55,485 nt of DNA from positions 1-55,485 of the forward strand of contig SVIJ01000004.1 in assembly GCA_015069565.1 (NCBI GenBank). Reading direction: 5' to 3'. The notes below the pieces were generated by a model. The model made no database searches and had not been told where the DNA came from. It worked only from the letters and a program-made list of their open reading frames with translations. Both the position numbers and the translations under genes were made by a program. Of the stretch, positions 1 to 55,485 are shown piece by piece (positions within the stretch are counted from its first letter, which is position 1; every line of letters starts with the position of its first letter). Source of the DNA: Clostridiales bacterium. GTDB lineage: Bacteria > Bacillota > Clostridia > Christensenellales > Borkfalkiaceae.

Positions 1-2
1 GG

Positions 3-1163
3 GTAAAGGAAGAGATTGAAAAGGGCGGTATTCGCGCTTTGAACGAGCTTTACGTCCGTTTCCATAGAGAAGTGGAAGAGCACCCCGAATACGAAGACGA
101 AGCGCGCGCTTACTTCAAGCGTATTGAAGAGAAGGACGAAGAATGTCTTGCGCTTTTCCACTGGTTTAAGGAATTGACGCTCAAAGACGTACAAAAGATT
201 TACGAACTTTTAGATATTCATTTTGATTCCTACAACGGCGAAAGCTTCTTCTCGGATAAGATGGGACCGATCGTGGACGAGCTGAAAGAAAAGGGCTTGC
301 TTGTAGAGAGCCGCGGCGCGCAGGTGGTCGATTTGGAAGAATACGGCATGACCCCTTGCATGATTTTGAAATCGGACGGAACGTCCCTGTACGCAACGCG
401 CGATATGGCGGCGGCGCAGTATAGAAAGGATACCTACGATTTTGAAAAATGCCTGTACGTGGTTGCTTATCAGCAGAACCTGCACTTTAAGCAGTTCTTT
501 AAGGTGCTTGAACTTATGGGCAAGGAATGGGCAAAGGACCTTGTTCACGTTGCCTACGGTATGGTTTCCTTGGAAGAAGGGACGATGTCCACGAGAAAGG
601 GCAACGTCGTATTCTTGGAAGACGTTATCAATAAATGTATCGAAAAGGCGTATACGATTATCGACCAAAAGAACCCCGACCTTGAAAACAAGGGCGACGC
701 GGCAAAGAAGGTGGGCGTAGGCGCGGTGATTTTCGGTGCGCTGTATAACAGCAAGATTAAGGATATCGTATTCTCGTATGATAAAGTGCTCAACTTTGAA
801 GGGGAAACGAGCGTTTACGTGCAGTATACCTGCGCGAGAGCGAACTCCGTATTGCAAAAGGGCGGCGTGCCGACTTCCTATGAAATTCCCGAGCTTTCGA
901 CGGTGGAAATCGACCTTGTAAAAGCTTTGGCAGATTTCCCGCAAACGGTCAAGGACGCGGCGGAAAAATACGAGCCTTCGTATATCGCAAGATTTGCGGT
1001 GGACGTTGCGCAACGCTTTAATAAGTTCTACTTTGATTGCAAGATTTTGTCTGCGGAAGACGAAAAGACCAAAACCTTCCGTCTTGCCTTGACGGCGGCA
1101 ACCTTGCAGACGTTGAAAAATGCCTTTGCGTTGCTCGGTATCGGTATCCCTGAAAAGATGTAA
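3..1163 (+). CDS. argS: Arginyl-tRNA synthetase, C-terminal part (5' truncated by window edge)
   Basis: Reading frame open from base 3; class I aaRS ArgS features (DGTSLYATRDMAAAQYR, MSTRKGNVVFLEDV, C-terminal DALR-like ALTAATLQTLKNAFALLGI). Confidence 0.95.
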   Translation, partial: VKEEIEKGGIRALNELYVRFHREVEEHPEYEDEARAYFKRIEEKDEECLALFHWFKELTLKDVQKIYELLDIHFDSYNGESFFSDKMGPIVDELKEKGLLVESRGAQVVDLEEYGMTPCMILKSDGTSLYATRDMAAAQYRKDTYDFEKCLYVVAYQQNLHFKQFFKVLELMGKEWAKDLVHVAYGMVSLEEGTMSTRKGNVVFLEDVINKCIEKAYTIIDQKNPDLENKGDAAKKVGVGAVIFGALYNSKIKDIVFSYDKVLNFEGETSVYVQYTCARANSVLQKGGVPTSYEIPELSTVEIDLVKALADFPQTVKDAAEKYEPSYIARFAVDVAQRFNKFYFDCKILSAEDEKTKTFRLALTAATLQTLKNAFALLGIGIPEKM

Positions 1164-1176
1164 TCGACAAAAAAGA

Positions 1177-1205
1177 AACTCTCCGAACGCTCGGGGAGTT
1201 TTTTC
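1177..1205 (+). terminator. Rho-independent terminator after argS
   Basis: AACTCTCCGA-ACGC-TCGGGGAGTT followed by T-run. Confidence 0.85.
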
Positions 1206-1296
1206 TTGCGATTTTCACAAAAAAATTTGGAAAAACTATTCCATTTTTCGTTTTTATATGCTATGATTATATGGTATCCTTTTTTTAGGAGTATCT

Positions 1297-3693
1297 ATGC
1301 GGAAAAAGTACACGTACGACGAATTACAGCAGCTTCTCGAAACGCATAAGGTAGCGGATAAGGCGTGGTTTTTGTCCCTTTTGGACGACGAAAAGCAAAA
1401 CGAGTTCGAGATAGAGCACATCGAGGCGGTCATGCAAATGATGCGCCTTATTCGCATACAACCGCATAAGCGCGAGATTGCGCGTTTGCAGGCAAGGCTG
1501 GATGAAATCAACGCAAACCCCAACCCCGTGGCAAAGGATATCGTCGCGAGAAATGCGCTCGAAAGACAACTTTTGCAGGAACGCGAAAAGCTGGATGCCT
1601 ATCGTCCCTATTTTGAAGAGCCGTACTTTGCGCGTATGGATTTGTTTGATAACGACGAAGGGTATAACTCTTATTATATCGGCAAAAGGGGGGATAGCCG
1701 CCTTGCGATTTTAGACTGGCGTGCGCCCGTATCCAAGCGATATTATCAAAAGAGCTGCGCCACCTTCACCTTTGGTGAATACGTCTATAAAGCGATTTTG
1801 CGACGGGCGATTTCGGCGAAGAACGGGAAGTTTTTGCAGTTCAAAAACGAGTATTTACAGCTCAAAGACTATTTGACGGAAGAAGAAATCGGCGGCAGGG
1901 ACGAAGACAACGTGCTCGATCCCTTCCTGCGTGAGATTATTCGCAGTCGAAAGGAAGAAACCGCCATTCAGGACATCATTCGTACCATTCAGGAAAAGCA
2001 GTACGACATCATCACCTGCCCCGACGATACCGATTTTGTCTTGCAGGGCTGTGCAGGTAGCGGCAAAACGATGGTTATGCTCCATCGGCTTAGCTATTTG
2101 ATGTATAACCACGACAATATTCGCACGCACGACGTGCTCATTATCACGCCGAGCAGCTCTTTCAACGGCTTTATCAACGAGCTGGCGGCGGTGTTAGAGC
2201 TGGACGGCGTCCGCACGATGACCGTTCAGCAGTACTTTATGCAGACGCTCAAAAACGAGAAAATTGACCTTTCGGAAAAGATTGATTTTTCCAAAAAGGA
2301 AAACGAGCAGTATCTTGCCTACGTTTATTCGCCGCAGTTTGCCAAGGACGTCAAGCGGAAAATGGATAAGGTTTACGATAGCCTGTACGGGTTATTCGTC
2401 GGCGACGAGTGCGCGGACTTTATCGGCAGTATCGTACAAAACTGTAAGGAGCAAATTCGCTTATACGAGCAAATCAAAAACGCGTCCTTGCGTATTCGTC
2501 GCACAGTGCTTGGCGAAATCAAGGAAAAGGCGGGCGGCGGCTTGCATTATACCAAGCAGTACCGCAATTTGATGAACGCCGTTTTGGACGTTGCGGATTT
2601 CTTTGATGGAACGCTCAAAAGCGAAAATGCAAAGCGTCCTGAGTATTTTTATCGGCAAATGCTCTCTTTTTACAAGAGCGTTTGTTTTATTGCTAAAAGG
2701 GCGGAGCATATTCACGACGAAGCGATGAGCGGCTTAAACGCCTTGCGCGATGCGATTGAAAAAGAGATTTTCGATTTGAAGCGTTTCCACCAAAAGGTAA
2801 ACGGCATAGAAGTCTATCTGTATTCGGATAGAATTGAACGCCGCGAAGCGCTTTTGAAGGAATGCGATAAGGTGCGCGCGATGGTGGAAGGTATCTACGA
2901 GCAGTTTACGCCCATTTTAGATTTCTACGAGTACCTTCGTGGCGAAAAGACCTTTTCTTCTATCGGGAAGGGGGCGGCGCTTATCGACGTCGTGCGTTAT
3001 TTCTACCGTGAAACGGTGAAAAAGTTCAAGCAAAAATACGGCATGGCGGACGGCAGTATGTATCCGTCGGACGCGTATGCAATTTGCTTGATTTGCCACC
3101 TTTTGGGGCGACGGCTCACGCCTGCCCATTCCTACGTCTTTGTAGACGAAGCGCAGGATATTTCCGAGAGCGAGTATCGGCTGCTTAAAAGCATCAATCC
3201 TTCGGCAAGGTTTAACCTTTTCGGGGACGTGGAGCAAAACGTGACGGCGTATCGCGGCGTTCGTGACTGGGCGAAGGTCTTCCCTGAATACACCTTGTTT
3301 ACGCTCAATCAAAACTACCGCAATACCAACCAAATCGTGGATTTTGTTTCGTCGCAGTTGCAGGTGGATATGCTTTCCATCGGCTACGACGGGCCGCCTG
3401 TGACGACGGTAAAGCCGCGTGGAATTCATGCCTTTTTCCAAGACAAAAAGGGGTTGAAGGCAATCATTTGCTCGGCGCAGGACAAGGAAAAATATTTGCG
3501 GAAAGCTTACCACGATCTGTCGGAAAAGGGTACGGTTTCCAAGTCGAAAATCAATATCATGACCGTATACGAGAGCAAGGGGTTGGAGTTCTCCGCCGTG
3601 GCGGTGATTCCCGACCACATGAGCGACAACGAACGCTATATCGCGTACACGCGTGCACTTCAATATTTAACGGTGGTGAAAACGGGAGAATAA
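1297..3693 (+). CDS. UvrD-superfamily helicase, HelD-like (RNA polymerase recycling type)
   Basis: LDWRAPVS motif, Walker A QGCAGSGKT, VFVDEAQDISESEY, C-terminal YIAYTRALQYLTVV; N-terminal coiled coil. Confidence 0.75.
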   Translation: MRKKYTYDELQQLLETHKVADKAWFLSLLDDEKQNEFEIEHIEAVMQMMRLIRIQPHKREIARLQARLDEINANPNPVAKDIVARNALERQLLQEREKLDAYRPYFEEPYFARMDLFDNDEGYNSYYIGKRGDSRLAILDWRAPVSKRYYQKSCATFTFGEYVYKAILRRAISAKNGKFLQFKNEYLQLKDYLTEEEIGGRDEDNVLDPFLREIIRSRKEETAIQDIIRTIQEKQYDIITCPDDTDFVLQGCAGSGKTMVMLHRLSYLMYNHDNIRTHDVLIITPSSSFNGFINELAAVLELDGVRTMTVQQYFMQTLKNEKIDLSEKIDFSKKENEQYLAYVYSPQFAKDVKRKMDKVYDSLYGLFVGDECADFIGSIVQNCKEQIRLYEQIKNASLRIRRTVLGEIKEKAGGGLHYTKQYRNLMNAVLDVADFFDGTLKSENAKRPEYFYRQMLSFYKSVCFIAKRAEHIHDEAMSGLNALRDAIEKEIFDLKRFHQKVNGIEVYLYSDRIERREALLKECDKVRAMVEGIYEQFTPILDFYEYLRGEKTFSSIGKGAALIDVVRYFYRETVKKFKQKYGMADGSMYPSDAYAICLICHLLGRRLTPAHSYVFVDEAQDISESEYRLLKSINPSARFNLFGDVEQNVTAYRGVRDWAKVFPEYTLFTLNQNYRNTNQIVDFVSSQLQVDMLSIGYDGPPVTTVKPRGIHAFFQDKKGLKAIICSAQDKEKYLRKAYHDLSEKGTVSKSKINIMTVYESKGLEFSAVAVIPDHMSDNERYIAYTRALQYLTVVKTGE

Positions 3694-3694
3694 G

Positions 3695-4384
3695 ATGAAA
3701 TACGATATTTTTTTGGTGGACGTAGACGATACGATTTTGGATTTTCACACGTCGGCAATCCGCGCAATACAGGCGGCGTTTGCGGATTACGGCGTGGAGT
3801 GGAAGGACGAATACGAAAGCACCTTTACAACCTTTAACAATTCCCTTTGGGCGCAGCTTGAACGGAAAGAGATTACGCGCGAATATTTGCACGAAACCCG
3901 TTTTCCGCGCTATTTGGCGTTGCTTGGCTTTGACGATATTTCGGGGAAGGAGTTCAACGAAAAGTTCTTGGCGCATCTTTCCACCCATCCCATTTATTTC
4001 GACGGCGCGCAGGAGTTTTTGACGGAGCTGAACAAGCTCGGCAGAGTGTACTTTGTGACGAACGGAACGCTGTGGATACAGCGCTCCCGCTTCGACGTAG
4101 CGAACCTTTGGGGGTATGCCTTGGATACCTTCGTTTCGGAAGTGGCAGGGGCGGACAAGCCTGCCAAGCAATACACCGATTACGTGCTTGCGCGCATCCC
4201 CGATTTTTGCAAGGAAAAGGCGGTTTGGATCGGGGATAGCCTGACTGCCGATATTCAAGCGGCGGTGAACGCAGGGATTGACAGTATATGGCTCAATCCT
4301 AAAAATAAGCAGGGCAGGGACGGGGTGAAGCCCACCTACGTTGTGGATAGTTATGCAAAAATTTTAAGAATTTTAACAAATTAA
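3695..4384 (+). CDS. HAD hydrolase, YjjG-like noncanonical nucleotidase
   Basis: DVDDTILDF motif I, FVTNGT, WIGDSLTADIQAAVNAGIDSIWLNP. Confidence 0.8.
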   Translation: MKYDIFLVDVDDTILDFHTSAIRAIQAAFADYGVEWKDEYESTFTTFNNSLWAQLERKEITREYLHETRFPRYLALLGFDDISGKEFNEKFLAHLSTHPIYFDGAQEFLTELNKLGRVYFVTNGTLWIQRSRFDVANLWGYALDTFVSEVAGADKPAKQYTDYVLARIPDFCKEKAVWIGDSLTADIQAAVNAGIDSIWLNPKNKQGRDGVKPTYVVDSYAKILRILTN

Positions 4385-4417
4385 GCGGTTTGATGCCGAT
4401 TTTTTTCTTTCAAACAT

Positions 4418-4446
4418 TTGAAAAATCTGGAAAAAGGTGTTATAAT
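4418..4446 (+). promoter_or_regulatory. Sigma-A-type promoter for the topoisomerase operon
   Basis: TTGAAA-N17-TATAAT. Confidence 0.7.
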
Positions 4447-4471
4447 AAAAGTTAGAATGTTATATTATGGG

Positions 4472-4493
4472 GGATCATGCACCTTCATGATCC
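4472..4493 (+). promoter_or_regulatory. Leader hairpin upstream of parE-like gene
   Basis: Perfect 8-bp stem GGATCATG-CACCTT-CATGATCC in the 5' UTR. Confidence 0.5.
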
Positions 4494-4511
4494 TGAGATT
4501 TTGAGGATAGA

Positions 4512-6713
4512 ATGGCAACGGAAAAGAAAAAGAAAACGGAAAACGAGAACGAAAATTATAGCGCCAAGAATATTGACGTCTTAGAAGGTCTTGATGCCGT
4601 CCGTATGCGCCCGGGTATGTATATCGGGTCTACGGGCATCAAGGGCTTGCACCATATCCTTTGGGAAATCGTCGACAACGCAATCGACGAAGCGGCAAAC
4701 GGCTTTGCCACCAAAGTGACGGTCACTCTTTACGAAGACGGTAGCGCTTCCGTAGAAGATAACGGACGTGGTATTCCCACGGATATTCACCCGAAGGAAA
4801 AGGTTTCGGGTGTTCAGCTTGTCTTCACGAAGCTGCATGCAGGCGGTAAATTCGGTCAAGGCAACTACGAATACTCGGGCGGCTTGCACGGCGTAGGCGC
4901 GTCGGTCACCAACGCTTTGTCCGAATGGCTGACCGTCGAAGTATTTAGAAAGCACGTCTACAAGATGAGCTTCCACGCGCACTACAATAAGCGCAAGGGC
5001 AAGTGGGAATCGGGTATTCCCGATGGCCCTTTGGAAGATACGGGCGTTTCCACACGCAGAACGGGTACTTTGGTACGCTTTAAGCCTGACGCAAACGTAT
5101 TTAGCGAAGTGGATTTCGATTTGGATACCGTAGAAGAAAGGCTGAACGAGCTTGCCTTTTTGAATCGCGGCATTGAAATCACGCTCATCGACGAGCGTAT
5201 TTCCATGGCGGAAGCGAAGCGCCGCAAGGGGAATTTGCTCTCTGACGAAGAATCGGAAGGGGAAGAAGGCGAAAGCACTGAAAACACCGAAGCCCCCGAA
5301 ACGACGGAAGCCCCCGAAATGCAGGGGATGGACGATCTTCCGCTCTTTTCCTATGCAGGGCAGGGGGATTTGTTCGCGCAAGTGGACGAAGTCGCGCTTG
5401 AAAGCGAACCGTATCGCGTAGTCTTTAAGTACGAAGGCGGTATCATTGACTTTGTCAAGAGCCAAAACGCCGCGAAGAGAAAGCTCTACGCCCAACCTAT
5501 TTACTATTCGGCAACGAAGAACGATATTATGGTCGAGTTTGCCATTCAGCATACGGGCGACTATACTGAAAATATTTATTCCTTCGTCAACAACATTCCC
5601 ACCCCCGAAGGCGGGTATCACGAAATCGGCTTTAAGTCGGGCTTGGTGCGTGTTTTGAACGAATATGCCCGCTCGAACGGTTTCTTGAAGGATAAAGATC
5701 CCAACTTCCAAGGGGACGACTTCCGCGAAGGCTTGACGGCTGTGCTTTCTATCAAGATGAAGAACGTGCAGTTTGAAGGTCAAACGAAGACGAAGCTTGG
5801 CAACACCGAAGCAAGACCTGCCGTAGAAGCTACGGTAATCGAAGGCTTCAACGTAATTTCGCAAACGCGTGGTTTTAAGAAAATTCTTGAAGAGATTATT
5901 AAAAAGGCGCAGGGCGCGGCAAAGGTGCGTATTGCGGCAAAGCAGGCGAAGGACAACGCAAGAGAAAAGAAGAGCATCGACGGCTTGACGCTTATCGGTA
6001 AGCTTGCATCCTGCTCTGGCAGAAAGCCTGAGTTCAACGAAATGTTCATCGTAGAGGGTGACTCGGCAGGCGGCACGGCAAAGCAGGCGCGCGTTCGTCA
6101 GTTCCAGTCTATCTTACCGCTTCGTGGTAAACCGCTCAACGTTGAAAAGAAGCGTTTGAACCAAATCTTGGAAAATGAAGAAATCCGTACGATGATCGGC
6201 GCGATCGGCGGCGGCATTGATCCCGATTTCAAGCTCGATAAAATCAACTACCACAAGGTTATCATCCTTTCGGATGCTGACCAAGACGGTATGCACATTC
6301 GTTGTATTTTGCTCACCTTCTTCTTCCGTTATATGCGTCCGCTCGTCAATGCAGGGCACGTGTATATCGGTATGCCACCCCTTTATAAGGTCTACAAAGG
6401 GGACAAGGTGGAATACGCCTACGATGATAAAGAACTGGAACTTGCCATCGAAAAGATCGGCAAGGGCTATCAACTGCAACGCTACAAAGGGCTTGGTGAA
6501 ATGAACGCCGAGCAGCTTTGGGAAACGACGATGAACCCCGCAACCCGCAATCTGATCCAAGTGACGGTAGAAGACGCGGCGAAGGCGGATAGAATGATCA
6601 CCACGCTGATGGGGGACAAGTCGGAAGGCAGAAAGGAATTCTTGGCGAAGTATGCAAACTTCAACAAGAAGGACGCCTTTATGGAAAAATTAGAAAAGAA
6701 GGAGGGGAAATAA
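4512..6713 (+). CDS. parE: Type IIA topoisomerase B subunit (ParE/GyrB-like)
   Basis: GHKL domain (VDNAIDEA, DNGRGIPTDIHPKEKVSG), EGDSAGGTAKQARVRQFQSILPLRGKPLNVEK toprim, YKGLGEMNAEQLWETTMNP. Topo IV vs gyrase call rests on operon partner. Confidence 0.8.
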   Translation: MATEKKKKTENENENYSAKNIDVLEGLDAVRMRPGMYIGSTGIKGLHHILWEIVDNAIDEAANGFATKVTVTLYEDGSASVEDNGRGIPTDIHPKEKVSGVQLVFTKLHAGGKFGQGNYEYSGGLHGVGASVTNALSEWLTVEVFRKHVYKMSFHAHYNKRKGKWESGIPDGPLEDTGVSTRRTGTLVRFKPDANVFSEVDFDLDTVEERLNELAFLNRGIEITLIDERISMAEAKRRKGNLLSDEESEGEEGESTENTEAPETTEAPEMQGMDDLPLFSYAGQGDLFAQVDEVALESEPYRVVFKYEGGIIDFVKSQNAAKRKLYAQPIYYSATKNDIMVEFAIQHTGDYTENIYSFVNNIPTPEGGYHEIGFKSGLVRVLNEYARSNGFLKDKDPNFQGDDFREGLTAVLSIKMKNVQFEGQTKTKLGNTEARPAVEATVIEGFNVISQTRGFKKILEEIIKKAQGAAKVRIAAKQAKDNAREKKSIDGLTLIGKLASCSGRKPEFNEMFIVEGDSAGGTAKQARVRQFQSILPLRGKPLNVEKKRLNQILENEEIRTMIGAIGGGIDPDFKLDKINYHKVIILSDADQDGMHIRCILLTFFFRYMRPLVNAGHVYIGMPPLYKVYKGDKVEYAYDDKELELAIEKIGKGYQLQRYKGLGEMNAEQLWETTMNPATRNLIQVTVEDAAKADRMITTLMGDKSEGRKEFLAKYANFNKKDAFMEKLEKKEGK

Positions 6714-6716
6714 GCC

Positions 6717-9185
6717 ATGGCGAAGGGTAAGAAAGTACAGCCTGAAGAGATTGTAGTCACAGGTCAAACCTACGTTGAACCGCTTGAAAAAGTTCTCCAT
6801 TCTTCGATGCTTCCGTATGCGGAATTCGTTATTTTGGATCGTGCGCTTCCCCGCGTGGAAGACGGCTTGAAGCCCGTTCAGCGCCGTATCCTTTATACGA
6901 TGAACGAAATGGGGCTCACTCCCGATAAGCCGCACAAAAAGAGCGCGCGTATCGTCGGTGACTGTATGGGTAAATACCATCCCCACGGCGATAGCTCCGT
7001 TTACGACGCGATGGTGCGTATGGCGCAGAGCTTCAACATGGGCAAAACCCTTGTCAACGGTCACGGGAACTTTGGTTCGGTGGACGGCGACAGCGCCGCT
7101 GCTATGCGTTATACCGAAGCAAGATTAGAGCCTTTGGCGCTCGAACTACTCCGCGATATCGACAAGGAAACGGTTTCCTTCTCTTTGAACTTCGACGATA
7201 GCTTGAAGGAACCCGATATTCTCCCTGGGCGATTCCCGAACCTGCTTGTCAACGGCTCGTCGGGTATTGCGGTCGGGCTTGCAACGAACATTCCCACGCA
7301 CAACCTTGCGGAAGTAATCAACGGCGTCGTTGCGTATATCGACAATCCTGCTATTACGCTGGACGAGATGCGCGAGTATATCCCTTGTCCCGATTTCCCT
7401 ACGGGCGGTATCATCATCGCTAACGAGCTTTTGCAGGCATATAAGACAGGTAGGGGTAAAATCTTTGTTCGCGCAAAGATTTCCACGGAAAAGACGGACG
7501 GCGGCAAGACGAACTTGGTAATCACAGAATTGCCGTACCAAGTCAACAAAGCGCAGCTTTTACGCAAAATTGCAGAGCTTCGTGAAGAAAAGAAGGAAGA
7601 GCTTGCTTGCGTGGACTACGTTGCGGACGAATCCGACCGTACGGGTATGCGCGCCGTAATCCGCGTCAAGAAGGATGCAAACATTCCCGCACTTTTGAAG
7701 GTACTCTACAAGTATACTGATTTGGAAGTCACCTTCGGTATCAATATGGTCGTGATTGCCGACGGAAAGCCGCAGCAGCTTGGGTTGATGGATATTATCC
7801 GTCACTACGTTGCTTATCAGCAAAAGGTAATTTTGAAGCGTACGCTCTTCGAGCTTGACCAAGCGGAGAGAAAGTGCCATATTTTAGAAGGCTTGATCGT
7901 TGCCGTTCAAAACATCGACGAAGTGATTGCGATTATCAAGAAATCGGAAAGCACTGCGGATGCGAAGCTGAAGCTTATGGAGCGTTTCTCCATCACCGAA
8001 ATTCAGGCGCATCATATTTTGGAATTGAAGCTTGCGCGTCTTACCAAGCTTGAAATTACCAAGCTGGAAAACGAGCTGCGTGATTTGCAGAAGCTCATCA
8101 AAAAGCTCACGGCGATTTCTAAGAGCAAGGACAAGCAGTTGCAGGTAGTCAAGGAAGAAATCAGCGAGATTCGCGATCGTTATCCTTCGCCTAGAAGAAG
8201 CCGCTTGGTTTATACGGCGGCGGAAGCGGACGAAATGCTCTCCGTATCCAAGCAAAAGGTGCAGGGGGAAAAGTGTACCCTTGCGTATACGGCGGACGAT
8301 AGATTGAAGGTGCTCATCGGCGCGAACGCCGCGGCGATTGAAAAGCCGATCGAAGGTAGATTTAAGCCTGGTCAAGTAGCAACCTTGCTGTTGAAAACAG
8401 CAACGGATAAGCGCATTATGGCGTTTACCAACTTCGGGAATTGCTACAAGCTCGACATTTACGCGCCTGAATACGCCTGCCGCTTTGTCGATGAAGGCGT
8501 TTCCTTGCAGGACGTTTGCAGGGATGCGTTGGAAGGGGAGAGAATCGTTGCTCTCTTCGAGTTGCCTGCGCGTATGCCGATCGGCAATTTGATGTTCTTC
8601 ACCAAGAAAGGTATGATGAAGAAGACGGCGTGGAGCGAATACGATCAGAAGAAGGACGCCTTCCAAGCTATCAAGCTTTCGGACGACGACGAAGTACTCA
8701 CTGTCGAAGACGAAACGTCCGACGAAGACACGATTATCATCGTCACCAAGAAGGGTATTTGCTTGAATGCAAAGAAGGACGATATTCCCGTACAGGGTAG
8801 AATTTCGGGCGGCGTAAGGGGTATCCAGCTCCGCGACGAAGATCAGGTAATTCTTATGACCCAGCAAAACGGCGACGGCGAAATCGTGATTGCCACCGAT
8901 GAAGGTCGCTTCAAGCGAGTAATTGTTTCGCAAATCGACGTAACGGCTAGATATAAGAAGGGTAGCGCAATCGTAGGTCTTCGCGAAGGCGCAAGCGTCC
9001 TTTGCGCAAGCTACGTCACCGTTCCTTACTATTTGGCGGTTGTCGTCAAGGGCAACATCGTATCCCAGCTCTCCACTGAAGACGTATTTATCATGATGCA
9101 AAGCGCGAAGGCAAAACGCGTTGGGCGCTATGAAGACGATTCGGTTGTAAAGGTATTCCCGATGCCGTATAAAAAAGCCGAATAA
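6717..9185 (+). CDS. parC: Type IIA topoisomerase A subunit (ParC/GyrA-like)
   Basis: [52 protein letters not shown] active-site Tyr; no QRRGGKG-type GyrA box visible in the CTD, favouring ParC. Confidence 0.8.
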
Positions 9186-9322
9186 TCGGCAAAATCGGGT
9201 CTAATTCGCACGATTACGACATAAGATATTCCGTAGCCAGACAAGAATTGTACAAACCAGCCGTTAAAAATCAGGCTCGTATGATTCTTGCCAGGCTAAC
9301 CAAAAAACGGGGGGTCGTAATT

Positions 9323-9577
9323 TTGTGGGAATATATGGAAGATAGAGCCAGAAAGTGCGCTGAATACATCGTTTCGACGGGTTGTACCGTTCGGGCGTGT
9401 TCGGCGCATTTTTGTATCAGTAAATCCACCGTACATAAAGACGTTTCCGAACGCTTGAAATACGTGGATATGCAGCTATACGAAGAAGTTCGCGCCGTGC
9501 TGAATACCAACCTAAACGAGCGGCACATTCGCGGCGGGAACGCCACCAAGCAAAAATATTTATCGAAAACGGAATAA
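9323..9577 (+). CDS. spoIIID: SpoIIID sporulation transcriptional regulator
   Basis: YIVSTGCTVRACSAHFCISKSTVHKDVSERL and RHIRGGNATKQKY; TTG start at 9323 (MWEYMEDRARKCAEYIV) aligns in length with B. subtilis SpoIIID MHDYIKERTIKIGKYIV. Confidence 0.92.
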   Translation: MWEYMEDRARKCAEYIVSTGCTVRACSAHFCISKSTVHKDVSERLKYVDMQLYEEVRAVLNTNLNERHIRGGNATKQKYLSKTE

Positions 9578-9583
9578 AAAGTG

Positions 9584-9616
9584 GCGAAAAGGCGTGCTGT
9601 CTTTTCGCTTTTTTCG
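9584..9616 (+). terminator. Terminator after spoIIID
   Basis: GCGAAAAG-GCGTGCTGT-CTTTTCGC-TTTTTT. Confidence 0.85.
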
Positions 9617-9673
9617 TTGCGACGCTTGCATTTTGTCCATGGATATGATAGAATATCCTAAATGGAGATTGTT

Positions 9674-10498
9674 ATGGAAAGAATTGCAATTATCGGTTTA
9701 GGGATTATCGGCGCGTCGCTTGCACGTTCGTTCAAGCGTACAGGTTTTTGCGTGGACGGGTTCGATTTGAACCCCGAAACGGTGGAATATGCCTTAAAAT
9801 CAGAGTATATCGACGGGGTTGCGGAAAGGATTAGCGACTACGAAACCGTCTTTTTGGCGATTCCCCCCAAGGCGGCAATGGCGATTTTGGATTGTGAAGT
9901 CTTTCGTGATGGCGCGTTCGTTGCGGATATTTGCGGCGTAAAGGCTTGCGTGGAAGATAAAGTCTATTCCAAAAAACGCAACTATCGCTACGTTGGCTTG
10001 CATCCGATGGCGGGTAGAGAAACGTCGGGGATCAAGTCTTCGTCGGCAACGCTTTTTAGCGGCGCAAACTTGGTAATCACTATTTGCGATAAGACGGATA
10101 AGAGCGCTTTGGAGCAGGCACGCGCTTACGCACAAGCGCTGGGCTTTGGGAAGATTGTAGAGTGTAGCGCGCTTGAACACGATAAAAAGATTGCGCTGAC
10201 GTCCCAGCTTGCGCATATTGTATCCAACGCGTACGTAAAAAGCGAGCAAGTTCCCCATTGCGACGGCTTTACGGGCGGCAGTTTTCAGGATATGACGAGA
10301 ATTGCAGGCGTAGACGAGCAAATGTGGACGGAGCTGTATATGCTCAATCGCGAGCCGATTTTAGCGGAGCTTCGCGGTTTGATTGACGCGCTCAGCGTTT
10401 ACGAGCAGGCGATTGAAGAAGGAAACGAAGATAAATTACGCGCCGCGCTTGCGGAAGGTAAGGCAATTCGCAAAAAGATTAAGCGAAAAAACGATTAA
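9674..10498 (+). CDS. tyrA: Prephenate dehydrogenase family protein
   Basis: IAIIGLGIIGASLARSFK Rossmann, GLHPMAGRETSG, FTGGSFQDMTRIAG. Confidence 0.85.
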   Translation: MERIAIIGLGIIGASLARSFKRTGFCVDGFDLNPETVEYALKSEYIDGVAERISDYETVFLAIPPKAAMAILDCEVFRDGAFVADICGVKACVEDKVYSKKRNYRYVGLHPMAGRETSGIKSSSATLFSGANLVITICDKTDKSALEQARAYAQALGFGKIVECSALEHDKKIALTSQLAHIVSNAYVKSEQVPHCDGFTGGSFQDMTRIAGVDEQMWTELYMLNREPILAELRGLIDALSVYEQAIEEGNEDKLRAALAEGKAIRKKIKRKND

Positions 10499-10591
10499 AA
10501 AACCTAATTTTGCGCATAAATAATCTTTACATTTGCTAATAATTTTGTTATAATATTGTAAAATAATGCAAACTGGCGGTTGTATCTCAAA

Positions 10592-10987
10592 ATGCAAAAT
10601 GGATTTTTGACGATAGTGACGACGGTGGACGGCACCGAAAGTCGGTTTTCCTGCAAAGCGGAAATGGAAATTATGTCCTTGTCCGCTGTTTTGCGTTATT
10701 CGGATGAAAACGCAACCGTTCTCATTCGCGTAGACGGGGACGGCGTGACGATTGAAAGGGACGGCGATTATTCCATGCGGCTATTCCTGCAAGAAGGAAA
10801 ACGCACGGTTGGAACTCTTTCGATTGCAGGGAATGTGGGCGACGTCGTCGTGGAAACGCAAAAGATTGCCTATTCCATCGGCAAAAAATCCCTTTTAATG
10901 CAGTTGCATTATACGTTAATTTTTGGAGAAGAAAAGCAGGATATGCGAATTCGACTTTCGTCGAGCATTCCTTCGGAGGAAAAATGA
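10592..10987 (+). CDS. DUF1934 (YwiB-like) beta-barrel protein
   Basis: Size and C-terminal LHYTLIFGEEKQDMRIRLSS pattern; promoter TTTACA-N17-TATAAT upstream. Confidence 0.6.
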   Translation: MQNGFLTIVTTVDGTESRFSCKAEMEIMSLSAVLRYSDENATVLIRVDGDGVTIERDGDYSMRLFLQEGKRTVGTLSIAGNVGDVVVETQKIAYSIGKKSLLMQLHYTLIFGEEKQDMRIRLSSSIPSEEK

Positions 10988-11646
10988 AAATTCAGTATTT
11001 GGGGCATTCGTGCTTCAAGCTAACGGAAAGCACAGGCACAACGGTTATTACCGACCCTTATAAGGGCGTAGGCTACGAGATGGTGGGCGGTCAAACCGCA
11101 GACGCAGTGACGGTCAGCCATAGCCACTACGATCACGACAACGTTTCGGCGGTGGGCGGTAATCCGCAAATCATCGCCAAAGAAGGCTTTTACGATCTGC
11201 CTGGCGTAGAAATCAACGGTATTAAGAGCTATCATGATACAGAAGAAGGAAAATTGCGCGGCGAAAACGTAATTTTCAAGTTCCGTATGGACGGTTTGGA
11301 TATTTGCCACATGGGGGATATCGGTGAAGAATGTTCGGCGGAGCTTTTGGAAATGCTCTTGCCCGTCAATATTTTGCTCATTCCCGTTGGCGGTACGTAT
11401 ACGATCGATTCGGAGCAAGCGAAGGAATACGTTGATCGTTTGATGCCTGACGTCGTAATTCCTATGCATTATAGATCCCGCCATTCTACCATCGACTTGG
11501 ATAAGGCACAGCCCTTCTTGGACGAGTTTGACGATGAAGACGTGGACGTTTGCCGTAAGGACGTGTTAGAGTTCTTCCGCGATGATTTAACGGAAGAGAG
11601 AACGAAAGTAATCTTAATGGAACGGACAAAATCGAATGATAGATAA
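10984..11646 (+). CDS. MBL-fold metal-dependent hydrolase (UPF0173-like)
   Basis: LGHSCFKL, TVSHSHYDHDN, HMGDIGEE, IPMHYR. Confidence 0.85.
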   Translation: MKIQYLGHSCFKLTESTGTTVITDPYKGVGYEMVGGQTADAVTVSHSHYDHDNVSAVGGNPQIIAKEGFYDLPGVEINGIKSYHDTEEGKLRGENVIFKFRMDGLDICHMGDIGEECSAELLEMLLPVNILLIPVGGTYTIDSEQAKEYVDRLMPDVVIPMHYRSRHSTIDLDKAQPFLDEFDDEDVDVCRKDVLEFFRDDLTEERTKVILMERTKSNDR

Positions 11647-13102
11647 GGTTGAAGGGTTCAAGCAAGCCTGTATCGAATGTTTGGATGCGTTTTCGCTGAT
11701 GCAATTACGCTCTTACGGACGTTCGATAGGGGTGGACGTACCCACGAAAAAAAAGAAAGGGGAATTGATCGACGCGATCGTTGCGGTGCTCAGCGGTGAA
11801 GTTGAGCCCATCGAGCGTTCGACGCGTGGCGCGCCCGTCAAGGACGACTTTGTCGATCCTGCCATCGAGCAGGCAATCGCAAAGCAGCGCTACGTTTGGT
11901 TTGCCAAGGTCGAACCGCACGTAAGACGCACCTACTTCGAATCCGCGATGAAAAGCCCTAATATGCTGATCGTACAAAAATCGGACAATTCGATGACGTA
12001 CGAGCAGTATTACGCGCAACCGCTATATGCTGGTCAGCTTGAAATGATGGACGGCATTCCCTGTCTGCTTCCGAAAAACGGGAGTTTGGACGGCGAACGC
12101 TTGACCGTTTCGATTGAGCTTATCCGTCAATACGGCTTACGCGAAGGGGATATTATTGCCTGTCACGCCTTTGAAAAAATGGGCGTTTGGGCGGCGAAAA
12201 ACGTCCTGAGTATCAACAATATCTACGCAGGGACGGAACAAAGATTTATCTACGAAGAAGAGCCTGTTTCTTATGCAAGAAAGCGCATCTCTTTCACGGC
12301 GAAGGGGGAAGATAGCGCGCTTGCGAAAATTTTGGATTATACCGTGCCGCTTGGCTATGGGCAAAGATGCTTGATCTCGTCCGCGCCCAAGGCAGGCAAA
12401 TCCACCGTTCTTCGCGATATGGCGAAGATTTTGACGAACGAAAACCGTGAACGGATTGTATTCGCTCTCTTGGTTGAGCAGTCCCCTGAACTGATTAGCG
12501 CGTATCAATCGTTCATGGACAAGGAAAACCTTGTGGCAACGACTTTTGAAGACGAAGCGGAGCGCCACGTCTTTGCAGCAGAGTTCTTGCTCAAAAGAGC
12601 AAAACGCTACGCGGAAATGGGCAACGACGTCGTTTTGATTGTGGATTCCCTGTCCAAGATCGCAAAAGCGTATAACGAAACGGAAGATTCCGTTGGCGGC
12701 AAAACCTTGCCTTGCGGCTTGGAAAGCAAGACCTTGCATTATATCAAGAAGTATTTTGGCGCGGCGCGTTGCTTTGCTTCTCGCGGCTCGCTGACAATCA
12801 TCGCAACCGCATCCTTCGGTACGGGTGATAGTGCGGACGACGTGCTCTATTCCGAGCTTGCTAATGCAACGAACGCGGAAGTTTGTTTGAGCGACGATTT
12901 GGCAAAGCGTAGGATTTTCCCTGCGATTGATATTCGCTCGTCTTATAGTGATGGGGCGGAAGCTTTGCTCTCGGAAACGGAGCGCGAAGCGGAATTGACC
13001 TTCCGCAGTAGGGTGATTCCTATGCAAACGGCGGAAGAAACACATGCTTTTGTTGCTACAAGCGCGAATTTTGACGAATTTTATCGAAAAATAAAAAGCT
13101 AA
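11636..13102 (+). CDS. rho: Divergent transcription termination factor Rho-like ATPase
   Basis: APKAGKST Walker A, DVVLIVDSLSKIAKAYN Walker B, FGAARCFASRGSLTIIATA, RRIFPAIDIRSS; N-terminal Rho_N-like helix. Several catalytic positions differ from canonical Rho. Confidence 0.85.
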   Translation: MIDKVEGFKQACIECLDAFSLMQLRSYGRSIGVDVPTKKKKGELIDAIVAVLSGEVEPIERSTRGAPVKDDFVDPAIEQAIAKQRYVWFAKVEPHVRRTYFESAMKSPNMLIVQKSDNSMTYEQYYAQPLYAGQLEMMDGIPCLLPKNGSLDGERLTVSIELIRQYGLREGDIIACHAFEKMGVWAAKNVLSINNIYAGTEQRFIYEEEPVSYARKRISFTAKGEDSALAKILDYTVPLGYGQRCLISSAPKAGKSTVLRDMAKILTNENRERIVFALLVEQSPELISAYQSFMDKENLVATTFEDEAERHVFAAEFLLKRAKRYAEMGNDVVLIVDSLSKIAKAYNETEDSVGGKTLPCGLESKTLHYIKKYFGAARCFASRGSLTIIATASFGTGDSADDVLYSELANATNAEVCLSDDLAKRRIFPAIDIRSSYSDGAEALLSETEREAELTFRSRVIPMQTAEETHAFVATSANFDEFYRKIKS

Positions 13103-13120
13103 ACAGTTAGAATTTTATCA

Positions 13121-13152
13121 ATAGGGGCGTACATGGTCGCCCCTATTTTGAT
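13121..13152 (+). terminator. Terminator after rho-like gene
   Basis: ATAGGGGCG-TACATGGT-CGCCCCTAT followed by T-rich tract. Confidence 0.8.
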
Positions 13153-13293
13153 TTTTCAACAAGAAACGACAAAAACGGCTAAATTTTTCTTAGGTATTCA
13201 TTTTTTTTATTACCAAAAATTGAAAAAGCCTTTTTCGCATGCAAAATGCTTGCAAAAAAGCTTTTTTTGATATTTCTATATAACTTTTTTCAA

Positions 13294-13413
13294 TACAATA
13301 TCTTGTGGTGGGATACTTGACTTTCATACAAGATGTGGTATAATAGTATGGCTCGATAAAAACAGGCACAATATATTGTGGAAGAAAATCGTTTTTTAGC
13401 ACAAGATGTTGTG
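13294..13413 (+). promoter_or_regulatory. nrdDG promoter with two pairs of NrdR boxes
   Basis: TTGACT(13317-13322)-N16-TATAAT(13339-13344); boxes 13294-13307 TACAATATCTTGTG, 13327-13340 TACAAGATGTGGTA, 13367-13380 CACAATATATTGTG, 13400-13413 CACAAGATGTTGTG. Confidence 0.75.
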
Positions 13414-13449
13414 TTTTCAAATTATAAACAAGGGTTTTGGGTTGGGGTT

Positions 13450-15621
13450 ATGAAGATTATTAAAAGAAGCGGTCAAGAAGTAGAGTTTGATATTGAGAAA
13501 ATCATTTCGGCGGTTCGCAAGGCTAACCGTGATATGGACGTTTATTTGCGCATTGACGATGCGCAAATCATTGAAATTGCCGAAGCGGTGACGAAGCAAT
13601 GCGAAGCATTGAATCGTTCGGCACAGGTAGAAGAAGTACAGGATATGGTCGAAGATCGCCTTATGGATATGAAGGCGTTTGCTTTGGCGCGTAAATATAT
13701 CACCTATCGCTTCAAGCGTGATTTGGTGCGTAAGGTCAACACGACCGACGCGCAAATTTTGGCGCTTATTGAATGCAATAGCGAAGTTGCAAAACAAGAA
13801 AACTCTAACAAGAACCCTACGGTGAACAGCGTTCAGCGTGACTATATGGCAGGGGAAGTTTCCAAGGACTTGACTCGTCGTATTTTGCTTCCCGACGATA
13901 TCGTTGCGGCGCACGATCAAGGGATTATTCACTTCCACGACGCAGACTATTTTGCACAGCATATGCACAACTGCGATTTGGTCAATTTGGAAGATATGCT
14001 TCAAAACGGTACGGTTATTTCTGGAACGTTGATCGAAAAACCGCACAGCTTCTCTACGGCGTGTAATATTGCTACGCAAATTATTGCGCAGGTTGCGTCC
14101 AACCAGTACGGCGGGCAGAGTATTTCGCTCACCCACCTTGCGCCTTTCGTAGAAATTAGCCGTCAAAAGATCCGCAGGGAAGTTGCGGCCGAGCTTGCAA
14201 CGGTAGGGATTGTAGACGAAACGCACATCAACCGTATTGCAGAAGCGCGTCTTCGCGCTGAAATTGCAAGGGGTATTCAAACGATTCAGTATCAGGTTGT
14301 CACCTTGCTTACGACCAACGGTCAAGCGCCGTTTGTCACGGTGTTTATGTACTTGAACGAAGCGCGTACCGAGCAGGAAAAAGCCGATCTTGCAATGATT
14401 ATTGAAGAAACCTTAAAGCAGCGTATCGCAGGGGTTAAGAACGAATCGGGCGTTTGGATTACGCCTGCGTTCCCTAAGCTCATTTACGTGCTTGAACCTG
14501 ATAATATTTCGGAAGAACAGCCGTACTGGTATTTGACCGAGCTTGCGGCAAAATGTACCGCAAAGCGTATGGTTCCCGACTATATTTCTGAAAAGAAGAT
14601 GCTCGAGTACAAGGTGGATAAAAACGGCGAAGGGCATTGCTATACTTGTATGGGCTGCAGAAGCTTCTTGACCACCTACGTGGACGAGAACGGCAAGCCG
14701 AAGTATTACGGTAGATTTAACCAAGGTGTTGTCACCATCAACCTTGTAGACGTTGCACTTTCGTCGGGTAAGGACGAAAAGAAATTCTGGGAAATCTTCG
14801 ATGAACGCTTGGAGCTTTGCTATCGCGCATTGATGCAAAGACACCTTCGCTTGAAGGGTACGCTTTCGGATGCCGCGCCCATTTTGTGGCAGTACGGTGC
14901 GCTTGCGCGCTTGGAAAAAGGGGAAACGATCGACAAGCTTTTGTACGGTGGATATTCGACGATTTCACTTGGCTATGCAGGTCTTTACGAGTGCGTCAAG
15001 CACATGACGGGGCTTTCGCACACCGACGAAGAAGCGAAGCCGTTCGCGCTTGCGGTAATGCAAAGAATGAATGATAAATGTAAGGAGTGGAAGGCGAAGG
15101 AAAACATCGACTTCTCCCTTTACGGAACGCCGCTTGAAAGCACGACGTATAAATTCTCGAAGTGCCTGCAAAAGCGTTTTGGCGTAATTCCTGGCATTAC
15201 GGATAAGAGCTATATCACCAACAGCTATCACGTACACGTGACCGAAGAAATCGACGCGTTTACAAAGCTTCGCTTTGAAAGTGAGTTCCAACAGCTCTCG
15301 CCTGGTGGCGCAATCTCTTACGTAGAAGTTCCCAACATGCAAAACAACATCCCCGCGGTTTTGTCGGTGATGAAGTTCATCTACGAGAATATTATGTACG
15401 CGGAATTGAACACGAAGAGCGACTATTGCCAAGTCTGTGGCTACGATGGTGAAATTCAAATTACCGAAGACGATGGCAAGCTTGTTTGGGAATGCCCTTG
15501 CTGTAAGAATCGTGACCAAGCGAAGATGAACGTTGCGCGCCGTACTTGCGGATATATCGGTACCCAGTACTGGAACCAAGGCAGAACGCAGGAGATCAAG
15601 GATAGAGTTCTCCACCTTTAA
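13450..15621 (+). CDS. nrdD: Anaerobic ribonucleoside-triphosphate reductase
   Basis: N-terminal ATP-cone MKIIKRSGQEVEFDIEKI, YLTELAAKCTAKRMVPDYIS, zinc CQVCGY...CPCC, C-terminal RRTCGYIG glycyl radical loop. Confidence 0.95.
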   Translation: MKIIKRSGQEVEFDIEKIISAVRKANRDMDVYLRIDDAQIIEIAEAVTKQCEALNRSAQVEEVQDMVEDRLMDMKAFALARKYITYRFKRDLVRKVNTTDAQILALIECNSEVAKQENSNKNPTVNSVQRDYMAGEVSKDLTRRILLPDDIVAAHDQGIIHFHDADYFAQHMHNCDLVNLEDMLQNGTVISGTLIEKPHSFSTACNIATQIIAQVASNQYGGQSISLTHLAPFVEISRQKIRREVAAELATVGIVDETHINRIAEARLRAEIARGIQTIQYQVVTLLTTNGQAPFVTVFMYLNEARTEQEKADLAMIIEETLKQRIAGVKNESGVWITPAFPKLIYVLEPDNISEEQPYWYLTELAAKCTAKRMVPDYISEKKMLEYKVDKNGEGHCYTCMGCRSFLTTYVDENGKPKYYGRFNQGVVTINLVDVALSSGKDEKKFWEIFDERLELCYRALMQRHLRLKGTLSDAAPILWQYGALARLEKGETIDKLLYGGYSTISLGYAGLYECVKHMTGLSHTDEEAKPFALAVMQRMNDKCKEWKAKENIDFSLYGTPLESTTYKFSKCLQKRFGVIPGITDKSYITNSYHVHVTEEIDAFTKLRFESEFQQLSPGGAISYVEVPNMQNNIPAVLSVMKFIYENIMYAELNTKSDYCQVCGYDGEIQITEDDGKLVWECPCCKNRDQAKMNVARRTCGYIGTQYWNQGRTQEIKDRVLHL

Positions 15622-15623
15622 TT

Positions 15624-16151
15624 ATGAATTATGCTACTATTAAATGGTACGACATAGCAAACGGAGAGGGAGTGCGAATCTCCCTTTTTGTTTCTGGATG
15701 TACCCATCAATGTAAGAATTGTTTTAACAAGGTTGCGTGGGATTTTGATTACGGTCAACCGTTCGACGAGAAAATAGAACAAAAGATTTTGGATGAGCTT
15801 TCGTCGCCTTTTATTGCAGGGCTTTCCTTGCTTGGCGGCGAACCGTTTGAGCCACAAAATCAGGCGGCGTTGTTGCCTTTTGTTAAAAAGGTCAAGGAGC
15901 GTTATCCCGATAAACCGATTTGGTGCTATACGGGCAACGTTTTAGACGTGGAAACGGGGCTTTTGGTGGAAACGCATAAAAATACGCCGCATACTAAGGA
16001 ATTGATTTCGCTCATCGACGTCTTGATTGACGGCCCGTACGTGGAAGCATTGCACAATATTCGTTTGAAATTTCGCGGCTCGTCAAACCAACGTGTGATT
16101 GACGTGAAAAAGTCTTTGGCTGAAAAGTGTTGCGTGTTATATATGGAGTAA
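15624..16151 (+). CDS. nrdG: Anaerobic RNR activating protein (radical SAM)
   Basis: FVSGCTHQCKNCFN (CxxxCxxC), LSLLGGEPF, DVLIDGPY. Confidence 0.93.
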   Translation: MNYATIKWYDIANGEGVRISLFVSGCTHQCKNCFNKVAWDFDYGQPFDEKIEQKILDELSSPFIAGLSLLGGEPFEPQNQAALLPFVKKVKERYPDKPIWCYTGNVLDVETGLLVETHKNTPHTKELISLIDVLIDGPYVEALHNIRLKFRGSSNQRVIDVKKSLAEKCCVLYME

Positions 16152-16153
16152 GC

Positions 16154-16474
16154 ATGGCAAAGGATATCGTAAAAAAATATACGCTGATTGCTTGGGTTTT
16201 GGCGAGTGTTTCGCTCCTGCTTTTAGCAGGCTTTATCGTCTTATTCGCAGTCGCAAAATGGCATTTATTTGCTATGCGTCCCTTTTGGCTTGGATGTTTG
16301 TTTTTGATGCTTGGCGGGCTTGGTTTGGCAACGTCTTGCGTTCTTGGCTACGTTGCTATTTTGAAGAGAGAAGAACGGGCTTCCGTTGTTGTTTGCGCGG
16401 CGTGCGGAAAAGAAACTTCGTACGACAACGCATTTTGCCCCCATTGCGGCGCGTCGCTGGAAACAAAAGAATAA
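16154..16474 (+). CDS. Small membrane protein with C-terminal zinc ribbon
   Basis: Two hydrophobic segments then CAACGKETSYDNAFCPHCG. Confidence 0.6.
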   Translation: MAKDIVKKYTLIAWVLASVSLLLLAGFIVLFAVAKWHLFAMRPFWLGCLFLMLGGLGLATSCVLGYVAILKREERASVVVCAACGKETSYDNAFCPHCGASLETKE

Positions 16475-16483
16475 AAGAGAAAA

Positions 16484-16521
16484 CCGTTGGCATACAGTAA
16501 AGTATGTCAGCGGCTTTTTTT
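16484..16521 (+). terminator. Terminator
   Basis: CCGTTGGCATAC-AGTAAA-GTATGTCAGCGG (with G:U) followed by TTTTTTT. Confidence 0.75.
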
Positions 16522-16536
16522 AAGAGATATTTTTTT

Positions 16537-17094
16537 ATGGTTAGCGGTTTGATCGTAGCAACTTGTCTATTTGCCGCAACCGCTTTTTCGATGGGAATTT
16601 CAGGGAAAACATCGAATCGTAGCATTTATTATTTAATATGGCAAACGGACAGCGTACAGGCTGGCTCGGCTGTGATAGAAGTGCAAGGCGGGGCAGGCTT
16701 TGCGACCTGCGACGGCGTTGCAATAGACGTGTACCTTTCTCTCTCTGATGCGGAAGAGGCAAAAAGTAGTTTAGAAAGTTATAATAATCAAATTATATTG
16801 CGCAAATGTACGCTTGACGACGGGGTTTCGAACATTGTTTTGACGGGGTTGCGCCACGTTAAGGGGTGGCAGGACGCCTTGCAAAATGGAGCAAAGCAGT
16901 CGGTTGTAAGGGCGGGCTTGCAAGAAATTGCAAAAACGTTAGCGTTTTACGCAAAGGAAGCTAAGGACGTACAAGCAGGGCGGATTGCAAACGAATTACG
17001 AGCTTTGTCGGTGGGGATAATCTACGTACAGGAGCTAAGATATTTCTCATGCGCCGCATATGAAAGGCTGTTAGAAGTGGGTGAAATTATTTAG
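16537..17094 (+). CDS. Hypothetical secreted or membrane-anchored protein
   Basis: N-terminal hydrophobic segment MVSGLIVATCLFAATAF; no recognised domain. Start moved downstream of the terminator that overlaps the track start. Confidence 0.5.
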   Translation: MVSGLIVATCLFAATAFSMGISGKTSNRSIYYLIWQTDSVQAGSAVIEVQGGAGFATCDGVAIDVYLSLSDAEEAKSSLESYNNQIILRKCTLDDGVSNIVLTGLRHVKGWQDALQNGAKQSVVRAGLQEIAKTLAFYAKEAKDVQAGRIANELRALSVGIIYVQELRYFSCAAYERLLEVGEII

Positions 17095-17151
17095 TAGAAG
17101 CAATTTTTTTTGAAAAAACTAAAAAAACTAAAAAAAACGGTTGAAATTCGC

Positions 17152-17180
17152 TTGCTTTTTAGAATTATATTTTGTATAAT
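17152..17180 (+). promoter_or_regulatory. Promoter of tRNA-Thr
   Basis: TTGCTT-N17-TATAAT immediately upstream of the tRNA. Confidence 0.6.
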
Positions 17181-17202
17181 GGTAAAGCTGTTGACGAGTA
17201 CT

Positions 17203-17278
17203 GCTGGAGTGGCACAGTCGGTAGCGCAGCGCACTCGTAATGCGCAGGTCGTGGGTTCAAATCCCATCTCCAGCCCCA
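17203..17278 (+). tRNA. tRNA-Thr (anticodon CGT)
   Basis: Cloverleaf GCTGGAG...GCGCA-CTCGTAA-TGCGC...GTGGG-TTCAAAT-CCCAT...CTCCAGC-CCCA. Confidence 0.92.
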
Positions 17279-17280
17279 AA

Positions 17281-17318
17281 AATAATACATCCCTTGTGTG
17301 GGATGTATTATTTTTTTA
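17281..17318 (+). terminator. Terminator of tRNA-Thr
   Basis: AATACATCCC-TTGTGT-GGGATGTATT then T-run. Confidence 0.8.
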
Positions 17319-17320
17319 TT

Positions 17321-17340
17321 GAACTCTCTAAAGAGAGTTT
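17321..17340 (-). terminator. Terminator of the minus-strand tmcAL gene
   Basis: AAACTCTCTTTAGAGAGTT palindrome directly downstream of the minus-strand stop codon, followed on that strand by a T/A-rich tract. Confidence 0.65.
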
Positions 17341-17343
17341 AGA

Positions 17344-18495
17344 TTATATAATGACTGTTTTATTTTCAAATTCTCGTCCTGCAAGAACCGAATAGACTTG
17401 CTCGGCGTATTCGTCTTGGGATAAGCACGCTTTTGCAGTGCGCGTTAAATTGCGCTTTTCCTTGCCCGATGCAAGGAAGGGAATGCTTGCCTTGGAAAGT
17501 GCGGACAAAAGGTCGGTGTGTTCGCCTTTATAGGCAAGTGGATGAATATATAAGGGGTTAGATAAACACTCGAAAACAAAATCTTTTCGTATATTTAGCA
17601 GATTTTGCAGGGCTATACGGCGAATTCTCGAAGCGGTGTAGCGAGTGGAAACAAGGCTTTCTTCTAACGTTCTTGTGCTCGTAGCAGCGTTTTTGAAGGC
17701 GTTTTCCAGCCCTTCCGTGCAATCGAGCGTCGTTGCAAGGACTTCGGGCGAAACGTTCAATATCGCAAGTTTTTCCGCCAAAGAAAGGTCGATTTTAGAA
17801 GATAAAAGCAAATCGTCAAATACCTGCTTAGGAGTTTGCTTTTCTACGTCGTAGATTCTTCCGTCGAAGGCAGCCGTTCGAATGGCAGTTGCAGACGAAT
17901 ACTCCGTGTGCACGCAGGCGTCCAAATAATTTGCGCCAATTCTTTGAATGGGAAGAATTTCAATCTTAGAGCCGATGGAAAGGAGCGCCTTTGTGTATTC
18001 TAGACCCAAAATATTGTTGGGCATAGTGAAAAGCGTGGTCGGAAGATGCTTTTTTCTTGCTTCCGTGACGGCGGTGGCGTAGCTAACGCCTGTCTTCATT
18101 TGCGCCTTAATTTCTTCGGAAACGGATTCGGGTTCGGTGGTAAATGCGCGCGCCGTCCGTTCGAAGGCTTCCTTGTCGGCGGTTTCTGCACCGAAGCAAA
18201 GGTGGGTTATAGAAGGGATTTTCGAGAGAATAGAAACCGCGCCGCGTGCGAAAAGTTCCGCGTTTGACGTGGCAAATACGGTAGGAAGCTCGATAACGAT
18301 ATCCGCGCCGCATTCTACGGCGTGCTTTGCCCGAATATGCTTTTCCAAAATCGCCGCTTCTCCTCGCTGGACAAAATTGCCGCTCATAATGCAAAGAACG
18401 GCGTCCGCGCCCGTACGAGTTTTTGCTTCTCGCAACAAGTATTCATGCCCATTGTGGAAGGGATTGTATTCACAAATTATCGCGCAAATTTTCAT
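17344..18495 (-). CDS. tmcAL: tRNA(Met) cytidine acetate ligase-like nucleotidyltransferase
   Basis: MKICAIICEYNPFHNGHEYLL, MSGNFVQRGEAAI, GADIVIELP, FGAE. Confidence 0.9.
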   Translation of the reverse strand: MKICAIICEYNPFHNGHEYLLREAKTRTGADAVLCIMSGNFVQRGEAAILEKHIRAKHAVECGADIVIELPTVFATSNAELFARGAVSILSKIPSITHLCFGAETADKEAFERTARAFTTEPESVSEEIKAQMKTGVSYATAVTEARKKHLPTTLFTMPNNILGLEYTKALLSIGSKIEILPIQRIGANYLDACVHTEYSSATAIRTAAFDGRIYDVEKQTPKQVFDDLLLSSKIDLSLAEKLAILNVSPEVLATTLDCTEGLENAFKNAATSTRTLEESLVSTRYTASRIRRIALQNLLNIRKDFVFECLSNPLYIHPLAYKGEHTDLLSALSKASIPFLASGKEKRNLTRTAKACLSQDEYAEQVYSVLAGREFENKTVII

Positions 18496-18615
18496 TTCTT
18501 TTCTTTTTATCCTTTACAATCGCAAATTTCTGTGGTATAATAAACGGTGGAAGTGGTTTATAACCATTATACAACAAAGAAGAAAAAAAATAAAGCGTTT
18601 CAAGGAGATATAGCT

Positions 18616-19611
18616 ATGAATATTTTAGAGCAAATCAAGAGCAAGGCAAAAGCACTTTCAAAAACGATTGTTCTTTGCGAAGGTGAAGACTCCCGTGTGG
18701 TAGTCGCGGCGGCGATGGCGACGAAAGAAGGGGTTGCAAAAATCGTACTTCTTGGCAACGAAGCAGAAATTAAAGCAAAAAATCCCGAAGTTGATCTTAC
18801 GGGTATTACGATTGTCGATCCTATGACGGACGAAAGATTGCCCGCATACAATGCAAAGCTTTGCGAGCTGCGCGCATCCAAGGGTATGACTCCCGAACAG
18901 GCGGCGAAGCTTTTGCAGGACGGTACGTATTTTGGCGCGATGATGCTCAAAATGGGCGATGTAGACGGCTTGGTTTCAGGGGCTTGCCATTCTACGGCAA
19001 ACACCTTGCGTCCTGGTCTTCAAATCATTAAAACGGCTCCTGGCGCGTCGTCCGTGTCTTCCTTTAACTTGATGATTTGTCCTCCGCAGGGCAATCAATA
19101 CTGCCCCGATGGGCTCGTAGTGTTTGCAGATTGCGGTTTGAATCCTACCTACACGAGCGAAGGTCTTGCAGATTGTGCAATCGCAACGGCAAAATCGGCG
19201 GCGGCGATTGCAGGAATTGACCCGAAGGTTGCGATGCTTTCCTTCTCGACGAAGGGTAGCGCAAAGCACGATAACGTTTCGATGGTAGCGGAAGCGGTGC
19301 GTATTGCAAAAGAAAAAGCGCCCGATTTGAAGCTCGACGGCGAATTGCAATTCGACGCGGCAATCGTGCCTTCCGTTGGTGAAATGAAAGCGCCCGGCTC
19401 TTCGGTTGCAGGTCACGCAAACGTGTTTATTTTCCCTGATTTGCAGGCTGGTAATATCGGTTATAAGATTGCCGAACGTCTTGGCGGCTTTATGGCGGTT
19501 GGTCCTATTTGCCAAGGCTTTGCAAAGCCTATGAACGACCTTTCTCGCGGTTGCAAGGCGGAAGATATCGTAGCGGCGGTTGCGATTACGGCGCTTCAAG
19601 CGCAGCTTTGA
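18616..19611 (+). CDS. pta: Phosphate acetyltransferase
   Basis: VLCEGEDSRVV, MLKMGDVDGLVSGACHSTANTLRPGLQIIKT, GELQFDAAIVPSV. Confidence 0.95.
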   Translation: MNILEQIKSKAKALSKTIVLCEGEDSRVVVAAAMATKEGVAKIVLLGNEAEIKAKNPEVDLTGITIVDPMTDERLPAYNAKLCELRASKGMTPEQAAKLLQDGTYFGAMMLKMGDVDGLVSGACHSTANTLRPGLQIIKTAPGASSVSSFNLMICPPQGNQYCPDGLVVFADCGLNPTYTSEGLADCAIATAKSAAAIAGIDPKVAMLSFSTKGSAKHDNVSMVAEAVRIAKEKAPDLKLDGELQFDAAIVPSVGEMKAPGSSVAGHANVFIFPDLQAGNIGYKIAERLGGFMAVGPICQGFAKPMNDLSRGCKAEDIVAAVAITALQAQL

Positions 19612-19626
19612 TAGGGGGATAAAAGC

Positions 19627-20820
19627 ATGAAAGTTTTGGTTATCAATTCGGGAAGCTCTTCTTTGAAATATCAGCTCATTGATATGGAAACCGAAGGCGT
19701 AATTGCCAAAGGTCTTTGCGAAAGAATCGGGATTGAAGGCTCGAAGCTTACGCATAAAGCAAACGGCAAGGAGCTTGAAAGAACGGAACCGATGCCCACG
19801 CACAACGAAGCGGTTGCGATGGTGCTTTCTGCGCTTACGGACGCGGAATACGGCGTTATCTCGTCGATGGACGAGATTGACGCGGTGGGTCACCGCGTGG
19901 TTGCGTCTGCGGAAACCTTTAAGAAAACGACGCTTGTCACGGCAGAAGCACTTGAAAAGCTGAAAGCGATTGAAGATATGGCGCCTTTGCATAATCCTGC
20001 GGCACTCATCGGGATCAATGCTTGCCTTGCGGCAATGCCTGGTAAGCCTATGGGTATGGTTTTCGATACTGGCTTCCATTTTACGATGCCCGAGCACGCG
20101 TATATGTACGCGATCGACTACGATCACTACGACAAGTATAAAATTCGTCGTTATGGCTACCACGGCACAAGCCATAAGTTCGTTTCTCAGGAAGCGGCAA
20201 AATATCTTGGCAAAAAGCCCGAAGAACTGAAAATTATTACCTGTCACTTGGGCAACGGCTCGTCGATTTCGGCGGTTGACGGCGGCAAGTGTATTGATAC
20301 GTCTATGGGCTTCACGCCGCTTGCAGGCGTTCCTATGGGTACGAGAACGGGGGATATCGACTTTGGCGCGGCGGAATACGTTGCAAAGAAGGAAGGCTGG
20401 GATATCGCAACGACGCTTACCTATTTGAACAAAAAGTGCGGTATGGCAGGTCTTTCGGGCGTTTCGAGCGATTTCCGTGATTTGACAAAGGCGGCTGCGG
20501 AAGGCAATCACCGCGCACAGCTTGCGCTTGACGTATTCAACTATAACTGCAAAAAGTACGTTGGCGCTTACGCGGCGGCGATGAACGGCGTGGATTGTAT
20601 TGTGTTTACGGCAGGCGTCGGGGAAAACACCCCGTCCGTGCGCGCGGCAATCTGCGAAAATATGCAATATTTGGGCTTGGAAATCGACCAAGCAAAGAAT
20701 GCGGAAAAGAACAACGGCGCAATCCGCGATATTACGGGCAAGAACTCTAAGGTAAAGGTTTTAATCATTCCTACCAACGAAGAGCTTGTAATTGCAAGAG
20801 AAACCGTGGAATTGTTATAA
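19627..20820 (+). CDS. ackA: Acetate kinase
   Basis: VLVINSGSSSLKYQLI, HRVVASAETF, GYHGTSHKFVSQEA, CHLGNGSSISAV, FTAGVGENTPSVR. Confidence 0.97.
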   Translation: MKVLVINSGSSSLKYQLIDMETEGVIAKGLCERIGIEGSKLTHKANGKELERTEPMPTHNEAVAMVLSALTDAEYGVISSMDEIDAVGHRVVASAETFKKTTLVTAEALEKLKAIEDMAPLHNPAALIGINACLAAMPGKPMGMVFDTGFHFTMPEHAYMYAIDYDHYDKYKIRRYGYHGTSHKFVSQEAAKYLGKKPEELKIITCHLGNGSSISAVDGGKCIDTSMGFTPLAGVPMGTRTGDIDFGAAEYVAKKEGWDIATTLTYLNKKCGMAGLSGVSSDFRDLTKAAAEGNHRAQLALDVFNYNCKKYVGAYAAAMNGVDCIVFTAGVGENTPSVRAAICENMQYLGLEIDQAKNAEKNNGAIRDITGKNSKVKVLIIPTNEELVIARETVELL

Positions 20821-20847
20821 AAATTCCCATTTTTAGAGCGAAAAAAA

Positions 20848-20876
20848 GTTGACAAAGTTATTCAAATATACTATAC
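20848..20876 (+). promoter_or_regulatory. Promoter of yceD-like/rpmF operon
   Basis: TTGACA-N17-TATACT. Confidence 0.7.
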
Positions 20877-20895
20877 TTATCAACGTCAGTTTATG

Positions 20896-21309
20896 ATGAA
20901 CATTGATATTCGAAAACTAAATTCGCAAAAATCCTATTTTGGCGAGATGTCTTTTTCCTACGATGCGCCTGAAAAGCTGTTGGCGATTCCGTCTGCGAGC
21001 TTTGATGGTCCTGTTAGCGTCACGTTTACCTACGATTTGTACGAAGACAATGCCTTCGAAATTCATGGAACGGTGCGCTACAAGCTGAAAGGGGAATGCT
21101 CGCGATGCTTAAAGCCCGTAGAAACGGTTGTGGAAGGGGAATTGAGCGCGTTATTTGAACCAAAAAAGGACGCGGAAGATTATAGCTATTTCGGCAGTAT
21201 CGTCGATATTACGCAAGCTGTGGACGACGCAATCGTTTTCAGCCTTCCGTTCAATCTTTCTTGCGAAAGTGAATGCGAGCCCATTCAATATTCATCTGAA
21301 ACGAAATAA
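20896..21309 (+). CDS. DUF177/YceD-family protein
   Basis: CSRCLKPVETVVEGELSALF and position directly upstream of rpmF. Confidence 0.8.
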   Translation: MNIDIRKLNSQKSYFGEMSFSYDAPEKLLAIPSASFDGPVSVTFTYDLYEDNAFEIHGTVRYKLKGECSRCLKPVETVVEGELSALFEPKKDAEDYSYFGSIVDITQAVDDAIVFSLPFNLSCESECEPIQYSSETK

Positions 21310-21342
21310 TTACGAGAATAATATAAGAATAGAGGTGTTAAG

Positions 21343-21534
21343 ATGGCAGTACCTAAGAGTAAACAATCCAAGAGCAGAACGAACAAGAGATTCGCAAACT
21401 ACAAGGCAACGGCAGCAACGTTGGTTGAATGCCCTCATTGCCACGAACTGAAAGAAGCGCACAAGGTTTGCGCGGCTTGCGGTTATTATGATGGCAAGGA
21501 AGTAGTTGCTCAAAAAGAAGAAGCGAACAACTAA
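21343..21534 (+). CDS. rpmF: 50S ribosomal protein L32
   Basis: MAVPKSKQSKSRTNKR, CPHCHELKEAHKVCAACGYYDGKEV. Confidence 0.97.
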   Translation: MAVPKSKQSKSRTNKRFANYKATAATLVECPHCHELKEAHKVCAACGYYDGKEVVAQKEEANN

Positions 21535-21557
21535 TTTTCGTCTAACAAGCATGTTTA

Positions 21558-21586
21558 GGCGGGCTGCGTTATGCGCCCGCTTTTTT
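21558..21586 (+). terminator. Terminator after rpmF
   Basis: GGCGGGC-TGCGTTATGC-GCCCGC-TTTTTT. Confidence 0.85.
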
Positions 21587-21607
21587 GCGTTATATCCAAA
21601 AATTAAA

Positions 21608-21665
21608 ATTAACCAAAGTTAATATTTATATTTTACTTGCTTTTTGTGCGCATTTTTGCTATACT
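21608..21665 (+). promoter_or_regulatory. copA promoter with candidate operator
   Basis: Inverted repeat ATTAAC-CAAA-GTTAAT (21608-21623) upstream of TTGCTT-N17-TATACT (21637-21665). Confidence 0.5.
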
Positions 21666-21684
21666 AAGTAGGCAGGAGCAAATT

Positions 21685-24156
21685 ATGAAAGAAAAATATT
21701 CTATTTTTGGAATGACCTGTTCGGCGTGTTCCGCAGGAATCGAGCGAACGGTGAAAAAATTGAACGGCATACGTTTTGTCGAAGTATCTTTGATGGGAGA
21801 AAGTATGCTTGTCGAATACGATGAAGGGGAAGTTTCCGCAGAGCAAATTTGCAAAGCCGTTAAAGGGCTTGGATACGGAATTCAGCCGTATGATGAAAAG
21901 AAACTTGCCAAAAAGGAAGCGCAGCCCGATAGAATGAAGTGGCGGTTTTGGGTATCCTTGGCTGTATTATTGCCGCTTATGTACTGCTCCATGGGCGGTA
22001 TGCTTGGTTTGCCTGCGCTGGCGGCGTCTATCAATTATCCGATCCAAGCGGTTTTGTCTTTGGCGATTATTGTTTTGAATTTCAAGTTTTTCTCATCGGG
22101 CGCAAAAGCACTTTGGAAGCGTGTGCCGAACATGGATACGCTCGTTGCGCTTGGCTCGGCGGTTTCGTGGGTATATAGCGCGGTACTCACCGTTTTGCAT
22201 TACGTGGACGGAAGAGAGCCGCATATGTATTTTGAATCGGCGGCGATGATTTTGGTGCTCGTCACCCTTGGGAAATGGCTGGAAGAAAAATCCAAACGCA
22301 AGACGGGCGACGAAGTGGAAAAGCTGATTGCCTTAATGCCGAATACCGTCACGGTAGAAAGGGGCGGCGTCGAAAGAATAATCACCTTTTCGGAAATTGT
22401 CGTTGGGGATATTTTGATTGTCCGTCAAGGGGATTATATTCCCGTGGACGGAAAGATTGTGGAAGGTCACGCCTTTGTCGATCGTGCGGCAATTACTGGC
22501 GAAAGCTTGCCGATTGAGCTTTCCGAAGGCGGGAAGGTGACGGGCTCGGACATTGTAAAGAGTGGGTACGTAAAAGTGCTTGCCGAACGAGTCGGCGCGG
22601 ATACGACCCTTTCCCAAATTGTCAAAATGGTCAAGGAAGCGGGGGCGAGCAAAGCGCCGCTTCAAAAAATTGCGGATAAAATTGCGGGCGTATTCGTGCC
22701 GATTGTTTGTATGCTGGCGCTCCTTACGTTTGCCATTTGGCTCGGCTCGACGGGGGACGTTGGGACGGCGGCGAATTATGCTATCAGCGTGCTTGTGATC
22801 TCTTGTCCTTGCTCGCTCGGGCTTGCAACTCCCGTTGCGGTGATGGCGGCAACAGGTCGCGGTATGTCACTCGGCGTTTTGTATAAGGACGCGGAAGCCT
22901 TGCAAAAGGCGAAGGACGTAAATTGCGTGCTTCTCGATAAGACGGCAACCTTGACGGTTGGTGAACCAAAAGTGACCGATTTTGTCTGCTTAAACGGCGA
23001 AAACAAACAGCTTTTGGGGATTGCCTACGCGATAGAAAGCCATTCCAACCATCCGCTTGCAGAGTGTATCAAACGCTACGCAGAAGAAAAAGGTTATTCT
23101 TCCGTTTCGGTGGAAGATTACCGCTATGAAACGGGTATGGGCGCGGTGGCAAGGCTTGGCGGAAGTACCTATTCGCTGGGCAATCGTAAATTACTTGGCG
23201 CGATTGATGCAAAAAATGCTCAACGGCTTGAAACGGAATATTCCAAGCAGGGAAAAACGGTCGTATTTTTAGCGAATGAGAAAAAATTGCTTGCTGTATT
23301 TGCGATAGCGGATACCTTGAAAGAGAGTAGTATCGACGCCGTAAAGAGTTTGAAGGAACAAGGCGTTCGCGTAGCGATGCTTACGGGGGACGTTGAAAAC
23401 GTAGCGGCGGCGATTGCGGAAAAGGTTGGAATTGACGAATATTTTGCGGAAGCTTTGCCTGTGGATAAGGCAAAAGCTGTTGAACGGGTGCAGTCGGTTG
23501 GCGGTTTTGTTGCGATGGTCGGCGACGGTATCAACGATAGCCCCGCCTTGAAAGCGGCTGACGTCGGCGTAGCGATGGGGACGGGTACGGATATTGCGAT
23601 TGACAGTGCGGACGTTGTCTTGGCTCGTGGCGATCTTTGCGCGCTTTCGACAATGATTTCATTGAGTAAGGCAACCGTTCGAAATATTAAGCAAAATCTG
23701 TTTTGGGCGTTCTTTTACAACGTAATTGCCATTCCCGTTGCGGCAGGCGCGTTTGCATGGGCGCACATACACTTGAATCCCATGATAGCGGCAGCATGTA
23801 TGAGTTTAAGCTCTCTTTTCGTGGTGACAAACGCCTTGCGGCTGATGCGTTTTGGCAGGAAAAAATCGACAGATGCGCAAGCATCGACTTGTGATTGTAG
23901 CTTTGAAAAAGAAGAAAAAATAGAGGAGTATACAAACATGAAAAAGGTATTAAAAATCGAAGGTATGATGTGTAAGCATTGCGTGGCGCACGTGACGAAG
24001 GCGCTTACAGGCGTTCAAGGCGTAGAAAGCGTGGAAGTTTCCCTTGAAAATGGAACGGCAACCGTTGTTTCCGCCGTGGAAATTCCCGACGAAGACTTGC
24101 AAAGCGTGGTTGTGGACGCAGGCTATGAAGTGCTTGGGATAGAAATGATAAAATAA
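21685..24156 (+). CDS. copA: Copper-type P1B ATPase with N- and C-terminal HMA domains
   Basis: GMTCSAC, TGES, CPC (SCPCSLGLATP), DKTATLT, HPLAE, GDGINDSPALKAADVG; C-terminal GMMCKHC HMA. Confidence 0.93.
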   Translation: MKEKYSIFGMTCSACSAGIERTVKKLNGIRFVEVSLMGESMLVEYDEGEVSAEQICKAVKGLGYGIQPYDEKKLAKKEAQPDRMKWRFWVSLAVLLPLMYCSMGGMLGLPALAASINYPIQAVLSLAIIVLNFKFFSSGAKALWKRVPNMDTLVALGSAVSWVYSAVLTVLHYVDGREPHMYFESAAMILVLVTLGKWLEEKSKRKTGDEVEKLIALMPNTVTVERGGVERIITFSEIVVGDILIVRQGDYIPVDGKIVEGHAFVDRAAITGESLPIELSEGGKVTGSDIVKSGYVKVLAERVGADTTLSQIVKMVKEAGASKAPLQKIADKIAGVFVPIVCMLALLTFAIWLGSTGDVGTAANYAISVLVISCPCSLGLATPVAVMAATGRGMSLGVLYKDAEALQKAKDVNCVLLDKTATLTVGEPKVTDFVCLNGENKQLLGIAYAIESHSNHPLAECIKRYAEEKGYSSVSVEDYRYETGMGAVARLGGSTYSLGNRKLLGAIDAKNAQRLETEYSKQGKTVVFLANEKKLLAVFAIADTLKESSIDAVKSLKEQGVRVAMLTGDVENVAAAIAEKVGIDEYFAEALPVDKAKAVERVQSVGGFVAMVGDGINDSPALKAADVGVAMGTGTDIAIDSADVVLARGDLCALSTMISLSKATVRNIKQNLFWAFFYNVIAIPVAAGAFAWAHIHLNPMIAAACMSLSSLFVVTNALRLMRFGRKKSTDAQASTCDCSFEKEEKIEEYTNMKKVLKIEGMMCKHCVAHVTKALTGVQGVESVEVSLENGTATVVSAVEIPDEDLQSVVVDAGYEVLGIEMIK
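23938..24156 (+). CDS. Possible internally initiated CopZ-like chaperone (in frame with copA)
   Basis: AGGAG at 23924-23928, 9-nt spacer, ATG at 23938; product MKKVLKIEGMMCKHCVAHVTKAL... is a complete HMA domain. Confidence 0.45.
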   Translation: MKKVLKIEGMMCKHCVAHVTKALTGVQGVESVEVSLENGTATVVSAVEIPDEDLQSVVVDAGYEVLGIEMIK

Positions 24157-24239
24157 ACCATCACTCGACAAATTAAGACGAAAAGCGCATGAAAAACTGT
24201 GATACGCTCCGTATACGAACACATTACGGAGGTGTACAT

Positions 24240-24578
24240 ATGTCACAAATGTTGCTTTTGGATAAACGCACACAGGGGCTGATCGAAGATTACGTACCGC
24301 AAGGGGAGATCTTGGAAGGCATTGTGTGCTTTTTTTCCGTTTTTTCCGATTATACACGGGTGAAAATTCTTTGCGCTTTGGCGATCAGTGAGCTTTGCGT
24401 GACCGATCTTTCCCGAATTTTAGGAATCAACCAAACGACCGTTTCTCACCAACTGCGTTTTTTGAAAAGTGCAGGGATTGTCAAGTGCTGTCGGCAGGGG
24501 AAAATTATCTTTTATTCCTTGACGAACGATAGCATCAACGACGTACTTTTGAAAGGAATTGAGTTTTTAGGCTGCTGA
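24240..24578 (+). CDS. ArsR-family winged-helix regulator
   Basis: SDYTRVKILCALAISELCVTDLSRILGINQTTVSHQLRFLKSAGIVKCCRQGKIIFYSL; RBS GGAGG. Confidence 0.88.
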   Translation: MSQMLLLDKRTQGLIEDYVPQGEILEGIVCFFSVFSDYTRVKILCALAISELCVTDLSRILGINQTTVSHQLRFLKSAGIVKCCRQGKIIFYSLTNDSINDVLLKGIEFLGC

Positions 24579-24685
24579 GCGGTATTTTTTTTCTTTTTTT
24601 CTCTTGCAAAACGCCGCTATTTGTGGTATACTGATATTATCAGTAAGTATGCACGCTTGCAAGTTTGCGCATAGGTGGATTGTCT

Positions 24686-26494
24686 GTGGGAAAATTACAG
24701 GAAAAACTGAAATTATTGCCAGATAGCCCTGGCGTATACATCATGCTCGATAAAGACGGCGTGGTGATTTACGTTGGCAAGGCAAGAGTGCTGAAAAACC
24801 GCGTTCGGCAATATTTCCACGGCTCGGCAAAGCCTTCCAAGGTTGCGGCGATGGTGGAGAATATTGCGGATTTTTCGTATATTATCACCAACACGGAGAT
24901 TGATGCGCTTGCGCTTGAAAATAACCTTATAAAAAAATACAAGCCCAAGTATAACATTCTTTTGAAGGACGATAAAACGTACCCGTATATTAAGGTGCAT
25001 TTTAAGGAAGAGTTTCCGCGCTTTTCGATTACCAGAAAGCTGACGAAGGATGGAAAATATTTCGGTCCGTTTATGGGCGGTATTCGCTGTAAGGATATTT
25101 TGGAGATTCTTTCGTCCGTCTACTCCGTTCGACTTTGTACGACGGCAATCGGCGCGAAGCCGAAAAAGCCCTGTCTTGCCTATCATTTAGGCAAATGTCT
25201 TGCACCGTGCGCGCATGCCTGCTCGCAGGAAGAATACGCGGAAAGGGTAAAGAAAGCGATGGCGTTTTTGGACGGAAATTACGAAGATGCGGAAAGCATT
25301 TTGCAGGAAAAGATGATGGCGTTTGCCGAGAGTGAAGAGTTCGAGCTCGCTATGGAATATCGCGAAAAATTGCAAATGCTCTCGAAGCTCAAATTAAAAC
25401 GTCTTACCGCAATCAACCGTTGTATCAATGCGGACGTGATTGCGCTTTGCTCGGATAAGCTTTACGCATCCGCCAACGTTTTGATTACGCGTAGCGGCAT
25501 TATGCAGGGTGGTAGCAATTATGCCTTGGAAGATGCGTCGATTGCGGATAGCGATGCTTTGACGGCGTTTATTTTGCAATATTATGCGCATAGAGAACCG
25601 CCCGAAGAGCTCATCGTGCAGGATTTTTGCGAAAAGGAGTTGCTTGAAAGGTATTTCCGCGAAAAGCTTGGCAAGAAAACGGAAGTGATTATTGCAAAAG
25701 CGGGCGTTCGAAAACAGTTGCTTGATATGGCGCAAAAGAACGCGGAAGAATATCTTTCCAAGGTCGTTGGCAAAATCGAACACAAGAACGACCGCACGAA
25801 AAACGCCTGCGTAAGATTGCAGGAGTTATTGTCCCTGCCCAAGTATCCACGGCGAATGGAATGCTACGATATTTCCAACGTTTCGGGTGTTGATAAGGTG
25901 GGCTCGATGGTCGTATTCATCGACGGTGAAGCGGACAAAAACGCTTACCGCAGGTTCAAAATCAAGACGGTGGAAGGGGCAAACGATTACGCTTCCCATC
26001 AAGAGATGATGCGCCGCAGGCTTGCAAAGCTTGGAACGGACGAAGAAGAGCGGTTTCCAAAGCCCGATTTAATCATCATCGACGGCGGCAAGGGACAGCT
26101 TTCCGCAATCAAGGAAGTTTTTGACGAGTACGGGATTACGGATATATCCCTGATTTCGCTTGCCGAGCGTGACGAAGAAATTTTCACCTTGGATAGCCCT
26201 GAGAGCATACGCTTGCAAAAGAGCGATTACGTTTTGCAAATGCTGCAACGCATTCGTGACGAAGCGCATAGATTTGCCATCACCTATTTTAGAAGCCTGC
26301 ATTCCAAGCGCAATTTAGCGTCCGTCTTGAACGAGATTGAAGGGGTGGGCGCAAAGAAGCGCGCGGCGCTCTTGGAACGCTTTAAGACGATTGATAAAAT
26401 CATGGATGCGTCGGTGGAAGAGCTTGCCGAAGCGGAAGGCATCGGCGTAGAGCTTGCCAAGAGAGTTTACGAGTATTTTAAGGAAAAACTATAA
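24686..26494 (+). CDS. uvrC: Excinuclease ABC subunit C
   Basis: LPDSPGVYIMLDKDGVVIYVGKARVLKNRVRQYF (GIY-YIG), ECYDISNVSGVDKVGSMVVF, C-terminal HhH. Start is probably the GTG at 24686. Confidence 0.96.
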   Translation: MGKLQEKLKLLPDSPGVYIMLDKDGVVIYVGKARVLKNRVRQYFHGSAKPSKVAAMVENIADFSYIITNTEIDALALENNLIKKYKPKYNILLKDDKTYPYIKVHFKEEFPRFSITRKLTKDGKYFGPFMGGIRCKDILEILSSVYSVRLCTTAIGAKPKKPCLAYHLGKCLAPCAHACSQEEYAERVKKAMAFLDGNYEDAESILQEKMMAFAESEEFELAMEYREKLQMLSKLKLKRLTAINRCINADVIALCSDKLYASANVLITRSGIMQGGSNYALEDASIADSDALTAFILQYYAHREPPEELIVQDFCEKELLERYFREKLGKKTEVIIAKAGVRKQLLDMAQKNAEEYLSKVVGKIEHKNDRTKNACVRLQELLSLPKYPRRMECYDISNVSGVDKVGSMVVFIDGEADKNAYRRFKIKTVEGANDYASHQEMMRRRLAKLGTDEEERFPKPDLIIIDGGKGQLSAIKEVFDEYGITDISLISLAERDEEIFTLDSPESIRLQKSDYVLQMLQRIRDEAHRFAITYFRSLHSKRNLASVLNEIEGVGAKKRAALLERFKTIDKIMDASVEELAEAEGIGVELAKRVYEYFKEKL

Positions 26495-26495
26495 G

Positions 26496-27326
26496 ATGAA
26501 AAAGTTGAAATATCCTTTGATTGTTTCCGATTTCGACGGAACGCTCCTTCGCTCGGACGAAAGGATTGCGGACGAAACGATTTCGGCAATTAAGGCGTAT
26601 CAAAACGCAGGTGGGAACTTTGCCCTTTGCACGGGCAGAACGCTTGCCTCTGCATTGCCGATTGTTCGCGGCTTAGGGCTGACGGGGCTTGTTGCTTGTT
26701 TTCAAGGCTCGGTGGTTGCGGACATTGAAAGCGGAGAGCTTGTCGTCGACGGGTATATGGAAAGGTCGGGCGCGGTTGCCGTTTGCAGGGCGATTGAAGA
26801 GATGGGGTTGCATTTCCACGTCTACGATACGGACGAATACTATTCGAATATGGACGATGCTTGGCTCAAACATTACGAGCGCATCGTCGGCGTGAAAGCA
26901 GTGTTAAAGGAAGACGAGCCATTGTCTGCTTTCGTGGATAAAGGCGCGATTAAGGTACGCAAGATTTTGATTCTTTTACCGCCCGAAGAACGCGAACGAG
27001 TATATAACTGCTTATGCACGGAATTTGGGGAAGAATATTACGTCACGTACAGCGCGGCGTTTTTGGTGGAAATTACCAACCGCGCCTATTCAAAGGCAAC
27101 TGCCTTAGAAAAGATTGCACAGTATTATTCGGTCTTGCCCGAAGATACGATTGCCGTAGGCGATAGCTTGAACGACTTGCCGATGATCGAGCGCGCAGGG
27201 CTTGGCATCGCCGTTGGGAACGCCGAAGCTGCCTTAAAATCAAAGGCAAACGTTGCGCTTGCATATTCGAACGACGAAGACGCTATCGGTGAAATAATCC
27301 GCCGTTATACGGGTTTGGAAGCATAA
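26496..27326 (+). CDS. Cof-type HAD-IIB hydrolase
   Basis: VSDFDGTLLRSDERI, CTGRTL, GDSLNDLPMIERAGLGIAVGNA. Confidence 0.88.
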   Translation: MKKLKYPLIVSDFDGTLLRSDERIADETISAIKAYQNAGGNFALCTGRTLASALPIVRGLGLTGLVACFQGSVVADIESGELVVDGYMERSGAVAVCRAIEEMGLHFHVYDTDEYYSNMDDAWLKHYERIVGVKAVLKEDEPLSAFVDKGAIKVRKILILLPPEERERVYNCLCTEFGEEYYVTYSAAFLVEITNRAYSKATALEKIAQYYSVLPEDTIAVGDSLNDLPMIERAGLGIAVGNAEAALKSKANVALAYSNDEDAIGEIIRRYTGLEA

Positions 27327-27346
27327 AGAACACAAAGGAAAAAACG

Positions 27347-29548
27347 ATGTTAGAAATTTTAGCTCCGAGCGGAAATGAAGAGTGCGCGGAAGTTGCGATT
27401 GCAAACGGCGCAGATGCGATATATCTTGGATATACCGCTTTTTCGGCGCGTGACGGAGCGGAAAATTTCGACGACGAAGGACTTTTGCGGATTTTGCGCA
27501 AAGCGCATTTTTCAGGCGTGAAGGTATACGTTGCAATGAACACCGCAGTCAAAGAGAAGGAGCTGAATACGTTCTTAAAAACGCTTATAAAGCTTTGGAC
27601 GGCAGGCGTTGACGCTATTATCATGCAGGATTTATTGCTTGGAAAATACGTCCATTCTCTCTATCCTGAAATCGTTTTGCACGCCAGCACGCAGGCTGGG
27701 ATTTGTAGCGAATACGGCGCAAAGCTTGCCAAGGAATACGGATTTTCTCGCGTAATCTTGGCGCGTGAAACGCCGCTTGCGGAAATTGCAAAAATTACAA
27801 AAATCATCGAAACGGAAGTTTTCGTACAAGGCGCGCTCTGTACCTGTTTTTCTGGTCAATGCTATTTTTCGTCCTTCGTTGGGGGGAATAGCGGCAATCG
27901 CGGCAGATGCAAACAGCCTTGCCGCAAGCGTTATTCTTATAACCGCGCAGGCTTTGAAGAAAAGGCATACGCCCTTTCTCTTTCCGATTTGTCGGTGGGA
28001 GAAGAAATTCAAAAGCTTATTGACGTTGGCGTTCTTTCCTTTAAGATTGAAGGGCGTATGCGCCGCAAGGAATACGTAGGCGCGGCAGTTCGATATTATC
28101 GCGAAATTCTAGACGGGAAAGCTACTTTTGACACGCTTTCCGATTTGAAACGCACCTACAATCGCGGCAATTATACAAAGGGGCTTGCGTTCGGGCAGGA
28201 CAAGCGGTTTTTATCCCGCGCCGTGCAAGGCCACATCGGGGAAAAGGTGGGCGTTGTCAAGTTCGAAAAAGGCAAGTTCTTGGTGGAGAGCAGTTTTCAA
28301 GCCCAACAGGGTGACGCCTTTAAGATTTTGCGCGACGGAAAGGAAATCGGCGGCGCGGTGTTCGGCGGAAGGTTTGGGCGCGGATTTTCTCTCTTTTCTA
28401 AAAGCCGATTGATGAACGGCGACAGCGTTTTCGTGACTACGGATACGGCAGTGAATGCACGCGTCGTGGACGGTCAGCCAAGAAAATACCCCCTTTCTTT
28501 GCGCTTGTGTTTTTCAGTTGGCGAATACGCCATAGCCGAAGGGGACGGAATTGTAATGCGCTCGGAAGAGCCGCTCGCGGCGGCTTCGTCTAGTCCGCTT
28601 ACCGTAAAGGACGTTCAAGCGAGTTTCTTAAAGACGGACGGCTTGCCGATAGAAATAACCTTTGAAGACGTTTCCATCGACGGGGATGTGTTTATGCCCA
28701 AATCCCAACTGAATGCCTTCCGTAGAACGTTTTATGAACGTCTGTCTACAAAGCTTGTCAACGGTGGGCGTGGAGCCCTGATTGAAAAATGGAGTATTCC
28801 TGTTTTCCAAGGGGAAAATGCGAAGGTGGCGGTTATCAGCAACGCCTTTGATGGGTTTGACTGCGACGTTGCCGTCTATAAACCGCAGGATTATCGTGCG
28901 GACTTGCCACATGGCTTTTTGACTTTGAATGCGGAAAAGTACCTGTATCTACCGCCGTTCCATACGTCCGAAGATATCGAAAGAGTTTCGGCTTTGGTAA
29001 AAGAAAACAGCTTGGACGGGATTTATGCGGATAGCTATGAAGGGCTTTATCTTGCCAAAGAACTTGGTTGTAAGCTCTTTGCAGGTACGGGCTTTAATTT
29101 GACCAACCCGATTGCGCTTTCGCAGGTTTATAACGAAGTCGAGTATTACGCAATCTCTAAGGAGCTTTCCGACAAAGAAGGTACAGGGCTTGTTTCCGAT
29201 AAGGCGTTTTGCCTTTCGTCGGGGGATATCAAGATTATGGACCTTTGCTATTGTCCGTTTGGGAAAACCTGCAACCGTTGCGATAAAAATGATACGTACG
29301 TTTTGACGGACGAAAACGGCAGGGCGTTCCCCGTGCGCCGTTTCGTGGATAGCAGGGGCGAATGTAAGTTTGAAGTATTCAACTGTGCAAGCCTCATCGG
29401 TAAGGGTTTGGTTGGCGCAGGTCAACTGATAGAATGTACCACCCAAGAGCGCAAAGGTTTAGCGGTGCAGGCAAAGGACAACGAAGGGCAGCAAAAATCG
29501 GTCTACCCGACCTATACGTCGGGGCATACCAAAAACGGAGTGTTATAA
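27347..29548 (+). CDS. Peptidase U32 family protein
   Basis: LEILAPSGNEECAEVAIANGADAIYLG, EVFVQGALCTCFSGQCYFSS, GNRGRCKQPCRKRY. Confidence 0.92.
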   Translation: MLEILAPSGNEECAEVAIANGADAIYLGYTAFSARDGAENFDDEGLLRILRKAHFSGVKVYVAMNTAVKEKELNTFLKTLIKLWTAGVDAIIMQDLLLGKYVHSLYPEIVLHASTQAGICSEYGAKLAKEYGFSRVILARETPLAEIAKITKIIETEVFVQGALCTCFSGQCYFSSFVGGNSGNRGRCKQPCRKRYSYNRAGFEEKAYALSLSDLSVGEEIQKLIDVGVLSFKIEGRMRRKEYVGAAVRYYREILDGKATFDTLSDLKRTYNRGNYTKGLAFGQDKRFLSRAVQGHIGEKVGVVKFEKGKFLVESSFQAQQGDAFKILRDGKEIGGAVFGGRFGRGFSLFSKSRLMNGDSVFVTTDTAVNARVVDGQPRKYPLSLRLCFSVGEYAIAEGDGIVMRSEEPLAAASSSPLTVKDVQASFLKTDGLPIEITFEDVSIDGDVFMPKSQLNAFRRTFYERLSTKLVNGGRGALIEKWSIPVFQGENAKVAVISNAFDGFDCDVAVYKPQDYRADLPHGFLTLNAEKYLYLPPFHTSEDIERVSALVKENSLDGIYADSYEGLYLAKELGCKLFAGTGFNLTNPIALSQVYNEVEYYAISKELSDKEGTGLVSDKAFCLSSGDIKIMDLCYCPFGKTCNRCDKNDTYVLTDENGRAFPVRRFVDSRGECKFEVFNCASLIGKGLVGAGQLIECTTQERKGLAVQAKDNEGQQKSVYPTYTSGHTKNGVL

Positions 29549-31950
29549 TGAACGCAGCAGCGATTGAAAAAACAGAACTGAATAAAATACTCTCGCTTGC
29601 CGCAGGCTATTGCACCTTGGAAGGGAGCAAGCTCCGTATGCACGCTTTGCAGCCGTCTTCCAGCCTGTCCGAAGTGAAAAAATCCTTAAAGCTGACGGAA
29701 GAATGCGTTTGCTTGCTCTTTGAGCACGGCGTTTCCAAAATCGAGCATTTTCCGCCGTTTAGCGACGAGCTCGAACGCTCGAAAAAGGGCTCGGCGCTCT
29801 CTTGCGGCGAACTGCTTTCCGTTGGGAACCTGCTTCGCGCCGTTCGTATTGCCCACACGTCGATTACGTCGGTAAATGATGAAGCAATCGTTTTGGTGAA
29901 AGAGATTGCAAACCGACTGTACTTCAACGCGGCGCTGGAAGACGACATCACTGCAAAGATATTAAACGACAGCGAAGTGAGCGATTACGCAAGTGATAAG
30001 CTCTATTCCTTGCGCAAGGAAATCCGTTCTATCAACGAGCGAATTCGCGCTCGTCTTTCCGAGTATTTAAGCGGCGCGGAAGGCAAGTATTTGCAGGACG
30101 GCATCGTCACGATGCGAAACAACCGCTACGTTTTGCCAGTAAAAGCGGAATACAAGCGCAATATCAAGGGCTTTATTCACGATCGCTCGGCAACGGGCGC
30201 AACCTTCTTTATTGAGCCCGAAGAAGTGCTGGAAATGAACAACGAGCTCCGTTCGCTTATGATAGACGAAAGGGAAGAAGTCGAACGGATTTTGTCCGAG
30301 CTTTCTCGAAGGGTCGGGATGATGGCAAACGAATTACAGCTTGCAATCTTGCTTTTGGAAGAGCTGGATTGCCTGTACGCAAAAGCGGAATACGGCTATA
30401 AAACGCATAGCGTTTTGCCTACGGTCAACGATCGCGGATTGATTGAAATTAGTCGCGGTCGCCATCCGCTTATCGACCCTAAAAAGGTTGTTCCCGTGTC
30501 CTTGTCGCTCGGCAAGGGGTATCGTTTCTTGCTGATTAGCGGCCCGAATACAGGCGGTAAAACGGTCACCTTGAAGATGGTCGGGCTCTTTTGCATGATG
30601 GCGATGTGCGGGCTGTTTATTCCTGCAAACGAAGCCACCGTGTCCGTATTTGAAGAAGTGTATTGCGACGTCGGCGACGCGCAAAGCATTGAAGAAAGTC
30701 TTTCCACCTTCTCATCGCATATCAAAAACGTGATTGAGATTACTGAACGCGCAAATCAAAATTGCCTTGTTCTCATCGACGAGCTTGGCGGCGGCACGGA
30801 TCCCGACGAAGGGCAAGCCTTGGCAAAGGCAATCGTTTCCCATTTGATTCAAACGGGCTGTACGGGTGTTGTCACCACCCATTATTCGGCGCTCAAAGAA
30901 TACGCGTTTGCGACGGATGGGATTGAAAACGCTTGTATGGAGTTTGATTCAAGCACCCTGCAACCTCTTTACGTGATGAAGATAGGGCTGCCTGGGTCGA
31001 GTAATGCCTTGGCAATTTCCCGTCGTTTAGGGCTGAAAGACTCTATCTTGGCAGACGCAATGTCTTGTCTTTCCGAAGGCGCGCAAGCGTTCGAGCATAT
31101 TGTTCGTAGCGCGGAAGAGAGCCGTATTCAAGCGGAAAAGGCGCTTTTGGAAGTGGAAAAGGTAAAAACTGAGTGGCAAGAAAAGCTTCAAGCGGTGGAA
31201 AAGGAAAGAGAACGCCTGCAAAAGGAGCGCGAAAAGCTGCTTTCGTCGGCGAAGGCGGAATCCCGCCGTATCATCAACGAGCGTTCGGCGGACGCGGAAG
31301 AGCTGCTTGCGGAGATGGAAAAAATCTTTGCAAAGGAGCAGCTTTCCGAAAGCGATTTGATTGCCGCAAGAACGCTAAAAAATCGGCTTGGCGACCTTGC
31401 CTACGATACGCAAAGCGAAGAGCTTGTTCGTCCGCAGTATTTGCCTGCCGACGTAAAAGCCTTGAAGGTGGGGGATACCGTCTACGTTTCTCGTATCAAT
31501 GATTCGGGTACGATTCAAAGCATTCGTCCGCAAAAGAACGAAGCGGAAGTTTTGTGCGGCAATTTGCGCTTGCGGGTGAAAATCAGCGAGCTTTCCGTGC
31601 TCGTTGAACCAAAAGCGGAAAAGAAGGGGGAAAAGCTCCCCAAATGGAAGAGAAAGCAGTCGGCAAGTCCCGTGCAGGTTTCCAAATCACTTGCTCCAAG
31701 ACCGATCCCTTCGCTCGAAATCAACGTGATCGGAAAGACGGTTTTGGATGCAATCCCCGAAGTGGAAGCGTTCTTGGATGCGGCAGTTCTTTCAGGGTTG
31801 GAAGAAGTGCGCATAGTACACGGCATGGGTACGGGCAAGCTTCGCGCAGGAATTCACGAATACTTGCGCAAATGTAAAAACGTAGCAGAGTTCCGCTTAG
31901 GCCATTACGGCGAAGGGGAAACGGGCGTCACCATCGTTAAAATCAAATAA
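29548..31950 (+). CDS. mutS2: MutS2 (endonuclease/ribosome collision factor family)
   Basis: GPNTGGKTVTLKMVGL, LIDELGGGTDPDEGQALA, C-terminal Smr VRIVHGMGTGKLRAGIHEYL. Confidence 0.95.
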   Translation: MNAAAIEKTELNKILSLAAGYCTLEGSKLRMHALQPSSSLSEVKKSLKLTEECVCLLFEHGVSKIEHFPPFSDELERSKKGSALSCGELLSVGNLLRAVRIAHTSITSVNDEAIVLVKEIANRLYFNAALEDDITAKILNDSEVSDYASDKLYSLRKEIRSINERIRARLSEYLSGAEGKYLQDGIVTMRNNRYVLPVKAEYKRNIKGFIHDRSATGATFFIEPEEVLEMNNELRSLMIDEREEVERILSELSRRVGMMANELQLAILLLEELDCLYAKAEYGYKTHSVLPTVNDRGLIEISRGRHPLIDPKKVVPVSLSLGKGYRFLLISGPNTGGKTVTLKMVGLFCMMAMCGLFIPANEATVSVFEEVYCDVGDAQSIEESLSTFSSHIKNVIEITERANQNCLVLIDELGGGTDPDEGQALAKAIVSHLIQTGCTGVVTTHYSALKEYAFATDGIENACMEFDSSTLQPLYVMKIGLPGSSNALAISRRLGLKDSILADAMSCLSEGAQAFEHIVRSAEESRIQAEKALLEVEKVKTEWQEKLQAVEKERERLQKEREKLLSSAKAESRRIINERSADAEELLAEMEKIFAKEQLSESDLIAARTLKNRLGDLAYDTQSEELVRPQYLPADVKALKVGDTVYVSRINDSGTIQSIRPQKNEAEVLCGNLRLRVKISELSVLVEPKAEKKGEKLPKWKRKQSASPVQVSKSLAPRPIPSLEINVIGKTVLDAIPEVEAFLDAAVLSGLEEVRIVHGMGTGKLRAGIHEYLRKCKNVAEFRLGHYGEGETGVTIVKIK

Positions 31951-32007
31951 TCATATTTGACTGCCTTGAAAAATAAAATAATTTATAACCTTTTCAAGGA
32001 GTAATTT

Positions 32008-32721
32008 ATGAAGAATAAGCAAAAACTGTGGATGCGCCTTAGCGCGAACTTGGCGGTAATCGCATTGTCCTTTTCCGTTGCGTTCGTGTGCTTTGCCCCT
32101 GAAAAAGCGGCAACCGTTTCTCTTGAAGACGAAGTATACCGCAAGGGGAACGCAGAAACGGGCGTATCGCTGATGTTCAACGTCTACTGGGGGACGGAAG
32201 AAGTCTACGAGATTTTGGACGTTTTGGACGAATATTTGGCAAAGTCAACCTTTTTCATCGGCGGCTCGTGGGCGGATGATAACGTTGCTTGCGTAAAAGA
32301 GATTGCCGCGCGTGGTCACGAACTTGGCAATCACGGCTATTTTCATAAGGACCACGCAAAGCTTAGCGAGCGAGAAAACAGGGAAGAGATTGCAAGGTGT
32401 AATCAGTTTTTAACCCTGGCAACGGGGCAAGAGCCAACCCTTTTTGCTCCGCCGAGCGGCGCATATTCTTCGGTTGCGGTATCCGTTGCAAAAAGCTTGA
32501 AGATGAAGACGGTGCTTTGGACGAAGGATACGATCGACTGGCGCGATAAAGATGCATCGCTCGTCTATTCGCGCGCAACAAAGGACGTTGCAGGGGGCGC
32601 GCTTGTGCTTATGCACCCGATGGCGCATACGGTAAAGGCATTGCCCGACATATTAAAGGAATACAAAAGACGTGGACTTTCTGTGATTACAGTCACCGAA
32701 AATTTACGCTTGAAGGAGTAA
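32008..32721 (+). CDS. Polysaccharide deacetylase-like sporulation protein (YlxY-like)
   Basis: N-terminal TM; LMFNVYWGTEEV (atypical replacement of TFDDG), KSTFFIGG, HELGNHGYFH; directly upstream of M16 peptidase as in the ylxY-mlpA arrangement. Confidence 0.8.
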   Translation: MKNKQKLWMRLSANLAVIALSFSVAFVCFAPEKAATVSLEDEVYRKGNAETGVSLMFNVYWGTEEVYEILDVLDEYLAKSTFFIGGSWADDNVACVKEIAARGHELGNHGYFHKDHAKLSERENREEIARCNQFLTLATGQEPTLFAPPSGAYSSVAVSVAKSLKMKTVLWTKDTIDWRDKDASLVYSRATKDVAGGALVLMHPMAHTVKALPDILKEYKRRGLSVITVTENLRLKE

Positions 32722-32722
32722 A

Positions 32723-33967
32723 ATGGTAAGAGAAAAAAGATATTCTAACGGATTAAGAGTGGTTGTAAGACAAATGCCTGGGCTGTATTCAGTCACAATG
32801 GGGATTTTGGTCGGTACGGGCGGTGCGATGGAAACGGATGCGGAAGACGGCATCTCGCATTTTATCGAGCATATGCAGTTCAAGGGGACAAAAAAGCGTA
32901 ATTCCTTTGAAATTTCCGACGCGTTCGATCGAATCGGCGCGCAGGTAAACGCGTTTACGTCCAAGGACACGACGTGTTATTATACAAAGTCGACCACCGA
33001 TCACGCGGCAACGGCGTTTGAGCTCTTGTCCGATTTGTTCTTGAACGCAACCTATCCCGAAGACGAATTAGAACGGGAAAAAGGGGTTGTTTGCGAAGAA
33101 ATTTCGATGAACGAAGACAGTCCCGAAGATTTGTGCTTGGATTTGCTTGCGGTGGCAACCTACGGAAAACGCAATTACGGCAGGAATATTTTAGGCCCTG
33201 CAAGCAACGTAAAGGGTTTTACGGTAGAAGATATCAAGCGTTATAAAAATGCAAGATATTGCCCCGAAAATATCGTGATTTCCTTTGCTGGCGGCATCGA
33301 CTTCGATACGGCGATTGCGCTTGTAGAAACGCATTTTAACAATTTGCCTAAGGGTAATTTTGAAAAGCGCATTTTAACCATTGAAAAAACAGGTGAGTCA
33401 CTCGTCAAGCAAAAGCCGATTGAACAAATGCACTTTGCAATCTCGTATCCTGCCATTTCGCTGTTTGCGGAAACGGACGTTCCGTTTTCGCTGATGAACA
33501 ATATTTTGGGGGGCAGTATGAGCTCTCGTCTTTTCCAAGAAGTTCGCGAAAAGCTGGGGCTTGCCTATTCGGTCTATTCGTATGGCTCCCGTTATGCGGA
33601 ATGCGGCTCGCTGAATATTTATGCGGGCGTCAATCCTGCGAAGGCGCAATCTGCCTATGAAGCGGTGGATTCCGTCGTTGCCGAGCTTGTAAAGAACGGG
33701 GTTACGGACGAAGAGTTTTTACGCGCTCGCGAACAGATGAAATCGTCGATTTTGTTTGGGATGGAAAGCAGCTCCACGCAAATGCTCACCTTTGGCAAGG
33801 AAATGCTGTATCGTGATCGTCTTTACGACGTAGACGCGCGCTTTGAACAGCTGCAATCGGCAACGAAAGTGCAGGTGGAAGAAGCGATAGAGTTTGCCTT
33901 CTCGGGGAAAAACGGCAAAAAGGCGGTGGCGCTTGTCGGCAACACGGACAAACCCTTTGATTTGTAA
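32723..33967 (+). CDS. M16-family zinc peptidase (YmxG/MlpA-like)
   Basis: GISHFIEHMQFKGT (HxxEH), C-terminal M16 repeat. Confidence 0.9.
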   Translation: MVREKRYSNGLRVVVRQMPGLYSVTMGILVGTGGAMETDAEDGISHFIEHMQFKGTKKRNSFEISDAFDRIGAQVNAFTSKDTTCYYTKSTTDHAATAFELLSDLFLNATYPEDELEREKGVVCEEISMNEDSPEDLCLDLLAVATYGKRNYGRNILGPASNVKGFTVEDIKRYKNARYCPENIVISFAGGIDFDTAIALVETHFNNLPKGNFEKRILTIEKTGESLVKQKPIEQMHFAISYPAISLFAETDVPFSLMNNILGGSMSSRLFQEVREKLGLAYSVYSYGSRYAECGSLNIYAGVNPAKAQSAYEAVDSVVAELVKNGVTDEEFLRAREQMKSSILFGMESSSTQMLTFGKEMLYRDRLYDVDARFEQLQSATKVQVEEAIEFAFSGKNGKKAVALVGNTDKPFDL

Positions 33968-33969
33968 AT

Positions 33970-34449
33970 ATGGACGACGTAGTGAAGATGGGTTTTCCGC
34001 CCGTCTATGATAGCAATAGCAAAGTGCTTATTTTAGGCAGTTTTCCGTCTGTAAAAAGTCGTCAGGTTTCCTTTTATTACGGAAATCCGCAAAACCGCTT
34101 TTGGAAAATGCTCTTTTCCGTTTTTGGCTCTCCCTTTTTGGAAAGCATTGAAGAACGCAAAGCCTTTTTGCTTTCGAAGGGAATTGCCCTTTGGGATATT
34201 GCAACGGAGTGCACGATAGAAGGCTCTAAGGACGCAACTCTTTCAAACGCAAGGATTGCCGATCTCACGCCCATTTTTAGCGCGGCTAAGATTGAAAAAA
34301 TCTTGCTCAACGGTGCGCTTGCCTACGAGCTTTTTTGCAAGGCTTACGGCAACATTTCTATTCCGCACTTAAAAATGCCGTCTACAAGCCCTGCAAATCC
34401 AAGGTATCGTGAAGACGCATGGAAGGAACAGCTCGATGACTTACGCTGA
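33970..34449 (+). CDS. DNA-deoxyinosine/hypoxanthine glycosylase, UDG superfamily
   Basis: VLILGSFPSVKSRQVSFYYGNPQNRFW, PSTSPANPRY. Confidence 0.88.
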   Translation: MDDVVKMGFPPVYDSNSKVLILGSFPSVKSRQVSFYYGNPQNRFWKMLFSVFGSPFLESIEERKAFLLSKGIALWDIATECTIEGSKDATLSNARIADLTPIFSAAKIEKILLNGALAYELFCKAYGNISIPHLKMPSTSPANPRYREDAWKEQLDDLR

Positions 34450-35107
34450 TTTTTTACAGGAATTAAAAAAGCACGCCGAGCCAAAGCTGGCAATTTTTCA
34501 CGGCGGACTTATCAAAGAGCCGCCTAAGCGTTTGCTTGGCATTCGAACGCCGATAATGCGAAAAATTGCAAAGGCGGTGTCCGTGGACGAAGTTTTAGCC
34601 TTTCCCGACGAGTATTACGAAGTGACTTTTATCAAGCTTATGGCAATTTCCTATTTGCCGTACGAGAGCTTTATAAGCTACTTGGATCATGCAATACCGC
34701 TGATTACCAACTGGGCGCTTTGCGATAGCTTCAAGCCGAAATGTATCGCAAAGCACAAAGCGGATTTCTTGCAATACGTAGAGCGGTATTTTCGAATGGG
34801 TACGGAATTTTCCGTTCGATTTTCGCTCGTTATGCTGTTATCCTATTATGTAGAAAGGGAATACTTACCGCTTATTTTTGAGTATTTAAGGAGATCGGAT
34901 TGCGCTCCTTATTACGTACATATGGCGGCGGCTTGGCTTACTGCGGAAGTGCTTATAAAGCACTTCGACGACGGTGTGTCGTTTTTACGGGAAGGCTCGC
35001 TGGATGCAAAAACGCACAACAAATCTATTCAAAAGGCGGTAGAAAGCTATCGCTTAACAAACGAACAAAAGGAGTTTTTGAAAACTCTGAAAATAAAAAC
35101 TATATAA
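34436..35107 (+). CDS. DNA alkylation repair protein, AlkD-like
   Basis: LLGIRTPIMRKIAK, ITNWALCDSFKPK, HEAT-like helical repeats. Confidence 0.85.
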   Translation: MTYADFLQELKKHAEPKLAIFHGGLIKEPPKRLLGIRTPIMRKIAKAVSVDEVLAFPDEYYEVTFIKLMAISYLPYESFISYLDHAIPLITNWALCDSFKPKCIAKHKADFLQYVERYFRMGTEFSVRFSLVMLLSYYVEREYLPLIFEYLRRSDCAPYYVHMAAAWLTAEVLIKHFDDGVSFLREGSLDAKTHNKSIQKAVESYRLTNEQKEFLKTLKIKTI

Positions 35108-35116
35108 GGTGCTCTA

Positions 35117-37288
35117 ATGGATATTTTACAAACGATTCAGCAGGAATTTAGCTTAACGGAAACGCATACGAAGAATATCGTTTCGCTCATCGACGAAGGG
35201 AATACCATTCCCTTTATCGCTCGTTATCGTAAAGAGATGACGGGCAGCTGTGACGACCAAGTATTGCGTTCGATTTTCGATCGACTTACATACCTTCGCA
35301 ACTTGGAAAAGAGAAAGGAGGAAGTGCGTTCGTCGATCACCGAGCAGGGGAAAATGACCGAAGAAATTTCGGCGGCGCTCCTTGCGGCAACGACGCTTAC
35401 GGAAGTAGAAGACGTCTACCGTCCGTTTAAGCAAAAGAGAAAAACGCGTGCTTCGGTGGCGATTGCAAAGGGCTTACAGCCGCTTGCGGACGCGATTTTT
35501 GCGCAAGATCCTGCTTTGGACGTAAAGGCGGAAGCGGCAAAATATATCACCGAAGAAGTGCCCACTGTCGAAGCGGCGATTGCAGGCGCGCAGGATATCA
35601 TTGCGGAAATCATTTCCGACGACGCAAACACGCGTAAAAAGCTGAGAAACTTCTTCTTCAAGCACGGGGAAATCACGTCTTGCTACGCAAAGGGCAAGGA
35701 AGAAGCGGACGAAGCAAAGACGTACGGAATGTATGCGGATTATTCCGAGCCAGTCAGCGAAGCAAAGAGTCACCGTATTTTGGCTTTGAATCGCGGTGAA
35801 AAGGAAGAGTTCTTGAAGGTTTCCATCGAACTCAATTCGGACGTTGCAAAGCGTATCACGGCTGCGGCGTTTTTGAAAAGCGGCGGGGAAAGCACGGCAA
35901 TCGTAAAGGCGGCGGCGGAAGACAGCTACGATCGTTTGATCGCTCCTTCGGTAGAACGCGAAGTCCGCGCGCAACTCTTTGAAGAAGCGAGCGAGCAGGC
36001 GATTAAAATGTTCGAATTGAACTTGAAGCCCTTGCTTATGCAACCGCCTGTAAAGGACAAAGTGACGATGGGTTGGGACCCTGGCTACCGCACTGGCTGT
36101 AAAATTTGCGTTGTGGACGGTACGGGTAAGGTGCTCGATAACACCGTTGTGCACGTGACGTTGCCTGGCGCAAAGGTGGACGTACCCAAGCGCGTTTTGA
36201 AGGAAATGATCGCAAAGCACAAGGTAGAAGTTATCTCTTGCGGAAACGGTACGGCAAGCAAGGAAAGTGAAATCTTTATCGCAAATCTTGTAAAGGAAAT
36301 CAAGGCGGAAACTGGCAGAACGGTCGGGTACGTAATCGTAAACGAAGCAGGCGCGTCCGTCTATTCCGCAAGCCCCTTGGCGGCGGAAGAATTCCCTGAG
36401 TTCGACGTCACCACGCGTAGCGCGGTTTCGATTGCTCGCCGCTTGCAAGATCCGCTTGCGGAGCTTATCAAAATCGACCCTAAATCCATCGGCGTCGGTC
36501 AGTACCAACACGATATGAACCAAAAACGCTTGGATAGCGCTTTGGAAGGGGTTTTGGAAGACTGTGTAAGCAGCGTCGGCGTCGATCTCAACACCGCCAG
36601 CGTTTCCCTTTTGAAGTTTATTGCAGGCTTGAATGCAGGTATCGCGAAGAATATCGTTGATTACCGCAACGCGCACGGTAAGTTTACGTCGAGAAAACAG
36701 CTTTTGAAAGTGCCTAAGCTTGGCGAAAAGGCGTTCACGCAATGCGCAGGCTTCTTGCGTATTGACTGTGGCGACAATATTTTGGACAACACGGCAGTAC
36801 ACCCTGAAAGCTACGATAAAGCGGAAACCCTTTTGAAACTTTTCTCGTATACGAAGGAAGACGTGCGTGCAAGACGTATTGCCGATTTGAAGCAAAAAAT
36901 CAACGCATACGGCGCGCAAAAGGCGGCAAACGAAACGGGCTTGGATCAAGCAACGCTTATGGACGTTGTCACCGAGCTTATGAAGCCGGGCCGTGATATT
37001 CGTGACGCATTGCCTGCACCGACCCTTCGTTCAGATATTATGGGTATTGAAGATTTGAAGGTGGGTATGGAGCTTACTGGTACGGTAAGAAACGTCGTGG
37101 ATTTTGGCGCGTTCATCGACATCGGCGTTCACCAAGACGGCTTGGTGCATATTTCGCAAATTACCGATCGTTATATCAAGCATCCTTCGGAAGTATTGAA
37201 GGTGGGTCAAGTTGTCACCGTCCGAGTAAAAGAAGTAGACGTGAAGAAAAACCGTATCGGCTTGACCATGCGTAGCGACCGCAAGTAA
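35117..37288 (+). CDS. tex: Tex-family S1 RNA-binding transcription accessory protein
   Basis: TIPFIARYRKEMTG, YVIVNEAGASVYSASPLAAEEFPE, C-terminal S1 domain. Confidence 0.96.
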   Translation: MDILQTIQQEFSLTETHTKNIVSLIDEGNTIPFIARYRKEMTGSCDDQVLRSIFDRLTYLRNLEKRKEEVRSSITEQGKMTEEISAALLAATTLTEVEDVYRPFKQKRKTRASVAIAKGLQPLADAIFAQDPALDVKAEAAKYITEEVPTVEAAIAGAQDIIAEIISDDANTRKKLRNFFFKHGEITSCYAKGKEEADEAKTYGMYADYSEPVSEAKSHRILALNRGEKEEFLKVSIELNSDVAKRITAAAFLKSGGESTAIVKAAAEDSYDRLIAPSVEREVRAQLFEEASEQAIKMFELNLKPLLMQPPVKDKVTMGWDPGYRTGCKICVVDGTGKVLDNTVVHVTLPGAKVDVPKRVLKEMIAKHKVEVISCGNGTASKESEIFIANLVKEIKAETGRTVGYVIVNEAGASVYSASPLAAEEFPEFDVTTRSAVSIARRLQDPLAELIKIDPKSIGVGQYQHDMNQKRLDSALEGVLEDCVSSVGVDLNTASVSLLKFIAGLNAGIAKNIVDYRNAHGKFTSRKQLLKVPKLGEKAFTQCAGFLRIDCGDNILDNTAVHPESYDKAETLLKLFSYTKEDVRARRIADLKQKINAYGAQKAANETGLDQATLMDVVTELMKPGRDIRDALPAPTLRSDIMGIEDLKVGMELTGTVRNVVDFGAFIDIGVHQDGLVHISQITDRYIKHPSEVLKVGQVVTVRVKEVDVKKNRIGLTMRSDRK

Positions 37289-37386
37289 TCTTTTGTAGAA
37301 AAACACTTGACAAATCAACAATTTCGTATTACAATAGATATATAGTGTGATTACACAAAACCTTAAAACCTTTGGAGGAATTGATT

Positions 37387-37614
37387 ATGTTGCAAAAAGT
37401 ACAGGAAATGCTTGCAGAAGCATTGAACATTTCGGTTGATAAAGTATCTGCTGATGCAAAAATCGTAGAAGATTTGGGCGCTGATTCGTTGGACGTTGTT
37501 GAGCTTCTCAGCCGTTTGGAAGATGAGTTTGGTATCACTATTCCCGATGAAGACGTTGAAAACTTGGTGACGGTTGGCGACGTTGCTGCGGAACTTGAAA
37601 AGTTGACGAAATAA
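37387..37614 (+). CDS. acpP: Acyl carrier protein
   Basis: DLGADSLDVVELLSRLEDEFGI. Confidence 0.95.
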   Translation: MLQKVQEMLAEALNISVDKVSADAKIVEDLGADSLDVVELLSRLEDEFGITIPDEDVENLVTVGDVAAELEKLTK

Positions 37615-37623
37615 TTTTTGCTT

Positions 37624-37658
37624 AGGCTCTCGTTTTTTAGGCGAGAGCCTTTTTGTTT
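37624..37658 (+). terminator. Terminator after acpP
   Basis: AGGCTCTCG-TTTTTTAGG-CGAGAGCCT-TTTT. Confidence 0.85.
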
Positions 37659-37741
37659 GCTTTTTGAGCCTTGAAACGATTGCAATTCAACAAAATCTAT
37701 GTTATAATCGAAAGGATGAAAAACACGCAAAGGAGTATGGA

Positions 37742-39319
37742 ATGTTACAGGTCACGGGCGTTTCGTTGCAGCTTGGCAGTAAAAAACTGTTTGAAGACGT
37801 CAACTTAAAATTTACGAAAGGAAATTGCTACGGCATCATCGGCGCGAACGGCGCAGGGAAATCCACCTTTTTGAAGGTTCTTTCGGGCGAGATTGATCCC
37901 CAAAAGGGCTTTGTTTCCATGGATAAAAACGAGCGTATGTCCGTTTTGCAGCAAAACCAAAATATGTACGATAACGAAACGGTTTTGCGCACGGTTATGA
38001 TGGGCTATAAGCGTCTCGTGGAAGTGATGGACGAGAAGGACGCCTTGTATGCAAAGCCTGATTTTAGCGAAGAAGATGGTATTAGAGCGGCAGATTTAGA
38101 AAGCGAGTTTGCCGAAATGAACGGCTACGATGCGGAATATCAAGCAGGCCAGCTTTTGAACGCTCTGGACATCGGGGAAGAATTGCATTACTGCCTTATG
38201 GGCGATCTTGACGCAAAGCAAAAGGTCCGCGTACTTTTGGCACAAGCATTGTTTGGCGATCCTGACGTGCTTCTTTTGGACGAGCCTACCAACAACTTGG
38301 ACATAAAAACGGTAAGATGGCTGGAAAACTATTTGATGGATTTTGAAAACACGATCATCATTGTTTCCCACAACCGTCACTTCTTGAACAAGGTTTGTAC
38401 GAACATTTGCGACGTTGACTTTGGTAAGATCAATATGTTTGTCGGCAACTACGATTTTTGGTATCAAACGAGCCAGCTCCTTGCCCGTCAGCAACGCGAT
38501 CAAAACAAGAAAGCGGAACAGCGCGCAAAGGAACTGCAAGAGTTCATCGCACGCTTTGCGGCGAACGCTTCTAAATCCCGTCAAGCAACGTCCCGTAAAA
38601 AGGAGCTTGAAAAGCTAACGATCAGCGACTTCAAGCCTTCCCTTCGTAAATATCCCTTCATCAACTTCAAGTTTGAAAGAGAGATCGGTCACGATATTTT
38701 GATGGTGGAAGGGCTGACGAAGAAGGGGTACTTTGAAAACGTATCCTTCACGGTACAGCGCGATGAAAAGATCGGCTTTGTTTCCGATAAGAGCACGACG
38801 ATCACGATGCTCTACGATATTTTGAACGGCAAAGTAGAGCCCGACGCTGGTAGCATTAAGTGGGGCAAGACGATTACCCTTTCCTATTTCCCGCAAAACA
38901 ACAACGAGTACTTTGAAGGCTGTGAGCTCAATCTTGTAGAATGGCTTTCTCAGTTCTCGAACGACCATTACGAAGAATACCTTCGCGGCTGGCTGGGAAG
39001 AATGCTCTTCTCGGGCGAAGAAGCCTTGAAGAAGGCAAAGGTGCTTTCGGGTGGCGAAAAGGTGCGCTGTATGCTTGCAAAGATGATGCTCGAAGGCAGT
39101 AATTTCTTGATCTTTGACGAGCCTACCAACCACTTGGATCTCGAATCCATCACCGCGCTCAACGACGGCTTGTCGGCGTACAGGGGCTGTATGCTCTTAA
39201 CTTCGCACGACCAAGAGCTTATGAACACCGTTTGCAACCGTATCATTGAAATCAAGGATACAAAGGTTTACGATCGTCAAGTCACGTACGACGAATATAT
39301 CGACGAAATCAGTCAATAA
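37742..39319 (+). CDS. ABC-F family ATP-binding protein (YkpA/YbiT-like)
   Basis: NBD1 GANGAGKST and LLLDEPTNNLD; NBD2 VLSGGEKVRCMLAKMML and IFDEPTNHLD; linker RAKELQEFIARFAANASKSRQATSRKKELEKL. Confidence 0.92.
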   Translation: MLQVTGVSLQLGSKKLFEDVNLKFTKGNCYGIIGANGAGKSTFLKVLSGEIDPQKGFVSMDKNERMSVLQQNQNMYDNETVLRTVMMGYKRLVEVMDEKDALYAKPDFSEEDGIRAADLESEFAEMNGYDAEYQAGQLLNALDIGEELHYCLMGDLDAKQKVRVLLAQALFGDPDVLLLDEPTNNLDIKTVRWLENYLMDFENTIIIVSHNRHFLNKVCTNICDVDFGKINMFVGNYDFWYQTSQLLARQQRDQNKKAEQRAKELQEFIARFAANASKSRQATSRKKELEKLTISDFKPSLRKYPFINFKFEREIGHDILMVEGLTKKGYFENVSFTVQRDEKIGFVSDKSTTITMLYDILNGKVEPDAGSIKWGKTITLSYFPQNNNEYFEGCELNLVEWLSQFSNDHYEEYLRGWLGRMLFSGEEALKKAKVLSGGEKVRCMLAKMMLEGSNFLIFDEPTNHLDLESITALNDGLSAYRGCMLLTSHDQELMNTVCNRIIEIKDTKVYDRQVTYDEYIDEISQ

Positions 39320-39325
39320 GCTGCA

Positions 39326-39365
39326 AAAATACTCCCGAAGACCTTGCTTGGGAGTATTTTTTTTA
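39326..39365 (+). terminator. Terminator after ABC-F gene
   Basis: AAAATACTCCC...GGGAGTATTTTTTTT. Confidence 0.85.
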
Positions 39366-39379
39366 TCGAAAGAAAGCGT

Positions 39380-39396
39380 TTCGACAAATTACGACA
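39380..39396 (+). promoter_or_regulatory. Tandem Spo0A-box-like sites upstream of spo0A
   Basis: TTCGACA (39380-39386, revcomp TGTCGAA) and TACGACA (39390-39396, revcomp TGTCGTA), 10 bp apart. Confidence 0.6.
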
Positions 39397-39457
39397 AAAT
39401 ATTTTACAATAATTATTAAATATTCGATAAAAATATTAAAATATTGTAAAATAATGC

Positions 39458-39486
39458 TTGTCCTATGCAAAAAAATGTAGTATAAT
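39458..39486 (+). promoter_or_regulatory. spo0A promoter
   Basis: TTGTCC-N17-TATAAT. Confidence 0.6.
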
Positions 39487-39538
39487 ATCCTTACCGCAAG
39501 CGAAGAATGCGGAAAATGAAATTGCATAGGAGCATATT

Positions 39539-40303
39539 ATGAAAACGTTTAACGTAGTTTTGTTAGAGAGCAATTTGGCTGCGATGGAGCAGTTAAAGCA
39601 AGCTTTGCAAAAGCATGGCGGTTATCGCGTAATACACGCAGGTGACGACGGTGACGAAGGGATTGTAAAAATCACGCGTGAGCATCCCGACCTTGTTGTC
39701 ACAGGAATGTTCATTAAAGGAACGGATGGATGCGGCGTTATTCAAACGGTAAAAAAGAATTGCAACAATGCGAAGATTGTTGCTTGCGGCGTGGCAAACG
39801 ACGAGTTGATTGAAAAGGCTCTCAATTTAGGCGCACATTATTATTTGGTAAAGCCGTTTTCCGTATCTACCGCGATGGAACGAATCGAAGAGCTAATGGA
39901 AGAAGAAGTCAAGGCGGAAGCGGGCGAATATGCCAACGCGCATAGAAAAGCGGTGACGATTGACGAAAAAATTAGCGAAATCTTTATTTCCATAGGAATT
40001 CCGCCACACATTAAGGGGTATTCGTATCTTCGCGAAGCAATCAAAATGACGGTGGAAACGCCGTACGTAATCAACGCGGTGACAAAGGAATTGTATCCAG
40101 GCGTTGCTAAAATTTATAATACGTCGTCGAGTAAGGTGGAAAGGGCAATTCGTCACGCTATCGAAGTCGCATGGAATCGCGGCAGGGTAGACGCCATCAA
40201 CGCGATTTTCGGTACGCGGATTTACTTAGGTACAGAAAAGCCGACGAACAGCGAGTTTATCGCCTTGGTCGCGGACAAGCTCATTTTAGAAAGTATGATG
40301 TAA
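39539..40303 (+). CDS. spo0A: Spo0A with degenerate receiver domain
   Basis: C-terminal HIKGYSYLREAIKM, KVERAIRHAIEVAWNRG, KPTNSEFIALVADKL are Spo0A-specific; N-terminal receiver-like fold. Confidence 0.92.
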   Translation: MKTFNVVLLESNLAAMEQLKQALQKHGGYRVIHAGDDGDEGIVKITREHPDLVVTGMFIKGTDGCGVIQTVKKNCNNAKIVACGVANDELIEKALNLGAHYYLVKPFSVSTAMERIEELMEEEVKAEAGEYANAHRKAVTIDEKISEIFISIGIPPHIKGYSYLREAIKMTVETPYVINAVTKELYPGVAKIYNTSSSKVERAIRHAIEVAWNRGRVDAINAIFGTRIYLGTEKPTNSEFIALVADKLILESMM

Positions 40304-40304
40304 A

Positions 40305-40338
40305 TAAAAAAACTGTTGCGCTAGGCAACAGTTTTTTG
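40305..40338. terminator. Bidirectional terminator between spo0A and groEL
   Basis: AAAAAACTGTTGC-GCTAG-GCAACAGTTTTTT. Confidence 0.85.
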
Positions 40339-40353
40339 TTTTGATTGTGGGAA

Positions 40354-41994
<1,641 letters not shown>

Positions 41995-41997
41995 TTA

Positions 41998-42285
41998 TTA
42001 GTCTTCCAAAACGGCAAGAATGTCGCTTTGCTTGATAATCGTGAACTCTTTTCCGTCAAGCTTAAAGTCCGAGCCGCTATACTGCGAGCAAAGAACCTTA
42101 TCGCCAACCTTCACCTGCATGGTGATTTCTTTTCCGTCAATGATGCCGCCGGGGCCGACTGCAACAACGGTGTAAGCTTGGGGCTTTTCTTGGGAAGCCG
42201 CCGTCAAAAACAAGCCGCTTGCCGTCTTTTCCTGTACGGGTACGCTTTCGATAACAACTTTATCGAATAAGGGTTTAATGGTCAT
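41998..42285 (-). CDS. groES: 10 kDa co-chaperonin GroES
   Basis: MTIKPLFDKVVIE...GDKVLCSQYSGSDFKLDGKEFTIIKQSDILAVLE. Confidence 0.96.
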   Translation of the reverse strand: MTIKPLFDKVVIESVPVQEKTASGLFLTAASQEKPQAYTVVAVGPGGIIDGKEITMQVKVGDKVLCSQYSGSDFKLDGKEFTIIKQSDILAVLED

Positions 42286-42304
42286 AATATTCTCCTTGTT
42301 GAAC

Positions 42305-42321
42305 GGTTGATTTTATCAACC
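42305..42321. promoter_or_regulatory. Inverted repeat in groESL leader
   Basis: GGTTGAT-TTT-ATCAACC between promoter-like TATAAT (minus strand) and groES start. Confidence 0.45.
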
Positions 42322-42532
42322 CATTTTTTATACGCTTTTATTATAAACAATTTTCTCAAAACATCAAACAAAAAACTGGTAATTTTTGATAAAATCTTTG
42401 TGAAAAATGAATTTTATTTTTTTGATTGCGCATTCTTCCTTATTTATAAGGAAAATGCAACTATTTTTCGTCAAAGCGTTGCGTTTTTTCACAAAGTATG
42501 CTACAATAGAAAAAAACTATGGAGTAATGAAT

Positions 42533-42991
42533 ATGTCTACGATGAACAAGTGGGATAAACGTTTTATGCAACTTACGGAAACGGTGGCTAGCTGGTCGAG
42601 CTGCTACCAAGAAAACCGTCACGTTGGTGCGATTATCGTCAAGGATAAACACGTACTTACCACGGGCTATAACGGTGCGCCCGCAGGCATTACGAGCTGT
42701 ATGGAGCGCGGCGAATGCTTGCGCCGCAAAAAGAATATTCCCAGCGGCACGATGCAGGAAATTTGCTACGCGGTGCACGCGGAGCAAAACGCAATCGTCC
42801 AAGCGGCGCGCTTGGGGATTGAAGTGAACGGTGCAACGCTGTACTGTACCCATCAGCCTTGCGTAATTTGTGCAAAGATTATCATCAATGCAGGCATTAA
42901 ACGTGTTGTTTATAAGCACGGCTATCCGGACGATTTTTCGCTCGCGCTCTTTGCCGACGCGAACGTATCCGTTGAAAAATTTGAAGAATAA
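42533..42991 (+). CDS. dCMP deaminase (ComEB-like)
   Basis: VGAIIVKDKHVLTTGYNGAPAG, CYAVHAEQNAIVQAARLG, CTHQPCVICAKIIINAGI. Confidence 0.9.
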   Translation: MSTMNKWDKRFMQLTETVASWSSCYQENRHVGAIIVKDKHVLTTGYNGAPAGITSCMERGECLRRKKNIPSGTMQEICYAVHAEQNAIVQAARLGIEVNGATLYCTHQPCVICAKIIINAGIKRVVYKHGYPDDFSLALFADANVSVEKFEE

Positions 42992-43006
42992 GAAAGGAGT
43001 TATATT

Positions 43007-43528
43007 ATGAGCAATCCTATTGTCACTATTGAAATGAACAGTGGAAAAACCATCCGTGTGGAACTTTTTCCCGACAAAGCGCCGAATACGGTCAACAACT
43101 TTTTGTCGCTTGTCAACAAGGGCTTTTATAACGGCTTGATTTTTCACCGCGTTATCGCAGGCTTTATGATCCAAGGCGGCGATCCCGACGGCAACGGTAC
43201 AGGCGGCCCCGGCTATCGTATCCCTGGCGAATTTTTTGTCAACGGCTTCCGCCAAAACGATATTTCCCACGAGCGCGGTGTAATCTCAATGGCGCGCGCA
43301 GGGCATCCTGATTCAGCTGGCTCGCAGTTCTTTATTATGCACGAAGAAGCGGATTATTTGGACGGTCAATACGCGGCGTTCGGCAAGGTGTTGGAAGGAA
43401 TGGAAACGGTAGACGAAATCGCAGGCGCAAAAACGGACTGGCACGATCGTCCCTATGAAGACCAAGTGATGAAATCTGTCACGGCGGAAACCTTTGGCGT
43501 GGAATATCCCGAGCCCAAAAAAGCATAA
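43007..43528 (+). CDS. Cyclophilin-type peptidylprolyl isomerase
   Basis: FHRVIAGFMIQGGDPDGNGTGGPGY, SQFFIMHEEADYLDGQYAAFGKV. Confidence 0.95.
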   Translation: MSNPIVTIEMNSGKTIRVELFPDKAPNTVNNFLSLVNKGFYNGLIFHRVIAGFMIQGGDPDGNGTGGPGYRIPGEFFVNGFRQNDISHERGVISMARAGHPDSAGSQFFIMHEEADYLDGQYAAFGKVLEGMETVDEIAGAKTDWHDRPYEDQVMKSVTAETFGVEYPEPKKA

Positions 43529-43541
43529 AAAGGAGCGAAAT

Positions 43542-44978
43542 ATGATTGACAATTCCGTATATAACAATCCACTGATTACGCGCTATGCAAGCAAAGAGAT
43601 GCAGCATGCCTTTTCCGATGAAAAACGCTTCAAGCTTTGGAGAAAGCTTTGGATCGCGCTTGCGGAATCGGAAATGGAGCTTGGCTTAAACGTCACGCAG
43701 GAGCAGGTTGACGAGCTCAAAGCATACGCAGAAGACATTGATTACGAGCTTGCGGCGCAGTTCGAACGGGAAGTTCGTCACGACGTTATGGCGCACGTAA
43801 AGGCTTACGGGGCAAAGGCAACGAAGGCAATGCCGATTATTCACCTTGGCGCAACGAGCTGTTTCGTCAACTGTAATGCTGAAGCGATTATGATCGACGA
43901 AGCACTGGATTTGGTGCTTGCAAAGCTTGTCAACGTAATGGACAAGCTGAAAAAGTTTGCCTTAAAATATAAGGATATGCCGACGCTCGGCTTTACCCAT
44001 TTGCAGCCTGCACAGCTTACTACGGTTGGCAAGCGCGCGACTCTTTGGTTGCAGGATTTGAAGATGGACTACGACAACCTTATGGATTTGAAGTCGCACG
44101 TCAAGCTTCGTGGGGTAAAGGGCACGACGGGCACGCAAGCCAGCTTTATGGAGCTTTTCAACGGCGATGAAGCAAAGATTAAGCAGCTTGAACAAAAGGT
44201 TGTATCCAAGCTCGGCTATGATAGCGTATACGGCGTGACGGGTCAAACGTATCCTAGAAAGTTTGATTATAACGTTCTTTGCGTTCTTTCGCAGATTGCG
44301 CAAAGTGCGTATAAGTTCTCGAACGATATTCGTATTTTGCAAAACATGAAGGAAATTGAAGAACCGTTCGAAAAGAACCAAATCGGTTCGTCCGCGATGG
44401 CGTATAAGCGCAATCCGATGAGAAGTGAACGTATCGGCGCGCTTGCTCGCTACGTGATTTCCCTGCCGATGAACAGCGCCTTGACGGCGTCCACGCAGTG
44501 GTTTGAACGCACGCTGGACGACTCGGCAAACCGCCGTATTGTCAACGCACAGGCATTCCTTTCCGTTGACGCCATTCTCAATATCTATATGAACGTTGCG
44601 GAAAATTTAGTCGTTTACGAAAAGGTTATTGCAAAGCACATTCGCGCCGAGCTTCCGTTTATGGCTACCGAAAACATCATGATGGAATGTGTGAAGGCAG
44701 GCGGCAACCGTCAAGAGCTTCACGAACGCATCCGCGTTCTTTCCATGGAAGCAGGCAAGAACGTGAAGTTGGAAGGGAAGGAAAATAATTTGATCGATCT
44801 TATCAAGCAGGACGAAATGTTTGCACCTGTATGGGATCATATCGACGATATTTTGGACGCAACGAAGTTCATCGGCAGAGCGCCTTCACAGACGGTCGAG
44901 TTTATTATGAATGAAATCGAGCCGATTATGGTCAAGCATGCGAACTTGCTTGGCAAGTCGGGCGACGTTAGGGTATAA
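43542..44978 (+). CDS. purB: Adenylosuccinate lyase
   Basis: RHDVMAHVKAYG, HLGATSCFVNCNA, GSSAMAYKRNPMRSERIG. Confidence 0.96.
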   Translation: MIDNSVYNNPLITRYASKEMQHAFSDEKRFKLWRKLWIALAESEMELGLNVTQEQVDELKAYAEDIDYELAAQFEREVRHDVMAHVKAYGAKATKAMPIIHLGATSCFVNCNAEAIMIDEALDLVLAKLVNVMDKLKKFALKYKDMPTLGFTHLQPAQLTTVGKRATLWLQDLKMDYDNLMDLKSHVKLRGVKGTTGTQASFMELFNGDEAKIKQLEQKVVSKLGYDSVYGVTGQTYPRKFDYNVLCVLSQIAQSAYKFSNDIRILQNMKEIEEPFEKNQIGSSAMAYKRNPMRSERIGALARYVISLPMNSALTASTQWFERTLDDSANRRIVNAQAFLSVDAILNIYMNVAENLVVYEKVIAKHIRAELPFMATENIMMECVKAGGNRQELHERIRVLSMEAGKNVKLEGKENNLIDLIKQDEMFAPVWDHIDDILDATKFIGRAPSQTVEFIMNEIEPIMVKHANLLGKSGDVRV

Positions 44979-44982
44979 GCTT

Positions 44983-45135
44983 ATGAAAAAGATAAGTATA
45001 GTGTTGCTAGCGGTAATGCTTGCGATGGGGTTGTTTGCTTTTTCGTCCTGTGGAAAAGACGGGTCGAAAGATGCAAACAATAATTCCGTCGTTCAAGATG
45101 AAAACGGTATAGAGTTCCCCGAAGAATGGAATTAA
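44983..45135 (+). CDS. 50-aa lipoprotein-like peptide (candidate cassette substrate)
   Basis: MKKISIVLLAVMLAMGLFAFSSCGKDGSKDANNNSVVQDENGIEFPEEWN; signal sequence and lipobox-like FSSC. Confidence 0.65.
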   Translation: MKKISIVLLAVMLAMGLFAFSSCGKDGSKDANNNSVVQDENGIEFPEEWN

Positions 45136-45147
45136 CGGATAATAACG

Positions 45148-45879
45148 ATGATTTATAAAATAGCGGGTCTTCGCATTGAAATCAAAAATGAATACGCGTA
45201 TACCGACCGTTTTTGCGCCAAGTACCTTTCCGACGATCAAACGTCACCGCCCGATATTGTGGCTACGGCATCGAAGGACGAGATTGACGAGGAGCGCGCT
45301 GGCGCGCCGCAATTCTCGGACGGATATTTGGAAAATATCTGCCTGTATCGCAGTATGTGCTTGCAAATGCCGCAGTTTGATAGGATGCTTTTGCACGCGG
45401 CAGTTCTCGAATACGAAGGGAAAGCCTACGCCTTTTTAGGTAGAAGTGGCACGGGCAAATCTACGCACACAGGGCTTTGGCTTAAATATTTGGACAGCGC
45501 AAAGATTGTCAACGGCGACAAGCCGATTTTGTCGATCGGCGAAAAGGACGTTATTGCATACGGCACGCCGTGGATGGGCAAGGAAGGTCGCGGCGAGAAT
45601 ACACAAGCGCCTTTGATGGGGCTGTGCTTTTTACAGCAAGCAAAGGAAAACTCCATTCGCCGCTTGACGCCTACGGAAACGGCGGCAAAGCTCTTTTTGC
45701 AAATCCTGCTTCCTACGGAAGCGGTTGCCGCAGAAAAAACGTTGGAACTTGCGGATAAGCTAATTCAAAACGTACCTGCTTGGTTGCTTTGTTGTGATAT
45801 TTCAGACGAAGCAGTGCGTTGTTCGTTCGAAAGTATGACAGGGCAATCCTTTGCTCAAAAAAGAAACGGAGAAGAATAA
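45148..45879 (+). CDS. HPr kinase/PEPCK-like ATP-dependent kinase domain protein
   Basis: Walker A FLGRSGTGKSTHTGLWLKYL, VNGDKPIL, YGTPWMGKEG, preceded by LHAAVLEYEGKAYAF. Confidence 0.75.
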   Translation: MIYKIAGLRIEIKNEYAYTDRFCAKYLSDDQTSPPDIVATASKDEIDEERAGAPQFSDGYLENICLYRSMCLQMPQFDRMLLHAAVLEYEGKAYAFLGRSGTGKSTHTGLWLKYLDSAKIVNGDKPILSIGEKDVIAYGTPWMGKEGRGENTQAPLMGLCFLQQAKENSIRRLTPTETAAKLFLQILLPTEAVAAEKTLELADKLIQNVPAWLLCCDISDEAVRCSFESMTGQSFAQKRNGEE

Positions 45880-45880
45880 T

Positions 45881-46144
45881 ATGAAAATCAAAAACGGATT
45901 TGTGGTTAGAAGAGTTGCCGATCAATGCGTGGTCGTGCCTGTTGGTGAAATGAGCAAAAAGTTCCGTGGAATGATCAATTTGAACGCCACGGGCGAATTC
46001 CTTTGGAGCTTTTACACCAAGGAGCATACGCTTGAAGAAGGGGTTGCCGCTTTGACTGCGGAATACGACGTTGCCGAAGATGTGGCTCGCGCGGACGTTG
46101 AGCGTTTCATCAAAACGCTTACCGAAAACGGTTTTGCGGATTGA
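45881..46144 (+). CDS. PqqD-family (RRE-like) peptide-binding protein
   Basis: NLNATGEFLWSFYTKEHTLEEGVAALTAEYDVAEDVARADVERFIKTLTENGF matches the PqqD winged-helix pattern. Confidence 0.8.
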   Translation: MKIKNGFVVRRVADQCVVVPVGEMSKKFRGMINLNATGEFLWSFYTKEHTLEEGVAALTAEYDVAEDVARADVERFIKTLTENGFAD

Positions 46145-46145
46145 T

Positions 46146-46634
46146 ATGCAGGCGGCGGAAAGATTAAAAATTGAAGAAGTGATTGCTCAGCAGGGATATT
46201 ATGCAGGTCCGACGGTAGGGGTTAGTATGCTTCCTATGCTCAAAGAGCGTAGGGATACGATCGTCGTACGCGCAAAGACGGAAAAGCTAAAGCCCTTGGA
46301 TGTCGCTTTATACCGTCGCGGAAACGCTTACGTTTTACATCGCGTGCTCTATCCTACGCCTACGGGGTATATTATTCGCGGTGATAATTGTTATAGCAAT
46401 GAAAACATCCCCGAAGAAGACGTTTTTGGCGTTTTAACGGAGTTTTACCGCAAGGACAAGCATTATTATTGCACGGATAAAAAGTACTTAAAATACGCAA
46501 AAAGAAGGGTAAAAACATACAAGTTCCGTCGTTTTTTCGTACGGCTTTGGGTTTGTTTTAAGGCAGTCGTTAAGAAGATTTTACGATTTTTTGGTTGGAG
46601 AAGGAATAATAATGGGAAAGAAAGCAACGTCTAA
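46146..46634 (+). CDS. S24/S26-type (signal-peptidase-like) protease
   Basis: GVSMLPMLKERRDTIVV (Ser-Met-x-Pro), LDVALYRRGNAYVLHRV, GYIIRGDNCYSNE; basic/hydrophobic C-terminus. Confidence 0.75.
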   Translation: MQAAERLKIEEVIAQQGYYAGPTVGVSMLPMLKERRDTIVVRAKTEKLKPLDVALYRRGNAYVLHRVLYPTPTGYIIRGDNCYSNENIPEEDVFGVLTEFYRKDKHYYCTDKKYLKYAKRRVKTYKFRRFFVRLWVCFKAVVKKILRFFGWRRNNNGKESNV

Positions 46635-48273
46635 CAAGGGAAAGGCTTGGTTGAAGCGCGAAATGCGCCCGTACCGCGCCTCGATTGCGTTCGTGACCGT
46701 TTTGTCCGTATTATCGACGATCGCCGCGTTGTTGTTTGCGTATACCATTCAATTCTTGGTGGCGGCGGCAGAAGAGAAAAACGAGCAAACTATTTTGCTC
46801 GTTTCGATTATTTTGCTTGGAATTTTAGCGCTGAAAATTTTCATGCGCGTATTTTACGGTTATTGCGGGGAACGTCTTTGCAGCAGAATGCTTTCCGAGC
46901 AAAGAACGAGCGTTTTCGGCAAGATTTTGCGCTCGAATTACGCATCGGTTGGGGAATATCATAGTGGTGATCTTTTGACGCGCATCACGTCGGACTTATC
47001 GGAAGTGGTTGTATCTTCCGTAGGCTTGCCAGCTTCGCTAGTCGGGATGGCGGTTCAATGCGTAGGCGCAATCGCCGCGCTTGCTACGCTTGATCCTTTG
47101 TTTACAGCTATTTACGTGCTTTGCGGCGTGATCGGCGGCGCATTGACGGGCTTGCTTAGAAAGAAGGTAAAGACATTACATAAGGGCTTGATGAAAATCG
47201 ACGGCGAATCCCGTTCCTTTATGCAAGAAGGCTTGGCTTCCTTGCTTACGATTAAGGCGTATAACGCCGAAGAAAAGGTCGCACAAAAGGCGGACGACTA
47301 TTCCGAGAAGTATTACCGCGCGAGATTAAAACGCAACGTTTTAAGGACGATTATGAACTCGTCTATGCACATTCTCAGCAACGTTGGGCTGATTTTTGCG
47401 GTAATTTGGTGCAGTATTCGCTTAATGAGCGGAATGGAATTTGGCGCAATGCTTTCCATCGTTTTGCTTTTGAATCAGTTGCAACATCCATTCTCGGCGA
47501 TCTCGAACGTAATACCTTCGATTTTTTCTAGACAAGCAAGCGCAGAACGCTTGGACGAGATTACCTCGGTAGCCGAAGAAACATCCATAGCCCAAGAAAC
47601 GCTCTCGGCGGATGAAGTACAAGGATTTTCACTTACGAACGTTTCCTTTGATTACGGCAGGGAAAAGGTCTTGCAGGGCGTTAGCTTGTCCGTTGAAAAT
47701 GGCGAAAGTATCTGTATTGTCGGCAACTCGGGTTCGGGAAAAAGTACCTTGTTCAAGCTTTTGCTTGGCGTCTATAAACCTACTAGCGGCGAAATGGTAT
47801 TAAGCAAGAAAAACGGTGACAGGGTAGATTATGCCGCAAAGCCTAAGGATATGTTTGCATACGTTCCGCAGGGAAATTTCTTGTTCTCTGGAACGATCAA
47901 AGAAAACCTACTCTTTTTTGCAAAAGGCGACGTATCCGAAGACGAGATTAAAGACGCGCTGACTATCGCGCAAGCGGAGTTTGTTTACGAGCTTCCAGAC
48001 GGTATCGACACCGTGCTTTCCGAGCGCGGCGCAGGGCTTTCCGAAGGTCAGCAACAGCGTTTGGCGATTGCAAGGGCATTGCTTTCCAATCGTCCCGTGC
48101 TTCTTTTGGACGAAGCGACGAGCGCCCTTGATAGCGAAACGGAAGGAAAGCTCTTGTCCGCAATCAAAGCGCTCGAAGGAAAAACCTGTATTATGGTCAC
48201 GCATCGTCCTGCGGCGCTTGCGCTTGCCGATAGAGTATATCGCATTTTAGACGGCACGGTGGAAGTATTATAG
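46612..48273 (+). CDS. ABC exporter, fused permease and ATPase
   Basis: Six-TM ABC exporter domain, VGNSGSGKSTLFKLLLG, LSEGQQQRLAIARALL, VLLLDEATSALDSETE; no N-terminal C39 domain. Confidence 0.92.
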   Translation: MGKKATSNKGKAWLKREMRPYRASIAFVTVLSVLSTIAALLFAYTIQFLVAAAEEKNEQTILLVSIILLGILALKIFMRVFYGYCGERLCSRMLSEQRTSVFGKILRSNYASVGEYHSGDLLTRITSDLSEVVVSSVGLPASLVGMAVQCVGAIAALATLDPLFTAIYVLCGVIGGALTGLLRKKVKTLHKGLMKIDGESRSFMQEGLASLLTIKAYNAEEKVAQKADDYSEKYYRARLKRNVLRTIMNSSMHILSNVGLIFAVIWCSIRLMSGMEFGAMLSIVLLLNQLQHPFSAISNVIPSIFSRQASAERLDEITSVAEETSIAQETLSADEVQGFSLTNVSFDYGREKVLQGVSLSVENGESICIVGNSGSGKSTLFKLLLGVYKPTSGEMVLSKKNGDRVDYAAKPKDMFAYVPQGNFLFSGTIKENLLFFAKGDVSEDEIKDALTIAQAEFVYELPDGIDTVLSERGAGLSEGQQQRLAIARALLSNRPVLLLDEATSALDSETEGKLLSAIKALEGKTCIMVTHRPAALALADRVYRILDGTVEVL

Positions 48274-48354
48274 TTTCCTGTAATTTATGTGCATTGTTAA
48301 AAATAAAACGCTTATCAAATATTTAAGATGCTCGCACGTTAAAAGTAAAATAAA

Positions 48355-48383
48355 AATGAGCATCCACAGCGTAGATGCTCATT
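48355..48383 (-). terminator. Terminator of tRNA-Leu (minus strand)
   Basis: AATGAGCATC-TACGCTGTG-GATGCTCATT followed by TTTATTTT on the minus strand. Confidence 0.75.
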
Positions 48384-48385
48384 CT

Positions 48386-48471
48386 TGGTGCCGAAGGTGG
48401 GACTTGAACCCACACGGTATCGCTACCAACGGATTTTGAGTCCGTCGCGTCTGCCATTCCACCACTTCGGC
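48386..48471 (-). tRNA. tRNA-Leu (anticodon CAA)
   Basis: Minus-strand GCCGAAGTGGTGGAATGGCAGACGCGACGGACTCAAAATCCGT...GTGGGTTCAAGTCCCACCTTCGGCACCA with long variable arm. Confidence 0.93.
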
Positions 48472-48631
48472 GTTCGTCGAAAGCTCTATTATTATATAAG
48501 ATTGTTTCAAAAAAAGCAAGCGTTTTTATGGGTAAAAAATAAAAATATTTCTTCTTTTTCGCATTTTTATACTTTTTTTTGGAATTGTAAATACTAAATG
48601 ATATCAACCGCGATAAAAGCAGGGGAACGAT

Positions 48632-51232
48632 ATGGAAAAATTGATACTGATTGATGGAAATAGTTTGTTGAATAGGGCATTTTATGCAACGCCTGTTTTT
48701 ACGACCAAGGACGGCACGCCTACGAACGGCGTTTTTGGTTTTATAAAATTGCTCTTAAAGATTATTTCCGATAAAAAGCCTACGCATGCGGTTGTTGCCT
48801 TTGACGTACACGCGCCTACCTTCCGCCATAAAGAGTATTCCGAATACAAAGCTGGGCGTAAGCCGATGCCGCAGGAGCTCGCCGTTCAAATGCCCATTTT
48901 GAAGGACGTTTTACGCGCGATGGGCGTTTGCATTTGCGAACAGGCAGGCTACGAAGCGGACGATATTATCGGTACGTTGGCAAAGCGTTTTTCTATGCAA
49001 ACCTACGTTTATACGGGTGACCGCGATGCCTACCAGCTTGTCGACGGATCAACCACCGTTTGCTATACAAAGCGTGGCGTAAGCGAGCTTTTAGAGCTGA
49101 CTAGCGAAAATTTTCAAGACGAAATCGGCTTAACGCCGTCGCAAATTATTGATTTGAAAGCGCTAATGGGGGATAAATCGGACAACATTCCAGGCGTTGC
49201 GGGTGTGGGTGAGAAATCCGCTTACGGGCTTTTAAGGGACTATAAAGACTTAGAAGGGGTGTATGCGCATATTGATGAAATCAAGGGTGCGCTGCAACAA
49301 AAGCTAATTGCAAATAAAGAAACGGCATTCTTCTCTAAGTTTTTGGCAACGATTTTGACAACCGCGCCGCTTGAACTCCGTTTGGAAGATTGCCTTTTGC
49401 GCAAGCCTTTCCCGTATGCGCTCAAAGAACGCTTTGTTGAGCTTGAATTTAAGAGTCTACTTTCCATGCCGATTTTTGCCGACAAGGAAGAAGCGCAAGA
49501 AGAAGCGCCGCAAATTAGCGCTTTAATTGAGCCAACATCAACGCAGATTACCGTTTCTTATGCGATGGAGTTTGTACCGATTTTAGCGTCGTTTGAAGGG
49601 GATGAAATCGGTTTTTACCGTTCAAAAAACGGTGTGCACGTTTACTTGCGACAACCGAAGAAGGAAATTGAAAACGAGTGCATAGAATATTATTTGCCCA
49701 TTCGTACAAGTTTGCTGGATATCGGCTTTTTTGAGCCTGAGCTCTATCCGTTTTTTGAGCAGATTTTTAGTGGAAAATACACGGTATATGCCTACAACGC
49801 AAAGGAAGTTTTGCACGATTTGTATAGGGCAGGTATCCGTTCAACGGCAAAAATCGAAGATGTTAGCATTTTGAAGTGCTTGTCCGACGGTTTGGCAAAT
49901 ACCGATGGTTTGGATTACTGCTTGCAGTATCATTCCTTAAATGTCGAACACCGCGCTTACGGCGTTTACAGGCTCTACCAAATCTATATGGGGGCATTAA
50001 CCGAAAAAGAAAAGGCCTTGTATAAAGACGTGGAATTGCCCCTTGTTCAAGTCCTGTTTGATATGGAAACGCAGGGTGTTTGCGTCAACGAAAGTATTTT
50101 GAAAGAGCTTTCCGTAAAATATAGCGACGAGCTGAAAGCTCTGACTGCAAAAATCCACGAGCTTGCGGGCGAAGTTTTTAATATCAATTCCACTCAGCAG
50201 CTTGGAAAAATCTTATTTGACAAGCTTGCAATCGGCTCGGGGAAGAAGAAAGCGAAGACAACGAAATCCTACAAAACGACGGCGGAAGAGCTTGAAAAAT
50301 ACGTGGGCGAACACGAAATTATTCCCTTAATTTTGCGTTATCGTCAGGCGCAAAAGCTGAACTCAACCTATATTGAAGGCTTTAAGCCGCTCATTCAAAA
50401 CGGAAAAATTCACACAACGTATAGCCAAATCAATACGACGACGGGTCGGCTGTCGAGTGCAAACCCGAACCTGCAAAACATTCCTGTTCGTAGCGACGAA
50501 GGGAAAGAGCTTAGAAAACTGTTTGCGGCAAGTGAAGGAAATGTTCTGTTGGATGCAGACTATTCGCAGATCGAGCTTCGTCTTTTAGCGCATTTTTCTG
50601 GGTGTAAGGAACTAATTAAAGCGTATAACGACGATTTGGATATCCACGCAATTACGGCGTCGCAGGTCTTTGGCGTTCCCTTAGAAAGCGTCACAAAAGA
50701 GATGCGCCGCAACGCAAAAGCCGTCAATTTTGGCATTATTTACGGCATCAGCTCGTTTGGGCTTGGGAAGGATTTAGGGATTTCCGCTCGCCAAGCGCAA
50801 GAGTATATCGATCGGTATTTTGCTTCCTATTCTTCGGTGCAGGATTATATGAATCAAAACGTAGAATCGGCAAAGGAAAAGGGGTATACGATTACGCTTT
50901 TGGGCAGAAGGCGTGTGATTAACGAGCTAAAATCTTCCAATTTTAACGTTCGTTCCTTTGGCGAGCGCGCGGCAATGAATATGCCTTTGCAGGGATCAAG
51001 TGCGGACATTATCAAGCTTGCTATGCTTGGTGTTTCTCGTCGATTACGAGAAGGGGGATATAAGGCAAAGCTCGTTTTGCAGGTGCACGACGAATTGCTT
51101 ATTGATTGCCCGATAGATGAACAAGCCGCTGTTTCTAAAATCTTGAAAGAAGAAATGGAAAACGCCGTATCGCTTTCCGTTCCGCTTACCGTGGAAGTGG
51201 GCGTGGGTAAGACGTGGTTTGATGCAAAATAA
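48632..51232 (+). CDS. polA: DNA polymerase I
   Basis: LILIDGNSLLNRAFYA 5' nuclease, LLDADYSQIELRLLAHFSG, RRNAKAVNFGIIYGISSFGL, LQVHDELLID. Confidence 0.97.
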   Translation: MEKLILIDGNSLLNRAFYATPVFTTKDGTPTNGVFGFIKLLLKIISDKKPTHAVVAFDVHAPTFRHKEYSEYKAGRKPMPQELAVQMPILKDVLRAMGVCICEQAGYEADDIIGTLAKRFSMQTYVYTGDRDAYQLVDGSTTVCYTKRGVSELLELTSENFQDEIGLTPSQIIDLKALMGDKSDNIPGVAGVGEKSAYGLLRDYKDLEGVYAHIDEIKGALQQKLIANKETAFFSKFLATILTTAPLELRLEDCLLRKPFPYALKERFVELEFKSLLSMPIFADKEEAQEEAPQISALIEPTSTQITVSYAMEFVPILASFEGDEIGFYRSKNGVHVYLRQPKKEIENECIEYYLPIRTSLLDIGFFEPELYPFFEQIFSGKYTVYAYNAKEVLHDLYRAGIRSTAKIEDVSILKCLSDGLANTDGLDYCLQYHSLNVEHRAYGVYRLYQIYMGALTEKEKALYKDVELPLVQVLFDMETQGVCVNESILKELSVKYSDELKALTAKIHELAGEVFNINSTQQLGKILFDKLAIGSGKKKAKTTKSYKTTAEELEKYVGEHEIIPLILRYRQAQKLNSTYIEGFKPLIQNGKIHTTYSQINTTTGRLSSANPNLQNIPVRSDEGKELRKLFAASEGNVLLDADYSQIELRLLAHFSGCKELIKAYNDDLDIHAITASQVFGVPLESVTKEMRRNAKAVNFGIIYGISSFGLGKDLGISARQAQEYIDRYFASYSSVQDYMNQNVESAKEKGYTITLLGRRRVINELKSSNFNVRSFGERAAMNMPLQGSSADIIKLAMLGVSRRLREGGYKAKLVLQVHDELLIDCPIDEQAAVSKILKEEMENAVSLSVPLTVEVGVGKTWFDAK

Positions 51233-51238
51233 ATAATA

Positions 51239-51292
51239 GTTTCACATAAACCGTTTCACAAACACAAAAATGAAACAATAAACGTGAAACAA
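51239..51292. repeat. 14-bp-phased repeat cluster upstream of coaE
   Basis: GTTTCACA at 51239 and 51253; inverted TGAAACAA at 51271 and 51285. Confidence 0.75.
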
Positions 51293-51301
51293 TAGGTGTA
51301 T

Positions 51302-51913
51302 ATGAAGAAAAGAGTTATCGCAATTACAGGCGGAATAGGAAGTGGTAAATCGACCGTAGCAAGCTTTCTAAAAAAGCTGGGGTATCCTGTGTATTCCTGT
51401 GATGCTATTTACAATGAAATCTATCCGTCGAAGGAATATCAGGCGCTCTTGAAGGCGACGTTTCCTTCTTTGGGTGCTACGGAAACGGTGGATCGTAAGG
51501 CGCTTGCTTCGCTCGTCTTTTCAAATGAAAGCGAGCTTAAAAAGCTAAACGCGCTTTCCCATCAAGCAATTATGTCTGTGCTTGACGATAAAATCGCTGC
51601 GACGGATAGTCCGCTTGTGTTTGCGGAAGTACCGCTCTTATTTGAAAGTGGCTTTGAAAATTGTTTTGATTATATCCTTGTCGTTATGCGTTCTTTATCC
51701 GATCGCCTTAATGCAATCTTCGCGCGCGATCACCTTTCGATGGAGCAGGCAATGCAACGCATTGAAAATCAGTTTGATTACGATACGGCTGTAAGCAGTG
51801 GACGTTTTGATTCCATGCCGTATTTTTTACTTCAAAACGATGGCGATATTTTTATGTTGGAAGAAAAAACAAAAATCATTCTTCAAAAAATCGCAACACA
51901 AATGAAACAATAA
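51302..51913 (+). CDS. coaE: Dephospho-CoA kinase
   Basis: VIAITGGIGSGKSTVASFLKKLGYPVYSCDAI, EVPLLFESGFENCFDYILVV. Confidence 0.94.
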   Translation: MKKRVIAITGGIGSGKSTVASFLKKLGYPVYSCDAIYNEIYPSKEYQALLKATFPSLGATETVDRKALASLVFSNESELKKLNALSHQAIMSVLDDKIAATDSPLVFAEVPLLFESGFENCFDYILVVMRSLSDRLNAIFARDHLSMEQAMQRIENQFDYDTAVSSGRFDSMPYFLLQNDGDIFMLEEKTKIILQKIATQMKQ

Positions 51914-51924
51914 CCGTGAAACAA
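51903..51924. repeat. 14-bp-phased repeat pair at coaE 3' end
   Basis: TGAAACAA at 51903 and 51917; overlaps the coaE stop codon. Confidence 0.75.
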
Positions 51925-51937
51925 TAAATTGATATCT

Positions 51938-52003
51938 AATACCCGACCATTCCCCTAGGCATAATTTTGACCTATGTCAGAGAGTGGTGGGGTATTTTGT
52001 TTT
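51938..52003 (+). terminator. Branched hairpin with T-rich tail, candidate terminator or structured RNA
   Basis: AATACCC-g-ACCA ... TGGT-g-GGGTATT followed by TTGTTTT; inner GGCATA...TATGTC stem. Confidence 0.55.
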
Positions 52004-52051
52004 ATATATTGTGGATTTCAGGGATAAAAAGGCGAAAATTGCATAGAATAA

Positions 52052-52118
52052 TGTCAGGCATAATAACTATGCAAGACATAATACTTTTATTTTGCGTGGC
52101 ATAATTATTATGTGACGC
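52052..52118. repeat. Two related GGCATAAT hairpins
   Basis: TGTC-AG-GCATA-ATAAC-TATGC-AA-GACA (52052-52078) and GCGT-GG-CATAATTATTATG-TG-ACGC (52094-52118). Confidence 0.6.
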
Positions 52119-52139
52119 ATACTATTATTTTTTATAATT

Positions 52140-52161
52140 GTTTCACAAATATGGTTTCACA
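52140..52161. repeat. 14-bp-phased GTTTCACA pair upstream of glgB
   Basis: GTTTCACA at 52140 and 52154. Confidence 0.75.
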
Positions 52162-52258
52162 AAAAAATGTTTTTTAATGAAATATTGTCGCCTAGTGGGG
52201 TTGGTAGATTTTATCATAATTTTTTGTAAAAAATGCGGAATTTTTTTTCGTTTTTCTA

Positions 52259-52287
52259 TTGAAAAAAGTTTTCATTTGTTGTATAAT
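52259..52287 (+). promoter_or_regulatory. glgB promoter
   Basis: TTGAAA-N17-TATAAT. Confidence 0.7.
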
Positions 52288-52348
52288 ATTGCAGATGAAG
52301 GTTTTTATACGGCTATTAGCGCTGTTCACTTTGTGAAAAGGGGGAAAT

Positions 52349-54241
52349 ATGGATAGATCGTTTTCTGAGCTTCCGTTGCATTTATTCCATCACGGCGAAA
52401 ACTTCAAGCTCTATGAAACGTACGGCTCTCACCCGCAAACCGTTGACGGGGTGGACGGCTACGTTTTTCGTGTTTGGGCGCCGCGCGCGGTTGCCGTTTC
52501 TGTTATCGGTGAGTTCAACGCTTGGTCGGAAACTGCAAACCCTATGTCGAAGATGTTCGACGGGCAATCTTGGGAAGTGTTTATTCCTGCATTAAAGCGC
52601 TACGATTCGTATAAATATTGTATTAGGACGGCAGATGGTAGAACGCTCTATAAGGCGGATCCCTTTGCGTTCCACGCAGAAACCCCTGGTACGACGTCCT
52701 CTAACGCGTCTAAAATCTATGATTTGAAAAAGTTCAAATGGCACGATAGCGCATATCTTACGGCGCGTCGGCATACGAATATTTACGCTTCGCCCGTCAA
52801 TATTTACGAAGTCAATTTACATTCTTGGAAGCGCAAGGAAAACGGAGATTATTATACCTTCCGCGAGCTTGCAACCGAGCTTGTTTCCTACGTTCGTGAT
52901 ATGGGCTATACGCACGTTGAGTTTATGCCGATTACCGAGCATCCCTTCGACGGCTCGTGGGGATATCAGGTGTCGGGGTATTATGCGGTGACGTCCCGTT
53001 TAGGCACACCCGAAGATTTTATGTATCTTGTGGATGCCTTTCACGCTGCGGGCATCGGCGTTATTTTAGACTGGGTTCCCGCGCATTTCCCTAAGGATGC
53101 GTTTGGGCTTTACGAGTTCGACGGCGAGCCGCTTTATGAAGCGAGTCAGTGGGATCGTAAGGAAAACCGTGGCTGGGGCACCCGCCGTTTTGACTACGGA
53201 AGGGCGGAAGTGGTATCCTTCTTGATTTCGTCTGCAATCTTTTTCTTTGAAAAATACCATATCGACGGGTTGCGTGTAGACGCTGTTGCATCCATGCTGT
53301 ACTTGGATTACGACAAAGATCCTGGCGAGTGGGTACCGAACATCTACGGTGAAAATAAAAACTTGGAAGCGGTGGCATTCTTGCGCCGACTCAACGAAGC
53401 GGTTTTTGCGTATTTCCCGTATGCGATGATGATCGCGGAAGAATCGACGGCGTGGCCGATGATGACAAAACCTACGAACGTTGGCGGCTTAGGCTTTAAT
53501 TTCAAGTGGAATATGGGCTGGATGAACGACGTTCTTTCCTATATTAAGGTCGATCCGCTTTATCGGCAATATTCGCACAACAAATTGACCTTTTCTTTGA
53601 TGTACGCTTTTTCCGAGAATTACGTTTTGCCTATTTCTCACGATGAAGTCGTGCACGGCAAAAAATCACTGATTGATAAGATGCCTGGCAGCTATGAAGA
53701 AAAGTTCGCGGGTATCAAGGTATTCTTGGGCTATATGATGTCCCATCCTGGGAAAAAGCTCAACTTTATGGGCACGGAGTTCGGTCAATTTAAGGAATGG
53801 AATTACAAGGAAGGCGTAGAGTTTTTCTTGGAACAATATCCCATGCACCGCAAGCTTCGAGTGATGGTGCGCGAGTTGAACGAGATGTATAAATCCATCC
53901 CTGCATTCTACGAGATTGACGATAGCTGGGACGGCTTTGAATGGCTTGCGCCCGACGACGCGTCCAGAAATTTCTTAGCGTATAAGCGTAAGGACAGGCA
54001 GGGGAAGGAAGTGATTGTTTTGCTCAACTTCTCGGGCGAAGATTATAAGAACTATACGCTTGGGCTTGAAAAGGGCACGTATCGGTTGATTTTCAACAGC
54101 GATTCCATCCGCTACGGCGGTACGGGGGCTATGAGAAAACGTATATTTAAGACGAATAAGACGTTTAGTCACGGCAAGGAATATTCGATTAAGTTCGACC
54201 TTCCTAAGCTGACTTGCGTTTATTTGATAAAAGAACAATAA
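52349..54241 (+). CDS. glgB: 1,4-alpha-glucan branching enzyme
   Basis: [87 protein letters not shown]. Confidence 0.97.
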
Positions 54242-54255
54242 TTAGGGGGTTCATT

Positions 54256-55449
54256 ATGCAAAGAAAGAAAGAATGCGTTGCAATGCTTTTGGCAGGCGGA
54301 CAAGGCAGCCGTCTGTACGCCTTGACCACGAACATTGCAAAACCCGCAGTTGCGTTTGGTGCGAAGTATCGTATTATCGACTTTCCGCTTTCCAACTGCA
54401 TCAACTCGGGAATTGACACCGTTGGCGTCCTGACGCAGTATCAGCCGCTTATATTGAACGAATATATCGGCAACGGTCAGCCTTGGGATCTTGACCGTAC
54501 GTTCGGTGGGGTACATATCCTGTCGCCGTACCAAGCCAAAGCACGTTCTTCGTGGTACGAAGGAACGGCAAACGCCATCTATCAAAATATGCATTTCATG
54601 AAAATGTACGATCCCGAATACGTTTTGGTGCTTTCGGGCGACCACATTTACAAGATGGACTACGCCGCAATGCTCAAAGCGCACAAGGAAACGGGGGCGG
54701 ATTGTACGATTGCCGCAATCAACGTGCCTTTGTCCGAAGCGTCTCGTTTCGGTATTTTGAACACGAATCCCGACGGTTCGATTTATCAATTTGAAGAAAA
54801 GCCCAAAATTCCCAAGAGTACCTTGGCTTCGATGGGTATCTATATCTTCACGGCAAAGAAGCTCTTTGCGTATTTGGAAGCTGACGAAGCGAATCCGAAC
54901 TCGTCCAAGGACTTCGGCAAGGACGTACTTCCCGCAATGCTCAACGCGGGCGAAAAGATGTTCTCGTACCGTTTTGAAGGGTACTGGAAGGACGTTGGTA
55001 CGATTTCTTCCCTTTGGGAAGCAAATATGGATTTGCTTGGCGAAACGCCTGAGTTTGACGTCAGCGATAAGAGCTGGAAGATCCATTCGAGAAACCCGTT
55101 AGCGCCCCCTGAATGTATCGGCGAAGACGGCGTTGTACGCAATTCGATGATCGCGCTTGGGTGCGAAATCGACGGTACGGTGGAAAACTCGATTTTGGGC
55201 AGCAACGTTATCGTAGAAAAGGGCGCGGTTGTAAAGGATGCGGTCGTTTTGGCAAACAGCGTTATCAAAGCTGGCGCAACGGTATCCTATTCCATTATTG
55301 ATGAAAACGTGACGATCGGCAAGAACGCCGTTGTCGGCGTAGCAAAAGATCCTTCGGCGGAAATCGTCGTGCTCGGTAGGGGTATTACCGTAGCGGACGG
55401 CGTGACCGTTTCCGAAGGTCAAAAGCATGAAAGCGATATTACGGCGTAA
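54256..55449 (+). CDS. glgC: Glucose-1-phosphate adenylyltransferase
   Basis: [53 protein letters not shown]-terminal left-handed beta-helix. Confidence 0.96.
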
Positions 55450-55463
55450 AGGGGGAAAGAAGA

Positions 55464-55485
55464 ATGGCAGCATCGGCAGTTGGTG
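55464..55485 (+). CDS. Start of next ORF (possibly glgD), truncated by window edge
   Basis: GGGGGAAAGAAGA-ATG then MAASAVG; glgD would be the expected neighbour but only 7 codons are visible. Confidence 0.3.

Follow-up and report, generated by a model that had tools for sequence, protein, structure and literature searches.

A Spo0A without its phosphoacceptor aspartate in the gut family Borkfalkiaceae, and how such a regulator might be controlled

How is a sporulation master regulator brought into action when it lacks the residue that normally receives the phosphate? The question is raised by a gene in the 55,485-nucleotide stretch of DNA analysed here (the window; Clostridiales bacterium, contig SVIJ01000004.1, positions 1–55,485). 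According to one review (PMC11210211), every endospore former starts the process through Spo0A, which is switched on when a conserved Asp is phosphorylated. Spo0A phosphorylation is treated as the universal entry to endospore formation, and the Borkfalkiaceae, uncultured gut bacteria, appear to depart from that. Our preferred reading, to which we give roughly two chances in three, is that the window specifies a single, vertically inherited pseudo-receiver Spo0A which would bind DNA without Asp phosphorylation, its activity being set by abundance and/or by a partner or ligand.

The gene (39539–40303, + strand), recognised as an open reading frame with domain matches, specifies a single-copy protein of 254 residues. 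The first-pass annotation had given its interval as 39539–39920, which takes in just the receiver and the first part of the linker and stops short of the gene end at 40303. The whole protein scores 226 bits against NCBIfam TIGR02875 (spore_0_A; cut-off 200) and is thus a Spo0A by that model. The receiver domain matches PF00072 over residues 7–116 (39557–39886, +; 54.1 bits, Pfam), and an intact DNA-binding domain matches PF08769 (Spo0A_C) over residues 145–248 (39971–40282, +; 136.5 bits, cut-off 25, Pfam). The latter is 55–57% identical to the solved Spo0A domain (1FC3/1LQ1).

Residues are numbered after B. subtilis Spo0A, whose key positions we take to be D10, D11, D56, the Thr and the Lys; this register is consistent with both the PF00072 match and the phmmer alignment to 9xzo, in which PDLVVTG and PDLILTD are independently paired without gaps. 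On alignment these five positions read E, S, G, C and K in the window protein. Codons 10–11 (GAG AGC, 39566–39571, +) place Glu-Ser where the metal-binding Asp-Asp pair would be, codon 56 (GGA, 39704–39706, +) substitutes Gly for the phosphoacceptor Asp, and codon 83 (TGC, 39785–39787, +) gives Cys at the conserved Thr/Ser position, which is Thr in most congeners. The conserved receiver Lys is retained (codon 105, AAG, 39851–39853, +), as it is in 24 of 24 congeners. The replacements at D10-D11, D56 and the Thr/Ser position, as well as the kept Lys and intact DNA-binding domain, had been claimed from the letters alone, and all are borne out. Given E10, S11 and G56, the protein is a Spo0A orthologue but not the canonical phosphorylated Spo0A. 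It possesses a receiver fold (PF00072 at 54 bits; AlphaFold2 model) without the phosphotransfer residues, that is, a pseudo-receiver.

A second copy was looked for, as the first-pass annotation had proposed, and none was found: there is one Spo0A_C match in the entire assembly (1.27 Mb, 56 contigs, 82.8% complete). The window gene sits at the orthologous place, with synteny conserved among relatives. As the sole Spo0A of the assembly, in conserved synteny, it is neither a paralogue nor the product of a sequencing error; the paralogue alternative offered earlier thus fails. Error is further ruled out by G56 and the broken catalytic set being common to congeneric genomes from other assemblies.

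For comparison we took relatives within the GTDB family, members of other Christensenellales families and 80 named loci, which partly represent the same genomes as the family set. Named members include Candidatus Coproplasma, Gallimonas and Scatosoma; the placement of Coproplasma in the Borkfalkiaceae, Christensenellales (PMC8035907), is our ground for assigning the window to this family. Among 81 distinct Borkfalkiaceae Spo0A proteins residue 56 is Gly in 26, Ser in 20, Asp in 18, Glu in 9, Asn in 7 and Ala in one. All five receiver catalytic residues are kept in 1/81 of these versus 36/53 proteins from 26 sister families (Fisher p ~2e-18, which is indicative only as related rows were counted as independent), and no named locus has an intact set (0/80). 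D11 persists in 10/81 family members; the 18 that keep D56 nearly all lack D11. On a quick tree, many forks of which are weakly supported, residue 56 has changed at least 25 times and has passed between Asp and not-Asp at least 11 times. Judged from these residues, the Asp-phosphotransfer chemistry is broken family-wide and is not the decay of one strain; loss in a single species is ruled out by the broken set in the family at large and in the named loci. Alignment across relatives had been suggested as a check on whether G56 was clade-wide: the loss is, and G56 recurs in other congeners, but Gly itself accounts for only 26 of the 81.

Glu at residue 56 might be thought to mimic the phosphate. 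In the sister families, where residue 56 is exclusively Asp (44) or Glu (9) and D11 is absent from all nine Glu56 rows, this is a real pattern; as a general explanation for the Borkfalkiaceae, with Glu in 9/81, it is ruled out. Phosphorylation might otherwise fall on another residue or be carried out by Ser/Thr/Tyr kinases, for which one could cite that Ser, found in 37/80 of the named loci, is their most frequent residue at position 56. Since Gly occupies the position in the window and in most congeners, and D10/D11 are lost too, we consider this extremely improbable. A few frames of ~120–135 residues match the Spo0A DNA-binding domain alone (G066:C34 and C4, G019:C16, G113:C25) and are possible receiver-less Spo0A copies.

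Aspartate-less receivers are a known class which includes ChxR, JadR1, RitR and CmrT (PMC4395418, PMC12632262). The window Spo0A resembles these in joining a receiver fold that lacks phosphotransfer residues to a DNA-binding output. They are, however, scattered regulators, whereas the Borkfalkiaceae case concerns the sporulation master regulator across a bacterial family; Spo0A is not mentioned in PMC12632262.

The (beta-alpha)5 fold of the receiver is kept in the AlphaFold2 model (mean pLDDT 86). Median dN/dS is ~0.16 for the receiver and 0.05 for the DNA-binding domain, with dS near saturation; the receiver evolves about three times faster, and the DNA-binding domain is near-invariant among relatives. 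On the model and these ratios, the receiver fold is kept under purifying selection, which is weaker than that on the DNA-binding domain. Residues N12, D37-G38, G61, D63-G64, G84, Y101-Y102 and K105-P106-F107 are invariant in 24/24 congeners; conservation of the pocket region is thus high within the genus even though the phosphorylation chemistry is gone. This conservation favours the main rival to control by abundance, namely a ligand or partner acting via the constrained receiver: Spo0A would be inactive until a metabolite or protein filled the former phosphorylation pocket. Small-molecule binding has indeed been proposed for other pseudo-receivers, JadR1 and RedZ (PMC12632262). The invariant residues may, however, merely hold the fold, and no ligand or dedicated partner gene was identified; the window spo0A has housekeeping-like neighbours (acpP, ABC-F, groEL), with no conserved adjoining partner gene evident among them. 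We think such gating rather unlikely, with about one chance in four.

Where, then, are the kinases? PF02518 (HATPase_c), the one ATPase family on which our kinase count is based, matches six proteins in the window genome: three histidine kinases, two GyrB/ParE-type proteins and MutL. All three kinases adjoin their own regulators, two of OmpR type and one of NarL type, and the four PF00072 receivers are these three regulators plus Spo0A. The search for orphan sporulation kinases, another check put forward at first pass, accordingly yielded none, nor was a stand-alone Spo0F-like receiver found with PF02518/PF00072 in this 82.8% complete genome. An orphan kinase occurs in 47 of 48 surveyed spore formers, the exception being Erysipelatoclostridium ramosum (PMC6136694); the window genome resembles that species in having none detected, and differs from it in that the receiver has additionally lost its phosphorylation site.

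Because the assembly is incomplete a kinase could be missing from it, and an orphan kinase or a second, canonical Spo0A might be hidden by the gaps. This we hold to be very improbable: the same pairing of kinases with receivers is seen in more complete congeners (94–96%), and the window spo0A already occupies the orthologous place. In sister genomes, where kinases were identified by frame size and neighbours and not by Pfam, G036 (96% complete, G56) has two receivers and a single kinase, which is paired; all three kinases of G049 are paired, as are the three of G002. Against kinase loss, one kinase-like frame of 192 residues in G095 has no listed receiver as a neighbour. In G007, a family member with D56 retained, a hybrid histidine kinase (a 662-residue frame) sits immediately upstream of spo0A (C20:18698–21009). 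In the sister family f25 two genomes, G174 (0.9 Mb, 100% complete, E56) and G303 (1.3 Mb, 98% complete, D56), have no PF02518 histidine kinase, and Spo0A is their sole receiver.

The promoter region of spo0A is elaborate. Putative tandem 0A boxes, TTCGACA-aat-TACGACA, lie at 39380–39396 (+) with a start-to-start spacing of 10 bp, followed by two copies of a repeated motif, TATTTTACAATA (39400–39411, − strand; the inverse of TATTGTAAAATA) and TATTGTAAAATA (39442–39453, +), and by a putative sigma-A-type promoter TTGTCC-N17-TATAAT (39458–39486, +), the −35 of which was located by eye and is TTTACA in most congeners. Exact TTCGACA occurs in 15/17 spo0A promoters of the genus versus a background of 0.17 boxes per kb in the rest of these loci, the associated probabilities being only indicative as related genomes were counted as independent. 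Tandem pairs at 10 bp are found in the window and in seven other congeners. Across the family an exact box in either orientation lies upstream of spo0A in 49/76 cases, at rates that differ little with the identity of residue 56. TTCGACA also lies upstream of spoIIGA in 8/15 congeners; the window genome has no exact box at that position. In G049, G088, G095 and G114 the TTCGACA sequence precedes the spoIIA-sigF genes. From these sites Borkfalkiaceae Spo0A appears still to bind its usual DNA sequences. Upstream of spoIIGA in L260, L265 and L266 TTCGACA lies in the loop region of a hairpin that resembles a terminator.

The TATTGTAAAATA-like elements give 32 matches in the 17 promoters versus 1.3 expected from shuffles. 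Taken in both orientations, they are ~60-fold denser in the spo0A promoters of the genus (window, L164–L180) than elsewhere in the same loci.

In domain order, recognition domain, 0A boxes and their 10-bp tandem arrangement the system is like that of Bacillus and Clostridium; it is unlike theirs in that the window Spo0A has neither the phosphoacceptor Asp nor the Asp-Asp pair and has Cys for Thr, and in that neither a phosphorelay nor an orphan kinase was detected in the window genome. Since Spo0A has been kept and still appears to bind DNA without its phosphorylation site, it would be controlled by other means. That much of the first-pass proposal is supported by the catalytic set broken throughout the family and by the lack of an orphan kinase or Spo0F in the window genome; which mode operates (abundance, ligand or partner) is a matter of inference. 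Under our preferred reading, dimerisation of Spo0A on tandem 0A boxes would need no phosphorylated Asp, and the protein would regulate the spo0A promoter itself and, in several relatives, also the operons spoIIG and sigF. Output would be set mainly by the amount of Spo0A made, the main input being the conserved spo0A promoter with its 0A boxes and repeated TATTGTAAAATA elements, at which a sporulation signal could enter. As for the constrained receiver, its contribution is probably either an input that does not involve a phosphoryl group or a dimer interface that is permissive at all times.

The step from an unphosphorylatable to an abundance-controlled Spo0A is one that we infer. The fullest version of the proposal, that a family of gut Clostridia starts sporulation with an unphosphorylatable Spo0A, having discarded the kinases, and decides through Spo0A abundance via an autoregulatory promoter, we put forward tentatively, at somewhat less than even odds. 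If true, the two-component step of sporulation would have been deleted, and the parallel D56E sister lineages, one of them without any kinase found, would represent intermediate or alternative solutions. In the open-access literature searched we found no description of a Spo0A naturally without phosphoacceptor, nor of a bacterial family in which this is the rule. A common gut lineage offers a natural experiment, with many separate changes at residue 56, free kinases lost and Spo0A DNA sites kept, which makes testable how Spo0A operates without phosphate and what the receiver does once phosphorylation is gone.

Do these bacteria sporulate at all? The presence of spo0A serves to predict sporulation from metagenomes, and one study of metagenome-assembled genomes counts Borkfalkiaceae among potential spore formers (PMC11536998). 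SpoIVA was found in 60/60 genomes, weakly in two, and SpoIIGA in 29/30, always under its curated cut-off. The window genome has SigE and a SigH-type sigma factor, and its sigG is apparently split across contigs C38 and C25; SigF/SigG-type genes are present in sister genomes. By gene content the Borkfalkiaceae are possibly spore formers. Sporulation might instead have been lost and constraint relaxed, leaving Spo0A as a stationary-phase regulator or a decaying relic. Small genomes, the high variability of residue 56, the roughly threefold faster receiver and the sub-threshold SpoIIGA would fit such a history, and non-sporulation targets of Spo0A are conceivable. Yet a Spo0A-like match (E ≤ 0.001) is retained in 150/151 family genomes, some via weak receiver matches only, alongside the SpoIVA genes; the sigma cascade is kept, frames are open, 0A boxes are conserved and receiver dN/dS is well below 1. 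We judge this history quite unlikely. The two weak SpoIVA matches, which are also partial, both belong to genus g10 (G056, G130), where spore-coat assembly may have been lost or remodelled. In the window itself, 32008–32721 encodes a polysaccharide deacetylase similar to YlxY/PdaB, which are sporulation proteins, with scores under the cut-offs for these.
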